A stretch of DNA of 64,000 nucleotides, taken from the NCBI RefSeq assembly GCF_017183135.1, contig NZ_JADDXW010000002.1, positions 124,001-188,000 on the forward strand, written 5' to 3'. The translations under genes were made by a program, and so were the position numbers. This DNA comes from Aurantimonas marina. GTDB taxonomy: Bacteria > Pseudomonadota > Alphaproteobacteria > Rhizobiales > Rhizobiaceae. The number at the start of each line of letters is the position of its first letter. The stretch's first letter is position 1. This document shows, in pieces, positions 1-64,000 of this stretch. Below the pieces are notes generated by a model, which saw only the letters and a program-made list of their open reading frames with translations, was not told the DNA's origin and ran no database searches.

Positions 1-462
1 TTCTTCCAGGGTATCCGTCCCGCCGTGAACGTCGGCCTCTCGGTCAGCCGCGTCGGCTCCGCCGCCCAGATCAAGGCGATGAAGCAGGTCGCCGGCTCGA
101 TCAAGGGCGAGCTTGCGCAGTATCGCGAGATGGCGGCTTTCGCCCAGTTCGGTTCCGATCTCGACGCCGCGACGCAGCGCCTGCTCAATCGCGGTGCCCG
201 TCTGACGGAGCTGTTGAAGCAGCCGCAGTTCTCGCCGCTGAAGACCGAGGAGCAGGTGGCGGTGATCTTCGCCGGCACGCAAGGCTATCTCGACAAGCTG
301 CGGGTCGATCAGGTCAGCGATTTCGAGCAGGGTCTGCTCAACGCGCTGCGGAGCGATCACAAGGATCTGCTCGACCGGATCGCGCAGGAAAAGGCGCTTT
401 CGGACGAAATCCGCGAAAACTTGAAGTCGGCGATCGATTCATTCGCCAAGAGCTTCGCCTGA
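1..462 (+). CDS. atpA: F1 ATP synthase subunit alpha, C-terminal part
   Basis: This is the last 153 codons of the ATP synthase alpha subunit; the frame is open at the window edge, so the 5' part lies outside. The peptide begins with the family segment [19 protein letters not shown], followed by the helical C-terminal domain ([19 protein letters not shown], then [10 protein letters not shown]). Alpha forms the alternating hexamer with beta and carries the non-catalytic nucleotide sites. The gene ends in TGA and is followed 70 bases later by atpG, in the standard operon order. The N-terminal P-loop cannot be checked here. Confidence 0.97.
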
Positions 463-532
463 GTCACGACAACGCGCATGAGCCGCGCCCCTCACCGGGC
501 GTGGCCGAGCCAGCGGGAGACAGCGCCAAGCC

Positions 533-2885
<2,353 letters not shown>

Positions 2886-2991
2886 GACGATTTCGCCGAA
2901 CGATTGGATGGCGGGCTGACCGGCCCGCCTCCCTCCACCCAAGCAGTATGCCTCCCCTCGCCGGGAGGAGAACCAGACAGGCAAGCGACCG
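2886..2991 (+). other. atpD-atpC spacer with two short hairpins
   Basis: The 106-base spacer is long for this operon and carries two GC hairpins without a T-tract: GGCGGGC (2910-2916) with GCCCGCC (2923-2929), and CTCCC with GGGAG around 2953-2968. The second hairpin overlaps the purine-rich ribosome-binding region of atpC. They may influence mRNA stability or lower epsilon translation relative to beta; that is inference. Confidence 0.4.
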
Positions 2992-3396
2992 ATGGCTGAA
3001 AGCTTCCAGTTCGAACTCGTCTCTCCCGAGCGGCTGCTCCTGTCGGAAGCCGCGACGGCGGTCATCGTGCCCGGCACCGAAGGCTATTTCACCGTCATGG
3101 CCAAGCACGCGCCGCTGATGACGACGCTGAAACCGGGCGTTGTCGTGGCGACATTGGAAGGTGGTTCGGAAGAGAAGATCTTCGTGCTCGGCGGCTTTGC
3201 CGATGTGAACCAGAACGGCTTCACCTTGCTCGCTGAACGCGCCACCCGCGTCGACGATCTGAACCCGGCGGAGCTCGACCAGCAGATCAAGGACGCCGAG
3301 GAGGATGTCACCGACGCCAAGTCGCCGGAAGACAAAGCCAGGGCAGAGCACGCCCTCGACCAGCTGCGCGAAGCGCGGGTCGCCGTCGGGATGTAA
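2992..3396 (+). CDS. atpC: F1 ATP synthase subunit epsilon
   Basis: The 134-residue epsilon subunit binds gamma and the c-ring and can inhibit ATP hydrolysis. The N-terminal beta-sandwich is seen as FQFELVSPERLLLSEAATAV, then VPGTEGYFTVMAKHAPLMT and LKPGVV. The C-terminal helices have the composition DDLNPAELDQQIKDAEEDV. It is the last gene of the operon and is followed by a terminator. Confidence 0.97.
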   Translation: MAESFQFELVSPERLLLSEAATAVIVPGTEGYFTVMAKHAPLMTTLKPGVVVATLEGGSEEKIFVLGGFADVNQNGFTLLAERATRVDDLNPAELDQQIKDAEEDVTDAKSPEDKARAEHALDQLREARVAVGM

Positions 3397-3428
3397 TCCG
3401 CCATCGCATCTGTCATTGAGAATTCTGG

Positions 3429-3454
3429 AAGGCCGGTGCTTCGCTGGCCTTTTT
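3429..3454 (+). terminator. Rho-independent terminator of the atp operon
   Basis: AAGGCC (3429-3434) pairs with GGCCTT (3446-3451) around a short loop, followed by a run of T. It lies 32 bases after the atpC stop and separates atpC from the convergent rppH. Confidence 0.8.
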
Positions 3455-3536
3455 GCATTTCGGGGCTATGCTCAGCCTGGACCATCCGTCGTGTTGCCCG
3501 CTTCCCGGCCCTGATAGTTTCGGCGGCATGCCCTGG

Positions 3537-4061
3537 TCAGTCCGCTGGTGCATTCTCCAAATGCCGGAACGCCGCAATCACCTGTTCATAGACGCCACGC
3601 TTGAACGGCACGATCAGGTCGAGCAGTACGTCCATCGGCATCCATGCCCATTCGTCGAACTCGGCGCTGTGTCCGCCCGGCGGAGGATCGATCGCGATCT
3701 CGCTGTCGTCGCCCTCGAAGCGGAAGGCGAACCAGCGCTGGGTCTGGCCCCGATAGCGGCCCTTGAGGGCGATGCCGACGAGTTCGGACGGCAGATCGTA
3801 GTCGATCCAGTCGGGCGCCTCGGCCAGCAACGAGACAGCGCGCATCCCGGTTTCCTCGTAGAGTTCGCGGCGCGCCGCCTTCAGCGGGTCCTCGTCCTTG
3901 TCGATGCCGCCCTGCGGCATCTGCCAAAGCTGGGTCGCCCCGGTCATCTCGCCCTTGTCCTCCATCAGCCGGCGGCCGGCCCAGACCAGTCCGTCGCGAT
4001 TGAGCACCATGACTCCGACGCAAGGGCGATAGGGAAGATTGTCGAACGCGATCGGTTTCAT
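3537..4061 (-). CDS. rppH: RNA 5'-pyrophosphohydrolase (Nudix)
   Basis: The 174-residue Nudix enzyme removes pyrophosphate from mRNA 5' ends and so initiates RNase E decay. Near residues 52-74 it has the complete Nudix box, G-x5-E-x7-RELYEETG-M, preceded by WQMPQGGID, typical of the RppH/IalA group. The N-terminus [21 protein letters not shown] is also characteristic. It is transcribed in the direction of the ctpA/deacetylase genes, 98 bases downstream of the deacetylase gene. Orthologues in Bartonella were named invasion protein IalA. Confidence 0.93.
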
Positions 4062-4159
4062 GCTGTGCCGTCCCCGGTTTGCGGGGCGCTGATCTCCCCT
4101 TCACAGGGTGTTATCGCGCCCCCCGCGATCGGGGCAAGGGCATCGGTGGCGCTTGGCCG

Positions 4160-5326
4160 TCAGCGACGCTCGGTATCCACTGCCAGCGCCGAGACCGGCA
4201 CGATCTCGATGCCGCGCCCGCGGGCCTCGGCAATCCACTCGGTGATGACAGCGACCGAGACGTCGAAGGCCGAGGCGACACCGATCGCCGATCCCTCGGC
4301 GCGGGCGATGCGCTCCAGCGTGTCCAACTGACGGCGGATATCGGACGCGTCCTGTGTGGCATCGATCATCACATCGGAGGTCGCGACCGGGACGTTTTGC
4401 AGCGTCGCCGTGTCCTTGGCGAGCGACCGCATGGAGCTGGAATCGTCGAGATACATCAGGCCACGCTGGCCGAGCTCGGCGATCAACGATTCCATCGCCG
4501 ACGGATCGCCGGTAAACCGCCCGCCCATGTAATTCATGATGCCGACATAGTTGCTGATCCGGCCGAGCGAGGCGTAAAGCGCCTTAAAGCGACCGGCCAC
4601 GGCGTCGGCGACCGTCAATGTATTCGCGCCCGGGTCGATCTGCGGATAGCCGGTCGGCTCGAGCGGCACCTGCAGCAAGAGTTCGTGCCCTCCCCGCCGG
4701 GCGTCCTGCATCCAGCGGCCGAGACTGTTGCCCGCCGGTGCGAAGCCAAGCGTCACGGCAGCCGGCAAAGCGTTGAGCGCATTCAGCGTCCCGGTCTGGC
4801 TGATGCCGAGGCCGCCGACGACGATGGCGATCCGGGCACCCGGCGTGCCGCTCGAAGCCCCGGCATAGACGTCGAACGGCCGTCTGCCGTCGGCTCCGCG
4901 CGTCGGCAGCGGGCCGTAAGCGCTCTCCTCGATGAGGTCGGGATCGGGCAGATGTGCCACCGAGGGACGCTGGCGATAGGAGACCGGATCCTCGACGCGG
5001 AAGCCGACGCCGCCCTCGCGCAACACCGGATCGTCCGGACCGGAGATGACGATCGGCAGCGACGCCTTCGCCACGGGCGCAGGACGCGCCGCAGTCAACG
5101 TTACAGGGACCTGATCGGCGCTGATCGTCCCGGCTGCCTCTTCGGCGAAATAGTCCGTCACTCGGCGTTCCGGCTGTCCGAGGAGTGCGGTCGCCAGCGA
5201 GCCGGCGACGACGAGCGCCGCCAGGCTCAGACCGCCCAGGGCCGATGCGGGTGGTCGATGGCGGGCTTTGCCGTTATCAAGCTCGAGACCCAGGGGCTCA
5301 TAGAGTTCGCCGTGCATTCTTCCCAT
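4160..5326 (-). CDS. Divergent polysaccharide deacetylase (YibQ family)
   Basis: The protein has 388 residues, with one membrane anchor near residues 30-50 (GGLSLAALVVAGSLATALLG) after a short basic cytoplasmic part. A Pro/Ala-rich linker follows, then a C-terminal domain of about 230 residues. That domain matches the divergent polysaccharide deacetylase family: ARIAIVVGGLGIS, VTLGFAP, GHELLLQVPLEP, and later YLDDSSS. The role is unproven; the family commonly neighbours envC and ctpA, which suggests cell-wall work in the periplasm. The canonical NodB metal motif is not seen. An internal Met at residue 4 is an equally possible start. Confidence 0.85.
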   Translation of the reverse strand: MGRMHGELYEPLGLELDNGKARHRPPASALGGLSLAALVVAGSLATALLGQPERRVTDYFAEEAAGTISADQVPVTLTAARPAPVAKASLPIVISGPDDPVLREGGVGFRVEDPVSYRQRPSVAHLPDPDLIEESAYGPLPTRGADGRRPFDVYAGASSGTPGARIAIVVGGLGISQTGTLNALNALPAAVTLGFAPAGNSLGRWMQDARRGGHELLLQVPLEPTGYPQIDPGANTLTVADAVAGRFKALYASLGRISNYVGIMNYMGGRFTGDPSAMESLIAELGQRGLMYLDDSSSMRSLAKDTATLQNVPVATSDVMIDATQDASDIRRQLDTLERIARAEGSAIGVASAFDVSVAVITEWIAEARGRGIEIVPVSALAVDTERR

Positions 5327-5418
5327 CTATCCGGCGAAGCTGGATCGTGGCTCGCGAGCGATCGCGGTCGCATGGGTTCGGGTTCCGATCACCGCAGGCT
5401 GGCATCCCTAACGAAACA

Positions 5419-5446
5419 GGCCCGGTCATCCGAAGATGGCCGGGCC
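5419..5446 (-). terminator. Hairpin terminator downstream of ctpA
   Basis: A near-perfect 12-bp stem (GGCCCGG, one G-T pair, CATC, loop CGAA, GATG, CCGGGCC) lies 44 bases after the ctpA stop. Read on the minus strand it is followed by TGTTTCGTT, only a weak T-tract, so termination may be partial and leave read-through to the deacetylase gene. Confidence 0.6.
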
Positions 5447-5490
5447 CTGGTTGTTCATCGCCAGCCATATGCCGGCCGCGTGCAAAGGAA

Positions 5491-6831
5491 TCAGTTGGCG
5501 GCGTTCGCTTCCTGCTTCGGAGGGAACATGGCATTGGTCTTGACGCCGTTCAGGAGGTCGATCGCGTACTGCATCTGCAGATCGTCCTTCTTCTCCGGCG
5601 GCACATAGTCGAGCGAGCCGGAACCCTGGTCGTCTTCCTCGTTGCCGGTGATGTGACCGCGCAGCGAGGACTCGCCACGCACGATCTCATCCCCGGTATC
5701 GAGGCCCATCTGCTCGCGGATTTCCTTCGGCAGCGGCTGCTCGACGCCGATGTCCGGATCGATGCCGCGGCCCTGAATGGAGCGGCCGGAGGGCGTGTAG
5801 TAGAGCGCGGTCGTCAGGCGCAGCGCGCCGTTGGCGCCGAGCGGGATGATCGTTTGCACCGAGCCCTTGCCGAAGGAACGCGAGCCGACGACGGTCGCGC
5901 GCCGCTGATCCTGCAACGCGCCGGCGACGATCTCGGACGCCGAGGCCGAGCCGCCATTGACGAGGACGACGAGCGGCTTGCCGTCGATCTCGTCGCCAGT
6001 CCGGGCATTGTAGCGCCGCGTCTCGTCGGAGTTGCGACCGCGAGTTGATACGATCTCGCCATTGTCGAGGAAGGCGTCGGAGACCGACACCGCCTCGTCG
6101 AGAAGCCCGCCGGGATTGCGGCGAAGGTCGAGTATATAGCCCTTGAGCTTGTCCTCACCGACCTGTTCCTTGATGTCGGCGACCGCCGCTTCCAGGCCGA
6201 TCGTGGTCTGCTCGTTGAACTTCAAGAGCTTGATATAGCCGATGTCGCCCTCGACCGAATGGCGGACCGACGGCACCTTGATCTCGTCGCGCGTGACGGT
6301 CAGCCGCACCGGCTTGGTCGCGCCTTCGCGAATGATCGTCAGGCTAACGCTGGTGCCGATGTCGCCCTTCATCTTCTCGACGGCCTCGCCGAGGGTGAGG
6401 CCACGCACCTGCTCGCCGTCGATCTCGGCGATCAGATCGCCGGCCATGACGCCGGCCTTGTCGGCGGGCGTGCCTTCAAAGGGCGAGACCACCTTGACGA
6501 GTTCGTCCTCCATGGTGACTTCGATGCCGAGGCCGCCGAACTGACCGCGGGTCTCGGTTCGCATGTCCGCCGCTTCCTTGGCGTTCATGTAGCTCGAATG
6601 CGGATCGAGGGAGGTCAGCATGCCGTTGATGGCCGTCTCGATCAGTTTCTGATCATCCGGCTCGTCGACATATTGCGCGCGAACTCGCTCGAACACATCG
6701 CCGAAGATCGCAAGCTGGCGATAGGTATCGGAGCCCGCCGCGTTGGCGGTGCCGGCGTTCTGAGTAACGACGGTCATCGCCGTCGCCCCCATCAGCGCCC
6801 CGGCGAAGAGTATCGAAAGCTTACGAATCAT
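5491..6831 (-). CDS. ctpA: Carboxy-terminal processing protease (S41)
   Basis: The 446-residue periplasmic serine protease starts at MIRKLS (ATG at 6831), which gives a clean signal peptide (LSILFAGALMGATAMTVV) and an 11-base overlap with the envC end. The longer frame upstream is envC sequence in another phase and is rejected. A PDZ domain lies around residues 90-165 (GGLGIEVTMED...VAGDLI-type core). The S41 core carries the catalytic Ser in GSASASEI and the Lys in SFGKGSVQT. CtpA-type enzymes trim envelope proteins and control murein hydrolases, which fits the adjacent envC. Confidence 0.95.
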   Translation of the reverse strand: MIRKLSILFAGALMGATAMTVVTQNAGTANAAGSDTYRQLAIFGDVFERVRAQYVDEPDDQKLIETAINGMLTSLDPHSSYMNAKEAADMRTETRGQFGGLGIEVTMEDELVKVVSPFEGTPADKAGVMAGDLIAEIDGEQVRGLTLGEAVEKMKGDIGTSVSLTIIREGATKPVRLTVTRDEIKVPSVRHSVEGDIGYIKLLKFNEQTTIGLEAAVADIKEQVGEDKLKGYILDLRRNPGGLLDEAVSVSDAFLDNGEIVSTRGRNSDETRRYNARTGDEIDGKPLVVLVNGGSASASEIVAGALQDQRRATVVGSRSFGKGSVQTIIPLGANGALRLTTALYYTPSGRSIQGRGIDPDIGVEQPLPKEIREQMGLDTGDEIVRGESSLRGHITGNEEDDQGSGSLDYVPPEKKDDLQMQYAIDLLNGVKTNAMFPPKQEANAAN

Positions 6832-8566
6832 TCGTCGTCCTTCCAGAGGGTTCGTCCATCCACCAGGCAGACGGATCAACCGGTTTTCCGTCCTTGCGGA
6901 ACTCGACATAAAGCGCGGGATGGGTCGCACCGAATTCCGCCACCGCGACACTGGCAAGGCGCCGCGCGCCCATGACCGCCACGGGCTCGCCCGCCGAAAC
7001 GAATTGGCCGGTCTCAACGTCGATCCGCTCCATACCGGCGAGCACGACATGATAGCCGTCGCCGGCGTCCAGGATCAAGAGCTGACCATAGGACCGGAAC
7101 GGCCCGGAATACAAAACGCGGCCATCCGCCGGCGCCGTAACCGCGTCACCTGGCCGCGCAGCGAAGGATGCTCCCGTCGTCTCCCGCCCAATATCGTCCG
7201 CCCCGCCGAATCCGATCAGCTGCTTGCCAGCTATCGGTTTCGACAAACGGCCTTTCATTGTCGAAAATGCGGCGGCCGGTTCGAGCCGCGCCGCCTCACG
7301 ACGAAGTGACGCGATGTCGTATTCGGGCGTCGCGTCCGCGGACGGCGCGTCGGCGGGTTGCAACGCGGCGGTTTCGACCGTTCCCGCGCCGGCCGGCTCG
7401 CTCTCCCGCGCCCCATTGCCGGGCGCGGACGATGCTTCTGCCGCCGGTGGCTGGACCGTGGCGACGACCGTCTCCGGAACGTCCTCGATTGGGGCCTCCC
7501 GCGTCCGCGCCGCTTCCGCGTCGCGCGCCTCGGCCAGCCGCCTTGTCTCCTCCGCGCGCCGCGCGATGACACGCGCCTCGCGCGTCAGGCGCTCCTCTTC
7601 CATGCGCCGGGCCTCCGCCAAGCGCCGGGCTTCGGCCGCCTTTGCCTTTTCCTCGGTCTGGCGGCGCATCTGTGCGAGGCGCGCCGCATCCTCGGCGGCC
7701 CTGGCGCTGTCGACCTCGTTCTGCAACGAGGCGATGAGATCTTTCAGGTCTGTCGCCTTTTCCGCGAGATCCGCCGTCCGTGCGGCTTCGGCCATCCGGC
7801 GTTCGCGGTTCGTTGCTTCGAGTTTCTCCTTCTCGGCGAACAGCCGGGCGAGGCGCGCTTCCTCCTCGCGGTGCCGGGCGACCTGGCCGGCAAAGCGCCG
7901 CGTCTCGGAGACGATGGCGGCGCGAACCGTGTCCAGGCGTTCCAGATCGGCGACGAGCCGGTCGGTTTCCTCGCGAATGGCGGGAACGACCGCGCCGAGA
8001 AGAATGGCGCTGCGGACGGAGCCGAGCGCATCGCGCGGCTTGACCAGCAGCGCCGGCGGCGGCTTGCGGCCCATGCGCTGCAAGGCCGCCAGAACTTCGG
8101 CGAGGACGCCGCGCTGCTCGTTGAGCGAGGCCTTGATCAGCCCCTCTTCACTGGCCAGTTCGTCGACCCGCCCCTCGGTCGCCGCCAATTCCTCGCTGAC
8201 CGCCTTCTGGGCGGCCGCGGCATCGATCATCGCCTGGCGAATCCGGTCCCGGTCCTTCGCCAGTGCGGCGATCTCTGCGTCGAGCGATCGGATCGTCTCC
8301 CGCGACAACGCGATGGAACTGGCAACGGCCACCAGATCGGCGGCGGTCTTGCGGCGCTGTTTTTCCAGGATGGCGGAGCGGGCGGACTGGATCGAGGCGA
8401 CCTGCATCGAATCGATGGCGGACTCGAGGAGTTTGGCCTCGGTGCGAACCGCATCCGGCTGCGCACCGGTCGGGGCCGGCAGGGCGATGGCGCAGGCGAT
8501 CGCGGCGGCGGTGATTCGCACCCCGCGCAAACCTCGTCCAGCCTTGCCTGTCCGCCTTTCGACCAA
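6821..8566 (-). CDS. envC: EnvC-like murein hydrolase activator
   Basis: The protein has 581 residues with a signal peptide (AAAIACAIALPAPTGAQ). Long coiled coils span about residues 35-290, an Ala/Glu-rich linker follows, and a C-terminal LytM/M23-fold domain lies near residues 445-565 (GDAVTAPADGRVLYSG, GQLLILDAGDGYHVVLAGM). The zinc-binding His positions of active LytM enzymes are replaced (YVEFRKDGKPVDP instead of an HxH-type motif). This marks a non-catalytic activator of amidases, as in EnvC. It overlaps the start of ctpA by 11 bases, so the two are translated from one mRNA. Confidence 0.9.
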   Translation of the reverse strand: MVERRTGKAGRGLRGVRITAAAIACAIALPAPTGAQPDAVRTEAKLLESAIDSMQVASIQSARSAILEKQRRKTAADLVAVASSIALSRETIRSLDAEIAALAKDRDRIRQAMIDAAAAQKAVSEELAATEGRVDELASEEGLIKASLNEQRGVLAEVLAALQRMGRKPPPALLVKPRDALGSVRSAILLGAVVPAIREETDRLVADLERLDTVRAAIVSETRRFAGQVARHREEEARLARLFAEKEKLEATNRERRMAEAARTADLAEKATDLKDLIASLQNEVDSARAAEDAARLAQMRRQTEEKAKAAEARRLAEARRMEEERLTREARVIARRAEETRRLAEARDAEAARTREAPIEDVPETVVATVQPPAAEASSAPGNGARESEPAGAGTVETAALQPADAPSADATPEYDIASLRREAARLEPAAAFSTMKGRLSKPIAGKQLIGFGGADDIGRETTGASFAARPGDAVTAPADGRVLYSGPFRSYGQLLILDAGDGYHVVLAGMERIDVETGQFVSAGEPVAVMGARRLASVAVAEFGATHPALYVEFRKDGKPVDPSAWWMDEPSGRTTNDS

Positions 8567-8786
8567 GACCGTTCGTCCTCCGCGATCCGCCTGTCAGGAT
8601 AGACGAGTTGCCCGGTTCCGCCTACCGAGATCGACGATAGAATCAGCGACTTAACAATCGATCAACCATCGCCCACCCGGGCGGCGGCTTCGCGATTATT
8701 CCCGCTCCGACGGCGGCAGCCGTCGCGGCCTCGCGGCTCGTGCGGCTGGACTGGGCCGCCTCAAGTCGGGATGACGAAGGCAGACG

Positions 8787-10325
8787 CTACCGCTTCACCT
8801 CCCAGGTGGTGACGCGCTCGCCGGTCTCCGGGTCCTTGCCGTCCTTGAGCTGGATGCCCTTGGCCAAAAGCTCGTCGCGAATCCGGTCGGCCTCGGCCCA
8901 GTTCTTGGCTCGGATGAGGGCGAGACGTTGGTCAATCTTCATCCGTGTATCCGCGTCGAGATCCAACTCGGTCGTATCGAAGCTATCCGCGAGTTCGGAG
9001 TCATACAGACCCAGAATTTCCATACCGTCCCGTAGCGCCAGTGCATCGCGTGCCGAATAGAGGCGGCGAAGACCAGCAATGGCATCTGGGGTATTCATGT
9101 CGTCCTTGAGGGACGTCACCACATCGACGTCGGACACGAGAGTCCGAATTGAAGAAAAACCCTTCTTGATCAGAAGATACCAGTCATAGATTTCGGCTCG
9201 CGCATCGATATGACGCTTATCTGTCCAGTCTATCGGAGCGCGATAATGAGACTGTAGAATCGCAAGACGGGCGGCAAGACCGTTCCACTGTCTACGCCGT
9301 TTAGACCACGTCTCGGAATCGTCCGAGAGCATGGTCAACCATATTATTTCGCGTTGGAGGACGTCGGCGATCGTAACGAAGTTGCCCTCCGACTTGCTCA
9401 TCTTGCGGCCCTCGACCTGCAGATAGCCGTTGTGCATCCAGACCTGCGCCATCTTGTCGGTGCCGTGGGCGCAGCGCGACTGGGCGATCTCGTTCTCGTG
9501 GTGCGGAAAGATCAGGTCGAGCCCGCCGCCGTGGATGTCGAAGGTCTCGCCGAGATAGGCTTCGGCCATCGCCGAGCATTCGATGTGCCAGCCGGGCCGG
9601 CCTTTCGGTGTCCCTGTCCGGCCCGCGGCCGTCCACGCCTCTTGCCCCCAGGGCGCCTCCCAGCCCGGCTCGTTCTCGGCCGAGAGCTTCCACAGGACGA
9701 AGTCGCCGGGATGCTTCTTGTGGCTGTCGACCGCGATCCGCGCCCCGGCCTGCTGGTCCTCCAGACGCCGGTTTGACAGCTTGCCGTAGTCCGGCATCGA
9801 GGTGACGTCGAACAGCACCTCGCCGTCGGCCTCGTAGGCGTTGCCCTTGTCGATCAGCGTCCGGATCATCGACACCATGTCGTGGCCGTCGGCGCGGCCG
9901 GTGACGAACTCGGTCGCGCGCGGCTCGTGCGTCGGGGGAAGGCAGCCGAGAGCGGCGACGTCGGCGTGGAACTGCTCGGCCGTCGCCTTGGTCACGCGCG
10001 CGATCGCTTCGTTCAGCGGCAGGTCGGGATAGTCACGCGCCGCCCGCGCGTTGATCTTGTCGTCGACGTCGGTAATGTTGCGGACATAGGTGACATGATC
10101 GGCGCCATAAACATGGCGCAGCAGCCGGTAGAGCACGTCGAAAACGATAACCGGCCGGGCGTTGCCGATATGGGCGTAGTCGTAGACGGTCGGGCCGCAG
10201 ACATAAAGACGCACGCGCCGGTCCGACTCGGCGCTTGCCGAATCCTGCCAGTCGAGCGGCCGAAACTCCTCCTTCGTCCGCGTCATCGTGTTCCAGAGCC
10301 TCAGCCCGCGAAACCCGTCATCCAT
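8787..10325 (-). CDS. cysS: Cysteinyl-tRNA synthetase
   Basis: The class I enzyme charges tRNA-Cys (EC 6.1.1.16). It has [16 protein letters not shown] (HIGH motif) near residue 43, the zinc site Cys/His segment ([25 protein letters not shown]) and KMSKSEGNF. At 512 residues it is longer than the roughly 460 of E. coli. Extra residues fall right after KMSKSEGNF, where the segment from [12 protein letters not shown] to [10 protein letters not shown] replaces the usual short link to the HYR-PIDWT motif. The region about 9090-9350 is also visibly poorer in GC than its surroundings. The start could be one of several Met codons at the N-terminus. Confidence 0.95.
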
Positions 10326-10662
10326 GCGTCGTCCTCGCCGCGCTCGTCATTGCAGCGCTCTCGCTAACGCCAATTTCGGCGGCTGACAAACGCGCTTCGC
10401 CCCGTCGCGGCCGAACAACTTGTCTGACAGCGACAAATGCCCTGTGATTGCCCGTGAGCCTCCACGCAACAATCGTCCGATTTCGCAGGGAATTCGGGAA
10501 AATTCTTGCCACTTTGGAACCACAGGCTTGTGGCGGGATTACCACTTCATAATGTTAAGGAGGACAAAGGCTTAGGGCGTTAAGTTCGACTTAGCCATTG
10601 CCCTTGAAAATGGCACGATCGGGGTGCCCTGTAGCTGTTCACACGAGCCACGGATCGAGGTC
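10326..10662. other. Intergenic region between cysS and a small divergent gene
   Basis: About 340 bases without a convincing gene. It should hold the cysS promoter (minus) and the promoter of the small gene at 10663 (plus). A strong Shine-Dalgarno-like AAGGAGG at about 10556-10562 is not followed by a usable start codon. A GGAAC at about 10516 resembles the first half of an EcfG stress promoter, but the expected second half is not clean. Confidence 0.4.
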
Positions 10663-10848
10663 ATGAAAACCGAAACTATCCAATTCCGCTCCAGGAGCGA
10701 ACGCGATCGCGACGTCGATCTTGAAAGAAACTACCACGAGATCGGCATCCCGGCGATCGCGGCGGCGAGCCAATGCTGCTGCAAGCAGAAGCAGGCAAAG
10801 ACGGACGCTGACAATGCGTCGTCGGGTGCGCTACCCGCCGCCGACTAG
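10663..10848 (+). CDS. Small conserved hypothetical protein with a CCC motif
   Basis: A 61-residue reading frame starting at ATG 10663, behind GGATCGAGG. The sequence begins MKTETIQFRSRSERDRD, then ERNYHEIGIPAIAAASQCCC and a Lys/Ala-rich tail. The N-terminal pattern (R-S-R-x-E-R, LERNY-EIGIPA-AAA) resembles a small-protein family that I recall from Hyphomicrobiales; I cannot verify this here. Its end overlaps the end of the convergent argO by 18 bases. No function is known. The three adjacent Cys could bind a metal, which is inference. An upstream in-frame start at 10624 is less likely. Confidence 0.55.
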   Translation: MKTETIQFRSRSERDRDVDLERNYHEIGIPAIAAASQCCCKQKQAKTDADNASSGALPAAD

Positions 10849-11451
10849 CAGGCCGGTTGCGAGCATCGCCATCACCGCGGCGATCAGAAGGTCCAGAAGC
10901 CGCCACGCGGCGGGTTTTCGAAAGAGCGGCGCCAACAATCGCGCGCCGTAGCCAAGCGCCATGAACCAGACGACCGAGGCGGCCATCGCGCCGCCGGCAT
11001 AGGCGGCTTTTTCCGCGCCCGTTTCGTAGCGTGCCGACAGGCTTCCCAGCAGAACCACCGTATCCAGATAGACATGCGGGTTGAGGAACGTCAGCCCCAG
11101 CACCGTCGCGAGCGTCGCGCGTCGGCTCATGAGCCGGCCACCCCGCACCGCCATGGCGTTGTGGTCGAAGGCGCGGCGCAGCGCCAGAAAGGCATAGACG
11201 TACAAGAACGCGGCGCCGGCGAAGGTGACGAACCGGACAACACTGGGCGCGCCGGTGATCAGGCTGCCGAGGCCGGCGACGCCGGCGGCGATCAGCAGGG
11301 CATCCGACAGGCTGCAGACCAGCACGACGGCGAGGACGTGATTACGCACCAGGCCGCGTTCGAGAACGAAGGCGTTCTGGGCGCCGATCGCCACGATCAG
11401 GCCGAGTCCGAGGGCAAAGCCGCCAAAGGCCGCCGGCAGGAGGTTCGTCAT
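10831..11451 (-). CDS. argO: LysE/ArgO family amino acid exporter
   Basis: A 206-residue inner-membrane protein with about six hydrophobic segments. The signature GLGLIVAIGAQNAFVLERG near the N-terminus is diagnostic of the LysE/ArgO branch, which exports arginine or lysine. TFLNPHVYLDTVVLLGS later in the protein is the second conserved motif. The ATG at 11451 places the first helix at the very N-terminus; the longer frame adds a hydrophilic extension and is rejected. It lies 40 bases after the SRAP gene on the same strand. Confidence 0.88.
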   Translation of the reverse strand: MTNLLPAAFGGFALGLGLIVAIGAQNAFVLERGLVRNHVLAVVLVCSLSDALLIAAGVAGLGSLITGAPSVVRFVTFAGAAFLYVYAFLALRRAFDHNAMAVRGGRLMSRRATLATVLGLTFLNPHVYLDTVVLLGSLSARYETGAEKAAYAGGAMAASVVWFMALGYGARLLAPLFRKPAAWRLLDLLIAAVMAMLATGLLVGGG

Positions 11452-11491
11452 GGCTGTCCGTGTCGATGGGTTCGCGTTTGGAAGACGTCGG

Positions 11492-12244
11492 TCAAAGCAG
11501 TTTCCGTTGAACATCGAGCGCCGCGTCGGTGCCGGTTGGCAGCGGTTCGGCCTCGGCGATCGGGCGCTGGATGTCCGGATCGGTGTTCGCCACGGCGTTG
11601 ACGCGGTCCGACACGTGCACCGGGTGGAAGAAATCGTCGTTGGCAGCCTGCAGAATATCGGCGACCGACGACGGGTCGTTGTCCCTGCAGTTCAGCCAGC
11701 GCGCGTAATCGGCCGGGTTCACGACGACCGGCATCCGTTCGTGGATCGGCGCAATCCGCCGATTGGCGGCCGTCGTGAGGATCGCGGCGGTGTCGACCTC
11801 GCTGCCGTCGGCGCCAAGCCAGGTTTCCGCCAAGCCAGCGAAGCAGAAGGGAGCACCGTCGCCGGGCCGCAGGAAATAGGCCTCCGATTTCGCCTTCCCC
11901 CGCCGCCGCCATTCGTAGAAACCGCTGGTGGGGATCAGGCAGCGGCGGTATCGCATCGCCGCGCGAAAGGAATTCTTCTCGGCCGCCGTCTCGGCTCGGG
12001 CGTTGAACAGCAACGGAAAACTCCGCCAGTCCTTCACCCAGGACGGGATAAACCCCCATCGCGCCAGAACCGCCATCCGGTTCGGCGAATTCGCTTCGGG
12101 CCGATCCGCCTGCCCGCCTAGGACGATCAGGATGGGCTGGGTGGGCGCGATGTTGTAGCGCGGGGGAAACGACTCGATCTCCGCCAGCGCCAGCATTTCG
12201 GCTATCGTCTCCGGGGTTGCCGTCAGGGTGAAGCGTCCGCACAT
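11492..12244 (-). CDS. SOS response-associated peptidase (SRAP/HMCES/YedK)
   Basis: A 250-residue SRAP protein, which protects abasic sites in single-stranded DNA by forming a covalent link through Cys2. The start at 12244 gives the mandatory N-terminus MCGRFTL, with Cys2 exposed after Met removal. The conserved RYNIAPTQ, SGFYEW (catalytic Glu) and PIHERMPVV (His) are all present. The 99 residues of the longer frame upstream are rejected because they would bury Cys2. It is divergent from the Nudix gene at 12320, with 75 bases between them. Confidence 0.95.
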   Translation of the reverse strand: MCGRFTLTATPETIAEMLALAEIESFPPRYNIAPTQPILIVLGGQADRPEANSPNRMAVLARWGFIPSWVKDWRSFPLLFNARAETAAEKNSFRAAMRYRRCLIPTSGFYEWRRRGKAKSEAYFLRPGDGAPFCFAGLAETWLGADGSEVDTAAILTTAANRRIAPIHERMPVVVNPADYARWLNCRDNDPSSVADILQAANDDFFHPVHVSDRVNAVANTDPDIQRPIAEAEPLPTGTDAALDVQRKLL

Positions 12245-12319
12245 GGCGCTGTTGAGCCGGAGCGATGGCATGAAGTCAAGAAGTGCGCAGGCAACGGAAG
12301 CCGATCGGAATGAGACACC

Positions 12320-12748
12320 ATGGATAGCCCCCCTGCCCGCCCGCTTGTCGGCGTCTCTGTCTGCCTGATGAGTCGCGATCGCGTTCTCCTGGTCGAACGG
12401 GGACAGTCGCCCTTCGCCGGCCGCCTGAGCCTGCCCGGCGGCAAGGTGATGTCGGGCGAGCGCCTCGAGACCGCGGCGCGGCGCGAGCTGGCCGAGGAAA
12501 CCGGCGTGATCGCCGGACCGCTGGTGTTCCTGCGACTGCACGAGGCGATTGACGCATCATTTCACGCCGTGATCGCTGTTTTCTGTGGACGGATTCCCGA
12601 GGATGCGGCGATGCAAGCGGCGGGCGACGCCGCTGCGCTGCATGTGATGAGCTTGGTGGACATCGCTGCGGCCGACGCCGAGGGCCGAACGACGCCGGGT
12701 CTCTGGCAGGCCGTGAGCGCCGCCGTGGAGCATCTGGCGGAGCGCTGA
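12320..12748 (+). CDS. Nudix hydrolase, ADP-ribose/MutT-like
   Basis: A 142-residue single-domain Nudix protein. The box G-x5-E-x7-RELAEETG-V is complete near residues 40-62 ([20 protein letters not shown] start). It lacks extra domains that would define the substrate; short rhizobial relatives are annotated as ADP-ribose or nucleoside-diphosphate hydrolases. It is divergent from the SRAP gene, and a nucleotide-sanitising role next to a DNA-damage protein would make sense but is not shown. Confidence 0.88.
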
Positions 12749-12893
12749 GCGCAGGCCCCGACGCCGATTTCGGTGGATTGTCGCCGTTCGGCGGCGCCTT
12801 TGGTTGTTGCCAGAATGGCGCATGCCGCGGGATAAGGCCCGGCAAACCAAGGCAAGTCTTGCAAATCCGTTAATGAGAGCTGAAAGATTTTCC

Positions 12894-13352
12894 ATGCGTC
12901 TGCGTGTTCCTTTACCGGCCATCGTCGTTGCGGCGATCCTTCTGGGCTCTGTCGCCGACACGGACCTACACGCACAGACGGCCGAAACGCCGACGCAGGA
13001 AGAGAGCGCCGTGGACGGGGAGACCGCGCCGGCGACGGTGGCGCCGATCGACGCGCCCTACACGAAGTCGTTGAACCGCCTCGCTTCGATTCTCGGGTCG
13101 ATGCATTTCCTGCGGACGCTTTGCAACGATCCTCAGGCCTCCGTGTGGCGGGAGAAAATGCGGGAGCTGATCGAGGCACAAGCGCCGAACGAAGCTGACA
13201 GGAGACATCTGGTGGCGAGTTTCAACAGCGGCTACCGCGCGTTCGAATCGACCTACCGCAGTTGCACACCGGCCGCTCGCGTCGCGGTCAATCGCTATCA
13301 GGGCGAGGGGGCGACGCTCGCACGCGAGATTGGCGCTAGGTACGGAAATTAA
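12894..13352 (+). CDS. Exported TIGR02301-family protein
   Basis: The product, 152 residues from the chosen ATG, has a signal peptide (LPAIVVAAILLGSVADTDLHAQ), then a Thr/Glu-rich stretch, then a compact helical domain. That domain fits the alphaproteobacterial TIGR02301 family pattern: LNRLASILGSMHFLRTLC, WREKM, RRHLVASFNSGYRAFESTY, SCTPAA and RYQGEGATLAREI. The two Cys (LC and SC) are conserved in that family to my knowledge. Function is unknown; location should be periplasmic. A start at 12873 is also possible. Confidence 0.8.
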   Translation: MRLRVPLPAIVVAAILLGSVADTDLHAQTAETPTQEESAVDGETAPATVAPIDAPYTKSLNRLASILGSMHFLRTLCNDPQASVWREKMRELIEAQAPNEADRRHLVASFNSGYRAFESTYRSCTPAARVAVNRYQGEGATLAREIGARYGN

Positions 13353-13456
13353 CCTCGGATTAACGGTCCTCGAAAACAGCTTCGATTTTTGCAACGAGAT
13401 CGTGTTAGGACGTTAACGGGACGTGAAGCCGAAAGGCTGGAATTGAGGGGATCGCA

Positions 13457-13717
13457 ATGATCGATTTGCAGGGTGCCGAACTGGACGAGATGATCCAGGC
13501 CGAAAAGAAGCAAGTCGCTTTCGAATATCACAACGAAGCCTGGGCCGACGGCATCTCGGACGGGATCGAGGCCGAGATTCTGGCGGAGACCGCCATCACG
13601 ACCGCACTGACCGAACTCGTCCGGCTGCATGGCGAGGACGATGTCCTCGGAATGGTCGAAGCGTTGCGCCAGCGAATCGAGTTTGGAGAGTTCCGGCCGA
13701 ACCGCACCATTCAGTAG
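13457..13717 (+). CDS. Small conserved hypothetical protein
   Basis: An 86-residue acidic, mostly helical, soluble protein behind a good ribosome site (GAGGGGATC). No recognised motif was found; the sequence EAEILAETAITTALTELVRLHGEDD looks like an amphipathic helical pair. Codon use matches the neighbouring genes, which supports it as real. It lies between two exported hypothetical proteins on the same strand. Function unknown. Confidence 0.7.
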   Translation: MIDLQGAELDEMIQAEKKQVAFEYHNEAWADGISDGIEAEILAETAITTALTELVRLHGEDDVLGMVEALRQRIEFGEFRPNRTIQ

Positions 13718-13793
13718 GCGCGCAGGGCAGTATCGTTTTGTCGTGCCGGCATCCCGGCGCTTGTTCGAAGGCAGTGAAAGTTTTGCCGAGTTG

Positions 13794-14606
13794 ATGCGCC
13801 GCGTGAACCTTGTCATCCGCACTGCGGCATTCGGCATGGCAGTGCTCGTTGCGGCCAACGCACAGGCCTTCTCCCAGATCGAACCGACTGAGGGACGACA
13901 ATCGGATTCCAAGGAAGGGATCCTTGTCGTTCCCTTACCGCCGCTGCCCTCAGCGGACACTGACGCGAGCGCTCCTCCCACGGCGCCCGTCGAAGGCGAC
14001 AGCCAGGACGACACCGGTCCCGGGCGGACCGACGACGGTGAAACGCCATTGCCGCCCGCCGCGGAACCCGCGCGCGGCATCGGCGACGAAGCGCATCCCC
14101 CTTCCGCCGCCGCCAATACCGTGCTCGCCGTCCCGCTCGCCACCGAGATCGCCTATGGCGACGAAGGACTGCCCGCGCCGGTGCGCGACCTTCGCGCCAT
14201 ACTCATCGCGATCGCCAAGGCCGGCGAGATCGAGAAATTGCGCCCCTATATCGAACCCGGCGACGACGGGACGGTGCTATCCTTTGGCGATGTCGGCGGC
14301 GATCCGATCGCATTCCTGAAACAGAATTCCGGCGATGGCGAAGGCCTGGAAATTCTGGCGATTCTTCTGGAGCTTCTCCAGGCCGGCCACGTCCGTGTCG
14401 AACCGGGTGCCGACAACGAGATCTATGTCTGGCCGTATTTTACCCAGGTTGCCATCGACAGCCTGTCGCGGCCGCAGCGGGTCGAACTGTTCGAGCTCGT
14501 CACCGCCGGGGACTATAAGGCGATGAAGGAGTTTGGCGCCTATAATTTCTACCGCGTCGGCATTTCGCCGGACGGGCGACTCAGCTTCTTCGTCGCCGGC
14601 GACTGA
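13794..14606 (+). CDS. Exported conserved hypothetical protein
   Basis: A 270-residue protein with a signal peptide at its N-terminus (VIRTAAFGMAVLVAANAQAF). A Pro/Asp/Glu-rich disordered stretch follows to about residue 110, then a C-terminal domain of about 150 residues with EIYVWPYFTQVAIDSLS, RVELFELVTAGDYKAM, FGAYNFYRVGISPDG and a terminal FFVAGD. The C-terminal domain resembles exported hypothetical proteins I know from Brucella relatives, but no function is established. The start at 13794 was chosen for the signal peptide; the longer frame begins inside the preceding gene. Confidence 0.75.
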   Translation: MRRVNLVIRTAAFGMAVLVAANAQAFSQIEPTEGRQSDSKEGILVVPLPPLPSADTDASAPPTAPVEGDSQDDTGPGRTDDGETPLPPAAEPARGIGDEAHPPSAAANTVLAVPLATEIAYGDEGLPAPVRDLRAILIAIAKAGEIEKLRPYIEPGDDGTVLSFGDVGGDPIAFLKQNSGDGEGLEILAILLELLQAGHVRVEPGADNEIYVWPYFTQVAIDSLSRPQRVELFELVTAGDYKAMKEFGAYNFYRVGISPDGRLSFFVAGD

Positions 14607-14684
14607 ACATTCTGGAGGTGGCCGTTTCCACCCCGCCCCCAGCGCGCCGTGGCATGTTGAGGCAGATGACAGAGCGTCCCGCGC

Positions 14685-16031
14685 CTATCGTCGGACCGGC
14701 AGCGCCTCCAGAAATTCCACCGGCTCGCCGGTCGCGCTCTCGACCAGTTCACCATCCCACATGACCCGGCGGCCACGGACCATCGTGCCGACGGGCCAGC
14801 CGGTGACCTGCTTGCCGTCATAGGGCGTCCATTGCGCGCGCGAGCCGATCCATGAATCGGTGATCGTCGCCTGACGCTTCAGATCGACGATGGTAAAATC
14901 GGCATCGTAGCCGAGCGCAATCCGGCCCTTCCCGGCGATGCCGAAGATGCGCTGCGGCCCGGCCGAGGTGAGGTCGACGAAGCGCGCGAGCGACAGCCGG
15001 TTATTCGCCACGTGATCGAGCATGATCGGCACCAGCGTCTGGACCCCGGTCATGCCCGAGGGCGACTGCGGATAGGGCTTGGCCTTTTCCTCCAGCGTGT
15101 GTGGCGCGTGGTCCGAGCCGAGAACGTCGACGACGCCGTCGGCGATGCCCCGCCAGATGCCGTCGCGGTGGCGCGCCTCGCGCACCGGCGGGTTCATCTG
15201 CAGCTTGGTGCCGAGGCGGGCATAATCGTCCGCCGTCATCGTCAGGTGATGCGGCGTCGCCTCGCAGGTAACGTTGCGTTTGTGACCGGCGAGAAACGCG
15301 ATCTCCTCGGCGGTCGAGATGTGCAGGACATGGATGCAGGCGCCCTCCTCCTCGGCGATCCGCACCAGTCGCTCGGTGCATTTGAGCGCGGCGATCTCGT
15401 CGCGCCAGACCGGATGCGAGGCGGGATCATTCTCGACCCTGAGCGCCGCCCGCTCGCGCAGGCGGAACTCGTCCTCGGAGTGGAAGGCGGCGCGCCGGCG
15501 CGTGCGTTTCAGGATTTCGCGGACGCCGTCGTCGTCCTCGACCAGCAGCGAGCCGGTCGATGAGCCCATGAACACCTTGATGCCGGCGGCGCCCGGCAGC
15601 CGCTCCAGTTCGGCGACCTCCGCCGCGTTCTCGCGCGTGCCGCCGACCCAGAAGGCGAAGTCGCAGTGCATCCGGTGGCGACCGCGACGCAGCTTGTCGG
15701 CCAGCGCCGCCTCGCTCGTGGTCAGCGGATTGGTGTTCGGCATCTCGAAGACGCAGGTGACGCCCCCGAGGACGGCGGCGCGTGAGCCGGTTTCAAGGTC
15801 TTCCTTATGCTCGGCGCCAGGTTCGCGAAAATGCACCTGGCTGTCGATGACACCCGGCAGCACGTGCAGGCCGGTACAGTCGATCACACTCCCGGCCGAT
15901 GCCGGATCGATCGTCCCGATCGCCGCGATCCGTCCGTCGATGATCCCGATATCGCGGATGCCGGCGCCGTCCTGATTGACGACCGTACCGCCCTTGAGAA
16001 CCGTCTGGTAGGTCGTGGCGGTGGTACCCAT
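14685..16031 (-). CDS. pyrC: Dihydroorotase-like amidohydrolase (PyrC type I, QxH variant)
   Basis: A 448-residue TIM-barrel amidohydrolase of the multifunctional dihydroorotase type (TIGR00857-like). Substrate-binding and metal positions are present as GIKVFMGSSTGS (carbamylated Lys), AFHSEDE, IHVLHIST, EATPHHLT and VLGSDHAPH. The first metal motif is DSQVHFREPG, so the first His of HxH is Gln. This QVH form occurs in a rhizobial subfamily separate from the classical PyrC, so the exact reaction is uncertain. The start at 16031 gives a family-like beginning. The next gene, ygfZ, is divergent with 75 bases between them. Confidence 0.85.
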   Translation of the reverse strand: MGTTATTYQTVLKGGTVVNQDGAGIRDIGIIDGRIAAIGTIDPASAGSVIDCTGLHVLPGVIDSQVHFREPGAEHKEDLETGSRAAVLGGVTCVFEMPNTNPLTTSEAALADKLRRGRHRMHCDFAFWVGGTRENAAEVAELERLPGAAGIKVFMGSSTGSLLVEDDDGVREILKRTRRRAAFHSEDEFRLRERAALRVENDPASHPVWRDEIAALKCTERLVRIAEEEGACIHVLHISTAEEIAFLAGHKRNVTCEATPHHLTMTADDYARLGTKLQMNPPVREARHRDGIWRGIADGVVDVLGSDHAPHTLEEKAKPYPQSPSGMTGVQTLVPIMLDHVANNRLSLARFVDLTSAGPQRIFGIAGKGRIALGYDADFTIVDLKRQATITDSWIGSRAQWTPYDGKQVTGWPVGTMVRGRRVMWDGELVESATGEPVEFLEALPVRR

Positions 16032-16106
16032 CGATGCTGCCCCGTGCTTGTCCCTCTGCCGTGTCCGGCTTACGTAACTGAGTTGGATCACACAAGCGAG
16101 CCGCCC

Positions 16107-16964
16107 ATGCCCTACGCCCAATTGCCGGAGCGGACCGTTCTCGCCGTCACCGGTGACGATGCCGATCATTTCCTTCAGACGCTGGTCACCGCCGACCTTG
16201 ACCAACTCGGCGCGGCGGAGATGCGGCCCTCAGCGCTTTTGACACCGCAGGGCAAGATCCTGTTCGACTTCCTGATCGGACGAATCGAGGGCGGCTATCG
16301 CATTGACTGCGCCCTGGCCGCGGCGGCGGACCTGACCAAGCGCCTGAGACTGTATCGCTTGCGCAGCAAGGTCGCGATCGAGCCAGACGCGACTCCCGTG
16401 TTCGGACTGTGGGGCGAGGCGAACGCCGCCCTCAGCGGCTCCTTCGTCGACCGGCGATATCCGGAGGGCGACGTCGCGCGGCACTATGGCGAAGCGCCCG
16501 CCGGGGTCGACGAGGCAGACCCGCGCGACTATCACGCGCTACGCGTCGCAGCCGGCATCGCCGAGGCCGAGACCGACTATCCGGGCGCCGATGTCTTTCC
16601 CCACGACGTGCTGCTCGATCAGAACGGCGGCGTCTCCTTCAAGAAGGGTTGCTTCGTCGGCCAGGAGGTGGTTTCGCGGATGCAGCATCGCGGCACGGCG
16701 CGTCGCCGCCTGATGCTCTTGTCCGGCGAGCGGCATCTGACCCCCGGCGCCAACATCGCGGCAGCCGGCAAGACCATAGGGACCGTATTGGCGACAACCG
16801 GCGCGGACGGATTCGGCTTCGTGCGGATCGACCGGCTGGCGGCCGCTCTGGCAAAGGGCGAAACGCTGTCTTCGGACGGCGTGCCGCTGACCGCGACGAT
16901 TCCGCCCTGGGCGGGCTTTTCCCTGCCCGAGCCGAACCAGGCCGTTTCCGGGACCGACGAATGA
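16107..16964 (+). CDS. ygfZ: Folate-binding tRNA-modifying protein YgfZ
   Basis: A 285-residue YgfZ/IBA57-type protein, which uses tetrahydrofolate to support maturation of certain Fe-S enzymes. The signature KGCFVGQEVVSRMQHRG (K-G-C-x-G-Q-E) with the essential Cys lies near residue 180. The early VTGDDADHFLQTLVT and LLTPQGKILFDF are typical. The start at 16107 removes a frame that overlaps the divergent dihydroorotase gene. Its TGA overlaps the ATG of the HD gene (ATGA), so the two are translationally coupled. Confidence 0.93.
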   Translation: MPYAQLPERTVLAVTGDDADHFLQTLVTADLDQLGAAEMRPSALLTPQGKILFDFLIGRIEGGYRIDCALAAAADLTKRLRLYRLRSKVAIEPDATPVFGLWGEANAALSGSFVDRRYPEGDVARHYGEAPAGVDEADPRDYHALRVAAGIAEAETDYPGADVFPHDVLLDQNGGVSFKKGCFVGQEVVSRMQHRGTARRRLMLLSGERHLTPGANIAAAGKTIGTVLATTGADGFGFVRIDRLAAALAKGETLSSDGVPLTATIPPWAGFSLPEPNQAVSGTDE

Positions 16965-17602
16965 GCCGGGTCGGACCCAAGCCGAAGCGGGTCTGGCAAC
17001 GGATGCTGTCGGGCCGCCGGCTCGATCTGCTCGACCCCTCGCCGCTCGACGTCGAGATCGAGGACATCGCCCATGGCCTTGCCCGCGTCGCCCGCTGGAA
17101 CGGCCAGACGCGCGGCGACCATGCCTTTTCCGTCGCCCAACATTCGTTGATCGTCGAGGCGATCGTGGCGCGGGGTGAAAGCGACCCGCGCTGGCGCCTA
17201 GCCGCTCTGCTCCATGACGGGCCAGAATATGTCATCGGCGACATGATCTCGCCCTTCAAGAGCGTCATGGGCGGCGACTACAAGCTGGTCGAAAAGCGGC
17301 TCCAGGCGGCGGTGCATCTGCGTTTCGGCTTGCCGGCGAGGCTTCCCGCCCCGGTCGAGAAGGCGATCAAGACCGCCGACCGGATCTCGGCCTATTTCGA
17401 GGCGACACTGCTCGCCGGCTTCGAAGCGCATGAAGCGGCGGCTTTCTTCGGCAAGCCCGGAGCAGCGCGCCTCGACGCGGAGGATTTCACGCCGGTGGCG
17501 ACGGCGGCGACAGAGGCGGCCTTCCTGAAGCGATTCGCGGAACTTGACGGCGCAGTGGCGGCCCCAACGGCAGCTGTCGGCAAAGCGGCCAGACGGGGGT
17601 GA
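16961..17602 (+). CDS. HD-domain phosphohydrolase (YfbR-like)
   Basis: A 213-residue HD-superfamily protein. The metal motif is seen as HAFSVAQHSLIVEAI, AALLHDGPEYVIGDM and TADRISAYFEATLL (H...HD...D). This layout is that of YfbR-type 5'-deoxynucleotidases, though the nucleotide cannot be read from sequence. It begins inside the ygfZ stop and is followed 32 bases later by a tyrosine-phosphatase-like gene, so ygfZ, HD and phosphatase form one operon. Confidence 0.88.
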   Translation: MSRVGPKPKRVWQRMLSGRRLDLLDPSPLDVEIEDIAHGLARVARWNGQTRGDHAFSVAQHSLIVEAIVARGESDPRWRLAALLHDGPEYVIGDMISPFKSVMGGDYKLVEKRLQAAVHLRFGLPARLPAPVEKAIKTADRISAYFEATLLAGFEAHEAAAFFGKPGAARLDAEDFTPVATAATEAAFLKRFAELDGAVAAPTAAVGKAARRG

Positions 17603-17634
17603 CAGGACACGCGGCCCGGACATAATGTCGGCGC

Positions 17635-18150
17635 ATGTCCTATCTCGTCGTCTCTTCCCTCGCCGAACTGCCCGCCACCGTCGCTCAGCATGGCGCGCTC
17701 GATCTCGTGACGCTGATCAATGCCGATACGGTGGTGCCGCGACCGGATGGGGTCGCTGTCGAGCGGCATCTCTTTCTTGGCTTCGACGACATCGCCGAGC
17801 CGGTCGAGGGCATGATCGCCCCCTCGTTGGACCATATCGACGAACTGTTGGTGTTCGGCCGGCGCTGGGACCGGGAAAAGCCGCTGGCGATCCACTGCTG
17901 GGCCGGGATCAGCCGGTCCACCGCCGCCGCCTTCATCCTGGCGCTGGCGATCAATCCGGACCTGAAGGAAGCCGCGCTGGCGCAGGAGTTGCGGCGGCGC
18001 GCCCCGTCCGCGACGCCCAATCGGCGGCTCGTCGCACTGGCCGACGAAAAGCTCCAACGCGGCGGCCGCATGATCGCGGCGATCCATGCGATCGGCCGCG
18101 GCGAGGACGCCTTCTCGGGCACGCCCTTCGTCCTGCCGCTGGCGCTTTAA
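17635..18150 (+). CDS. Protein tyrosine phosphatase-like protein
   Basis: A 171-residue protein with the Cys-based phosphatase loop HCWAGISRST (C-x5-R-S/T) near residue 85, as in dual-specificity or atypical tyrosine phosphatases. The upstream Asp-containing loop GFDDIAEP may hold the general acid. Rhizobial genomes often place this gene after the HD phosphohydrolase. The substrate is unknown. It ends 27 bases before the convergent panB. Confidence 0.85.
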   Translation: MSYLVVSSLAELPATVAQHGALDLVTLINADTVVPRPDGVAVERHLFLGFDDIAEPVEGMIAPSLDHIDELLVFGRRWDREKPLAIHCWAGISRSTAAAFILALAINPDLKEAALAQELRRRAPSATPNRRLVALADEKLQRGGRMIAAIHAIGRGEDAFSGTPFVLPLAL

Positions 18151-18177
18151 CGACGCGATCAGGGAATAAGACGGGTC

Positions 18178-19002
18178 TCAACCCCGCGGCCGATACACAT
18201 GCTCCGGCCCGGGAAAGTCGCGCGACCGAACCTCCTCGGCATAGTTCGATACCGCCTGGCCAACAGCCTCGCCGAGCGCCGCGTAGCGCTTGACGAAGCG
18301 CGGGGTCCGTTCGGTGAGACCCAGCATGTCCTCCAGCACGAGGATCTGTCCGTCGCAGGCCGCCGCCGCGCCAATACCGATCGTCGGCGCGGCAATGTCC
18401 CGCGTGATCGCCTCGGCCAAGGGCTCGACGATGCCCTCCAGCACGACGGAGAAGGCCCCCGCCTCGCTGACCGCCCGCGCGTCGGCGAGAATCCGCTCGC
18501 GCCCGACCTCGTCATGCCCCTGCGTGCGAAAGCCGCCGAGGGCGTTTACTGACTGGGGTGTCAGCCCGACATGGGCCATCACCGGAATCCCGCGCTCGGC
18601 CAGAAATTCGATCGTCTCGGCCATGCCGGTGCCGCCTTCGAGTTTCACCGCCCCGCAGCCGGTGTCTGCCATCAATCGCGCGGCCGCGCGGAACGCGTCC
18701 GCCGGGCTCGCTTCATAACTGCCGAACGGCATGTCGACGACGACGAGCGCCTTGGACGTTCCGGCCATCACAGCCCGTCCGTGGGCGATCATCAGATCGA
18801 GCGAGGCGCCGAGCGTCGACCCCATGCCGTGCTCGACCATCGCCAGGCTGTCGCCGACGAGGATGCAATCCACATGCGGATCGACGAGCCGCCCCATGAT
18901 CGTGTTGTAGGCGGTGATGGCAACAATGGGCGTCGCGCCCTTGCGAGAACGGAGTTCCGGCGCCGTCAGGCGCGTCGTGCGGATCGGCGAGCTCATGGGC
19001 AT
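18178..19002 (-). CDS. panB: Ketopantoate hydroxymethyltransferase
   Basis: The 274-residue TIM-barrel enzyme transfers a hydroxymethyl group from methylene-THF to ketoisovalerate, the first committed step to pantothenate (EC 2.1.2.11). Metal- and substrate-binding segments are [32 protein letters not shown] and [36 protein letters not shown] is the final motif. It overlaps the end of panC by 10 bases and is the second gene of the panCB operon. Confidence 0.97.
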
Positions 19003-19874
19003 TCTCCCGTTTGGGCGGATCGGCTCTTCCGTGCGGCCACACGCTGATCGATCAGCAAAACCTCTCCGAAATTCGCGGTGACCAGCAGGGCCACCGGTCG
19101 GTCGCTGATCCGATCGATGGCGTCGAGCGTTGCTGCGTCGCGAAGGTCGAGGGATTGCAGTCCGGCACGAGGCTCGGCTTCGATCAGGGCCCGCATGGTG
19201 GATAGAACCACATGGGGGTCTCGCTCGCCCATTGTCACCAATCGCTCGCCCTCGTCGAGAGCAGCCGACAGTACCGTCGAAGCGGCACGGTCCTTCGGCG
19301 AAAGGCGCACATTGCGCGACGACAGCGCAAGGCCGTCCGCTTCACGCACCGTCGGCACGGCGACGATCTCGATCGGCATTTCCAGATCGGCGACCATTCG
19401 CCGGATGATCGTCAGCTGCTGGTAGTCCTTCTCGCCGAAATAGGCGCGGTCCGGCTGGACGATGTTGAACAGCTTGGTGACGACGGTCGCCACGCCCCGG
19501 AAATGGCCCGGACGTACTTCGCCGATCAAAATGTCGCCGAGGGGCTTCACATCCACGAAGGCCTGCATCGGCCGACCATACATCTCGTCGACGGGCGGCG
19601 CGAAGACACAATCGACCGGGAAATCTGCGAGTTGCTTCAGATCGCTTTCGAGATCGCGGGGATAGGCGTCGAGATCCTCGTTCGGGCCGAACTGGGTCGG
19701 GTTGACGAAGATGGTGACGACGACCCGGTCACTCTCGGCCACCGCCCGTTCGACCAGCTTCAGATGCCCGGCGTGCAGATAGCCCATGGTCGGCACGACG
19801 CCGATCGTCTCGCCGGCGAGACGGTGCGCCTTGAGCGCGGCACGTAGCGGCGCGATCCGTTCGAACAACTGCAA
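18993..19874 (-). CDS. panC: Pantothenate synthetase
   Basis: The enzyme joins pantoate and beta-alanine with ATP (EC 6.3.2.1). Motifs are [15 protein letters not shown] (HIGH-like), [35 protein letters not shown] and LALSSRN. No ATG lies near the family N-terminus. The most likely start is TTG at 19874, five bases behind GGAGG in GGGGAGGGGCGC, giving 293 residues, close to the usual size. Longer frames add 76 low-complexity residues and are rejected. Confidence 0.95.
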
Positions 19875-19962
19875 GCGCCCCTCCCCGGCTATCGCGCACC
19901 TTTTAGCGACCCGACGCCTCCGGTGGAAGGCTTGACCGCGTTCCAACCGTGATGGAGACGAA

Positions 19963-20304
19963 TCAAACGAAAGCGAACATTTGGACGAGTCGGTCCTGGA
20001 GTGAACGCGCATCCGTCTCGCTGAGCGTGCCGAGACGCTTGGCAAGCCGGCGACGATCGACGGTCCGGATCTGGTCCGCCGCGATTTCGCTGTCACGGCC
20101 ATCGAAGGTCACGGCGATGCGCGTCGGCCATCCCCGCAGCCGCGATGTCAGCGGACAGACGATCGCCGTCGACAACGTGCCGTTCATTTCATCTGGGGAT
20201 ACCACCACGGCCGGTCGTGTCTTGCGAATCTCGGAACCAACGGTCGGATCGAGAGTCACGAGCCAGACCTCTCCGCGGCGTGGATAACCGCGCTCAATCG
20301 GCAT
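19963..20304 (-). CDS. mazF: MazF-type mRNA interferase toxin
   Basis: A 113-residue PemK/MazF-fold endoribonuclease. The start at 20304 gives GYPRRGEVWLVTLDPTVGSE, followed by KTRPAVVVSPDEMN and IVCPLTSR, the conserved surface of the family. DQIRTVDRRRL near the end is also typical. It overlaps mazE by 11 bases, with the antitoxin gene first, as is usual. The longer frame upstream lies inside mazE in another phase. Confidence 0.92.
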   Translation of the reverse strand: MPIERGYPRRGEVWLVTLDPTVGSEIRKTRPAVVVSPDEMNGTLSTAIVCPLTSRLRGWPTRIAVTFDGRDSEIAADQIRTVDRRRLAKRLGTLSETDARSLQDRLVQMFAFV

Positions 20305-20539
20305 CGTCCCCCTCGAGATCGGCTTCCAGCCACGCCGCATCCTCTTCCGGAATGTCGCCCCCCCGCTCCCCGAAGGCGCCTGTCCAACCGTTCCGCGAAG
20401 ACTGGGAACGCGGCCGTATGACCAAGGCACCGTCTTCGATCGCAAGATCGGCCCTGTCGGTCAGGCCGACGGCATCGATCACGCTCTTGGGAAGGCGCAG
20501 GCCGCGCGAGTTTCCGATCTGAACAAGACGAATTTCCAT
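20294..20539 (-). CDS. mazE: MazE-type antitoxin (AbrB fold)
   Basis: An 81-residue protein with an N-terminal swapped-hairpin AbrB/MazE DNA-binding domain (VQIGNSRGLRLPKSVIDAVGL and IEDGALVIRP). A flexible acidic C-terminal tail rich in Glu and Asp should wrap around MazF. It is the first gene of the pair. An imperfect palindrome lies a few bases upstream, a likely autoregulatory site. Confidence 0.92.
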   Translation of the reverse strand: MEIRLVQIGNSRGLRLPKSVIDAVGLTDRADLAIEDGALVIRPRSQSSRNGWTGAFGERGGDIPEEDAAWLEADLEGDDAD

Positions 20540-20544
20540 GGGAG

Positions 20545-20571
20545 CAAAGTTATCACAACGTAATTACCTTG
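20545..20571 (-). promoter_or_regulatory. Imperfect inverted repeat upstream of mazE
   Basis: CAAAGTTATCAC (20545-20556) and GTAATTACCTTG (20560-20571) match as an inverted repeat at 9 of 12 positions. The site is AT-rich compared with its surroundings and begins 5 bases before the mazE start codon. It is a plausible MazE or MazEF operator overlapping the promoter; this is inference from position. Confidence 0.5.
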
Positions 20572-20709
20572 CAAGACCGACTTGCGGCCAATTCGCCGGG
20601 AACCGCGCTCGGTGATCGGCTTTCCCAGATTCCGATGCTCGCAGAGCATGGCTGGAGCCGCGAGGCGCTGGTGGAGCGGGAGTTGCTGCCAGCATAAGGC
20701 GGCGTTCGA

Positions 20710-21447
20710 TCAGGCGCTTGCTCGGGCGCGTATCTTCTCGATGGCGGCCAGGAACCCGGCGCGCGACAGCGGTTCGGCGAGGCCGCGCGGCTCGAACACA
20801 TGCCGTGCGAGGAAATAGCCGGTCATGCGAAATCCGTCGACGAGGCTTGGCGGGTCGCACGTCGTGTCGCTTTCAATGAGGAAAGCGGGAAGCGGTAACA
20901 TCTTGTCGCGCCAAGGCGCGCCGGCGTCCCGGCTGACCGCGCGGCCGGTCTTCGGCGAAACATAGACAAGATCGTCGCGCCGGCCGGTGGCCGCGCAGCG
21001 TTCCAGATCGAGGCCAAAGCCGAGTTCTTCTAACAGTGCGATCTCGAAGCGCAGCATCAGTTCCGCTGCCTTGTCGGGCTCGTCCAGATGATCGACGATC
21101 ACCGCCAGCCCGTCATAGAGCCGGGCGTGCGGATCGCGCTCGGGGAGCAGGCGTAGATGCGCCGCGACGAGCTGGACACCGTTGAGGCCAATGCCGTTTT
21201 CCATCAGCCGCGCCGCGCGCAGTTCCAGCGGCTCGACGAGGAAGGTGCCCATATGCTCGTCGAGGCGAGCACGCCAATGGATAGCGACGGAATTGCCGGG
21301 CTGGAGCACCGGCTGCTGCTTGCGCGAGCGCCCACCGCGCACAAGGCCCAGATGACGCCCGCGCTCGCGGGTCATCACCTCGGCGATGACGCTGGTTTCG
21401 CCGTGCCGACGCACGCCCAACACGATCGCGTCCTCACGCCATTCCAT
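20710..21447 (-). CDS. recO: DNA repair protein RecO
   Basis: A 245-residue RecO, which with RecF and RecR loads RecA on gapped DNA. The N-terminal OB fold is seen as [35 protein letters not shown] and LQPGNSV. The Cys-containing helical part follows ([26 protein letters not shown]). Length is normal. It is normally next to era; here a protease module lies between. Confidence 0.94.
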
Positions 21448-21496
21448 CAGCTTCGGCCTGCGGCCCGAGCCATGGTCGAACTCTGCCGGTCGTTGG

Positions 21497-21751
21497 TTAT
21501 TGCGGGATCAGATCGTTCATCGGAGGGATCTCGTAGCCGCGTTCGGGCCGCACGTCCTGCACTCCCTCGACACCGCGAAGCTGCTGCGCGACGCTCGCTT
21601 CCGCCGATCCGAAGATAGCGCCACCGCGCCGGGAAACCCGCTCGACCTTGAATCCCCGTCTCGACAGGGTCTCCGCGATTTCGTCCGTCACGCTTACATG
21701 TTGCGCGTCGACCGTGACAGTCAACTTCATGCCCGACATGGACATCTCCAT
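21497..21751 (-). CDS. Small I9-like companion of the adjacent subtilase
   Basis: An 84-residue protein without signal peptide. The pattern [35 protein letters not shown] and [20 protein letters not shown] follows the beta-alpha-beta-beta-alpha-beta order of subtilisin propeptides (inhibitor I9). Proteins of this kind beside S8 proteases are often mislabelled as ketohydroxyglutarate aldolase. A propeptide-like protein made in trans could inhibit or fold the protease encoded 108 bases upstream. Four Met codons near the start are possible; the first has an AGGTAGG ten bases upstream. Confidence 0.7.
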
Positions 21752-21859
21752 GAAATGTCAGCCTACCTGAGGTCGGCTGTTGGGATGCGTTTATACCATA
21801 GATAAGCGATGATGGCGGCATAATCAGCAAACGTCCCGGCCCTTCCAGTGGGCGGGGTA

Positions 21860-23116
21860 TCAAACCATCCCGCTTTTCGCGATACCCGGCGCCCGAACGA
21901 GCCCAGCTCCCACGTCCCGCTCCGACGCCGACAGCGCCTTCGCATTGGCCACGAGAACATCCCACAGGGGCTGCCCCCGTAGAGTCGGGTCCGATTCCGC
22001 CCACAACGCCGCGATCCCGGCGACATGCGGACACGCCATGCTGGTGCCTTGCAGGACCATATAAAATCGGGGTGGTGGTGACGCGGAAAAGACACCGACC
22101 CCAGGAGCGGCAATGTCGACAGCCCCACCGTTGCGATTGATGCCACCGTTGGAAAAATCGGCGACCTCGAGAATCTCGTCTACCGCGGCGACCGCCATGA
22201 TCGAGGGGGAATTGGCGGGCTCCGACACCGGAGCGATCCGTCCCGACGCGCGAGCGCTGTCGTTTCCCGCGGCGGCAACGAAGAGGCAGCCCTCCTCCAG
22301 GGCAGAGGCCGCGATCCGCTCATAGATCATGGACGGCGGCTCTCCGCGCCGGACAGCCCGCCCCAAGGACATGGAAACGATGTCGCAGCCCGCATCCAGC
22401 GCCCACTCCATCCCCTCGAAAACAGCACCTTCCGGGGCAAAACCGGAATCGTTGAGGACCTTCCCGACGTAGAGCGTCGCATCGGGGGCACAGCCATATC
22501 CCGGTACGGAGCCGGGCCCGGGAGCGCGCGGCCCGAAGATGGTCCCGGCGCAATGGGTGCCATGACCCTGGATATCGTCCGTGGTTCCGTCGGGAACAAA
22601 GCTCTCCAAGGTGATCGAGCGCCCCTGGAAGTCCGGGTGATCTAAGTCGATCCCGGTATCGAGGACAGCGACCTTGATTCCGCTTCCGGTAAAGGGGCTG
22701 TCGACCGCACCCGTGGCCTTGAGGCCCCAGGTCGACGCGGATGTGTCGACAAACCGGTCGAGGGCGAAAAGATAATATTCCGGCCGGACCTCCAGAACGT
22801 CATGGTCCTCTTTCAAGGCCTGCTGCATCGCGGCGACATGCGTGTCCGCCAGCGGCTCGACCACCGCGACACCAAAGCGCCTGAACAGCCGGGCGCAGGT
22901 CTGTTCGCCGGCGGTGGTCGCCCGATCCGATGGGGAGAACATCATCATGATGGCAGGTGCACCGTTCGTCGCGGCGGCCCGGTAAGCCCGGTCGACCGCC
23001 TGCGTCCGCGCATTCAGATCGATGTCATCCTTGAACACCACGAGAAAATTGCCCGTCGTCTCCGGCCGCATCGCGTCCTGCAGGACATCCATTTCCGGCA
23101 CTGTATTGCTGGCCAT
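21860..23116 (-). CDS. S8 family subtilisin-like serine protease
   Basis: A 418-residue subtilase. The catalytic triad is Asp in VAVLDTGIDLDHPDF, His in GHGTHCAGTIFG and Ser in GTSMACPHVAG, with the oxyanion Asn in FVAAAGND. The first about 120 residues form an I9-like pro-region ending in VLEVRPEYYLFAL. No signal peptide is visible before it, so the enzyme may be intracellular or exported by another route. It sits between era and recO with a small I9-like gene downstream. Ribosome site GGGGAGAC precedes the ATG. Confidence 0.93.
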   Translation of the reverse strand: MASNTVPEMDVLQDAMRPETTGNFLVVFKDDIDLNARTQAVDRAYRAAATNGAPAIMMMFSPSDRATTAGEQTCARLFRRFGVAVVEPLADTHVAAMQQALKEDHDVLEVRPEYYLFALDRFVDTSASTWGLKATGAVDSPFTGSGIKVAVLDTGIDLDHPDFQGRSITLESFVPDGTTDDIQGHGTHCAGTIFGPRAPGPGSVPGYGCAPDATLYVGKVLNDSGFAPEGAVFEGMEWALDAGCDIVSMSLGRAVRRGEPPSMIYERIAASALEEGCLFVAAAGNDSARASGRIAPVSEPANSPSIMAVAAVDEILEVADFSNGGINRNGGAVDIAAPGVGVFSASPPPRFYMVLQGTSMACPHVAGIAALWAESDPTLRGQPLWDVLVANAKALSASERDVGAGLVRAPGIAKSGMV

Positions 23117-23198
23117 CGAGTGTCTCCCCGAGAGAATTATTCCCCTAAGGACTACCGAGCAAAACGCATCGACGTTCGACTGCGCAAGGTAATGCGCG

Positions 23199-24149
23199 CT
23201 ATTTCTCGAAAGTCAGCCCCATCTCGCGATAGCGCTCCGGATCGTCGCCCCAGTTCTCGCGGACCTTGACGAACAGGAACAGGTGAACCGTCTGGTCGGC
23301 CGCCTCCATGATCTCCTTGCGCGCCGCCTGGCCGATCGCCTTGATGGTCTCGCCATGGTGACCGATGACGATGCGTTTCTGGCTGTCGCGCTCGACATAG
23401 ATCGTCTGCTCGATGCGCACCGAACCATCCTTGCGGGCCTCCCACAACTCGGTCTCGACATGCGACGAATAGGGCAACTCCTGATGCAGCCGCAGGAAGA
23501 GCTTCTCGCGGGTGATCTCGGCGGCAAGCTGGCGCAGCGGCAGATCGGTGATCTGGTCTTCGGGATAATACCACGGCCCTTCCGGCAGCGCGCCTGCCAG
23601 GTAGTTCATCAGATCGTCGCAACCCGAGCCGTTCAGCGCCGAGATCATGAAGATCCTGGCGAAGTCGCCGCGCTCCGAAATTTCCTTGGTCAGCCCCAGC
23701 AGGCGATCGCGCTTCATGCGATCGACCTTGTTGAGCAGCAGCACTTTCGGCTGATCGACGGTTTTCAGCCGTTCGAGGATCGTCTCGACATCCTCGCTGA
23801 TGCCCCGGTCAGCATCGATGATGGCGAGCACGATGTCGGCGTCCCTGGCACCGGACCAAGCGGTGCGCACCATCGCACGGTCGAGCCGCCGCTTCGGCGC
23901 GAAGACGCCCGGCGTGTCAACGAAGACGATCTGGGTGCGGTCGCGGATGGCGATGCCGCGGACCAGCGCCCGCGTCGTCTGCACCTTGTGGGTGACGATC
24001 GAAACCTTGGTACCGACGAGCTGATTGACCAGCGTCGACTTGCCGGCATTGGGCGCGCCGAGCAGCGCCACGAAGCCCGAGCGGGTCGGCGCGAGTGCCC
24101 CCACGGCCGGGACCGCGGGATCGTGGGTCTGGTCGTCTTGGTCGGTCAA
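23199..24149 (-). CDS. era: GTPase Era
   Basis: The 316-residue ribosome-assembly GTPase binds 16S rRNA. G1 is LLGAPNAGKSTLVN, G2 lies in TTRALVRGI, G3 is VDTPGVF and G4 is LNKVDRMK. The C-terminal KH domain has RIVIGHHGETIKAIGQAAR. The start is TTG at 24149, inside the rnc stop (overlap of 4 bases), because no ATG or GTG gives a family-like N-terminus. Translation is therefore coupled to rnc. Confidence 0.96.
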   Translation of the reverse strand: MTDQDDQTHDPAVPAVGALAPTRSGFVALLGAPNAGKSTLVNQLVGTKVSIVTHKVQTTRALVRGIAIRDRTQIVFVDTPGVFAPKRRLDRAMVRTAWSGARDADIVLAIIDADRGISEDVETILERLKTVDQPKVLLLNKVDRMKRDRLLGLTKEISERGDFARIFMISALNGSGCDDLMNYLAGALPEGPWYYPEDQITDLPLRQLAAEITREKLFLRLHQELPYSSHVETELWEARKDGSVRIEQTIYVERDSQKRIVIGHHGETIKAIGQAARKEIMEAADQTVHLFLFVKVRENWGDDPERYREMGLTFEK

Positions 24150-24856
24150 TTGTCGTCCTTCCAGACGGCCTCGCGGACAAGGACCGCGGTGGCGGCCTCT
24201 TGTTCGGCAATTCGCTTCGAGCGCCCCTGCCCGTCCGCCGGGCCGACACCGGGGATGGTGACGCGGACGGTGAACACCGGGTCGTGGTCGGGGCCGGACC
24301 GCTCCACGATGTCGTAACGCGGTGTCTCCGGCCCACGGGTGTGCGCCCATTCCTGCAGCGCTGTCTTCGGATCGCGCCGGGCGCTCCCGGCATCGTCGAG
24401 ACGGCCCGCCCACTGGGCGATGATGAAGCCGCGCACCGTCTCCAGACCTTCGCCGAGATAGATCGCGGCGATCAACGATTCGACCAGATCGGCGCGAATG
24501 CTCCGCGTCCGCTCGCCCTTCAGCTTCTTCAGATCGCCGCCATGGCGGACGAATTCGTAGAGCCCCAGTTCATCGGCGATTTCGGCGCAGGTCTCGGCAC
24601 TGACCAGGGAATTCAGCCGCAACGACAGCTCGCCCTCGTCGGCCTTGGGAAACATTTCGAACAGCTTTTCGGCGATCACAAGGCCGAGCACCCGATCGCC
24701 GAGAAATTCCAGCCGTTCGTAGCTGCGGTCATTGCCACCGGAAGGCCGCAGGCTCGAATGGGTGAGCGCGCGCTCGAACCGCGCGCGCTCGCGAAATCGA
24801 ATGCCGATCCGGCGTTCGAGCTCGTCGAGCGACTTGTCGGCTTTCAGCTTAGCCAT
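24146..24856 (-). CDS. rnc: Ribonuclease III
   Basis: The double-strand-specific RNase processes rRNA precursors. The signature YERLEFLGDRVLGLVIAE with catalytic Glu/Asp lies near residue 45, and RADLVESLIAAIYLGEG holds the other metal ligands. A C-terminal dsRNA-binding domain is present (DPKTALQEWAH, VTIPGVG, SKRIAEQEAATAVL). ATG at 24856 gives a 13-base overlap with lepB; an alternative ATG at 24892 would add 12 residues. Part of the lepB-rnc-era chain. Confidence 0.96.
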   Translation of the reverse strand: MAKLKADKSLDELERRIGIRFRERARFERALTHSSLRPSGGNDRSYERLEFLGDRVLGLVIAEKLFEMFPKADEGELSLRLNSLVSAETCAEIADELGLYEFVRHGGDLKKLKGERTRSIRADLVESLIAAIYLGEGLETVRGFIIAQWAGRLDDAGSARRDPKTALQEWAHTRGPETPRYDIVERSGPDHDPVFTVRVTIPGVGPADGQGRSKRIAEQEAATAVLVREAVWKDDN

Positions 24857-25581
24857 GTCAGGATGCGGCCCGGACGCAAATCCGTCGGCCATTTCCAGAT
24901 TTCGAGCGGCGACACATCGTCTTGGACCGAGAAGAAGATCACCTGCGCCTTGCCGACCAGATTCTCGAACGGGACGTAGCCAACGTCGAACCGGCTATCC
25001 AGCGAGTTGTCGCGATTGTCACCCATCATGAAATAATGTCCATCCGGCACCACGAATTCCCGCGTGTTGTCACCGGCCGAGCTCGGAGTGAGGTCAAGCG
25101 TCAGATAGGAGACCCCATTGGGCAGCGTCTCGCGATATTGCGGAACGGCGGTTCCGTCCTCGGCGACGAACTCGCCCACCGCTTCGCGCGGAACCGGCTT
25201 GCCGTTGATGGAGAGCACGCCCTCGCGCACCTGGATGCGATCGCCCGGCAGACCGATCAGCCGCTTGATGTAGTCGGTGTCTTCCTCATGCGGCTTGCGG
25301 AAGACGACGACGTCGCCGCGATCCGGCGCGGAGCCAAGCAGCCGGCCCTCGAACAGCGGCGGCGAGAACGGGATCGAATATTTCGAGAAGCCGTAGCTCC
25401 ATTTGGACACGAAGAGGTAGTCGCCCACCAATAGCGTCGGCATCATCGATCCGGACGGAATTGAGAACGGCTGGAATAAAAACGTACGAATGACGAGCGC
25501 AAGAAGCAGCGCCTGCACGATGACCTTGACGGTTTCGCCGAAGCCGCCGCCTTGTTCCGCCCGTTCGGCCTCGTCGACCAT
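24844..25581 (-). CDS. lepB: Signal peptidase I
   Basis: A 245-residue membrane peptidase that removes signal peptides from Sec substrates. One N-terminal transmembrane helix (VIVQALLLALVIRTFLF) is followed by the catalytic Ser in PSGSMMPTL and the catalytic Lys in DYIKRLIGLPGDR. GHYFMMGDNRDNSLDSR is box D/E. The start at 25581 lies behind AAGGGCAAGGC; the longer frame adds hydrophilic sequence. First gene of the lepB-rnc-era operon. Confidence 0.96.
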   Translation of the reverse strand: MVDEAERAEQGGGFGETVKVIVQALLLALVIRTFLFQPFSIPSGSMMPTLLVGDYLFVSKWSYGFSKYSIPFSPPLFEGRLLGSAPDRGDVVVFRKPHEEDTDYIKRLIGLPGDRIQVREGVLSINGKPVPREAVGEFVAEDGTAVPQYRETLPNGVSYLTLDLTPSSAGDNTREFVVPDGHYFMMGDNRDNSLDSRFDVGYVPFENLVGKAQVIFFSVQDDVSPLEIWKWPTDLRPGRILTWLS

Positions 25582-25669
25582 GCCTTGCCCTTCGTTGCGA
25601 TTTCGCGCCGCAAAACGCCGCTCGGCGCCTTCTACCGGCTCGCTTTCACCGGAGCAATGCACCGAATTG

Positions 25670-26362
25670 TTAAACTTCGTCCGAGGCCGGCATGTGTCCC
25701 GCCGCCGTTACGGAGCGTTGAGTCGGAAGATCGCCGTCGCGAACCTTCCTGTTCCGTTTGTATTCTGCATCAGCCGCGGAATCGGCCCCCTCGGTAACTC
25801 GAAGCGATCTGGGGCGCGGTCGCCTCTCTAGAATGTGCCGGGTGCGGTGTTTTTGAAAGCTGCGCGCCGCGGCGAACACCAACCCGTATGCCAGCAACCC
25901 GGCAGCCGTACCCAAGGGAATTCCGCCGACGAGCATCGGCTTGACGATCGGCGTCCAGATCGCAGCGAAATCCATATGCGTCAAGGCGCGGCCGATCCCT
26001 GACGGCGCCGTTCCGTCGATCGTCCGGGACGTAAGGAAGAACTGCCCGAGCTCATAGGTCGCGCCCCAGATGAAGGGGAAGGTCAGCGGGTTGCCAACCG
26101 CCGTTCCGAGCGCCGCCGACGCCATGTTGCCGGCGACCAGATAGGCGACGGCGAAGGCGAGAAGAAAGTGGAAGCCGATGAACGGCGTGAAGGAGGAAAA
26201 TACTCCCGCGGCAAAACCGGCGGCGATGGCATGGGGTGTCGCATTCAGCCGCAGAACCCGCTTCTGCAGGTAACGGAAAGAGCGCGAGAACGAGCGCCGC
26301 GGCCAAAGCAGCGTGCGGAGCTTCGATCCAAACTTTTCCGGATGGCGTCGCCCGAACAGCAT
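25670..26362 (-). CDS. DUF2062 membrane protein
   Basis: A protein of about 230 residues with the DUF2062 core: RVLRLNATPHAIAAGFAAGVF, SFTPFIGFHFLLAF and GNPLTFPFIWGATYELG. Three or four membrane segments are visible. The C-terminal 60 residues are basic and soluble. Its role is unknown. In related genomes it lies between pyrE and acpS-lepB; here acpS is not between it and lepB. The start at 26362 follows GATGAGG; 26380 is possible. Confidence 0.85.
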   Translation of the reverse strand: MLFGRRHPEKFGSKLRTLLWPRRSFSRSFRYLQKRVLRLNATPHAIAAGFAAGVFSSFTPFIGFHFLLAFAVAYLVAGNMASAALGTAVGNPLTFPFIWGATYELGQFFLTSRTIDGTAPSGIGRALTHMDFAAIWTPIVKPMLVGGIPLGTAAGLLAYGLVFAAARSFQKHRTRHILERRPRPRSLRVTEGADSAADAEYKRNRKVRDGDLPTQRSVTAAGHMPASDEV

Positions 26363-26474
26363 GCCCGTCGCATTCCTCATCTCGCCGGCGCACCGGCCAT
26401 GGTCCACAATCTATATAGGACCTGATGCCGACATTCCGTAAACGACCTGACGAGCACCGGCCAAAGGTCGTGAC

Positions 26475-27053
26475 TCAGGGCGTCCGGCTACCGGGCTTGA
26501 CTGGCGGAATTGCGGCGAGTTCGGATGGCAGCGCATTGGCCGGATAGGCAGGGACCGCGTGTTCGGCCAGCGCGATCAGCGGAACACCGACATCAGCCTT
26601 ACCAGCGGAACGATCGATGATACAGGCAGCCGCCGCGACCTCGATCCCCAGTTCCTCCAGGCACGCGATGGTCTCGCGGATCGACAGCCCGGTGGTAACG
26701 ATGTCCTCCACCACCACGACACGCGAGCCGCGCGGCACGTCGAACCGGCGGAGCTTGAACACGCCGCCTTCCCGCTCGACCCAGACGGCCGGCACCTTGA
26801 GATGGCGCGACGTCTCATAGGCCGGAATCAGCCCGCCGATCGCCGGCCCGACGACGTAGTCGATGCGTCCAGGGACGTCCGCCCGAATCCGCTCGGCCAG
26901 GGCACGGCAAAGGCGCTCGGTCAAAGGCGGATGCATGAACACCCTGGCCTTCTGCAGGAAGACCGGGCTGCGCAGGCCGGACGTCAGGATGAAATGGCCT
27001 TCGAGATAGGCCCCCGCCTCGCGAAAGATCGCAAGCACGTCGTCGCTGGTCAT
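26475..27053 (-). CDS. pyrE: Orotate phosphoribosyltransferase
   Basis: The 192-residue type I phosphoribosyltransferase makes OMP from orotate and PRPP (EC 2.4.2.10). The PRPP-binding motif is [14 protein letters not shown] near residue 113. The N-terminal [20 protein letters not shown] and the flexible-loop region [14 protein letters not shown] are conserved. It is the first gene of a minus-strand set followed by DUF2062 and lepB. Confidence 0.96.
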
Positions 27054-27128
27054 GTCGCCGCTGCTCCATATCCGGCCAATTCACGCCGCCTATCAGGACG
27101 ACATCATACAGACTGATGCGGAAAGATT

Positions 27129-27204
<76 letters not shown>

Positions 27205-27334
27205 ACGACGCCGAGGCGTTCGGTAGCGGCTATATAGAGAGCGCCCGAGAGCCTGTCCACCCTGTTTGTGGACCGGTTGCCACGGTTTTCGAGAGATGCC
27301 GTGCGCCCCGGCGGACAAGGCCGTCGCGACGAGA

Positions 27335-27790
27335 TCAGGCGCGATCGACCCTGGACCAGGCGAACAGGCGCGTCAGCGCTGCGGGCAGGCTTTCGGACTC
27401 GACCCGGCGGATGCCATGCGGCGCGGCGTCGTCGCGCAGGGTCGTGTTCGATCCTTCCGATGCCGCCGACTGGCCTGCGGACGCACCTCTGTCCTCGTTC
27501 TGCTCGTCCGGAACATCGAGAAAGCGGATGCCAGCAAACATTGCGCGCCGGTAGATAAGGCGAGCCGGCCGGGCCTGCTGGTCTTCTCCGACGCGGATCC
27601 CGAATGCCTTCGGCAGATGTGCGGCCTCGTCGATGGTCAACAGAGCGCCGGTCGCCGATATGTTGCGCACGATGCAATCGAAGGTCGAGAAGCCGTCGTT
27701 GAAGATCACTTTCGCGCGCTTGAGCGTCCGCATGCGCTGGGCGACGCGGCGTTCCGATCCATCGGGTTCGAGTTTGGGAAGCGCTGCCAT
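27335..27790 (-). CDS. PilZ-domain protein
   Basis: A 151-residue protein with an N-terminal PilZ domain of about 95 residues. The cyclic-di-GMP motifs are RVAQR (RxxxR) near residue 15 and NISATG (D/N-x-S-x-x-G) near residue 43. The barrel end is MFAGIRFLDV. The C-terminal 55 residues are low in complexity and probably flexible. It is a likely c-di-GMP receptor; the output partner is unknown. A GGDEF gene lies at 40.0 kb, but no direct link is shown. Confidence 0.85.
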   Translation of the reverse strand: MAALPKLEPDGSERRVAQRMRTLKRAKVIFNDGFSTFDCIVRNISATGALLTIDEAAHLPKAFGIRVGEDQQARPARLIYRRAMFAGIRFLDVPDEQNEDRGASAGQSAASEGSNTTLRDDAAPHGIRRVESESLPAALTRLFAWSRVDRA

Positions 27791-27923
27791 GACGGCCTCC
27801 GGGATATGATTGAACTGGAATTATCCCAAACAGTCCTTTGCAAATGCTGAAGCCGATCGCGACATTTCGACCTTGCCGATCGCGGCACTTCGCCGCCGGG
27901 CCAATGCCGAGGCCTTACCGGCG

Positions 27924-27967
27924 AAAAAAATGACCGCGACCGGGCAATTCTGGCGCCCGGCGGCGGT
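27924..27967 (-). terminator. Rho-independent terminator of tetR-ilvC
   Basis: The arms at 27933-27945 and 27955-27967 pair as 5 bp (ACCGC/GCGGT), a 2-base mismatch and 6 bp (CCGGGC/GCCCGG). On the minus strand the stem is followed two bases later by seven T (27924-27930). It lies 34 bases after the ilvC stop. Confidence 0.85.
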
Positions 27968-28000
27968 ATTCCCTGAACCTAAGCGATAGCCGAGGTCGGA

Positions 28001-29703
<1,703 letters not shown>

Positions 29704-29745
29704 CCGTGCTGCTTCCCGTCCTGCTTGTGGTTCGCTGGCCCCATC

Positions 29746-29772
29746 AGCCGTACCGTACGTTACGGTACGGCT
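29746..29772 (-). promoter_or_regulatory. 12-bp inverted repeat operator of the tetR-ilvC promoter
   Basis: AGCCGTACCGTA (29746-29757) and TACGGTACGGCT (29761-29772) are a perfect inverted repeat separated by CGT. It lies at the predicted transcription start, touching the -10 box. Size and symmetry are typical of TetR sites, so autoregulation of tetR-ilvC is the likely function. Confidence 0.75.
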
Positions 29773-29799
29773 TCTAGCGGCAATATTGGGAGGGATCAA
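29771..29799 (-). promoter_or_regulatory. Predicted promoter of tetR-ilvC
   Basis: On the minus strand a -35 box TTGATC (29794-29799) and a -10 box TAGAAG (29771-29776) are separated by exactly 17 bases. The palindromic operator begins at the -10 box. Confidence 0.6.
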
Positions 29800-29862
29800 G
29801 CCATCCGCTGATATGATTGCGGCAAAGCCCCGTGAGAGTCTGACACCCTCCGACAGAGAGCG

Positions 29863-30609
29863 TCAGCCGCCCTGCCCGCAGGCGCGGCAAAACCGGCGTA
29901 CGGTCTCGGCCATGCCGTATTCCAGCGCATCGGCGGTCAGGCCGTGGCCGATCGAGACTTCGGCGAGATCGGGGATGCGCGCTACCAGGGCCGGCAGGTT
30001 GGCGACCGTGAGATCATGCCCGGCATTGACGCCGAGGCCGGTCGCCAGCGCGGCGTCCGCGGTCCGCCCGAGGCGCTCGATCTCGCGCGCCGCGGCGTCC
30101 GCGTCACCATGGGTCGCGCCATAAGGGCCGGTGTAGAGTTCGACGCGATCGCAACCGGTCGCGGCGGCAGCCGTCATCGCTTCGGGTTCAGGGTCGGCGA
30201 ACAGCGACACGCGAGCCCCCTCGCCCTTCAACGCCGTGACGATCGGCCTGAGAAACGCCGCCTCGGCGACGAAATCCCAGCCATGGTCGGAGGTCGGCTG
30301 GGAGGGATCGTCGGGCACCAGCGTCACCTGTTCGGGCCGTGCCGCGCGTACGAGTTCCAGGAACTCCGGCGTCGGGTAGCCCTCGATATTGAACTCGGCG
30401 CCGGGGAATTCCGTGTCGATCAGCCGGCGGATGTCCGGCAGGTCGGAAAAGCGGATGTGGCGCTGGTCCGGGCGCGGATGCACGGTCAGCCCGTGCGCGC
30501 CCGCCCGCAACGCGATTCGGCCCAGCCCGGTCACGCTCGGCCAGGGCAGGTCGCGCCGGTTTCTCAGCATGGCGACGGCATTGAGATTGACGGAGAGTTC
30601 GGTCGGCAT
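29863..30609 (-). CDS. pdxJ: Pyridoxine 5'-phosphate synthase
   Basis: The 248-residue TIM barrel condenses 1-deoxyxylulose 5-phosphate with aminoacetone 3-phosphate to pyridoxine phosphate (EC 2.6.99.2). Conserved parts are [70 protein letters not shown] and [11 protein letters not shown]. In many relatives pdxJ is followed by acpS; here the downstream neighbour is the tetR-ilvC operon. A repeat element lies just upstream. Confidence 0.96.
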
Positions 30610-30630
30610 GGCGGTCTCGTTCGGCGGCTA

Positions 30631-30732
30631 GAGCATCGGACCGAAAGTAGAATCCGGTTTTAGGGTTATTCCGATGCTCAACCAAAGTGATAGAGCGTCC
30701 TTTGTGCGTCCTGATGGACGCACGGCGCTCTA
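30631..30732. repeat. Intergenic palindromic repeat (RIME-like)
   Basis: Two adjacent inverted repeats. GAGCATCGGA (30631-30640) pairs with TCCGATGCTC (30670-30679). TAGAGCG (30691-30697) pairs with CGCTCTA (30726-30732) and encloses GTGCGTCC/GGACGCAC around TGAT. The sequence resembles the dispersed palindromic intergenic elements of rhizobial genomes, which I recognise by pattern only. A decayed match to its second half lies at 50674-50700. Confidence 0.7.
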
Positions 30733-30949
30733 TTGCCGGCTCGGTAGCATAGAAGAGGAAGGCTGTCCCTACCGGCGGCCTTCTCCCGATGCCAGACGGG
30801 GCTGCGCCTCGCCTGCGCGGGCATACAAGCGACCACAGGCGGTTTCGGGCCCAGGTCGAAGTTACGGCACCTGTTCGCATTGACAGGCTGGGGGCTCCCG
30901 ATCCTATTCTGAATTCTCGGCATTTTTGCCGGCGGTTCTGGGGGAGGAC

Positions 30950-32593
30950 ATGATGGGCGGCTCGAGATTCGTCCCGATCCTGATCGCGGGCCTTGTCGGC
31001 CTGTTGATCGGCTGGTGGGCGGCACCCGATATCGATGAGGCCAGCGAAACCATGGCGGGACGGATCGAGGAGCTGAAGGCCCCGATCGGTCAGATCCAGA
31101 CCAATGTGGAGGCGTTGAGCACCCGCCTCTCCGAGCCGGCTGCCGACACCGGCGATGGCACCGTGACGGAAGCGGTCAACGCGCTAGGGTCGCGCATCGA
31201 CCAACTGACCAGCGAACTGCAAAGTCGCACCGACGCGATCACGCAGGCCGTCCAGGAGCAGGCCGGCCAGGCCGCCGGCGGCGCGGCCGCCAGGCTCGAC
31301 GACATCGCGGCCCAGTTGAAAAGCCTCGAAGAGCGGATCGCGAGCGGCACGCCGCAGCCGTCAGCGTCCGAGACAGGCACGGCGGCAGCAACACCCGGCA
31401 GCGATCCGGCGACCCTGGCCGAGCAGATCGGCGCGTCCGGCGCCATCCTCTTGCCCGGTCAGGCAGCGATCTTCGGCGGCAGCACGGTGCGACTGTCGGC
31501 GATCTCCACGGAAAACGGCAGCGCGACGCTGGCCGTCGGCGATGGCGAGAGCCAGGAAATTGCAAGCGGCGAAGCGATCAAGATCGCGGAAGCCTGCGAG
31601 GTCAGCGTTGCCGGCGTGGCCGCCGGTGCGGCCTACCTCGCCGCGCAAGGGTGTGAGCAGGCGGCCGAGAGTACATCCGAGGCGACAGCCGCGCCGGAAG
31701 CTCCCGCCGACGCTCCACAAGCCGCACAAGCCGCGACCGGAACGGCCCAGACGGATGGCGAGCAAGCCGCTTCGGCGGGTGGCGAACAATCGGCTCCGGA
31801 GGCTGGGGACCAGGCAGCAGCCCCGGCGGAGGCGCAACAGGCCGCGGCGGCGCCCGCTACTCCAGCAGCCCAGCCGGAAGGCCAGCAATCGGCCGAATCG
31901 GCCAAATCCGCTGGCGGCCAGCAAGATGGGAGCGGCAGTTCAGCCAACGTGCCGACGGGCGGCACGGCCGTCTTCGGCGACACGCGCATCTTCGTCTCGG
32001 CGATCGGCGAGACCGACGCCTCGCTCTTCATCGCCGGCAAGGGCCGCCAGACGGTCGCGACCGGGTCGGCGCTCGACGCCGGCAATGGCTGCATGGTGAC
32101 CCTCGCCGGTATCGAGGGCGGTCAGGTTCGGTTGACCGCCGAAGGTTGTGCGGGTGGCGGCTCCAGCGAGGGCCAAGCGGCGGCTCCCGCCACCACCGAT
32201 GGCGTGCAACCCGCCGCTGCGGCGGACGCCGAAACGGTGGCCCCGACCGCCGAAGAACAGCCCACCGATGGAGCGGGAAGCGGTACGGAGGCAGTACCGG
32301 TCGCGAAGACGGGCAAAGCGGCGGCATCGGCCGCTGGTGAACAGGCGCCTACGGCAGACGGCGACGCGGTCGGTGCTCCGGCATCCGGCCTGACGACCGG
32401 CCAGACCGCCACCTTCGGCAAGAAGAAGGTCTTCGTCTCGGCGGTCAGCGAATCGGGCGCGACGCTCCAGGTGATCGGCGGCGAACGCCAGCAGGTCGAA
32501 ACCGGCGGCGCGATCGATCTCGGTGACGGCTGCACGGCGACGCTCGACAAGGTCGAGGACCGCAGCGCCTTCCTCTCGGCGGCGGGTTGCTGA
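30950..32593 (+). CDS. Membrane-anchored protein with three two-Cys repeat domains
   Basis: A 547-residue protein with one N-terminal membrane helix (FVPILIAGLVGLLIGWW), then a coiled-coil-like stretch to about residue 140. Three copies of a domain of about 67 residues follow near 160-233, 333-400 and 480-547. Each copy runs as G-x-A-x-FG, then VFVSAI-like, then a pair of Cys 20 residues apart (for example GCMVTLAGIEGGQVRLTAEGC minus its ends). Linkers of 80-100 residues are rich in Ala, Glu, Gln and Pro. GGGGGAGGAC precedes ATG 30950. I recognise no family. Confidence 0.8.
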   Translation: MMGGSRFVPILIAGLVGLLIGWWAAPDIDEASETMAGRIEELKAPIGQIQTNVEALSTRLSEPAADTGDGTVTEAVNALGSRIDQLTSELQSRTDAITQAVQEQAGQAAGGAAARLDDIAAQLKSLEERIASGTPQPSASETGTAAATPGSDPATLAEQIGASGAILLPGQAAIFGGSTVRLSAISTENGSATLAVGDGESQEIASGEAIKIAEACEVSVAGVAAGAAYLAAQGCEQAAESTSEATAAPEAPADAPQAAQAATGTAQTDGEQAASAGGEQSAPEAGDQAAAPAEAQQAAAAPATPAAQPEGQQSAESAKSAGGQQDGSGSSANVPTGGTAVFGDTRIFVSAIGETDASLFIAGKGRQTVATGSALDAGNGCMVTLAGIEGGQVRLTAEGCAGGGSSEGQAAAPATTDGVQPAAAADAETVAPTAEEQPTDGAGSGTEAVPVAKTGKAAASAAGEQAPTADGDAVGAPASGLTTGQTATFGKKKVFVSAVSESGATLQVIGGERQQVETGGAIDLGDGCTATLDKVEDRSAFLSAAGC

Positions 32594-32620
32594 GCCGGCT
32601 CGGCAGCAGCCAATTCACAG

Positions 32621-32655
32621 AAAAGGCCCGCGATCACAAGATCATGGGCCTTTTT
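32621..32655 (+). terminator. Rho-independent terminator
   Basis: AAAGGCCC and GGGCCTTT pair, with an inner GATC/GATC pairing and loop ACAA, followed by five T. It lies 28 bases after the stop of the three-repeat protein and also separates it from the convergent helicase gene. Confidence 0.85.
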
Positions 32656-32715
32656 CACGTCACTTGGCTTTTCGCAGGCGCGGCACCGTGACTGTTGCCA
32701 CGCCCACCGGCTTGT

Positions 32716-33843
32716 TCACTTGACGATGGTCAGCGTCTCGGCTGCGCGGGTGATCGCCGTGTAAAGCCAGCGCTCGCGGGTTTCCTTGAAGGCCCAGCTT
32801 TCGTCGAACAGGATGACGTCGTTCCACTGCGAGCCCTGCGCCTTGTGGACGGTCAAAGCGTAGCCGTAATCGAAATCGTCGAAGCGCTTCTTGGTCGCCC
32901 AGGGAATGTCGGCGTCCGGGTCCTCGAAGGCCGCCTTCAAAAGCCGGATCTTGGCGGCGCCCTGGTCGATGTCGTCGTCGTCCGGCTTGACGATCAGGTT
33001 GACGCCGGGCTTCGCCGTCTCGCGGGCAGCCGTCATCACCTGCCAGAGCGAGCCGTTGAGCAACCCCTTCGGCGGATCGTTTCGCAAACACACCAGCTTG
33101 TCGCCGGCCATCGGCAGCGGCCCCTCGAAGCCCTTCAACTCGCGCAGTCGTGCATTGTAGCGCCGCCGCGTGCGGTTGGTGCCGACCAGCACCTGGTCGG
33201 CGGCGAGCACCTTGTCGGTTTCGACGTCGCGCTTGCCGATGATCTTGGCCGCGCCCCAGTCGCCATGCATCAGCTCCTTGCCCTCGCGGACATGCAGCGC
33301 CAGCTCGATGATCGGATTGTCGCGCGCCTGGCGATGAATTTCCGACAGCAGGAAATCAGGCTCGGCCTCGGTAAAGAATCCGCCGCCCGAGACCGGCGGA
33401 AGCTGGCCCGGATCGCCCAGCACCAGGATCGGCGTGCCGAAGGACATCAGATCGCGTCCGAGCGCCTCGTCGACCATCGAGCATTCGTCGACGATGACCA
33501 GCTTGGCCTTGGCGACCGGGCTCTGGCGGTTGAGCGAAAAGGTCGGCGAAACCCGCGACGTCCCGCTTGCCTCATCGGCGACGGTTTCCTCGCCCCGCGG
33601 CCGGTAGATCAGCGAATGCAGCGTGCGGGCGCTTTTGGCACCCTTCGAGCGCAGCACCTGCGCGGCCTTGCCGGTAAAGGCGGCGAACTGCACCGACCCG
33701 TCGATGCCTTCAGCGAAATGGCGTGCCAGCGTCGTCTTGCCGGTGCCGGCATAGCCGAACAGGCGGAAGATCGGCTGGTCGCCGTCTTCCAACCATTGCG
33801 CGACGGCTTTGAGCGCGTCGTCCTGCTGGGGTGAGAGCTTCAT
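32716..33843 (-). CDS. RecD/Dda-like ATP-dependent DNA helicase
   Basis: A 375-residue superfamily 1 helicase. Walker A is RLFGYAGTGKTTLARHFAEG near residue 35, and Walker B is LVIVDECSMVD, followed by ILVLGDPGQLPPV. The later motif is YALTVHKAQGSQWNDVIL, then LYTAITRA. This layout is that of short RecD2/Dda-type helicases without a long N-terminal domain. The start at 33843 (MKLSPQQDDAL) is chosen for the family N-terminus; 130 upstream residues in the longer frame are low-complexity. Probable role in DNA repair or recombination. Confidence 0.9.
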   Translation of the reverse strand: MKLSPQQDDALKAVAQWLEDGDQPIFRLFGYAGTGKTTLARHFAEGIDGSVQFAAFTGKAAQVLRSKGAKSARTLHSLIYRPRGEETVADEASGTSRVSPTFSLNRQSPVAKAKLVIVDECSMVDEALGRDLMSFGTPILVLGDPGQLPPVSGGGFFTEAEPDFLLSEIHRQARDNPIIELALHVREGKELMHGDWGAAKIIGKRDVETDKVLAADQVLVGTNRTRRRYNARLRELKGFEGPLPMAGDKLVCLRNDPPKGLLNGSLWQVMTAARETAKPGVNLIVKPDDDDIDQGAAKIRLLKAAFEDPDADIPWATKKRFDDFDYGYALTVHKAQGSQWNDVILFDESWAFKETRERWLYTAITRAAETLTIVK

Positions 33844-33932
33844 GGGGGCAAATGGCAGGATTCGGGGCGGAACGGCAACGATAAATCTCGTCTGGCGAAT
33901 TTGGTCCACCGCCCAGCGCAGGCCTCCTGCCG

Positions 33933-34268
33933 CTACTTGTCGACGCCATCCGTTTGAGGATCGTTCGCCAGCACGATCGGCTGGCCATGCGCGGTCGCCT
34001 GCGCGGCGCGCCGCCAGGCGGCGGTCAGCGCATCGACCTCTGCCGTGCCCGTTAGCGCTTTTTCGGCCAGCAGGCCCTCGAGCGCACCGAGAAAGCGCGG
34101 ATAGTAATCGGACCCGTCTTCGGCCGCGTCCGGCGCGTGCAGCGTCCGTCCGAGTGCTTCGGCCCATTCGGCGGCGGTGAAAACGCCGGCCTCCACGAGC
34201 GCGACCTGCAGGCCGAGAAGTTCGGCCTGCCAAGGCTCGGCGAAACGCTCGGGAGCCTCATTCGCCAT
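33933..34268 (-). CDS. Nitrile hydratase accessory protein
   Basis: A 111-residue protein of the nitrile hydratase accessory/activator type. The segments PWQAELLGLQVALVEAGVF, TAAEWAEALGRTL and DYYPRFLGALEGLLAEK resemble the N-terminal part of NHase beta subunits, as the family does. It probably acts in cobalt insertion and maturation of the alpha subunit. Its ATG at 34268 overlaps the end of the beta gene by 11 bases, as the third gene of the operon. Confidence 0.85.
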   Translation of the reverse strand: MANEAPERFAEPWQAELLGLQVALVEAGVFTAAEWAEALGRTLHAPDAAEDGSDYYPRFLGALEGLLAEKALTGTAEVDALTAAWRRAAQATAHGQPIVLANDPQTDGVDK

Positions 34269-34932
34269 CGTGCGGCACCGGTTCCAGATAGCTTTCGAAG
34301 GCATCGATCGAAACGGTCAGCCCGGGATCGCCGTCCCTGCCCCACAGCGCCGGTCCGTCGAAGGCGATAGTATAGAGCCATTGCGGCGCCTCCCCCTTGC
34401 CGTGCGCGTTGGTGTCCGGAAACACATGGACGCCGTGGACGATCTCGACCCGCCCGACGCGGCCACGGGTATAGCGCGGCAGCCGCGTGTGGCCCGTGGG
34501 ATGCATCTCGATGGTGCGCACCTTGTCACCCATGGCAAATCTGGCCGGTGTAGCCGCGGGCCGCTCGACCGGTGCGCCCTGGGCCAGCACCGCCGGCATG
34601 TCGGCGCCGGAGATCACGCGCTTCGGCTTTGGCGCCTCGGCGAGCGGTACGCCACGATCGAGTTCTTCCCGCGTGATGAAACCGTGGCGCTGCAGCAGAC
34701 TCTCGAGGGCCTTGGTCCAGATCTCGTAATAGCTCGAGCCGTAGTAGTCCGCCGGATGCAGGCTTTCGCGCGCATGGCGGCTTTCATCGATCGTCCAGGC
34801 GCCGAGCGTTCCCGCCGCGACGGTTAGCCCGAGCGCGCGCTTTTCCCAATCGGCGTGAAACAGCGGCTCGTTCGTCTCCGGCGCGATCGGGCCGAACCCC
34901 ATCTGGCCGCCGAGATCCTGCGGTCCGTTCAT
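34258..34932 (-). CDS. nthB: Nitrile hydratase subunit beta
   Basis: A 224-residue beta subunit. The start [16 protein letters not shown] is the canonical N-terminus, followed by [28 protein letters not shown]-type helices. The C-terminal SH3-like barrel is seen as [35 protein letters not shown] and [10 protein letters not shown]. Together with alpha it hydrates nitriles to amides. Its ATG overlaps the alpha stop (ATGA at 34929-34932). Confidence 0.94.
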
Positions 34933-35582
34933 TGGCCCGCACCGCTGATCGATTCCGGCGCCAGCGCGAGCCCGGTCCCGATCATCGAGTCGCGCGTGAC
35001 CAGATCGGCCAATTGGCTCTCGTCGAGTCCCTCCGTCCCGGCCGGCCGCATCGGCACGACGAGATAGCGCATTTCGGCGGTCGAATCCCACACCCGGATT
35101 TTGACGTCCGGCGAGAGACTCACGCCGAATTCCTCAAGCACTCCACGAGGATCGATGACGGCGCGGGAGCGATAGGGTGGCGACTTGTACCAGACCGGCG
35201 GCAGCCCCAGCACCGCCCACGGATAGCAGGAGCAGAGCGTGCAGACGACAAGGTTGTGCGTTGCCGGGGTGTTGAACACCGCGCGCATGTGTTCGCCCTG
35301 GCGGCCGGTAAAGCCGAGCGAGGCAATCGCGGCCGTCGCGTCCTCGCGCAGCCACGCCGCGAACGCCGGATCGGACCAGGCTTTCGCCACCACCCGCGCG
35401 CCGTTGCGCGGCCCTACCTTGGTCTCGTAGGTTTCGATGATCGCGTCGATCGCGCCGCGATCGACCAGCCCCTTGCGGGTCAGGATCGTTTCCAGCGCTT
35501 TCACACGCGCCGTCATCGGATCAAGATCATTGTCGTGGGCGTGCCCATGATGATGGGCGTGATCGTCATGCGAATGGCTCAT
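34929..35582 (-). CDS. nthA: Nitrile hydratase subunit alpha, cobalt type
   Basis: A 217-residue catalytic alpha subunit. The metal-binding claw is [10 protein letters not shown] near residue 113; Thr between the first two Cys (CTLC) marks the cobalt form, whereas iron forms have CSLC. The N-terminus is very His-rich ([17 protein letters not shown]), a probable metal-binding tail. Later parts ([33 protein letters not shown]) are standard. First gene of nthA-nthB-accessory. No amidase or cobalt transporter gene is beside it. Confidence 0.95.
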
Positions 35583-35627
35583 CAGCGCAGCCTAATTCCA
35601 CCGCCCTCGCGTCGCAACATGCAAGGA

Positions 35628-36221
35628 TCACCTGAGCATCGGCACCAGCGTCAGCGCCAGCAAAATGCCCATTGCGATGTTGAACCATTTCAGCCGCACC
35701 GGATCGGCGAGGAAGCGCTTGAGCACCACCCCGAATCCCGCCCAGGTCGACACGCTCGGCCAGTTGACCAAGGTGAAGGCCGCGGCAACGAGAACGACCG
35801 AGAGGAAAGGCCGCGCGGGATCGGTGTAGATCGCCATCGCGGTGATCGCCATCACCCAGGCCTTGGGATTAACCCACTGGAACGCCGCCGCCTCGACGAA
35901 GGTCATCGGCCGCTCGCCGCCCTTCCCCTTGCTCATCTGGCGGGTCGTCGCGATCTTCCAGGCCAGAAACAGGAGGTAGACACCGCCCGCGAGCTTCAGT
36001 GCGATATGGAGAGGCGGATAAGCTGCCAGCAACGCGCCGAGCCCGAACCCCACCGCCAGCAGCAACAGGCAGAAGCCGCCGGCAATGCCGCACATGTGCG
36101 GGAAGGTCCGCCAAAAGCCGAAATTCACGCCCGACGCCAGCAGCATCAGATTGTTCGGCCCCGGCGTGATGGAGGCCACGAAGGCAAAGGCCAGCAGCGC
36201 GAAAAAGACGTCGGGGTTCAT
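35628..36221 (-). CDS. LysE/RhtB family transporter
   Basis: A 197-residue membrane protein with about six hydrophobic segments and the family motif ASITPGPNNLMLLASGVNFG near the N-terminus. AFQWVNPKAWVMAITAMAIY is the second motif. Members export amino acids or related small compounds; the substrate cannot be told. It has its own promoter with a palindromic operator at 36245-36273, and no regulator gene next to it. Confidence 0.88.
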   Translation of the reverse strand: MNPDVFFALLAFAFVASITPGPNNLMLLASGVNFGFWRTFPHMCGIAGGFCLLLLAVGFGLGALLAAYPPLHIALKLAGGVYLLFLAWKIATTRQMSKGKGGERPMTFVEAAAFQWVNPKAWVMAITAMAIYTDPARPFLSVVLVAAAFTLVNWPSVSTWAGFGVVLKRFLADPVRLKWFNIAMGILLALTLVPMLR

Positions 36222-36244
36222 GGAATTCAGCTCGAAGCACGGTA

Positions 36245-36273
36245 GATTTAGGTCAGTATTGTTGACCTATCAA
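36245..36273 (-). promoter_or_regulatory. Promoter with embedded operator upstream of the LysE gene
   Basis: On the minus strand TTGATA (36268-36273) and TAAATC (36245-36250) are separated by 17 bases. The spacer is filled by a perfect inverted repeat: TAGGTCA (36249-36255), seven bases, TGACCTA (36263-36269). This is the position of a repressor site. Distance to the start codon is 24 bases from the -10 box. Confidence 0.65.
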
Positions 36274-36349
36274 TTCGACCGCTCGATTGCAAGCAATCGA
36301 CTCCAGCGTCCCGGCTATCGGCCCTCGCCGTCTGGCCCGCGGCGCCCGC

Positions 36350-36922
36350 CTACATCCCCGCCTTGCCGCGCGACAGCGCCGCGACACCCGTCCGGCAGAC
36401 TTCGACGAGGCCGAGCGGTTCCATGATCGCGACGAACTTGTCGATCTTCGACGGCCGGCCGGTGATCTCGAAGACGAAATGCTCGATCGAGGAGTCGATG
36501 ACCTTGGCGCGGAAGACGTCGGCCAGCCGCAGCGCCTCGACGCGGCCCTCGCCCTTGCCGGCGACCTTGACGATCGCCAGTTCGCGCTCGATCGGCGCGG
36601 TTTCGCCGTCCTCCCCCGCCGCGCGGGTGAGGTCGACGACGCGATGCACCGGCACGATCCGGTCGAGCTGGCTTTTCAACTGCTCGATCACATGCGGGGC
36701 GCCGCGCGTGACGACCGTGATGCGCGACAGATGCTTTTCGTGCTCGGTTTCCGAGACCGTCAGGCTTTCGATGTTATAGCCACGGCCGGAGAACAGTCCG
36801 ATCACGCGTGCCAGGACCCCCGGTTCGTTGTCGACGATGATCGCCAGCGTGCGCGCCTCGTTCGCCTCCTTTTCGGGAGTGATGAAATAGGCCGAAGCGG
36901 GTGGCTGGACGGGTCTGTTCAT
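36350..36922 (-). CDS. ilvH: Acetolactate synthase small (regulatory) subunit
   Basis: A 190-residue regulatory subunit that gives valine feedback to the large subunit. The N-terminal ACT domain is LAIIVDNEPGVLARVIGLFSG then YNIESLTVSETEHEKHLSR. The second domain carries ELAIVKVAGKGEGR and FEITGRPSKIDKFV. It follows ilvB after 135 bases on the same strand, and both are under the leader attenuator at about 38.9-39.0 kb. Confidence 0.97.
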   Translation of the reverse strand: MNRPVQPPASAYFITPEKEANEARTLAIIVDNEPGVLARVIGLFSGRGYNIESLTVSETEHEKHLSRITVVTRGAPHVIEQLKSQLDRIVPVHRVVDLTRAAGEDGETAPIERELAIVKVAGKGEGRVEALRLADVFRAKVIDSSIEHFVFEITGRPSKIDKFVAIMEPLGLVEVCRTGVAALSRGKAGM

Positions 36923-37057
36923 GGTCGAACTCGGGACTCTGGAGGTGGCGGCACCATAGAGGCGCGCGCGAAAAAGAAAAGCGTCGGCCGCGGCGGTACG
37001 AACGCGTCAAGGCGCGAAGGCCGTCGAGACAATCCCCCGGGCGTAGCGCTGGTGCGT

Positions 37058-38842
37058 CTACACCAGCGCCTTGCCCTTGGCGTCGATGGCGCTCGCCACC
37101 GCCTCGTCGCTCGCCTCGTCCGGCAGCAGGATCTCGTTATGCGCCTTGCCCGACGGGATCATCGGAAAGCAATTGGCGAGATTGGCCACGCGGCAATCGA
37201 ACAGCACCGGACTGTCGACCGCCAGCATCTCCTCGATCGCATCGTCGAGATCGCCCGGCTTCTCGCAGCGGATGCCGTGGCCGCCATAGGCTTCCGCGAG
37301 CTTGACGAAGTCGGGCAGCGCCTCGGTGTAGGAGTGCGACAGGCGGTTGCCGTGCAGGAGCTGCTGCCACTGGCGGACCATGCCCATATATTGGTTGTTG
37401 AGGATGAAGATCTTGACGTTGGCGCCATGCTGAACGGCCGTCGACATCTCCTGCATGTTCATCAGCACAGAGGCATCGCCCGCGATGCAGACCGACAAGG
37501 CATCCGGATGGGCGATCTGCGCGCCGATCGCCGCCGGCAGGCCGTAGCCCATCGTTCCGAGTCCGCCGGAGGTGAGCCAATGGTTCGGCGCCTCGAACCC
37601 ATAGAACTGCGCCGCCCACATCTGATGCTGGCCGACCTCGGTCGACACGTAAGTCTCGCGGTGCTTGGTCGCCGCGTAAAGCCGCTGCACGGCATATTGC
37701 GGCATGATGACGTCGTTGCTCGGCTTGTAGGCAAGGCAGTCGTGCGCCCGCCATGTCTCGATCTGGTCCCACCAGTTCGCCAGCGCCGCCGGTTCGTTCG
37801 CCGCACCGCGCGCCTTCCAGAGCTCGACCATATCCTTCAGCACATGGCCGACATCGCCGATGATGGGCAGGTCGACATGGACGTTCTTGTTGATCGACGA
37901 AGGGTCGATGTCGATGTGGATCTTCTTCGAATGCGGCGAGAACGCATCGAGACGCCCGGTAATGCGATCGTCGAAGCGCGCGCCGATGCACAGCATCACG
38001 TCGCAGCCGTGCATGGCGAGATTCGCCTCGTAGGTGCCGTGCATGCCGAGCATGCCCAGCCAGTTCTTTCCGGATGCAGGATACGCACCGAGCCCCATCA
38101 GCGTCGATGTGATCGGAAAACCGGTGCTCGCGACGAATTCCCGCAGCAGCCGCGTCGCCTCCGGTCCGGAATTGATGACGCCGCCACCCGAATAGATCAC
38201 CGGGCGTTTGGCGGCGGCCAGCATCGCCACCGCTGCCTCGATCCGGTCGCGGTCGCCGTCAAGCTTCGGCCGGTAGCTCTCGTGCTGACGGATCGGCGGC
38301 GGCGGCGAGTAGATGCCGGTGGCGAACTGGACATCCTTCGGCACGTCGACGACCACCGGGCCGGGCCGGCCCGTGGTGGCGACATGAAACGCCTCGTGCA
38401 GCACCCGCGACAGGTCATTGACGTCCTTCACCAGCCAGTTGTGCTTGGTGCAGGGCCGCGTGATCCCGACCGTATCGCATTCCTGAAACGCGTCGGAACC
38501 AATCAACGTCGTCGGCACCTGGCCGGTGATGCACACCAGCGGGATCGAATCCATCAGCGCGTCCTGCAGGGCCGTCACCGCGTTGGTCGCCCCGGGGCCC
38601 GATGTCACCAGCATGACCCCCGGGCGGCCGGTCGACCGGGCATAGCCTTCCGCCGCATGGCCAGCACCCTGCTCGTGCCGCACCAGGATGTGGCGAACCT
38701 CCTCCTGCTGGAAGATTTCGTCATAGATCGGGAGTACCGCGCCACCGGGATAGCCGAAGATATCCGTGACGCCATTGTCCTTGAGCGCCTGGACAACCAT
38801 TTCGGCGCCCGTCATTTCCCGCGTTTCCGCTGTCGCTTCCAT
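37058..38842 (-). CDS. ilvB: Acetolactate synthase large (catalytic) subunit
   Basis: The 594-residue ThDP-dependent enzyme makes acetolactate or acetohydroxybutyrate (EC 2.2.1.6). The N-terminal [15 protein letters not shown] holds the catalytic Glu region ([15 protein letters not shown]). The middle domain binds FAD, and the ThDP/Mg motif runs from [15 protein letters not shown] to [14 protein letters not shown]. The start at 38842 ([12 protein letters not shown]) excludes 27 residues that would be read through the leader region. Confidence 0.97.
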
Positions 38843-38924
38843 CGTCGTGATCTTCCGTCTGCTGCCTGCCGGATTCGTCTGGCACCGTTTCCCTGTCCGG
38901 ATATTTGTGGGAAATCGGCGCAAT

Positions 38925-38948
38925 AAAAAAGGGCCGCTGGGGCCCTTT
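38925..38948 (-). terminator. Attenuator terminator in the ilvB leader
   Basis: AAAGGGCC (38928-38935) pairs with GGCCCTTT (38941-38948) around a 5-base loop; on the minus strand six T follow directly. It lies 83 bases upstream of the ilvB ATG and downstream of the leader peptide, as expected for an attenuator. Confidence 0.88.
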
Positions 38949-38952
38949 GGAT

Positions 38953-39003
38953 GCGCACACGTGGCTATCGCCGGGCGATCGTCAGACCGCCGCGCGTGTG
39001 CGC
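38953..39003 (-). promoter_or_regulatory. Competing leader hairpin of the ilvB attenuator
   Basis: GCGCACACG (38953-38961) and CGTGTGCGC (38995-39003) are a perfect 9-bp inverted repeat spanning the leader peptide stop codon at 38982-38984. A ribosome at the stop covers the distal arm. The exact alternative pairing with the terminator cannot be proved by eye. Confidence 0.6.
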
Positions 39004-39035
39004 CTTCGTACTACGAGAATGCTGTTCGTGTTCAT
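38982..39035 (-). CDS. ilvL: ilvB leader peptide (Ile-Leu-Val-Val)
   Basis: A 17-residue leader peptide, [17 protein letters not shown], ending in TGA. It contains consecutive Ile, Leu, Val, Val codons, the amino acids made by the downstream pathway. It is followed by two inverted repeats, the last with a T-tract. The ATG lies about nine bases from the -10 box of a good promoter, so the mRNA is nearly leaderless. Ribosome stalling under Ile/Leu/Val shortage should prevent termination before ilvB. Confidence 0.85.
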
Positions 39036-39043
39036 CGCCGATA

Positions 39044-39072
39044 AAGCTAAGCCCATCGGGACGGTCCGTCAA
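39044..39072 (-). promoter_or_regulatory. Promoter of the ilvBH operon
   Basis: On the minus strand TTGACG (39067-39072) and TAGCTT (39044-39049) are spaced by exactly 17 bases. Transcription should start near 39037, a few bases before the leader peptide ATG at 39035. Confidence 0.75.
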
Positions 39073-39158
39073 CGCAATTGTGCGCGGCTGCACAAGGAGC
39101 CGCGCACTCTCGCAAGCTTAGGTATCGTGATCTCGACACGCCGCGCCGATCGACGGCC

Positions 39159-39968
39159 TCAAACGACCGCCTCGATATTGATGCGCCGATACAACGCCTC
39201 GGCCAACGCGTAGATGCCGAAGGCCATGAGGCCGAGCCCGGTCAGCGAGAGCAACGCCCACCCGAACGACCAGCCTTCGATCGCCGACAGCGCCGTGTCC
39301 AGGCCCGGCGTATCGCCGCTGGCATAGGAGGCAGCACCGGTGAACAGCAAACCGGCCAGGATGAAGAACGTGACACCGCGGGCAATCAACCCGAACTGGC
39401 AGACCGGGGTCAACCAGCTGCGGACACCCTCGGGAATATCCATGTATTTTTCAAATCCGGCTTTGGCACCCTTGAAGACGTGGGCGGCGCCCGCCGCGGC
39501 CATGCCGGCGGCGATCAGGTAGGTAAGCCAGACGCCGTAGCCCGCCTCATAGGCCTTGGCGACAAACCCGTTTCCGCCACCGCCCCTTGCCATGCCGATC
39601 AGCAGGCTGGCCGCATAGAAGGCAAGCGCCCCGTAGGCCAAAGCACTGAAGATCAGGCCAACCCGCACGAACAGCCCTTTCGTATCGGTACCATGGTGGT
39701 CGACATCGAAGACGACCTGAATGATCCGCCAGGCGGCAAAGCAAGACAGTGCAAGGACCAGCACGCTAAGCAGAATGGTCCCGAACGCCGAGCCGGCAAT
39801 CTGTCCGACCGCGTCCTTGCTGTCCATCGCCTCGCCGGAGGCGAAGGCGGCGCGAAACGCGAAGTAGCCGATGATCAAAAACACCGCACCGCGTGCCGCG
39901 TAGCCGGCCCTTGCGGCGTGCCGAAGCCAGTCGCGGTGATCGTGAGTCAATTCCCGGGTGTTTGCCAT
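39159..39968 (-). CDS. DUF1206 membrane protein
   Basis: A 269-residue integral membrane protein with three tandem units of two helices each, the DUF1206 layout. Each unit begins with a G-(Y/L)-(A/I)-ARG-like motif (RAGYAARGAVFLIIGYFA, VGLIFSALAYGALAF, FGLIARGVTFFILAGLLF). Function is unknown. It precedes the ilv promoter region on the same strand but is separated from it by about 86 bases. Confidence 0.85.
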   Translation of the reverse strand: MANTRELTHDHRDWLRHAARAGYAARGAVFLIIGYFAFRAAFASGEAMDSKDAVGQIAGSAFGTILLSVLVLALSCFAAWRIIQVVFDVDHHGTDTKGLFVRVGLIFSALAYGALAFYAASLLIGMARGGGGNGFVAKAYEAGYGVWLTYLIAAGMAAAGAAHVFKGAKAGFEKYMDIPEGVRSWLTPVCQFGLIARGVTFFILAGLLFTGAASYASGDTPGLDTALSAIEGWSFGWALLSLTGLGLMAFGIYALAEALYRRINIEAVV

Positions 39969-39999
39969 CAGCCTCGCCTTGTTACACTAGGACGATACG

Positions 40000-40830
40000 C
40001 TAGACGGCCCGCTTCAGTTCCCGATCTGGCGCAATTACGCCGTCGGAATGGGCATAAACCCGATTACGGCCGGATTGTTTGGCGCGGTAAAGCGCGATGT
40101 CGGCGCGTTTGAGGAACGCGGCGTTCTCATCGCCCGGCTTCGAGACGGTCATGCCGACCGAAGTGGTTATGCGCAAGCTCACATTGCCGACATCGATGGC
40201 CAATGTCGAAATCGCCTCCCGGATCCGATTGGCAAATCGTCGAAACTCCACCGCGTCCATGTTCGGGGCAACGACCGCGAACTCTTCGCCGCCCACCCTG
40301 GCGACAATGTCGTGATAGCGTGTGCACTCGAACAGGCAGGCTGCCACGGATTTCAGAACCAGGTCGCCGACGTCATGCCCGTGGGTATCGTTGATCGCCT
40401 TGAAGTGATCGAGATCAATCAGCATCAGCCCCAGCGGACGTCCGATTCGGTCGAACTCCAGCAGATATTGCCGCAGCGATTCGTCGAAGAAGCGCCTGTT
40501 GTTCATCCCCGTCAACGGATCGGTCAGCGCGGCCCGCTCGAAATCCTGCGAGCGTTTCCGCAACAGTCTCGCCAGCGAATGCAGCTTGCCTTGCTCACGG
40601 GCCTGCTGACGGACCATCGGCAGAATCCAGAACAGGCCGGCCAGCAGCGCGACGATCAGCGATGAAAACGTCGCTGCGAAAAGAATGGCTTCGATCTGCT
40701 GATGCTCGCGCAATCCGGCTTCCGCCAACGCTGGTGCAACAACACTGTGCACCGTATAGGTGCCGGCTACCGCAGCGCCAATCGTGCAGAGAAACACTGC
40801 GACCGACAATTCCGACTTGCTGATTTTCAT
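40000..40830 (-). CDS. GGDEF diguanylate cyclase, membrane-bound
   Basis: A 276-residue protein. Two membrane helices lie at about residues 8-30 and 48-72, followed by a GGDEF domain (LTDPLTGMNNRRFFDESL to NRVYAHSD). The active site is RVGGEEFAVV, a functional GGEEF form. An RxxD inhibition site (RYHD) lies five residues before it. It should make cyclic-di-GMP. The short periplasmic loop between the helices gives little hint of the signal. Confidence 0.92.
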   Translation of the reverse strand: MKISKSELSVAVFLCTIGAAVAGTYTVHSVVAPALAEAGLREHQQIEAILFAATFSSLIVALLAGLFWILPMVRQQAREQGKLHSLARLLRKRSQDFERAALTDPLTGMNNRRFFDESLRQYLLEFDRIGRPLGLMLIDLDHFKAINDTHGHDVGDLVLKSVAACLFECTRYHDIVARVGGEEFAVVAPNMDAVEFRRFANRIREAISTLAIDVGNVSLRITTSVGMTVSKPGDENAAFLKRADIALYRAKQSGRNRVYAHSDGVIAPDRELKRAV

Positions 40831-40905
40831 GCAGAAGAAAGGTCCGCTTTTTTTCTCCCGCGAATCACTAGCTGAATAGCTTGACCATCAGCTTAACCCC
40901 GTCGA

Positions 40906-41814
40906 TCAAATGCTCGGGATCAGCTTGGCGTCCGGCGTCTCCAACCGCGCCCAGTCGGCACCGAACTGGTGACGAAACCAGGTTTCCTGGCGCTTTGCGT
41001 ATTGCCGTGAGCGCGTCACCGCACGAGCCGTTGCCTCGTCGAGAGACATGCCGCCGTCGAGCACCGCACCGAGTTCGGCGACACCGATCGCTTTGCCCGC
41101 CGACGCCGCCAGCGCTCCGGGAAACGCGCGGAACGCCGCGACCTCGTCGAGCGCGCCGGCGGCGACCATCGCATCGAACCGTCGCGCGATCATCTCGCGC
41201 AGTCGACTTCGCTCCGGCGCAAGGACGATTTTCACGCACTTGCCGCCGTCGAGCAGCCCCTCGCCTCGTCCTGATTGAAGCGCCGAGAGCGGCATTCCGC
41301 CCGCCTCGCCCACCTCCAGCGCCCGCACGATTCGCTGTCCATCCGCCGGCTGTATGCGGCCGGCCGCGACAGGGTCCCGCCGCGAAAGAAGTCTATGCAA
41401 CGCCGGCGCGCCCTCTTCCGCCAGCCGCCGTCGCCATGTCTCGCGAAGCTCGGGCGAGACCTCTGGCATGACATCCAGTGACCCCAGCAACGCCTTGAAA
41501 TAAAGACCGGTTCCGCCACAAAATATCGGCGCTTTCCCGGCTGCGCGGATATCCGCGAGAATGGCGGCCACTTCGCCCCTATACCTTCCCGCGGAGTAGG
41601 TCTTATGGGGTGGCACATGGCCGTAAAGGCGATGCGGAACCCGCTCGATCTCGGCCGGCGCCGGTCGCGCCGTCAGAATTTGGAGATGAGAGTAGACCTG
41701 CATCGAGTCGGCATTGACGATGACCCCATCATGTCGCTCGGCGAGTTCGAGCGCCAGGCACGACTTGCCGCTGGCGGTCGGCCCAGCTATCAGGATCGCC
41801 TGTTTTTCCACCAT
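40906..41814 (-). CDS. miaA: tRNA dimethylallyltransferase
   Basis: The 302-residue enzyme adds a dimethylallyl group to A37 of tRNAs reading U-starting codons (EC 2.5.1.75). The P-loop is LIAGPTASGKSCLALELA, and the substrate motif is VNADSMQVYSHLQILTARP. FCGGTGLYFKALL, DGQRIVRALEV and TRSRQYAKRQETWFRHQF are family motifs. The start at 41814 removes the part lying inside serB. The divergent serB begins only 16 bases away. Confidence 0.96.
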   Translation of the reverse strand: MVEKQAILIAGPTASGKSCLALELAERHDGVIVNADSMQVYSHLQILTARPAPAEIERVPHRLYGHVPPHKTYSAGRYRGEVAAILADIRAAGKAPIFCGGTGLYFKALLGSLDVMPEVSPELRETWRRRLAEEGAPALHRLLSRRDPVAAGRIQPADGQRIVRALEVGEAGGMPLSALQSGRGEGLLDGGKCVKIVLAPERSRLREMIARRFDAMVAAGALDEVAAFRAFPGALAASAGKAIGVAELGAVLDGGMSLDEATARAVTRSRQYAKRQETWFRHQFGADWARLETPDAKLIPSI

Positions 41815-41830
41815 CTCGGGTCGCCATATC

Positions 41831-42718
41831 ATGTTCGTCGCAACGCTCATCGCCGCACCGACCGGGGCCGGCCTGCCGGGTCGCGCGCTTGCCGACATCG
41901 GCCGCGAACTCGGCGCTCGACCTGAGGCAGCCGACTGGCTCGACCCCGATTTCGCGGCCGACATCTCCTTCGAGGTCGCACCGGCGCCTGAGCAGCGGCG
42001 CGCCGTCGCACAAATTGCCGAGGCCGGCGGTTTCGACTGCGTGGTGCAGCAGCGCGCCGGGCGGCGCAAGCGGATTTTGATCGCCGACATGGATTCGACG
42101 ATGATCGGCGAGGAATGTATCGATGAACTCGCCGCCGAGATCGGAATCAAGGATCGCGTCGCCGCGATCACTGCCCGGGCGATGAACGGGGAGATCGAAT
42201 TCGAACCGGCCCTCAGGGAGCGCGTCTCCCTGCTTGCCGGCTTGCCCGAGGCGGTCGTGGCCAAGGTCATCGCCGAGCGCATCACGCTCGCGCCCGGCGG
42301 CGCAACGCTGGTCGCGACCATGCGGGCCAACGGCGCCTACACAGCGCTTGTTTCCGGCGGCTTTACGGTCTTCACCGGGCCGATCGCCGCGCGCCTCGGC
42401 TTTCATGAAAACCGCGCCAACCGCCTGTGTGCCGAGGCGGGCCAGCTCACCGGCCACGTCGAAGAGCCGATTCTTGGCGCGCTTGCGAAGGTAACGGCGT
42501 TGGAAGCGATCGCCGCAGGACGCGGTGTGGGGACGGAGCAGGCGATCGCGGTCGGCGACGGGGCCAACGACCTCGGGATGATCGCGCGCGCCGGCACCGG
42601 CATCGCGCTCCACGCCAAGCCCGCGGTCGCCGCGCGTGCGCCCCACCGCGTCGACCATGGCGATTTGACGGCGTTGCTGTTCGCTCAGGGCTACCGGCGG
42701 GACTTGTTTCGGCAATAG
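41831..42718 (+). CDS. serB: Phosphoserine phosphatase
   Basis: A 295-residue HAD-family enzyme, the last step of serine synthesis (EC 3.1.3.3). The catalytic motif I is LIADMDSTMIGEECIDELA, motif II is ALVSGGFTVFTG, and motif III/IV is AIAVGDGANDLGMIARAGTGIALHAKP in parts. The N-terminal about 75 residues are the small ACT-like domain usual in the longer SerB. It is divergent from miaA. Confidence 0.95.
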   Translation: MFVATLIAAPTGAGLPGRALADIGRELGARPEAADWLDPDFAADISFEVAPAPEQRRAVAQIAEAGGFDCVVQQRAGRRKRILIADMDSTMIGEECIDELAAEIGIKDRVAAITARAMNGEIEFEPALRERVSLLAGLPEAVVAKVIAERITLAPGGATLVATMRANGAYTALVSGGFTVFTGPIAARLGFHENRANRLCAEAGQLTGHVEEPILGALAKVTALEAIAAGRGVGTEQAIAVGDGANDLGMIARAGTGIALHAKPAVAARAPHRVDHGDLTALLFAQGYRRDLFRQ

Positions 42719-42732
42719 ATCACGGCACCGCC

Positions 42733-44361
42733 TCAGTCGATCGGCACCACCACGAAGCGCAGATCGCCATTGGCCGAAGCCAGGAGCAAGAGGGCGTTTT
42801 TACGGCCTTCCTCTTTCAGCTTGGCGATCATGCTCTCGACCTCCTTGGCGCTGGACACCTCTTCCTGAGCGACTTCCCGTATCGTCGCGCCCGCTTCGAT
42901 ACCCTTTTCCGCAGCGCTTGAATTCGGCTTGACCACGGTGATCACAACGCCTTCTGCGTCATCGGCAAGGCTAAATTGCTCGCGCAACGGGCCATCCAGA
43001 TCGGAAAGCGTCATGCCGAGTATTTCGACGCTCGCCATGCCAGAGTTCTTGTCGCCGCGAGGCCCAGTCGAACTCCCCGATGACTCGTCGGCCTTTTCCA
43101 TCAGCTTCTCGCCGTCCTCCAGCCGGCCGAGGGTGACCTCGACAGACATAGGCTGGGCGGGATCGGCGGCGTCGGCCTTGCGGAGAATCTCGACCGGCAC
43201 CGTTTTGCCGACCGGCGTCTCGGCGACGACCCGCGGCAGATCGCGGGACGTATCGATCTCGCGACCGTCGAAGCTGACGATGACGTCGCCGACTTTCAGC
43301 AAACCATTGTCCGAGGGGCCGCCCGGGACGATCCCCATCACCACCGCGCCCCTCGCCTTGCCGATGCCGAGACCGTCCGCGATGTCATCCGTCACCGCCT
43401 GCAGGCGGATTCCGAGCCAGCCGCGCCGCGTCTCGCCGAACTCCCGCAGCTGGTCGATGACATTGACCGCGAGCTTGGAGGGAATGGAGAAGCCGATACC
43501 GATCGAGCCACCGGTGGGCGAGATGATGGCGGTGTTGATGCCGACGACATTGCCGTGCATGTCGAACAGAGGACCGCCGGAATTGCCGCGATTGATAGCC
43601 GCGTCCGTCTGGATGAAATTGTCGTACGGGCCAGCATTGATATTGCGGCCACGGGCCGAGACGATGCCGACCGAAACCGAGCCGCCAAGGCCGAACGGGT
43701 TGCCGATCGCCATCACCCAGTCGCCGATCCGCAGACTTTCCGAGTCGCCGAACTGGACTGCGGTAAGCGGGGCCTCCGGCTGGACCGTCAAGACCGCGAG
43801 ATCGGTCTTCGGATCGGTCCCGAGCAGTTCGGCCTCAAGTTGCGTGCCGTCGGGAAAATTGACAGTGATCTTGTCGGCGTCGGCAATCACGTGGTTGTTG
43901 GTGATGACGATGCCGCTCGGATCGATAACGAAGCCGGAACCGAGCGATTGCAGGCGACGCTCGCCAACGCCGTCTTCCTTCTTCAAGAGATCGTCGAAGA
44001 AGTCCTGCAGCGGCGAGCCCTCGGGCGCCTCAAGCTTCGGCACGCCCCGGCCGGGCATATCGACATTCTGCGACGTTGAGATGTTCACCACCGCGTCGAG
44101 CAGCTTTTCAGCCAGATCCGCGACCGATTCCGGCCCCTTATAGGGCGACGGGCCGGGCGTCCGCGGCATCGTCGCGACACCTGTCTTGGGTTCTGCGCCG
44201 TCGACCACGGGGGGAGCAGGGAGCGCTGGGACCACGGCATCGGGTTCAGGCACCGGATCGACCTGCTGGGCTCGTGTCGCGGTGGGCGGGACGATCGACA
44301 AGGCCACAAGCGCAAATCCAGCCGTGACGGCAATCAAAGAGCGGCGCTGGCAGGCGATCAT
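42733..44361 (-). CDS. degP: DegP/HtrA-family periplasmic serine protease
   Basis: A 542-residue protein with a signal peptide (LIAVTAGFALVALSIVPP), a Pro-rich stretch, a trypsin-like protease domain and two PDZ domains. The triad is His in TNNHVIADAD, Asp in KTDLAVLTV and Ser in INRGNSGGPLFD. PDZ1 begins near GWLGIRLQAVTDD; PDZ2 contains ITVVKPNSSAAEKGIEAG. The start at 44361 follows AAAGGA. It lies downstream of hflKC and DUF2065, a conserved order. Confidence 0.95.
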   Translation of the reverse strand: MIACQRRSLIAVTAGFALVALSIVPPTATRAQQVDPVPEPDAVVPALPAPPVVDGAEPKTGVATMPRTPGPSPYKGPESVADLAEKLLDAVVNISTSQNVDMPGRGVPKLEAPEGSPLQDFFDDLLKKEDGVGERRLQSLGSGFVIDPSGIVITNNHVIADADKITVNFPDGTQLEAELLGTDPKTDLAVLTVQPEAPLTAVQFGDSESLRIGDWVMAIGNPFGLGGSVSVGIVSARGRNINAGPYDNFIQTDAAINRGNSGGPLFDMHGNVVGINTAIISPTGGSIGIGFSIPSKLAVNVIDQLREFGETRRGWLGIRLQAVTDDIADGLGIGKARGAVVMGIVPGGPSDNGLLKVGDVIVSFDGREIDTSRDLPRVVAETPVGKTVPVEILRKADAADPAQPMSVEVTLGRLEDGEKLMEKADESSGSSTGPRGDKNSGMASVEILGMTLSDLDGPLREQFSLADDAEGVVITVVKPNSSAAEKGIEAGATIREVAQEEVSSAKEVESMIAKLKEEGRKNALLLLASANGDLRFVVVPID

Positions 44362-44923
44362 CGAATGTCCTTTCGCATCGACGCGGCCCATCTGCATTTT
44401 TGCGGGACACGCGACCTTCTTCTAGAGGTGACCGCAAAACGCGACGGAATCAAGAAGCTTACGGCAAGGTGAAGTGGTGTGACCGCGCCGAATCGCTGCT
44501 CCGATTGGGCGATGTTCCGATAGCGCCGATGTCGCCCTCGGCTCAGCGTCCGGATCGACTCCCGTTTCCGCCATGACGAGGCCCAGGACCGCGAATCGTT
44601 TCGTGGGGTCCGGCCAGACCGCATAGACAATCCCGGTCTGCGGCGGCAACCGAGGCGAGGCCGTCGAGCGAATGTTTGTGCGAACTCTCACCGTGGATCG
44701 TTTGGCCTGCCGCGAACTCGGCGCAATGTCCGTCGATGTCGACCGTCTGCCGATGCGCCCGTCAGTTCGATGCCGCCCCGCCACCGACCTGACGGGGGTA
44801 CTTTCATGTCTGCGCATTCATTGTGTCTGAGCACAGCCCTGCCGGCTCGGCGGCGTGGTGGCTGAGTCAGGGATCGCCCAACTGCGTTCAAGACGGCCGC
44901 GTGTGCCAGTGCCATCCGAAGCT
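44362..44923. other. Intergenic region upstream of degP
   Basis: About 560 bases between DUF2065 and degP without a convincing gene; all open frames here have compositions of shadow frames. An inverted repeat CCCGTCAG (44758-44765) / CTGACGGG (44789-44796) is visible, without a T-tract. The degP promoter should lie within about 100 bases of 44361. No clear heat-shock promoter was found by eye. Confidence 0.4.
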
Positions 44924-45109
44924 TCAGTGGCGCACGAGCCAGACCAGACCAACGCCGATGATCATTGCGACGAGGCCGCCGGCCCGCATCGAGGCATCGG
45001 GCATCGCCTCGGCCATCCGGCCGATCCGCCGAATCGCGTCGGGAAACAGGCAATAGACGACGCCCTCGATCACCAGAAGGAGACCGAGGGCGACGACAAA
45101 GTCCGTCAC
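44924..45109 (-). CDS. DUF2065 small membrane protein (YjeT-like)
   Basis: A 61-residue protein of two membrane helices joined by a short basic loop: VVALGLLLVIEGVVYCLFP, then DAIRRIGRMAEAMPDASMR, then AGGLVAMIIGVGLVWLVR. This is the DUF2065 pattern. Its ATG overlaps the hflC stop by four bases. Such genes follow hflKC in many proteobacteria; the role is unknown but a link to FtsH control is likely from the coupling. Confidence 0.88.
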   Translation of the reverse strand: MTDFVVALGLLLVIEGVVYCLFPDAIRRIGRMAEAMPDASMRAGGLVAMIIGVGLVWLVRH

Positions 45110-46203
45110 TGGGTTGCGGCAGCCGGTTGACTGGCCTCATCCGCCGCGGCTGGTTGGGCGGTGGGCGTCTCGTCCAGTGTCGGCTCCTCGGGAGCGGCCG
45201 ATGCCGCATCCCCACTTGTGGCCGAGTCCGTCGGCGAAGGAGCGGCCGCTTCGGGCTGCGCCGGCGCTTCCGCGGCTGGCTGGGCGCCCAACAAATTGGC
45301 GCCGGACGCACCGATTCCCTCTTCCGAGCCACCATCGGCCCTGAAATAGCGGAAGAATTCGGAATCCGGCGACAACACCAATGTCGTACCGGAATTCGAC
45401 ATCGCTTCCCGGTAGGCCTGCATCGACCTGTAGAAGTCGAAAAACTCAGGGTTTCGGCCGTAGGCAACCGCGAAGATGCGGTTGCGCTCGGCGTCGCCCT
45501 CACCTTGCAGGATCTCGGCGTCACGCTGCGCCGAGGCGACGGTCTCGACCACCTCGCGGTCGGCGGCGGCACGAATCCGCCGAGCGGCGACCTGACCGCG
45601 CGCCCTGAGGCGTTCGGCCTCGGCGAGGCGCTCGGCCTGCATGCGCTCGTAGGTCTGTTGCGAGACCTCCTGCGTCAGGTCGGTGCGCCGGATCCGCACG
45701 TCGGTCAGTTCAAGCCCCAGCGAGGTCGCGTCCGGCCGGATCTGGTCCCGCACCTGGCGCATCATGTCGGCGCGTTCTTCCGACAGGGCCGCCTCGAAGC
45801 CACGCAGACCGTAAACCCGGCGAAGCGCCGCATCGAGACGGGTGCGAAGGCGCTGTTCGGCCTGTTCGATCGATCCGGAGACCGTCAGCGCGAACCGCGC
45901 GGCGTCGGAGATGTGGTAGACGAGGAACGCGTCCACCTCATAGAACTTGCCGCCGGACACTTGCACCCGGATGTTGTCGAGATCGAAGCGCAGTAACCGA
46001 TCTGGAAGCTTCCTGACCGTGTCGGCACCGGCGAAGGAGAAAGGCAGCTTGAAGTTCAGGCCCGGCTCATCGACGACGCGCTGGATTTCGCCAAAGCGCA
46101 GGACGACCGCCTGCTCTTTCTCATTGACGATGAAGATTGAATTCCACAGCAGAAACAGGACGACAGCGGTGGCGGCGATGATGACGTAAAAGCGGTTGCT
46201 CAT
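45106..46203 (-). CDS. hflC: HflC, FtsH-regulating SPFH protein
   Basis: A 365-residue membrane protein with an N-terminal helix (VIIAATAVVLFLLWNSIFIV), then an SPFH/band 7 domain (NEKEQAVVLRFGEIQRV, EPGLNFKLPF, VDAFLVYHISD). Coiled-coil helices around RLAEAERLRARGQVAARRI follow. The last about 65 residues are Ala/Pro/Glu-rich, longer than in E. coli. With HflK it surrounds FtsH and modulates proteolysis. Its ATG overlaps the hflK stop by one base (TGATG). Confidence 0.96.
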   Translation of the reverse strand: MSNRFYVIIAATAVVLFLLWNSIFIVNEKEQAVVLRFGEIQRVVDEPGLNFKLPFSFAGADTVRKLPDRLLRFDLDNIRVQVSGGKFYEVDAFLVYHISDAARFALTVSGSIEQAEQRLRTRLDAALRRVYGLRGFEAALSEERADMMRQVRDQIRPDATSLGLELTDVRIRRTDLTQEVSQQTYERMQAERLAEAERLRARGQVAARRIRAAADREVVETVASAQRDAEILQGEGDAERNRIFAVAYGRNPEFFDFYRSMQAYREAMSNSGTTLVLSPDSEFFRYFRADGGSEEGIGASGANLLGAQPAAEAPAQPEAAAPSPTDSATSGDAASAAPEEPTLDETPTAQPAAADEASQPAAATQ

Positions 46204-47375
46204 CAGTTCGCTCCCTGCTGCGGGGCCGGTGCCGCCGACTGGCCGGTATTCGCTCCATTGTCCGTTCGGTTCGGACGCTGCAGTTCGTTCAGCGGCAGAT
46301 AAGGCACGACTCCCTGAGTCCCGCTGGCGCCCTGTTCGACGATCACCTTGTTGGAATCGCGCAAGACCCCTTCCATGGTCTCGAGGAACAGACGTTTGCG
46401 CGTCACGGCCGGAGCCGCCTCAAATTCCTTCAGGATCGAGGAAAAGCGCTGCGCCTCACCTTCGGACTCCTGAACGACCCGGTTCTTGTAGCCGGCCGCA
46501 TCCTCGCGGACCTGCGCCGCCTCGCCACGGGCCTGGCCGAGCTTCTGGTTCCGGTAGCGGTTGGCCTCCTCGACGAAACGGTCTTCGTCCTGCTCGGCCC
46601 GCTGCACCTCGTCGAACGCATCGGCGACCTGGCTCGGCGGCGCGGCATCCTCGATGGAAATCCCGTTGATGCGGAGGCCCGCACCATATTCGTTCATCGT
46701 CTCCTGAGTGATTTGGCGCACCTCCTCGGCGATTCCCGCGCGATCGTCGCGGAAAACGTCCTGGACCGGACGACGTCCGACCACTTCACGCATGGCACTT
46801 TCAGCGACCTGCTGCAGCATCGCAACCGGGTCCTGAACGTCGAAGAGGTAGTTCGCGGGGTTGTCGACCTGATAGAGGACGGCGAACTGCACATCGACGA
46901 TGTTCTGGTCGCCCGACAGCATCAGGCCGGAATTCTCGCCGCGCTGGCCGCTGCCGAGCGTCATCTGGCTTTCGACGACAGGGACCGTGTCCACCGTCTC
47001 AAGCGGCCACAACAGGAAATGCAGACCCGGTTGGGACAATTCCTGCTTGGGTTTGCCGAACAGCATCTCGACGCCGACCTCGTCCGGTTGGACGGTGTAG
47101 ACGGCCTTGAAGAGCCACAGCACCAACAGGCCCGCAACGATCAGGATGCCCCAGGCCGCGAAGCCTGGCACGCCGGAACTCCCGCCACCGCCGCCGCCGG
47201 GTATCGCCCGCCGCAGCCGGTCCTGGCCTCGCCGCAGGATGTCCTCCAGATCGGGGGAGCCACCGGCGCCGCCGGTTGGCCGTGGGCCTTGCGGACGTTG
47301 GCCCCACGGGCCTCCATTGCCGCCGTTGCCGCCGCCTTTCCAGCCGCCGCCGCCGGTCTGATTGCTCCAGGGCAT
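46203..47375 (-). CDS. hflK: HflK, FtsH-regulating SPFH protein
   Basis: A 390-residue partner of HflC. A Gly/Asn-rich cytoplasmic N-terminus (MPWSNQTGGGGWKGGGNGG) precedes the membrane helix (AAWGILIVAGLLVLWLFKAV). The SPFH domain (PDEVGVEMLFGKPKQE, GLHFLLWPLE) and coiled coil (YRNQKLGQARGEAAQVRED) follow. The start at 47375 gives the family N-terminus. First gene of hflK-hflC-DUF2065. Confidence 0.96.
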   Translation of the reverse strand: MPWSNQTGGGGWKGGGNGGNGGPWGQRPQGPRPTGGAGGSPDLEDILRRGQDRLRRAIPGGGGGGSSGVPGFAAWGILIVAGLLVLWLFKAVYTVQPDEVGVEMLFGKPKQELSQPGLHFLLWPLETVDTVPVVESQMTLGSGQRGENSGLMLSGDQNIVDVQFAVLYQVDNPANYLFDVQDPVAMLQQVAESAMREVVGRRPVQDVFRDDRAGIAEEVRQITQETMNEYGAGLRINGISIEDAAPPSQVADAFDEVQRAEQDEDRFVEEANRYRNQKLGQARGEAAQVREDAAGYKNRVVQESEGEAQRFSSILKEFEAAPAVTRKRLFLETMEGVLRDSNKVIVEQGASGTQGVVPYLPLNELQRPNRTDNGANTGQSAAPAPQQGAN

Positions 47376-47508
47376 CGATGTCCTTCCGGTCTTGAGAAAA
47401 GATGCGGCGTTCGCCTCCCGCGATCCGCACGTCAAATGCTGTAGCCCTTATAGGAACTGCGAAATCCGCTTTCAACGCGGGTGCGGCCATTTCATTCCAG
47501 GAGACGTC

Positions 47509-47604
47509 ATGATGGTGAACACAAAAGACCGTCCGATTGCCTCCCGGATCGCCGGAGGGACGATCGAATTCGGGGGGGTCAGCTCCGGCGCCGCTGGTAG
47601 ATGA
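47509..47604 (+). CDS. Possible small protein opposite the folA end
   Basis: A 31-residue frame beginning MMVNTKDRPIASRIAGG, with a strong CAGGAGAC ribosome site six to seven bases before ATGATG. It lies in the gap between hflK and folA and overlaps the folA 3' end on the other strand by 26 bases. There is no recognised family. The ribosome site is the only positive evidence. Confidence 0.25.
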   Translation: MMVNTKDRPIASRIAGGTIEFGGVSSGAAGR

Positions 47605-48097
47605 CGAAGCGGCTCGCGGCGCTGTCCGTCTCGCCGCGCGGACAGGCCTCTTCGTGGAACTTGTGCCAGATGGACGGGTCGATCGGCGGGAAAATCGCAT
47701 CCCCTTTCACCTCGGCGTCGATCTCCGTGACCATGAGCCGGTCGGTCAGGTCAAGGAATTGCCCATAGATCTCGGCGCCGCCCACGATGGCGATTTCGTC
47801 GGCGCCGCGCCTTTGCGCACACTGCAAAGCCAGGTCCAGCGCCGTCTCCGGCGAATGTGCCAGCAGCGCCCCCTCGTAAGGTAGATCGGCGGAATGGGTG
47901 AGCACGATGGTGTCGCGGCCGTCGAGTACGCGGCCGATCGCGTCCAGCGTCTTGCGGCCCATGATCATCGGCTTGTCCATGGTCAGACGCCGGTAGCGCC
48001 GGAGATCGCTCGGCATCCGCCACGGCATCGCGCCGTCCTTGCCGATAACGCCGTTGCGGGCCATCGCCACGATGGCGACGAGGTCGGGTTTCGGCAT
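47579..48097 (-). CDS. folA: Dihydrofolate reductase
   Basis: The 172-residue enzyme regenerates tetrahydrofolate (EC 1.5.1.3). Conserved parts are AIVAMARNGVIGKDGAMPWR, the substrate Asp in MPSDLRRYRRLTMDKP, IMGRKTLDAIGR and EIAIVGGAEIYGQFL. The start at 48097 shares one base with the thyA stop (TAATG), so the pair is translationally coupled. This is metabolically sensible because ThyA produces dihydrofolate. Confidence 0.96.
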   Translation of the reverse strand: MPKPDLVAIVAMARNGVIGKDGAMPWRMPSDLRRYRRLTMDKPMIMGRKTLDAIGRVLDGRDTIVLTHSADLPYEGALLAHSPETALDLALQCAQRRGADEIAIVGGAEIYGQFLDLTDRLMVTEIDAEVKGDAIFPPIDPSIWHKFHEEACPRGETDSAASRFVIYQRRRS

Positions 48098-48891
48098 TAC
48101 ACGGCCACCTTTGCCTTGATGTGTCCGTCGGCCTCGTAGCCTTCGAGGCCCATATGCTCGAAGCGGAAGGCGAACAGGTCGGTCACGTCGGGATCGAGCC
48201 ACAGATTCGGCAACGGACGGGGCACTCGGGTGAGTTGCAGCCGCGCCTGCTCGAAATGGTTGGCATACAGATGCGCGTCACCCAGCGTATGCACGAATTC
48301 GCCAGGGCGGAGCCCGGTCGCCTGGGCGACCATGGCGGTCAACAGCGCATAGGACGCGATGTTGAACGGCACGCCAAGGAAGATGTCGGCCGACCGCTGA
48401 TAGAGCTGGCAGGACAGCCGCCCGTCGGCGACGTAGAACTGGAACAGGCAATGGCAGGGTGGCAGCGCCATCTCGTCGACTAGCGCCGGGTTCCAGGCGC
48501 TCACGATCAGCCGCCGTGAATCGGGATTGCGGCGAATCTGGTCAACGACCCTGGCGATCTGATCGATATGGCCACCCTCATAGTCCGGCCAGGAACGCCA
48601 TTGCGCGCCGTAGACAGGGCCGAGGTCGCCGTTCTCGTCCGCCCACTCGTCCCATATATTGACCCCGTGCTCCTTGAGATAGGCGATGTTGGTATCGCCC
48701 TGCAGAAACCACAGCAGTTCGTGGGCGATCGACTTCCAGTGCAGCCGCTTCGTCGTCAGCATCGGGAAGCCGACGGCAAGGTCGAAGCGCATCTGGTGAC
48801 CGAAGATCGACCGGGTGCCCGTTCCAGTCCGGTCGGAGCGGTCGGCTCCGTGTTCGAGGACATGGGCGAGAAGATCCAGATACTGGCGCAT
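48097..48891 (-). CDS. thyA: Thymidylate synthase
   Basis: The enzyme methylates dUMP with methylene-THF (EC 2.1.1.45). At 264 residues it has the length of the E. coli protein. The catalytic Cys lies in [13 protein letters not shown]. Arg and nucleotide-binding parts are [42 protein letters not shown] and HLYANHFEQ. First gene of thyA-folA. Confidence 0.98.
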
Positions 48892-49127
48892 GGCGACATT
48901 TCCTCCGGCGCGGGCAAGGCCGGCTTTCAGCGGTTTGCTCTTGCGCCGCCCTGGCGGGAAGCACGTATTATCATGTTTCGATCACGGCGAAGCGACACCC
49001 GGCGAAAGCGCCTGGCCCAACGCTTTGGAAGGTGTTGTCCGACCCGAAATCCTCCGTGCCGCTCATCCCTCGCCGTACGGTCGACCGACTTTGACCGATT
49101 CCCGCAAGTTTCGGAAGCGTCTTGCCC

Positions 49128-49156
49128 TTTTCATGCCGTGACGATCCCCTTATATT
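49128..49156 (+). promoter_or_regulatory. Predicted promoter of ssrA
   Basis: A -10 box TATATT (49151-49156) stands out in GC-rich sequence. The best -35 at 17-base spacing is TTTTCA (49128-49133), a moderate match. Transcription should begin near 49163. Confidence 0.5.
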
Positions 49157-49162
49157 GCGCGT

Positions 49163-49487
49163 GCCGGCTTTCGGGCCGGCTATGGCGATAAACGGCCGAT
49201 GTAATAAACCTTTCGGACCCGGGGGCGGTACCCGGCGCCTCCACCTGGACCCACACATCGCTTGCATGCGCGGTGGGTCAAGGCGGGGGCGAAATAGGAT
49301 CGACGAGGGCGTAAAGATCGGACTTTTGCTCGGCATGGTACCACCGTTATCGGGCTGTTTTATAGTTGCAAACGACAACTATGCGGAAGCACGTCTCGCT
49401 GCGTAAGCAGTGTGATCGCTTCAATTCAAGCCCTGGGGGTTCGCACTTCTAGGCGGGGTTCGGAGGCACCTGGCAACAGAAGCCTCC
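49163..49487 (+). ncRNA. ssrA: Permuted two-piece tmRNA
   Basis: The gene has the circularly permuted alphaproteobacterial layout. The acceptor piece comes first, with T-arm CCGGG-GGCGGTA-CCCGG and acceptor strand CGCCTCC followed by A (49243). An intervening segment follows. The coding piece starts at 49285 with GGGGGCGAAATAGGATCGAC. GGGGGCG pairs with CGCCTCC across the pieces. The tag frame at 49368-49406 encodes ANDNYAEARLAA and TAA. It rescues stalled ribosomes and tags products for ClpXP. The 5' end is estimated from the promoter. Confidence 0.95.
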
Positions 49488-49495
49488 ACTTTTTT
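49462..49495 (+). terminator. Terminator of ssrA
   Basis: GGAGGC (49462-49467) pairs with GCCTCC (49482-49487), followed after AC by six T (49490-49495). Confidence 0.85.
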
Positions 49496-49552
49496 ATGGG
49501 GTGCGTATCAAGCGCCCGCCCCTCCACAGCTTCGAGAATTCGGGACACCGCA

Positions 49553-50149
49553 ATGGGCCAGGATCTTATCCGTTACGATGTTCTCGCGCAGGAGGCGCTG
49601 CGCGGTGTGATCCGCAAGGTGATCGGCGAGGTCGTCAAGACCGGCCTGCCGGGCGAGCATCATTTCTTCATCACTTTCCTGACCTCGGCGCCGGGGGTAC
49701 GCATCTCCTCGCGGTTGCGCGAAAAATATCCGGAGCTGATGACCATCGTCATCCAGCATCAATATTGGGACTTGCAGGTTACCGACACGGCCTTCGAAGT
49801 CGGCCTGTCCTTTTCCGATATCCCTGAGCGCCTGCTGATTCCCTTTGCCGCGATCCGTGGCTTCTATGACCCGGCGGTGAACTTCGAGCTCGAATTCGAC
49901 GTCCGCGGCATCGACGCCGCCAACGAGCAGCTGGATGTCTCGGAGGAAGGCGAATCGCAGGGCCCGGTTCTGGTCGGATCGCCGGCCTCGATGGCTTCGG
50001 CCAAGTCTCCATCGAAGCCAAAGGGCAAGAAGTCGGCACCCAAGGAAAAGCCGGCGACGGCGGTGGAGAGCGGCGAGGCCGGGGACGAAGCGGCGGAAAA
50101 GAAAGAAGCCGACGTCGTCTCTCTCGACGCATTCCGCAAGAAGACCTGA
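49553..50149 (+). CDS. sspB: SspB-alpha, ssrA-tag adaptor for ClpXP
   Basis: A 198-residue adaptor. The N-terminal tag-binding domain is RYDVLAQEALRGVIRKVI, HHFFITFLTSAPGVRIS, TIVIQHQYWDLQV, FEVGLSFSDIPERLLIPF. A Lys/Ala/Glu-rich flexible linker then ends in DVVSLDAFRKK, the likely ClpX-binding tail. It begins 57 bases after the ssrA terminator on the same strand, so the tag-encoding RNA and its receptor are neighbours. The start at 49553 gives the family N-terminus. Confidence 0.95.
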   Translation: MGQDLIRYDVLAQEALRGVIRKVIGEVVKTGLPGEHHFFITFLTSAPGVRISSRLREKYPELMTIVIQHQYWDLQVTDTAFEVGLSFSDIPERLLIPFAAIRGFYDPAVNFELEFDVRGIDAANEQLDVSEEGESQGPVLVGSPASMASAKSPSKPKGKKSAPKEKPATAVESGEAGDEAAEKKEADVVSLDAFRKKT

Positions 50150-50157
50150 GCCAGCCG

Positions 50158-50406
50158 ATGCCCGCCGATGTCGTCAGTCTCCGCCTTGCCCGCAAACGGC
50201 AGCGGCGCGGCGCTGCGGAGCGTGAAGCCGAGACCAATCGAATCCGCCATGGAACGCCGAAAGCCTTGCGACACGAGGCCCGTGTCGAGCGGGAGCGTGA
50301 AAGCCGTCTGCTGAATGAGTTGAAGCTCGATCGCGCGGCGCCGGTGGAAGTCGAACCGTCTGCGCCTGCCGGTAGGACCCCGGACGAGACCGGTCAGCGG
50401 TCGTGA
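50158..50406 (+). CDS. DUF4169 small basic protein
   Basis: An 82-residue, highly charged, probably helical protein. It begins DVVSLRLARKRQRRGAAERE and continues ETNRIRHGTPKALR, which fits DUF4169 of alphaproteobacteria. It begins 8 bases after sspB and overlaps the next gene by four bases (GTGA), so sspB, DUF4169 and the ribbon-helix-helix gene form an operon. Function unknown. Confidence 0.82.
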   Translation: MPADVVSLRLARKRQRRGAAEREAETNRIRHGTPKALRHEARVERERESRLLNELKLDRAAPVEVEPSAPAGRTPDETGQRS

Positions 50407-50639
50407 TCGTCAAACGCTCGCTGGCGATCCGCGGCCATGCGACCTCCATCAGCATCGAGGACAAATTCTGGAACCGCCTGCGCGCGATCGCCTCGGCCCG
50501 GAGCCTGGCCATCGCCGCACTGGTGGCAGAAATCGACGAAGCGCGCCCACCGAATACGAACCTTTCCTCCGCCGTCCGGCTGTTCGTTCTGGACGAGGCG
50601 CTGGCGCGGGCCGATCGTCCATCGGAGGAAACCGGCTGA
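50403..50639 (+). CDS. Ribbon-helix-helix domain protein
   Basis: A 78-residue protein resembling the RHH_4 family: VKRSLAIRGHATSISIEDKF (ribbon), FWNRLRAIASARSLAIAALV and LSSAVRLFVLDEALAR (helices). It begins with GTG inside the stop of the DUF4169 gene. It is a possible small DNA-binding regulator with an unknown target. Confidence 0.85.
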   Translation: MIVKRSLAIRGHATSISIEDKFWNRLRAIASARSLAIAALVAEIDEARPPNTNLSSAVRLFVLDEALARADRPSEETG

Positions 50640-50673
50640 CCTCATCGGCGTGTTGGTGGGCGGTTTCGAAAGC

Positions 50674-50700
50674 TTTGTACGTTCCGATGGACGCGGGGCG
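50674..50700. repeat. Decayed copy of the 30.7-kb palindromic repeat
   Basis: The 27 bases match positions 30701-30727 at 22 of 27 positions, including the central GATGGACGC. The copy lies between the RHH gene and the end of the AsmA gene and no longer forms a strong hairpin. A chance match is possible. Confidence 0.35.
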
Positions 50701-50702
50701 AG

Positions 50703-53700
50703 TTAAAAATCCAGCGGATTTTCGACGCCCGGCAATGAGGGAAAACTGCCTTTCCCGTTGGAAGAGTCGCTGGGAAGCGGCCTGTCGAAGTCCAGTCTCG
50801 GCGCTGCGCTGGCGCTCGGAGCCGGCGGCGGCTGGCTTTGCTGCTGACGCCGCTGTTTCTCGGCTTGGCGTTGCGCCTCCGCTTCCGCTTTGCGGCGCGC
50901 TTCCTGCGTCTCTTTGCGACGCGTTTCCTCTGCCTGACGCGCTGCTTCTTCTTCCGTGCGACGCACGGCCGCCGCCTCTTCCCGCAGGCGCGCCGCTTCG
51001 GCCGCGGCTTGCTCCGCCCGCAACCGTTCGGCCTCCTCGGCGGCACGCTGCTCTTCCGCGATCCGGGTCGCCTCCGCCGCCCGCCAGCGGTAGAATCGCG
51101 CTTCACGCCGCAGCCGCAGGGTCTCCTGGAGGCTCTCCTGCATCGCCTCAACCCGCGCCTGTTCACGCTCCAGCGCGCGCACCGAGAGGTAGTTGGTGAG
51201 CGCGGTCGCATCGACCGAAAGCGTCGGGTCGGCCAGCGGGCCGGTCAGGGAATAAAACACCGTCGGCTCGGCCCCTTCTACGCGGTCGTCGCCGGGGTCG
51301 ATGGCCAGCGTGAGGTCGGCGGCGATCGTGAGATCGGCCAGATCCACGGCCCCATCCAGGGTCAATGTCTCGTCGCCGTCCTTTATGCTGACCGGCGCGA
51401 AGCGGGCGCGTCCCGCCGTCACGGAGAAGGCGCTCGTCGCGGCCGGAACAGCGAAGCTGGTTTCCCGCGAGAGACGCCGCAGCGTCGCCCCTGTTTCAGT
51501 GTCGGGCTTGAAGCCCTCTTGATCGGCGGCCGCAAGCAGCGGTCGGAAGACCCGCTGCGGTACGCCCGGCACACGCGCATTGGCGATCGCCACCTGACCG
51601 GCACCCGTCAGACCCGATACCAGCGCCGCATAGGACTGGCCGGTGCTGTCGAGCCGGATGTTGCCATCAAGACTCGCCGGTCCCCCATCCACCGCCAGAT
51701 CGGGCCAGAATTTGGCGAGATCGAAGCCGCTCGCCTCGGATTCGAGCGTCAACCCCCCAATGCCATTGGCATTGCGCAGCGTCAGCCGGCCGTCGAGGCG
51801 CCCCCCCGCCGCCGTTACACTCGCGTTGTCGAAGGTCAGATTGCCCGCGTCTGCCGACATCTGCGCGGCGAAATTCATCATGACCGGGCCACCGAGGTCG
51901 AGCTGGCCGGCGGTGAGTGCCACCGAAAAATCCGCACCGGCAAGCGAACTCGGCCGGAACGCCTCGCTCGGCCAAGATCGCATCGGGTCGCCATTGTCGA
52001 GCGCGCGTCCATAGACAAGGCCCGCAAGCCACGGCATCGACAGCGTGTCGACACGCACCGTGCCCTCGAACGGTTGCCCGCGTTGTTTTCGCAGGGTCGC
52101 TTCGATCGTCGAACCGGCGATCTGACCGCCCAGTTCGCGGACGATCCAGTCACCTTTTTCATAGACGATCGTCCCGGTCAGATCGACTGGGGCGGCGTCG
52201 AGCAACGCGCCAAGTTCGACGCCGCTCGTGTGCAGCCATGGCAGCGCATCGCCGCTCTTGACGTAAAGCGAGACGTCCCCGCCGGAAACACCGTCGGGCG
52301 TCACATCGAGAGTTCCATCCAGACTGATTTCGCTGCCCGGCGCGCGCAACGTCGCCGAGGCGACGATGGGGCCGCTCGCCGAAGCCGACAATGACAGCTC
52401 TGCTTCCAGCGGCGCCGGCGCGCCGGCTTCCACGGCCGTCAGCCCCAATTGGCCGAGCAACACGGTCGGACGATCGTTCTCCAGACGCAGATCGAGACCG
52501 AACCGACCACTTTCGGCTCGTGCGTGAAGGCCGTTTTCGACCGAGGCTGACAGATCGATCTTGCTGCCATTGGTGGTCCCGTCGAGCCGCAGGAACAGGC
52601 TCGGCCGCTGTCCCGCCTCGCCTTCGACCGTCTCCACCGCGCCAGCGAGGTCCAGCGGCGCCAGACGCGCCGCCCGCCCTTCGATCACCTGTAGCAGGGG
52701 AACCCCCGGAAACCGCGACTGAAGAAATTCGAAGAACTGCTCCGGCTTGCCGGAATCGAGCGCCACGGCGAGCCGCCCGCGCGTATCGCCGCTAAGTTGC
52801 GACAGCTCCCCCCGGGCCGATAGGCTCGCGCCGGCGAGACCTGCGACGTCGAGCTTGTCGATCGCCAACGTGTCGCCGTCGTAACGGACATCGCCGTCGA
52901 TGCGCTCCGCCGAGGCATTGCGGAACGTCACCGGGCCGGCGGTCAAGGCAACATCGAACTGGTCGGCGTTGGCCAGCGCATCGGACGGGCCGGTAAACAG
53001 TCGCGTCAGGGCAAGTAGCGCGTCGAGATCGACCTTCCCCCCTTCCATTTCCGCCGCGAGCGTCGTCCGTTCGCCCACCTTGGAACGCTCCAGCCGACCG
53101 GTAAGCCGGTCGCCGCCGATGTCGAGTTCCAGATCGGTGAAGACCTGCTGCTCGGCGGTCAGCACCGTCTTCGCCGCCAACCCGGCGCCGGCCAAGGCGC
53201 GCACCGACGGGTCGACCGTGCCGGTCAGCCAGTCGGAGAAGCCGGATGGCTGGCGGGAAGCCACAAGCAGATCGCCGCGAAAGCCAAAGCTCTCGTCGAG
53301 ATCGACGACGCCGCTCGCTTCCAGCCGGGTCCGGCCCGGCAGTTCCGCCGCGAAACGGGCCAGCGTCCAGCCGGAATCGGTCGGGCTTGCCGAAAACGCG
53401 ACATTGCGAATCGTCGTGTCGCCAGCGACGACCACCGGCAGCGAGATGGCCACCGTTCCGGGGATCGTCGGCCGGGGAATGTCGGCGAGGACGGCGCGCA
53501 CCGCCTCAAGCCGCTCCGCCAATCCGATCGCGGCGGCGTCTGGGCTCGCCTCGCCGGTCTCGGCGCCGCCGGATGCGATCGTGTCGACATCGACCTGTTC
53601 GCCCTCAAGATCCAGCGCGAAATGCGGAACCGCCTTGAAATCGAGGCGGCCTTGGCCGGTCAGGAGATAGGGTTGCCTGCTGTCGCCCGCCTGCACCCTG

Positions 53701-54602
53701 AGGTCGAGGATTTCGGCGGCCGTGGGCGTCAAGGTCACCGCTCCGACCGCTCGGACCGGCAGCACATCTGGCTTTAACAAAGCCTCGGCAGCGGTATCGG
53801 ATGATGCCTCGCCAGCCGCTGCGAACGGGTTGCCGTCGATCACTGCCGCCCCCGCCGTCGCCGCCTCCGGCAATGGCCGCCTGAGAACGGCAGCGCCGGC
53901 AAATTGCGGCCGACCGTCCTCGAACCGCGCGGCACCGTCGAGCGATATCTGGGTGGCGAGCGTTTCGTTGGCGGTGACCAGGCGAATCGGCACCGACCCA
54001 TCCGCCTGCTGCGTTCCGGCCGCAAGCGTGAATGCCACCGCCTCGCCGCCCAGTTGGAAGCGACCGCTTCCGTCGAGCGGCCCGGCTAGCGATCCGGCCG
54101 ACAGCACCGCCTCGACGCCGGACAGCTCGTGGCTGCGTCCGGTCAGGCCGTTTTCGATGCGGACCGTGCCGTTGGTGATCGCGACATTGTCGAGCACCAC
54201 CGTCGCGCCGGTCGGAATCTTGGGCTTCTCCACCACCCAGTCGATGGAACCGTCCGGCCTGATCGGAATGCGGATGGAGGGCTGGTCCAGCGACATCGAA
54301 TAGATGAAGATCTCGCCGGAGAGATACGGCGCGAGCTCCGCGTCCATCCGGAACCGGCCGATCGTCGCCAGCGGCGCGCCCGATTCGTCCAGCACCTCGA
54401 CGTCACCAAAGGTGACCGAGGGAAACGGCAGCAGCCGCGCCGAGGCCTCGCCCCGCACGACCACGTCGCGGCCGAGAATCGCCGAGGCCTCGCGCTGGAA
54501 ATCGTCGCGATAGGCCGTCCAGTCGATGAAATACGGCGCCACCAGCGCCCCGACAAGCGCCAGCACCAGGAGGCCGCCGAAAAGAACGAAGGCTCTGACC
54601 AG
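50703..54602 (-). CDS. asmA: AsmA-family envelope protein, very large
   Basis: A protein of about 1299 residues with an N-terminal membrane helix, an AsmA domain (APYFIDWTAYRDDFQREASA, VVVRGEASARLLPFPSVTF), long beta-rich repeats as in bridge-like lipid transport proteins, and a coiled-coil Arg/Glu/Ala-rich tail from about residue 1175. The nearest standard start (GTG 54566) would cut the membrane helix. A CTG at 54602, seven bases behind AGGAG, restores it and is used here. Role probably in outer-membrane lipid homeostasis. Confidence 0.9.
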   Translation of the reverse strand: MVRAFVLFGGLLVLALVGALVAPYFIDWTAYRDDFQREASAILGRDVVVRGEASARLLPFPSVTFGDVEVLDESGAPLATIGRFRMDAELAPYLSGEIFIYSMSLDQPSIRIPIRPDGSIDWVVEKPKIPTGATVVLDNVAITNGTVRIENGLTGRSHELSGVEAVLSAGSLAGPLDGSGRFQLGGEAVAFTLAAGTQQADGSVPIRLVTANETLATQISLDGAARFEDGRPQFAGAAVLRRPLPEAATAGAAVIDGNPFAAAGEASSDTAAEALLKPDVLPVRAVGAVTLTPTAAEILDLRVQAGDSRQPYLLTGQGRLDFKAVPHFALDLEGEQVDVDTIASGGAETGEASPDAAAIGLAERLEAVRAVLADIPRPTIPGTVAISLPVVVAGDTTIRNVAFSASPTDSGWTLARFAAELPGRTRLEASGVVDLDESFGFRGDLLVASRQPSGFSDWLTGTVDPSVRALAGAGLAAKTVLTAEQQVFTDLELDIGGDRLTGRLERSKVGERTTLAAEMEGGKVDLDALLALTRLFTGPSDALANADQFDVALTAGPVTFRNASAERIDGDVRYDGDTLAIDKLDVAGLAGASLSARGELSQLSGDTRGRLAVALDSGKPEQFFEFLQSRFPGVPLLQVIEGRAARLAPLDLAGAVETVEGEAGQRPSLFLRLDGTTNGSKIDLSASVENGLHARAESGRFGLDLRLENDRPTVLLGQLGLTAVEAGAPAPLEAELSLSASASGPIVASATLRAPGSEISLDGTLDVTPDGVSGGDVSLYVKSGDALPWLHTSGVELGALLDAAPVDLTGTIVYEKGDWIVRELGGQIAGSTIEATLRKQRGQPFEGTVRVDTLSMPWLAGLVYGRALDNGDPMRSWPSEAFRPSSLAGADFSVALTAGQLDLGGPVMMNFAAQMSADAGNLTFDNASVTAAGGRLDGRLTLRNANGIGGLTLESEASGFDLAKFWPDLAVDGGPASLDGNIRLDSTGQSYAALVSGLTGAGQVAIANARVPGVPQRVFRPLLAAADQEGFKPDTETGATLRRLSRETSFAVPAATSAFSVTAGRARFAPVSIKDGDETLTLDGAVDLADLTIAADLTLAIDPGDDRVEGAEPTVFYSLTGPLADPTLSVDATALTNYLSVRALEREQARVEAMQESLQETLRLRREARFYRWRAAEATRIAEEQRAAEEAERLRAEQAAAEAARLREEAAAVRRTEEEAARQAEETRRKETQEARRKAEAEAQRQAEKQRRQQQSQPPPAPSASAAPRLDFDRPLPSDSSNGKGSFPSLPGVENPLDF

Positions 54603-54761
54603 GATGGGGCTCCTCTTCTGATGGTGCCGATTGCGGCGAGCCCACGCCGCCGATGATGTCGAGCGCCGCTTGCATCGCGCTGACCGCGGGTGCCATTCGG
54701 CCGGACCGTCAAAGGATAGGCCAGAACCGGGCGCCGATGTCGAGACCTGACCGCATCCCGC

Positions 54762-56171
54762 TCAGGGCAGGATTTTGCCGGGGTTGAGGATATTGTTCGG
54801 ATCGAGCGCGGCCTTGATCGTCGCCATCACGTCGACGGCGTCGCCGAGTTCCTTGCGCAGATAGCCGCGCTTGCCCTGGCCGATGCCGTGTTCACCGGTA
54901 CAGGTGCCGTCCATGGCGACCGCCCGCTCGGCGAGCCGCGCCATGAAGGCTTCGGCCGCGGCGATCTCCTCGGCGCTGTCCATGTCGAGCAGCAGCGTCA
55001 CGTGGAAATTGCCGTCGCCGACATGGCCGACGATCGGCGCGATCAGGCCGGCGGCGTCGATGTCGGCTTGCGTTTCCGCGATGCATTCGGCCAGCCGCGA
55101 CACCGGCACGCAGACGTCGGTGGCGATGCCTTTGGCGCCGGGGCGAAGCGCCAGCGCCGCCCAGTAGAACTGGTGCCGCGCCTTCCACAACAGCGCCCGC
55201 TCCTCGGTCCGCTTGGCGCCCTGGAACGGGCCGCCGCCGCGGTCCTCGGCGATCGCGGCGAACAACTCGGCCTGTTCGGCGACCGAATTCGCCGAACCGT
55301 GGAACTCCAGGAACAGCGACGGCCGCGCTTCGAGATCGAGCTGAGAATGGGCGATCGCCGCCTGCATGGACAAGGTGTCCAGCAGCTCGATCCGGGCCAC
55401 CGGAATCCCGGCCTGGATGGTCTGGATCACCGCGTCGCAGGCGCTTTTGACGTCCGGAAACGGGCAGACGCCGGCCAGAATCGATTCCGGAATGCCGTAG
55501 AGCTTGAGATTGAGCTTGGTGATGATGCCGAGCGTGCCCTCCGAGCCGACCAAAAGCCGGGTCAGGTCGTAGCCGGCCGAGGTCTTCTTGGCCCGCCGCG
55601 CGGTGCGGATGATCTTGCCGTCCGCCATCACCGCCGTCAGCCCGATGACGTTGTCGCGCATCGTGCCGTAGCGCACGGCGTTGGTACCCGAAGCGCGCGT
55701 CGCGGCCATGCCGCCAAGGCTGGCATTGGCGCCCGGATCGATCGGAAAGAACAGCCCGGTGTCGCGCAAATGCGCGTTCAGCGCCTCGCGGGTGACGCCC
55801 GGCTCGACCGTACAGTCGAGATCCTCGGCGTTGACGGCGAGTACGGCGTCCATACGCGACAAATCGAGCGAGATGCCGCCCTCCGGCGCGTTGACATGGC
55901 CCTCCAGCGACGAGCCGGTGCCGAAGGCGACGATCGGCGTTCGATACTCGCCGCAGAGCTCAACGAGCGTCTGCACCTCGGCCTCGGTCTCGGCGAAGAA
56001 CACCGCGTCGGGCATCTGGGTCGGGATGTAGGTGGTCGAATGGGCGTGGGCGCGGCGCACGTCCTCGCCGGTAACGAGCCTCTCGCCGAATCGCTGCTTC
56101 AGCACCGACACGGCGGTGGCGATACCCTCGCGCCTCGCCGGCCGTTCCGCCAGGATGTCCGCTAATGCCAT
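54762..56171 (-). CDS. FAD-linked D-lactate/glycolate-type dehydrogenase
   Basis: A 469-residue PCMH-type flavoprotein. The FAD-binding region is TPIVAFGTGSSLEGHVNAP, then GGISLDLSRMD, FFPIDPGANASLGGMAATRASG and RLLVGSEGTLGIIT. The C-terminal domain ends with GHVGDGNFHVTLL and CTGEHGIGQGKRGYL, typical of cytochrome-linked D-lactate dehydrogenase (Dld/LDHD) and GlcD. D-lactate is the best guess, glycolate or other D-2-hydroxyacids are possible. No GlcE/GlcF partners are adjacent, which argues against a full glycolate oxidase. Confidence 0.88.
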   Translation of the reverse strand: MALADILAERPARREGIATAVSVLKQRFGERLVTGEDVRRAHAHSTTYIPTQMPDAVFFAETEAEVQTLVELCGEYRTPIVAFGTGSSLEGHVNAPEGGISLDLSRMDAVLAVNAEDLDCTVEPGVTREALNAHLRDTGLFFPIDPGANASLGGMAATRASGTNAVRYGTMRDNVIGLTAVMADGKIIRTARRAKKTSAGYDLTRLLVGSEGTLGIITKLNLKLYGIPESILAGVCPFPDVKSACDAVIQTIQAGIPVARIELLDTLSMQAAIAHSQLDLEARPSLFLEFHGSANSVAEQAELFAAIAEDRGGGPFQGAKRTEERALLWKARHQFYWAALALRPGAKGIATDVCVPVSRLAECIAETQADIDAAGLIAPIVGHVGDGNFHVTLLLDMDSAEEIAAAEAFMARLAERAVAMDGTCTGEHGIGQGKRGYLRKELGDAVDVMATIKAALDPNNILNPGKILP

Positions 56172-56281
56172 GGAATTCCGTCTCCCTTCCCGTCGGCCGC
56201 CGCGATGGACCACCGGATTTGACTTCCCCGCGCCGCCCGGCTTTCCCTTGCCGCAACGCCCACCCGCGACGAAGAGCCCCG

Positions 56282-56776
56282 ATGACGCCAGAGCCGCAGC
56301 CGTTCCGTTCGCCCCTGATGGACCTCGAGCCCGATTGGATCGACTATAACGGCCACCTCAACCTTGCCTATTATCACGTTCTGTTCGACCGGGGCATCGA
56401 CGCCCTGTTCGATTCCCTCGGCCTCGGCGAGGAATATCGCGCCACGCGCGGCTACACCACCTACTCCGCCGAGACCCATGTCTGCTATCTGCGCGAGGTG
56501 CCGCCGGCCGCGCGCGTCTATGCGACCGCCCAGATCGTCGGCCTCGACGCAAAGCGGCTGCATATTTTCCAGGAGCTGTTCCACGAGGACGGCTGGCGCG
56601 CCGCGACGCTGGAAAGCCTGAGTCTCTCGATCGACCAGAACCACCCGTCGGGCGGGCCGAAAGTGGCGCCCTTCCCCGCCGACGTGTTCGCAAGGGTGGC
56701 GGCGGTGGCGGCGGAACACGCGAAGCTGCCGACGCCGGACCGGCTGGGCCGGGCGGTGCGGTTGGGGCGGGGGTAG
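56282..56776 (+). CDS. Hotdog-fold thioesterase
   Basis: A 164-residue 4HBT-type protein: PDWIDYNGHLNLAYYHVLFDRG contains the Asp/Gly-His motif of acyl-CoA thioesterases. TYSAETHVCYLREVPPAARV and RLHIFQELFHEDGWRAATL are beta strands of the hotdog. The substrate is not identifiable; close relatives are annotated as betainyl-CoA or general thioesterases. It is divergent from the FAD dehydrogenase gene with 110 bases between. Confidence 0.85.
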   Translation: MTPEPQPFRSPLMDLEPDWIDYNGHLNLAYYHVLFDRGIDALFDSLGLGEEYRATRGYTTYSAETHVCYLREVPPAARVYATAQIVGLDAKRLHIFQELFHEDGWRAATLESLSLSIDQNHPSGGPKVAPFPADVFARVAAVAAEHAKLPTPDRLGRAVRLGRG

Positions 56777-56798
56777 ATGAAGGGCCAGAGGCTCGGCG

Positions 56799-56880
56799 CC
56801 CTCTCGCCCCTTGTGGGAGAGAAAGCGATTTCATCGGCTTAGCGAGGAACGAGCTAAACGATAGAAATCGCAAGAGAGGG
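56799..56880. repeat. Nested palindromic repeat, copy 1
   Basis: CCCTCTC (from 56799) pairs with GAGAGGG (56874-56880), GCGATTTC (56825-56832) with GAAATCGC (56864-56871), and TTAGC with GCTAA in the centre. The first 30 bases reappear inverted in copy 2. Confidence 0.75.
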
Positions 56881-56922
56881 GTGGGCGGCGTATCCGGCTT
56901 CCCGGCGGCGGTGGGCTTGGTG

Positions 56923-57016
56923 ACAACCCTCACTTGCCTTTTCTGTGGTTTGCACCTCGCTGTGCTCGGCACAATTCCACGAAAAGGCTTTCTCTCCCAC
57001 GAGGGGCGAGAGGGCG
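56923..57016. repeat. Palindromic repeat, copy 2, inverted
   Basis: The complement of about 56985-57016 matches the 5' arm of copy 1 (GCCCTCTCGCCCC, T or C, GTGGGAGAGAAAGC) with one difference. Its own inner hairpin pairs CCTTTTC with GAAAAGG and TGG with CCA, with loop sequence unlike copy 1, so it is a related but separate variant. Confidence 0.7.
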
Positions 57017-57122
57017 CGCGTCATCGTCCAGCCTGCTATTGCGGCCGGTCGCTCAATCTCCAACGCTGGCGTCTCCTCCTTCCTTCTCATTCAGCCAATT
57101 CTCAATGCCGCTCTCACGAGCG

Positions 57123-57187
57123 GCGGGACGCCGGAGGCGAACCCTCCGACTGGTTTAAAGTCATGCGGTCCGCCTCCGGCATCCCGC
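57123..57187. repeat. Third palindromic element
   Basis: The arms 57124-57139 and 57171-57186 are inverted repeats matching at 15 of 16 positions, with a 31-base loop. Sequence differs from copies 1 and 2. It is 63 bases from the end of the ClC gene and without a T-tract. Confidence 0.7.
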
Positions 57188-57249
57188 GCGGCGTTTGACC
57201 AACCCTTCGACACGGGCGCCCTCCAGCCGACCGCATCCCCCCTCCCCCC

Positions 57250-59061
57250 TCACCCGTAATGGTTCTGCACCACCGCCCGGGCGATCTCCTCGCGGCTGAT
57301 GATCCCGGCGATGTCTTCCGGCCGCGGCAGGCCGCGCACGTCGTTGACGACGATCGCGTAGGAGCGGTTGCGCCGGCTCATGCGGGTGACCACGGTGTTG
57401 AGGTTGTTCTGCGTCGAGGCGATGATGAATTCGCTCGAGCCGATGTCGGCGAGCGTCTGGCTGGCGAAGCGGTCGGCGCGATAGGGGATCGTGCCGAAGC
57501 GCACGAAACCGGTGATGCGGTTGCCGTCGGTCAGGATCACCCGCGTCGTCTCGACGTCGATCTGCTTCAGCGCGTCGCTCACCGTCATCGACCCCGGCAG
57601 CATCTCGAAGCTGGTTTCCATCACCTCGCTGACCGGCTGGACCAGGAACATGTTGGTGGTCCGGTCGGTCGGGATCGGCCGGCCCCGGCGTCTGAGCTTG
57701 ATCGTGTAGATGTCGGACTGGATCAGCGCGCGGCGCACGCCGATGGCGATGGCGACGGCCAGCACCAGCGGCAGGATGATCTCGTAGTCGCGGGTCATCT
57801 CGAAGATCATCACGATCGCGGTCATCGCCGCGCTGGTGGCGCCGCCGACCATGGCGCCCATGCCGATCACGGCGAAGGTCTCGACGCTGAGGCCGGCATT
57901 CGGCGCCACCATCATGCCGAGCGCGCCGACGGCGCCGCCCAGCGTCGCGCCCATGAACAGGCTGGGCGAGAAGATGCCGCCCGAGGCGCCCGAACCGAGG
58001 CTGAGGCAGGTGGCGACGAGCTTGCCGGCAAACAGTAAAAGCAGGAGCAGCGCGCTGGTGTGGCCGCCGTCGATAATGTCCTGGATGGTGGCGTAGCCGA
58101 CGCTGTAGATGTGGTATTGCCCGCTGGTCAGCAGGAAGACGTAGCCCATCAGCCCGACGCTGGTCATGCCGATGATGTTCTGGATGTAGGGATTGAGCCT
58201 GGACTCTTCGAACAGATCCTCGGAGGCCGCCAGCAGCTTGACGAAGATCCAGGCCGCGACGCCCACCACCGCGCCGAGCAGCACCGCCAGAACCAGTTCG
58301 GCGCCGTTCACTGCCTCGGTTTGCCCGAAGGCGCCGAGCGGCAGCAGGAAGGCCGATTCGATGCCCATGGCGAGACGGAAGACGTAGGTCGAGGTCGCCG
58401 TCGCCACGACCACCGGCAGGAAGGTGCGCGCCGAAATCTCCGGCAGCAGCACCTCGGAGGCGAACAAGACGCCGCCGAGCGGGGTGTTGAAGGTCGCCGC
58501 GATGCCGGCACCGGCGCCCGCCGACAACAGCGTGATCTTCTGGTGCCGGACCAGCCTGAGCGCCCGCGCGAAGGTCGAGCCGAAGGACGAGCCGATCTGG
58601 ATGATCGGCCCCTCGCGGCCGACCGAGGCGCCGGTGCCGATCGAAATCGCCGAGGCCAGCGACTTCACCACGGCGACGACGCCGCGCACGTTGCCGCCAC
58701 TGTGGTAGATCGCGTACATCACCTCGGGCACGCCGTGCCCCTTGGCCTCGGGCGCGAAGCTGCGCACCAGCCAGACGACGATCAGCCCACCAACCACCGG
58801 AACCAGGATGATCCCCGCGCCCCAGGGACTCGGCGCGCCATAGGCGTTGGGATCGAAATCGAGGCTGATCCGGCCGTAGAAGGCGAAATTATAGATGAAG
58901 GCGATCAGATATTTGAAGACGATCGCACCGAGGCCGGCGACGATGCCCACGACCAGCGCCAGCAGCAGCATCAGCGGCAGCGCGACCTCGCGCTCAGGCG
59001 GCGCCTCCGCCTCCAGTGCGATGGGCGCAGCGGAAGAAACGGAGGAACTCTCGACGGACAT
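57250..59061 (-). CDS. ClC-family chloride channel/transporter with CBS domains
   Basis: A 603-residue membrane protein. The selectivity motifs are GHGVPEV, GTGASVGREGPIIQIGSSFG (gating Glu in GREGP) and SGASGGIFSPSLFMGA. About ten to twelve hydrophobic segments extend to residue 450; a cytoplasmic CBS pair follows (VSEVMETSFEMLPGSMTVSD, NLNTVVTRMSRRNRSYAIV). The gating Glu suggests a Cl-/H+ exchanger as in bacterial ClC. ATG 59061 was chosen over an upstream TTG. Confidence 0.93.
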   Translation of the reverse strand: MSVESSSVSSAAPIALEAEAPPEREVALPLMLLLALVVGIVAGLGAIVFKYLIAFIYNFAFYGRISLDFDPNAYGAPSPWGAGIILVPVVGGLIVVWLVRSFAPEAKGHGVPEVMYAIYHSGGNVRGVVAVVKSLASAISIGTGASVGREGPIIQIGSSFGSTFARALRLVRHQKITLLSAGAGAGIAATFNTPLGGVLFASEVLLPEISARTFLPVVVATATSTYVFRLAMGIESAFLLPLGAFGQTEAVNGAELVLAVLLGAVVGVAAWIFVKLLAASEDLFEESRLNPYIQNIIGMTSVGLMGYVFLLTSGQYHIYSVGYATIQDIIDGGHTSALLLLLLFAGKLVATCLSLGSGASGGIFSPSLFMGATLGGAVGALGMMVAPNAGLSVETFAVIGMGAMVGGATSAAMTAIVMIFEMTRDYEIILPLVLAVAIAIGVRRALIQSDIYTIKLRRRGRPIPTDRTTNMFLVQPVSEVMETSFEMLPGSMTVSDALKQIDVETTRVILTDGNRITGFVRFGTIPYRADRFASQTLADIGSSEFIIASTQNNLNTVVTRMSRRNRSYAIVVNDVRGLPRPEDIAGIISREEIARAVVQNHYG

Positions 59062-59292
59062 GGCTTCGACTGACGGCTGACGGTGTTGCAAGGGCGGGTG
59101 GCAAGTCTGCCTTGTATTTCATTGTCGCCCCGCGATGGGAAGGGCGGGACGGTGAAGAATGCCGCTCACGGCGAATTGGCTGTTAAGGATGGCGGCGGCT
59201 GGCTTTCCTTTCCACCATCCGCGGTCGATAATGCGCTTCTATCGACCGTGTTATCCGGCGAGGCTGTCGCCGGTTCGCGGCGTTCCGGTTTG

Positions 59293-60366
59293 ATGAGGCT
59301 CATGCAGCGATCTCACCCCCGTCTTCCCTCCCCGTTCGTCGCCGGCACGGTTCTCAAGCGCGACATTTTCGGAGAGATCGCCTTCGGCCATCTGGAAGGC
59401 GCCCCGCAGACCGTCGTCACGCGCCGCGGCGTCGACCGCTCGGCGCGCTGGGCACGGCCGCTCGCCTGGCATCTGGCCGGCCGTGAAATCCGGGCTCTCA
59501 AGGCTCTCGACGCGGTGGTGGGAACGCCAAAACTGCTCGGCGTCGACAAGGGCGCGCTCTATCGCTCGTGGATCGAGGGTACGCCGCTGCATGTCGCCAA
59601 GCCGCTCGGTAACGTCGCCTATTTCCGCGACGCCAAGCGGCTCCTGCGGCAGATCCACCGCGCCGGCATCACCCACAACGACCTCGCTAAGCCGCAGAAC
59701 TGGCTGATCACCCCGGACGGCAAGGCGGCGCTGATCGACATGCAGCTCGCCACCATCTTCGCCCGCCGCACCAAATTGTTCCGGCTCCTGGCGCGCGAGG
59801 ATTTGCGCCATCTCCTCAAGCAGAAACGCAGCTTTTGCCGAGAAGCCCTTACACCGGCGGAGAAAAAACTGCTGGCTACCAAGAGCCTGCCGGCCCGGCT
59901 GTGGATGCAGACCTTCAAACCGATCTACAACGCCGTCACCCGCGGCCTGTTCAACTGGTCCGACGGCGAAGGCACCCATGACCGCATGGACACCGAGGGC
60001 AAGGCAATCGGCGCGCGGCTGGCGTCCGACCCGACAATTCTCGCCCATGCCCTGTCGCCTTTTCCCTATCCCAAGCGCCAGGGCGTCGGCATCTACGCCT
60101 TTGTCGAGACCGCGCCCGGCAGTAACGCGCCCGCCTTGGAAAAGCGGCTGCTCGCCGCCGCCGCGCCGCGCCCGGACGTCGTCCAGGCGGTCGAGCGCCT
60201 GCCCCGCGACGCGAGCGGCCGGGTGCGCGAGGATCTGCTTCGGCTCGTCGCCATCAACCAGGTCGACCGCATCGAGGCGCTGGCCGGCGACGCCGACGCA
60301 CTCGCCGCGACCCGCGCCATTGCGGAAAATCGTCGCAATTTCACCGACCGCCGCCTGAAGGGGTAG
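59293..60366 (+). CDS. RIO-like kinase fused to an AMP-ligase C-terminal-like domain
   Basis: A protein of about 357 residues. The N-terminal two thirds is a minimal lipopolysaccharide/RIO-type kinase: HRAGITHNDLAKPQNWLIT is the catalytic loop (H-N-D-x4-Q-N), and ALIDMQLA replaces the DFG segment. The last about 110 residues (YPKRQGVGIYAFVE, VVQAVERLPRDASGRVREDL, LRLVAINQVD) resemble the C-terminal lid of AMP-binding acyl-CoA synthetases. Substrates of either part are unknown. The start is uncertain; in-frame codons lie from 59083 to 59302. Confidence 0.75.
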   Translation: MRLMQRSHPRLPSPFVAGTVLKRDIFGEIAFGHLEGAPQTVVTRRGVDRSARWARPLAWHLAGREIRALKALDAVVGTPKLLGVDKGALYRSWIEGTPLHVAKPLGNVAYFRDAKRLLRQIHRAGITHNDLAKPQNWLITPDGKAALIDMQLATIFARRTKLFRLLAREDLRHLLKQKRSFCREALTPAEKKLLATKSLPARLWMQTFKPIYNAVTRGLFNWSDGEGTHDRMDTEGKAIGARLASDPTILAHALSPFPYPKRQGVGIYAFVETAPGSNAPALEKRLLAAAAPRPDVVQAVERLPRDASGRVREDLLRLVAINQVDRIEALAGDADALAATRAIAENRRNFTDRRLKG

Positions 60367-60452
60367 CGAGAACGATCAGTCCGCCGCACGCTCCTCCGAG
60401 CGCCACGTCGCCCTGCGGCGGGAGCGTATCCTCGGGGCCGCGCCTGATCCCG

Positions 60453-61487
60453 TCAGCGCTTTGCGCCAGCGTCGTAGTAGCGCCGGTACCAGTCCACGAA
60501 GGCATGGACCCCTTCGCGCACCGGCGTCGCCGGCCGGTAGCCGACCGCCCGCTCCAGTTCGCTGACGTCGGCGAAGGTGTCGGGCACGTCGCCCGGCTGC
60601 AGCGGCAGCAGTTCCCGCTCCGCCTTGCGGCCGAGCGCCTCCTCCAGCGCCTCGACATAATCCACGAGTTTCACCGGCGCGTTGTTGCCGATGTTGAACA
60701 GGCGGTACGGCGCGTTGCTGGTCGCCGGGTCCGGCTGATCGCTGTTCCAGTCCGCATTGGGCCGCGCGATGTCGTCGCTCGCCCGGATCACGCCCTCCGC
60801 GATATCGTCGACGAAGGTGAAGTCGCGGGTGTGGTTGCCGCCGTTGAACAGCTTGATCGGTTTGCCCGCAAGGATGCTCCGGGTGAACAGGAACAGCGCC
60901 ATGTCCGGCCGGCCCCATGGACCGTAGACGGTGAAGAACCGAAGCCCGGTCGTCGGCAGCCGGAACAGATGGCTGTAGGAATGCGCCATCAATTCGTTGG
61001 CGCGTTTGGTGGCGGCGTAGAATTGCAGGGGATGATCGACGCTCTGATGCTCGGAAAACGGCATCGCCGTATCGGCGCCGTAGACGCTGGAGGTGCTGGC
61101 ATAGGTCAGATGCCGAACCTGATTGTACCGGCAAGCCTCCAGGATGTTGGTGAAGGCCACGACGTTGCTCTCGACATAGGCGAGCGGATTGTCCAGCGAG
61201 TAGCGTACGCCCGCCTGCGCCGCGAGGTGGATCACCCGCTCCGGCCGGTGCTCCGCGAAGCAGGCGTTCACCGCCTCGCGGTCGGCGAGATCGGCCCGCA
61301 CGAAGACGTAGTTGCCCTTAGATTGTCCGGCCGCCTCCTCAAGAACCCCCAGCCGCGCTTGCTTGAGCGCCGGGTCGTAGTAGTCGTTGACGACATCGAA
61401 GCCGACGACGTGGTCGCCCCGTTCAAGCAGGCGCGAGGCTACATGAAAGCCGATGAAACCGGCATTGCCGGTGACCAGAATCTTCAT
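60453..61487 (-). CDS. lspL: UDP-glucuronate 4-epimerase
   Basis: A 344-residue extended short-chain dehydrogenase that makes UDP-galacturonate for surface polysaccharide. The NAD motif is [21 protein letters not shown], followed by [17 protein letters not shown], typical of LspL/CapI epimerases. STSSVYG and YAATKRANE give the catalytic Ser/Tyr/Lys. The ATG at 61487 is chosen over the TTG directly before it. It begins 41 bases after bhcD on the same strand, so it may share that transcript. Confidence 0.92.
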
Positions 61488-61528
61488 CAAAGACGTCCGC
61501 CCGTCTCATGTTCCGCGAAGATCAGCTC

Positions 61529-62494
61529 TCAAATCGCTATCTCGGTGGCTTCGCCGGATTGCTGGGCGAGCTCGACCGCTGCAGAGGCCACCGCGAGATC
61601 CTGCAGACCGACGCCGGTGCCATCGAACAGAGTGATCTCGTCGTCGGACGTCCGTCCCGGATGGGTGCCGTTGATCACGGCCCCGATCGGGGTGATCGCC
61701 TCCTGCTTGACGAGGCCGGCGGCAATAGCGTGCTGGAACTCGCCGATCGTCACCGATTGGGCGATCTCGTCGGTGAAAAGCGTGGCCGCCGCCACCAGCG
61801 CCGGATCGACCTCCTGCTTGCCCTTGGTGTCGGTGCCCATGCAGGCGAGATGCGTGCCCGGCTTGATCCAGTCCCGCATCATCAACGGCTCATGGGCGGA
61901 GGTGATGCTGACGATGACGTCGGCCTCGGCGCCGAGCCGTTCGCGCTCCACCGCCTCGAAGGGCAGGCCGACCTCTTCGGCGACCCCGGCCAGCCCTGGC
62001 AGCATCTCTGGGTGGAAGTTCCACGCGACCACCTTCTCGAACGACCGCTGTTCGGCCGCGGCACGCAGCTGGAAGGCGGCCTGGTGCCCCGCTCCCACCA
62101 TGCCCAGCACCTTGGCGTCGCGGCGCGCGAGATGGGCGATTGAAACCGCGCTCGCCGCCGCCGTGCGAACCGCCGTCAGATAGTTGCCGCCGACCAGCGC
62201 CTTGAGCTGACCGGTATCGGCGTCGAACAGGAAGACCGTCGACTGGTGATTGGTCAGTCCCTTGGCGGCGTTACCCGGCCAATAGCCGCCGGATTTCAGG
62301 CCGAGCACGAGGCTGGAGCGGTCGAAGCCGGACTTGAAGCCATAAAGCGCGTCGGCATGGCCGATCGCCTCGCGGATGACCGGGAAGTTATATGCGTCGC
62401 CCTTGGCCATCGCGGCGAACACCGCTTCGACCGCCTTGAAGGCATCGGCGCGGCCGACCAGTTTCTTGCAGGTGTCCTCCGAAACGATGAACAT
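61529..62494 (-). CDS. bhcD: Iminosuccinate reductase
   Basis: A 321-residue member of the ornithine cyclodeaminase/mu-crystallin family. The NAD(P) motif is LGMVGAGHQAAFQLRA; FPVIREAIGHADALYGFKSG and GLTNHQSTVFLFDADTG lie in the substrate domain. Position directly after bhcC, nine bases apart, identifies it as the enzyme that reduces iminosuccinate to aspartate in the beta-hydroxyaspartate cycle. Without that context it would be called an ornithine cyclodeaminase. The cycle regenerates the amino donor. Confidence 0.88.
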   Translation of the reverse strand: MFIVSEDTCKKLVGRADAFKAVEAVFAAMAKGDAYNFPVIREAIGHADALYGFKSGFDRSSLVLGLKSGGYWPGNAAKGLTNHQSTVFLFDADTGQLKALVGGNYLTAVRTAAASAVSIAHLARRDAKVLGMVGAGHQAAFQLRAAAEQRSFEKVVAWNFHPEMLPGLAGVAEEVGLPFEAVERERLGAEADVIVSITSAHEPLMMRDWIKPGTHLACMGTDTKGKQEVDPALVAAATLFTDEIAQSVTIGEFQHAIAAGLVKQEAITPIGAVINGTHPGRTSDDEITLFDGTGVGLQDLAVASAAVELAQQSGEATEIAI

Positions 62495-62503
62495 GCCTCG
62501 TCC

Positions 62504-63667
62504 TCAGTACGCCAGGCCGCGGGCGGTGACCGGCCACAGGGTCTCGACCTTGCCGTTGCGCACGCCGACATACCAGTCGTGGACGTTGCAGGTCGGGTCG
62601 CAATGGCCCGGCACGAGACGCAGCTTCTCGTTGACCTTCAGCACGCCGTTCGGGTCCTCGATGACGCCATGCTCGTCCGAGCATTTGACGTATTTGACGT
62701 CGTCGCGCCCGTAGATGAACGGCAGTCCGCTGTCGACCGACTGCGCCTTCAGCCCGGCGTCGCAGATCGCCTTGTCCGGCTTGGCGTGGCTCATCACCGA
62801 GGTCAGGAGGAACAGCGCGTTCTCCCATTCGCCGTGGTCGATCCGGTTGCCGTCCTTGTCGAGGATGCGGCCGTAATCGGCGTCCATGAAGGCGTAGGAG
62901 CCGCACTGCAGCTCGTTGTAGACGCCGGAATTGCCTTCGAAATAATAGCTGCCGGTGCCGCCGCCGCCGACGATGTCGCACTCGAGTCCTTCGGCCTTCA
63001 GCGCGTCGACGGCGTCCTTCACCATCGCCACTGCGATGTCGATCTTGGCCTTGCGGTCCTCGTATTTGTCCATGTGCTGCATCGCGCCCTGATAGGCCTG
63101 AATGCCGCTGAACTTCAGGCCGGGCGCCGCGTCGATCGCCTTGGCGATCTTGACCACATCCTCGGTTTTGGTGACGCCGCAGCGGCCGGCGCCGCAGTCG
63201 ATCTCGACGAGGCACTCGATCGTCGTGCCGTGCTTTTGCGCCGCCGCCGAGAGGTCAGCGACATTGGCGACGTCATCGACGCAGCAGATCGTGCGCGCGC
63301 CGAGCTTCGGGATGCGCGCGAGGCGATCGATCTTGGCCGGGTCGCGAACCTGGTTCGACACCAGCACGTCCTTGATGCCGCCGCGGGCGAAAGCCTCGGC
63401 CTCGCTCACCTTCTGACAGCACACGCCGCAGGAGCCGCCGAGGCTCTCCTGCAGCTTTTGTACGTCGACGGACTTGTGCATCTTGCCGTGGCTGCGATGG
63501 CGCACGCCCATGTCCCTGGCGAATTTGCCCATCTTCTCGACGTTGCGCTCCAGCGCGTCGAGATCAAGAATCAGGCAGGGCGTCTGGATCTCGTTCTCGG
63601 ACATTCCGACCGCCGCCGGAATGTTGTAGCCGACCTCGAAGTCGTCGATCTTGATCGGTGCGTTCAT
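62504..63667 (-). CDS. bhcC: beta-Hydroxyaspartate aldolase
   Basis: A 387-residue PLP enzyme of the alanine racemase-fold D-threonine aldolase group. The PLP Lys lies in HRSHGKMHKSVDVQ. IQTPCLILDLDALERNV is the N-terminal family motif. The metal site is near the C-terminus in VPGHCDPTCNVHDWYVGVRN (His and Cys ligands). It joins glyoxylate and glycine to 3-hydroxyaspartate. The length equals my memory of the Paracoccus BhcC. It lies 12 bases after bhcB and 9 before bhcD. Confidence 0.92.
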   Translation of the reverse strand: MNAPIKIDDFEVGYNIPAAVGMSENEIQTPCLILDLDALERNVEKMGKFARDMGVRHRSHGKMHKSVDVQKLQESLGGSCGVCCQKVSEAEAFARGGIKDVLVSNQVRDPAKIDRLARIPKLGARTICCVDDVANVADLSAAAQKHGTTIECLVEIDCGAGRCGVTKTEDVVKIAKAIDAAPGLKFSGIQAYQGAMQHMDKYEDRKAKIDIAVAMVKDAVDALKAEGLECDIVGGGGTGSYYFEGNSGVYNELQCGSYAFMDADYGRILDKDGNRIDHGEWENALFLLTSVMSHAKPDKAICDAGLKAQSVDSGLPFIYGRDDVKYVKCSDEHGVIEDPNGVLKVNEKLRLVPGHCDPTCNVHDWYVGVRNGKVETLWPVTARGLAY

Positions 63668-63679
63668 GGCTTCTCTCCC

Positions 63680-64000
63680 TCAGCTCTGCATCCAGGGCAG
63701 CTTCTTCAAATCGACATTGCCGCCGGTCAGGATAACCCCGACCCGCTTGCCGGCGAACACGTCCCGGTTCTTCAGGATCGTCGCCAGCGGCACGGCGCAA
63801 CTCGGTTCGATGACGATCTTCATGCGCTGCCACGTCAGATACATGGCCTCGATGATCTCTTCCTCGGTGGCCAATAGCACGTCGGTGACGTAATTCGAGA
63901 CGAAATGCCAGGTCCGCGGGCGCAGGCTCACCTTCAGCCCGTCGGCCACGGTCTGCGGCGCGTCGTCCTCGATGATCTCGCCGGCATGGAAGGAACGATA
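63680..64000 (-). CDS. bhcB: beta-Hydroxyaspartate dehydratase, C-terminal part
   Basis: The C-terminal 106 codons of a threonine-dehydratase-type PLP enzyme; the frame is open at the window edge and the N-terminal catalytic Lys lies outside. Visible parts are TVADGLKVSLRPRTWHFVSN, VIEPSCAVPLATIL and KRVGVILTGGNVDLKKLPW, the family end. In the context of bhcC and bhcD it should dehydrate 3-hydroxyaspartate to iminosuccinate. A simple serine/threonine dehydratase cannot be excluded from this part alone. Confidence 0.85.
   Translation of the reverse strand, partial: YRSFHAGEIIEDDAPQTVADGLKVSLRPRTWHFVSNYVTDVLLATEEEIIEAMYLTWQRMKIVIEPSCAVPLATILKNRDVFAGKRVGVILTGGNVDLKKLPWMQS

Follow-up and report, generated by a model that had tools for sequence, protein, structure and literature searches.

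Comparison with known systems

The closest described system is bhcRABCD of Paracoccus denitrificans, in which the four enzymes of the beta-hydroxyaspartate cycle (BHAC) are encoded next to a divergent gene for the IclR-type regulator BhcR. A palindromic BhcR site before bhcA of this organism is reported in PMC11323563. The locus described here has the same four enzymes and the same adjacent, divergent regulator, together with a candidate palindrome-like element before bhcA. Here bhcR is followed on the same strand by puuE-uraD, allE and allA, with the glcDEF-type genes placed on a different contig.

The second system that bears on this locus is the urate/allantoin operon (puuD-uraH-uraD-puuE-allE-allA), and the ureide genes found here are likewise above the curated cut-offs. 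In E. coli the glycerate pathway is tied to allantoin use. It is also the pathway named for that organism in the sources (PMC11323563 or PMC11166783). Whereas the E. coli operon sends glyoxylate into the glycerate pathway, the assimilation route adjoining the ureide genes here would be the BHAC.

The bhcRABCD cluster

The window, that is the whole stretch of 64,000 nucleotides that was analysed, covers positions 124001-188000 of contig C12 in an assembly of 4.03 Mb (99.02% complete). The sequence continuing past its end (L003) is identical to it across the 4000-base overlap, position 64000 of the window being position 4000 of L003. The features, named after the models that they match, are as follows.

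Window 61529..62494, minus strand: bhcD, iminosuccinate reductase, 321 aa (NCBIfam NF045643, 592.9 bits, cut-off 500)
Window 62504..63667, minus strand: bhcC, 3-hydroxy-D-aspartate aldolase, 387 aa (NF045642, 768.7 bits, cut-off 690)
Window 63680..64000 (C-terminal part; whole gene L003 3680-4660), minus strand: bhcB, beta-hydroxyaspartate dehydratase, 326 aa (NF045641, 592.3, cut-off 550)
L003 4670-5860, outside the window, minus strand: bhcA (NF045640, 728.9 bits, cut-off 650)
L003 5914-5938, outside the window, minus strand: candidate BhcR operator, a conserved palindrome-like element
L003 6079-6921, outside the window, plus strand: bhcR (NF045644, 403.9 bits, cut-off 350)
L003 7048-8466, outside the window, plus strand: puuE-uraD (over the curated NCBIfam cut-off)
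L003 8409-9329, outside the window, plus strand: allE ORF (over the curated NCBIfam cut-off)
L003 9326-9835, outside the window, plus strand: allA (over the curated NCBIfam cut-off)

The sequence-only reading had recognised three tightly spaced minus-strand genes at the end of the window as bhcB-bhcC-bhcD of the BHAC, and this is confirmed. The genes bhcD and bhcC are whole, whereas bhcB is cut by the window end, with its last 106 codons and stop inside; the BhcB model is already the best NCBIfam match of this fragment (189 bits), and the whole gene exceeds the equivalog cut-off. That reading had also made its case depend on bhcA and a divergent bhcR beyond position 64000, and both are found there: bhcA lies 9 bp upstream of bhcB, so that bhcD-C-B-A stand on one strand with gaps of 9, 12 and 9 bp, and bhcR is adjacent to bhcA and divergent. 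All five Bhc proteins (BhcA, B, C, D and R) exceed their equivalog cut-offs. Since NCBIfam includes equivalog models for each of them, the pathway would be recognised by present-day annotation, contrary to what the sequence-only reading expected.

Alignment with characterised enzymes, which had been proposed as a check, gave the expected partners. The closest solved structure of BhcC is 6qkb, named D-3-hydroxyaspartate aldolase (306/387 positions identical), and that of BhcD is 6rqa, named iminosuccinate reductase (213/320 aligned positions identical); both are Paracoccus enzymes. It is very improbable that the window genes encode an unrelated D-threonine aldolase, threonine dehydratase and ornithine cyclodeaminase, whose similarity is at superfamily level only, as in the 324.5 bits of BhcC to the D-threonine aldolase 7dib. 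BhcC scores 707.4 bits to 6qkb, and its score with the Bhc-specific model (768.7) is likewise far above that to 7dib; at E <= 0.001 no other NCBIfam family is listed as matching it. A D-threonine aldolase identity was therefore rejected. In addition, the four enzymes and BhcR occur together, and gene order and promoter element are conserved among relatives. When 385 genomes drawn from the class were grouped by BhcC bit score, 13 fell at 717-770, six at 566-663 and 33 at 365-490, and the BhcC of the window (768.2 bits) belongs to the top group. The three-gene arrangement is not explained by chance. Judged from its sequence, the locus is a canonical and complete BHAC cluster in an Aurantimonas-like alphaproteobacterium, that is, a known pathway in an additional genome.

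The regulator BhcR and its candidate operator

Among solved structures BhcR matches both IclR and AllR of E. coli (1td5, 2o99, 1tf1), with which it has the glyoxylate oxygen-binding residues in common except at position 161, where BhcR has Ile; it falls under the cut-offs of both models (IclR 228.5, cut-off 380; AllR 173.1, cut-off 406). At IclR positions 160, 161, 212, 239 and 241 (alignment to IclR, positions counted by hand) it carries G, I, D, S and S, and the same five residues, including Ile161, are given for Paracoccus BhcR in Table 1 of PMC11323563. The pyruvate methyl patch is absent, with P, A, G and M at those positions; the same source gives T, A, S and M for Paracoccus BhcR.

A 25-bp palindrome-like element about 77 bp before bhcA was first spotted by eye in printed intergenic regions and then scored with a matrix. 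Of 65 intergenic regions between bhcA and bhcR, 64 contain it with a score of at least 17, and in 60 of the 65 its position is -74 to -80. In a held-out test the lowest of 33 regions scored 17.8, against a 99% point of 12.3 and a maximum of 18.5 in 660 shuffles, a result weakened because the seed was chosen with all sequences seen and the regions are related. Scanning 1,503,497 bases of loci (some overlapping) at a threshold of 17 gave five matches beyond the trained sites, four of them immediately before bhcA in loci that had not been used for training (L020, L037, L051, L083) and the fifth in the bhcA-bhcR gap of L064. The same scan found no recurrence of the element before ureide genes. A shared BhcR operator there is unsupported, and a switch common to both operons is therefore not established. 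The E. coli IclR box was also considered as the shared signal and set aside, since a strict search matched only 18 of the 65 regions (23 hits, about 2.2 expected). The 25-bp element offers work on BhcR binding a concrete target and can serve as a marker in the search for bhc operons.

Possible sources of glyoxylate

Genes of the glcD, glcE and glcF type are present on contig C1, not beside bhc. GlcF (470.9, cut-off 333) and GlcE (289.2, cut-off 284) exceed their cut-offs, and GlcD (545) is just under its own (567.9). An ORF in the window (54762-56213) is GlcD-like and was rejected as the glycolate oxidase, with 313.1 bits against the cut-off of 567.9 and the better candidate on C1. Because of the genes on C1, the growth on glycolate predicted by the sequence-only reading is a reasonable expectation.

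Directly behind bhcR, on the same strand, stand puuE-uraD, allE and allA, which cover steps from allantoin to glyoxylate. They lie beyond the window end, outside the view of the sequence-only reading. Elsewhere in the genome we found xdhB (1261.9, cut-off 849.5), guaD (549.1, cut-off 375.4), the urate oxidase PuuD (452, cut-off 26.9) and an allantoate-amidohydrolase-like gene (448.3, cut-off 399, at subfamily level only). The genes found for a route from purines and ureides to glyoxylate are thus those of PuuD, UraD, PuuE, AllE and AllA, with allantoate amidohydrolase assigned at the subfamily level. The physically linked source of glyoxylate is, by gene prediction, the ureide branch of purine breakdown.

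Purine breakdown yields ammonia, urea and glyoxylate, with one glyoxylate per purine ring. This could suit a BHAC that mainly detoxifies glyoxylate from the use of purine nitrogen, with little net carbon gain. Malate synthase, also encoded in the genome, could absorb glyoxylate too, given acetyl-CoA. We consider this role unlikely as the main one; the same enzymes serve detoxification and assimilation.

Linkage of bhc and ureide genes in related genomes

Relatives were taken as the best 80 of at least 586 matches to the window BhcC, a sample that therefore leans to close relatives; 47 of these loci have full flanks. Of these 47, 16 have urate or ureide genes no more than about 10 kb from bhcC, and none has glcD, glcE or glcF there; these counts were obtained with differing thresholds and then again with one common set. 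Our own estimate of chance linkage, 0.5% (20 kb in 4 Mb), ignores shared descent. In the class sample, allA lies within 10 kb of bhcC in four of the 13 genomes with BhcC over the cut-off; AllA is present in 10 of the 13 and linked in four of those 10.

The arrangements differ between loci. Genome G394 combines bhcA-D with uraH, puuE, puuD, allA and allE within a single stretch, and a GlcF over the cut-off was not found in it. In L100, where bhcA-D adjoin the urate set, a search for BhcR and for the 25-bp element (threshold 15) yielded neither. Downstream of bhcD, a Paracoccus MAG (L081) carries uraH and puuD. The bhcR and puuE genes of L007 are separated by a permease and a HexR/RpiR-like regulator, and co-transcription is therefore not a general rule.

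On a FastTree phylogeny of the Bhc proteins (51 rows) the ureide label needs 10 changes, at least 8 of them on well-supported branches, and only 2 of 500 shuffles were as low. Short loci were retained in this tree only if ureide-labelled (L006, L083), which favours the label, and the labelled loci L057 and L081 are absent from it because their bhcD is not complete. The clustering indicates that the linkage is partly inherited; the 10 changes and differing arrangements indicate that the neighbourhood was gained or lost repeatedly, the count not separating gain from loss.

These data also bear on the alternative that glycolate alone feeds an otherwise ordinary BHAC and that the adjoining ureide genes are an accident of gene order. 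P. denitrificans uses glycolate via the BHAC (PMC11323563), this genome has its own glcDEF-type genes, and 31 of the 47 full-flank relatives (among the best 80 of at least 586) have no urate or ureide gene near bhc. Among the matches listed, which do not extend to a second GlcF match in G327 or G405, GlcF is present in 12 of the 13 class-sample genomes with BhcC over the cut-off, more often than AllA, and glycolate is therefore the more general source. Against an accident of gene order stand the 16 linked loci beside none for glcD, glcE or glcF, the repeated label changes with their differing arrangements, and G394. Feeding by glycolate only is possible, if rather doubtful.

Proposed function

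We consider it very likely that the locus is a complete bhcRABCD cluster running the BHAC, switched by BhcR and with glyoxylate supply encoded from at least two directions, glycolate oxidase and ureidoglycolate lyase. As in the published cycle, BhcA would convert glyoxylate into glycine by amination, taking the amino group from aspartate, BhcC would join glycine and a second glyoxylate into beta-hydroxyaspartate, BhcB would dehydrate this to iminosuccinate, and BhcD would reduce iminosuccinate to aspartate, whose amino group is handed on so that carbon leaves as oxaloacetate. The net outcome would be a single C4 acid from two glyoxylate, all the carbon being conserved. BhcR, predicted to sense glyoxylate, would switch the operon, probably by binding the candidate element before bhcA. 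Glyoxylate may come from glycolate oxidase or from ureidoglycolate lyase, which would catalyse the final step encoded by the operon behind bhcR. The sequences directly show the genes with their order and families, the conserved operator-like element and the genomic linkage; the enzyme activities in this strain, the BhcR binding and a real flux from purines are inferred.

To our knowledge the BHAC has so far been described for glycolate, and the Nature paper of 2019 that deals with it may mention purines. The locus extends a known carbon-conserving pathway to an Aurantimonas-like genome, with five confidently named genes; of wider interest is that the BHAC is repeatedly paired, in physical terms, with urate and allantoin breakdown. 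The chances seem to us evenly balanced that in many Alphaproteobacteria the BHAC serves specifically to assimilate the carbon released at the end of purine breakdown, in which urate or allantoin would yield ureidoglycolate, AllA would release glyoxylate and BhcA-D would turn it into oxaloacetate and biomass. In some genomes, such as G394, purines may sustain the cycle with no glycolate oxidase present, and in the host of the window glyoxylate sensing by BhcR would tie the bhc and ureide operons. If functional, this arrangement would make purines, such as nucleic acid debris and urate, a second natural feed of the BHAC besides algal glycolate.

The bhc cluster of Aurantimonas marina

The window comes from a 4.03-Mb assembly with a completeness of 99.02% (C12:124001-188000). 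The three minus-strand genes in its final 2.5 kb, assigned in the sequence-only reading to the beta-hydroxyaspartate cycle (BHAC), are indeed bhcD, bhcC and part of bhcB, as judged from their ORFs and from scores exceeding the cut-offs. When the contig was read on past position 64000 (locus L003, in which that position is 4000), bhcA and a divergent bhcR, which the same reading had suggested looking for, were both present and over cut-off.

Features of the bhc region of A. marina (score pairs are NCBIfam bits / equivalog cut-off)
Window 61529-62494, minus strand: bhcD (592.9/500)
Window 62504-63667, minus strand: bhcC (768.7/690)
Window 63680 to edge, whole gene L003 3680-4660, minus strand: bhcB (592.3/550)
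L003 4670-5860, minus strand: bhcA (728.9/650)
L003 5914-5938, minus strand: candidate BhcR element CGGAAATAATTTTCAGAAAAATTGC, from a matrix scan
L003 6079-6921, plus strand: bhcR, divergent from bhcA (403.9/350)
L003 7048-8466, plus strand: puuE-uraD, allantoinase fused to OHCU decarboxylase, over cut-off
L003 8409-9329, plus strand: allE ORF, over cut-off
L003 9326-9835, plus strand: allA, over cut-off

All five proteins, BhcA, BhcB, BhcC, BhcD and BhcR, pass their NCBIfam equivalog cut-offs, and by these family models the cluster is a canonical BHAC cluster. Current models thus recognise it, and the idea that annotation would hide the pathway does not hold. The gaps between bhcA, bhcB, bhcC and bhcD are only 9, 12 and 9 bp, and the Bhc proteins share 97-99% identity with their Aurantimonas marianensis counterparts (L005). 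The nearest solved chain to BhcC is 6qkb, a D-3-hydroxyaspartate aldolase with 306/387 identical positions, and that to BhcD is 6rqa, an iminosuccinate reductase (213/320); we take both to be of Paracoccus origin.

In a census of 385 genomes drawn from the class and not selected by BhcC similarity, NF045642 (E <= 1e-100) found matches in 52, of which 13 exceeded the 690 cut-off (717-770 bits), six scored 566-663 and 33 scored 365-490. The BhcC of the window, at 768.2 bits, falls within the top group.

Another observation in the window is a tmRNA gene (49151-49497) which ARAGORN flags as tmRNA*, presumably the permuted two-piece form, with the tag ANDNYAEARLAA.

BhcR and its putative operator

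The residues of BhcR were read from an alignment to E. coli IclR, with positions counted by hand. The glyoxylate oxygen-binding positions (IclR numbering) are Gly160, Ile161, Asp212, Ser239 and Ser241; Table 1 of PMC11323563 lists the same five residues for BhcR of P. denitrificans. In the methyl patch (positions 143, 146, 154 and 220) the A. marina protein has P, A, G and M; the same table gives T, A, S and M for P. denitrificans BhcR and L, M, L and L for IclR.

A 25-bp element with the consensus TGAAAAAtttTTTCAAAAAAATTGc was scored with an iterated matrix in 65 divergent bhcA-bhcR gaps (A. marina and 64 loci). Its distance to the start of bhcA is -74 to -80 in 60 gaps, and its score is at least 17 in all except that of L067 (15.5). 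At this threshold, 1,503,497 bases of loci contained five further matches: four directly precede bhcA in loci that are not among the 65, and the fifth is in the L064 gap; the same scan found no operator-like element before the ureide genes. The 24-base core, with up to three mismatches, matched the whole A. marina genome once, at the bhcA promoter itself. This putative operator is probably the potential palindromic BhcR site which a figure legend of PMC11323563 places upstream of the bhcA -35 region in P. denitrificans, here seen across genera.

Two loci (L020 7752-7776, L083 6368-6392) keep the element at the bhcA promoter, and bhcR was not found in either; possibly the regulator gene has relocated and left its site behind.

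Linkage to ureide and urate genes

Behind bhcR, and on its strand, lie puuE-uraD, allE and allA, overlapping or nearly so. AllA releases glyoxylate from ureidoglycolate. Relatives were collected by BhcC similarity (the best 80 loci of at least 586), 47 of them with full flanks. At least one of puuE, allE, allA, uraH and puuD lay within about 10 kb in 16 of these 47, at least two in 15 and at least three in 14; over all 80 loci the count was 19. Under identical flank and threshold settings, 0/47 had glcD, glcE or glcF, and glcF was seen in one short locus (L038).

When ORFs of 81 loci (L003 included) were clustered, with transporter labels assigned by eye, the commonest non-bhc families were puuE (16), allE (14), a glyceraldehyde-3-phosphate-dehydrogenase-like family (14) and allA (13), followed by an ABC-transporter ATPase (13), uraH (12), a TRAP-transporter subunit (11) and puuD (9). 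The dehydrogenase-like gene (L020 12228-13223 and 13 other loci) lies 3' of bhcD in the majority of these loci, which are from Rhodobacteraceae; the L020 copy carries Pfam Gp_dh_N and Gp_dh_C, and a role in gluconeogenesis from C2 substrates is possible.

The ureide genes lie beyond bhcR in the Aurantimonas layout and beyond bhcD in a number of Rhodobacteraceae, there frequently accompanied by uraH, puuD, a regulator of the LysR type or a xanthine/uracil-type permease, while allE adjoins bhcR or bhcA in L043, L057 and L083. Between bhcR and puuE, L007 has a permease with weak similarity to allantoin permeases (261.4 bits against a cut-off of 620) and a HexR/RpiR-like regulator that scores 55.3 bits with the HexR model (cut-off 296), so co-transcription of the ureide genes with bhcR is no general feature. 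Mapped onto a concatenated BhcA-D tree, the linkage label requires 10 changes, no fewer than 8 of them imposed by well-supported branches, and shuffled labels require about 15; linkage has changed repeatedly, yet is partly inherited.

Purines and glycolate as possible sources of glyoxylate

In the A. marina genome xdhB and guaD adjoin the urate oxidase gene puuD on contig C1, and the genome also has an allantoate-amidohydrolase-like gene. No gene resembling the latter was found in the 80 loci, so this step must be encoded elsewhere or be another enzyme's work. Glycolate oxidase-type genes are also present (GlcE 289.2/284, GlcF 470.9/333, GlcD just under at 545/567.9), as is malate synthase. 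Given the ureide, purine and glcDEF-type genes, glyoxylate could plausibly be supplied from both glycolate and purines.

About 5 kb from bhcD, the window encodes a GlcD-like FAD-linked oxidase (54762-56213; TIGR00387 313.1 bits, below cut-off), whose substrate is possibly D-lactate or another 2-hydroxy acid.

In the class sample AllA occurred in 10/13 genomes with BhcC over cut-off versus 79/372 others (Fisher p = 4.4e-5, kinship ignored), or in 9/12 without the A. marina genome (p = 1.5e-4, kinship ignored). In four of the ten (G000, G202, G394, G427) it shared a contig with bhcC at a distance of no more than 10 kb, and in the remaining six it was on another contig or far away. Among the genomes behind 50 of the 80 loci, 42 of the 48 searched had AllA. 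GlcF was found in 12/13 BhcC genomes versus 159/372 others (p = 3.7e-4, kinship ignored), which makes glycolate the more general companion; among the matches listed, only G429 had it within 10 kb of bhcC. In that genome (C1:2447928-2450424) the end of the glcF match and the bhcC match that follows it on that strand are 73 bp apart; glycolate oxidase thus seems to be physically joined to the cycle in this lineage.

Genome G394 (94% complete, 6% contamination) carries bhcA-D, uraH, puuE, puuD, allA and allE in one stretch, where a search detected neither BhcR nor the operator element; no GlcF was over cut-off in this genome (best 24.8 bits; glycolate oxidase was judged by GlcF alone). G202 has two separate bhc clusters on its contig C1 (L098, L101), one linked to puuE, allE, allA, uraH and puuD and the other, of these, to allE alone.

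The introduction of PMC11323563 mentions purines and allantoin as further origins of glyoxylate; in PMC11166783, allantoin appears in the reference list only. We found no literature linking the BHAC to purine breakdown genes, in a search that did not include the original 2019 paper on the cycle and thus leaves the absence unproven. The pairing of bhc with urate and ureide genes recurs across genomes and merits a direct test.
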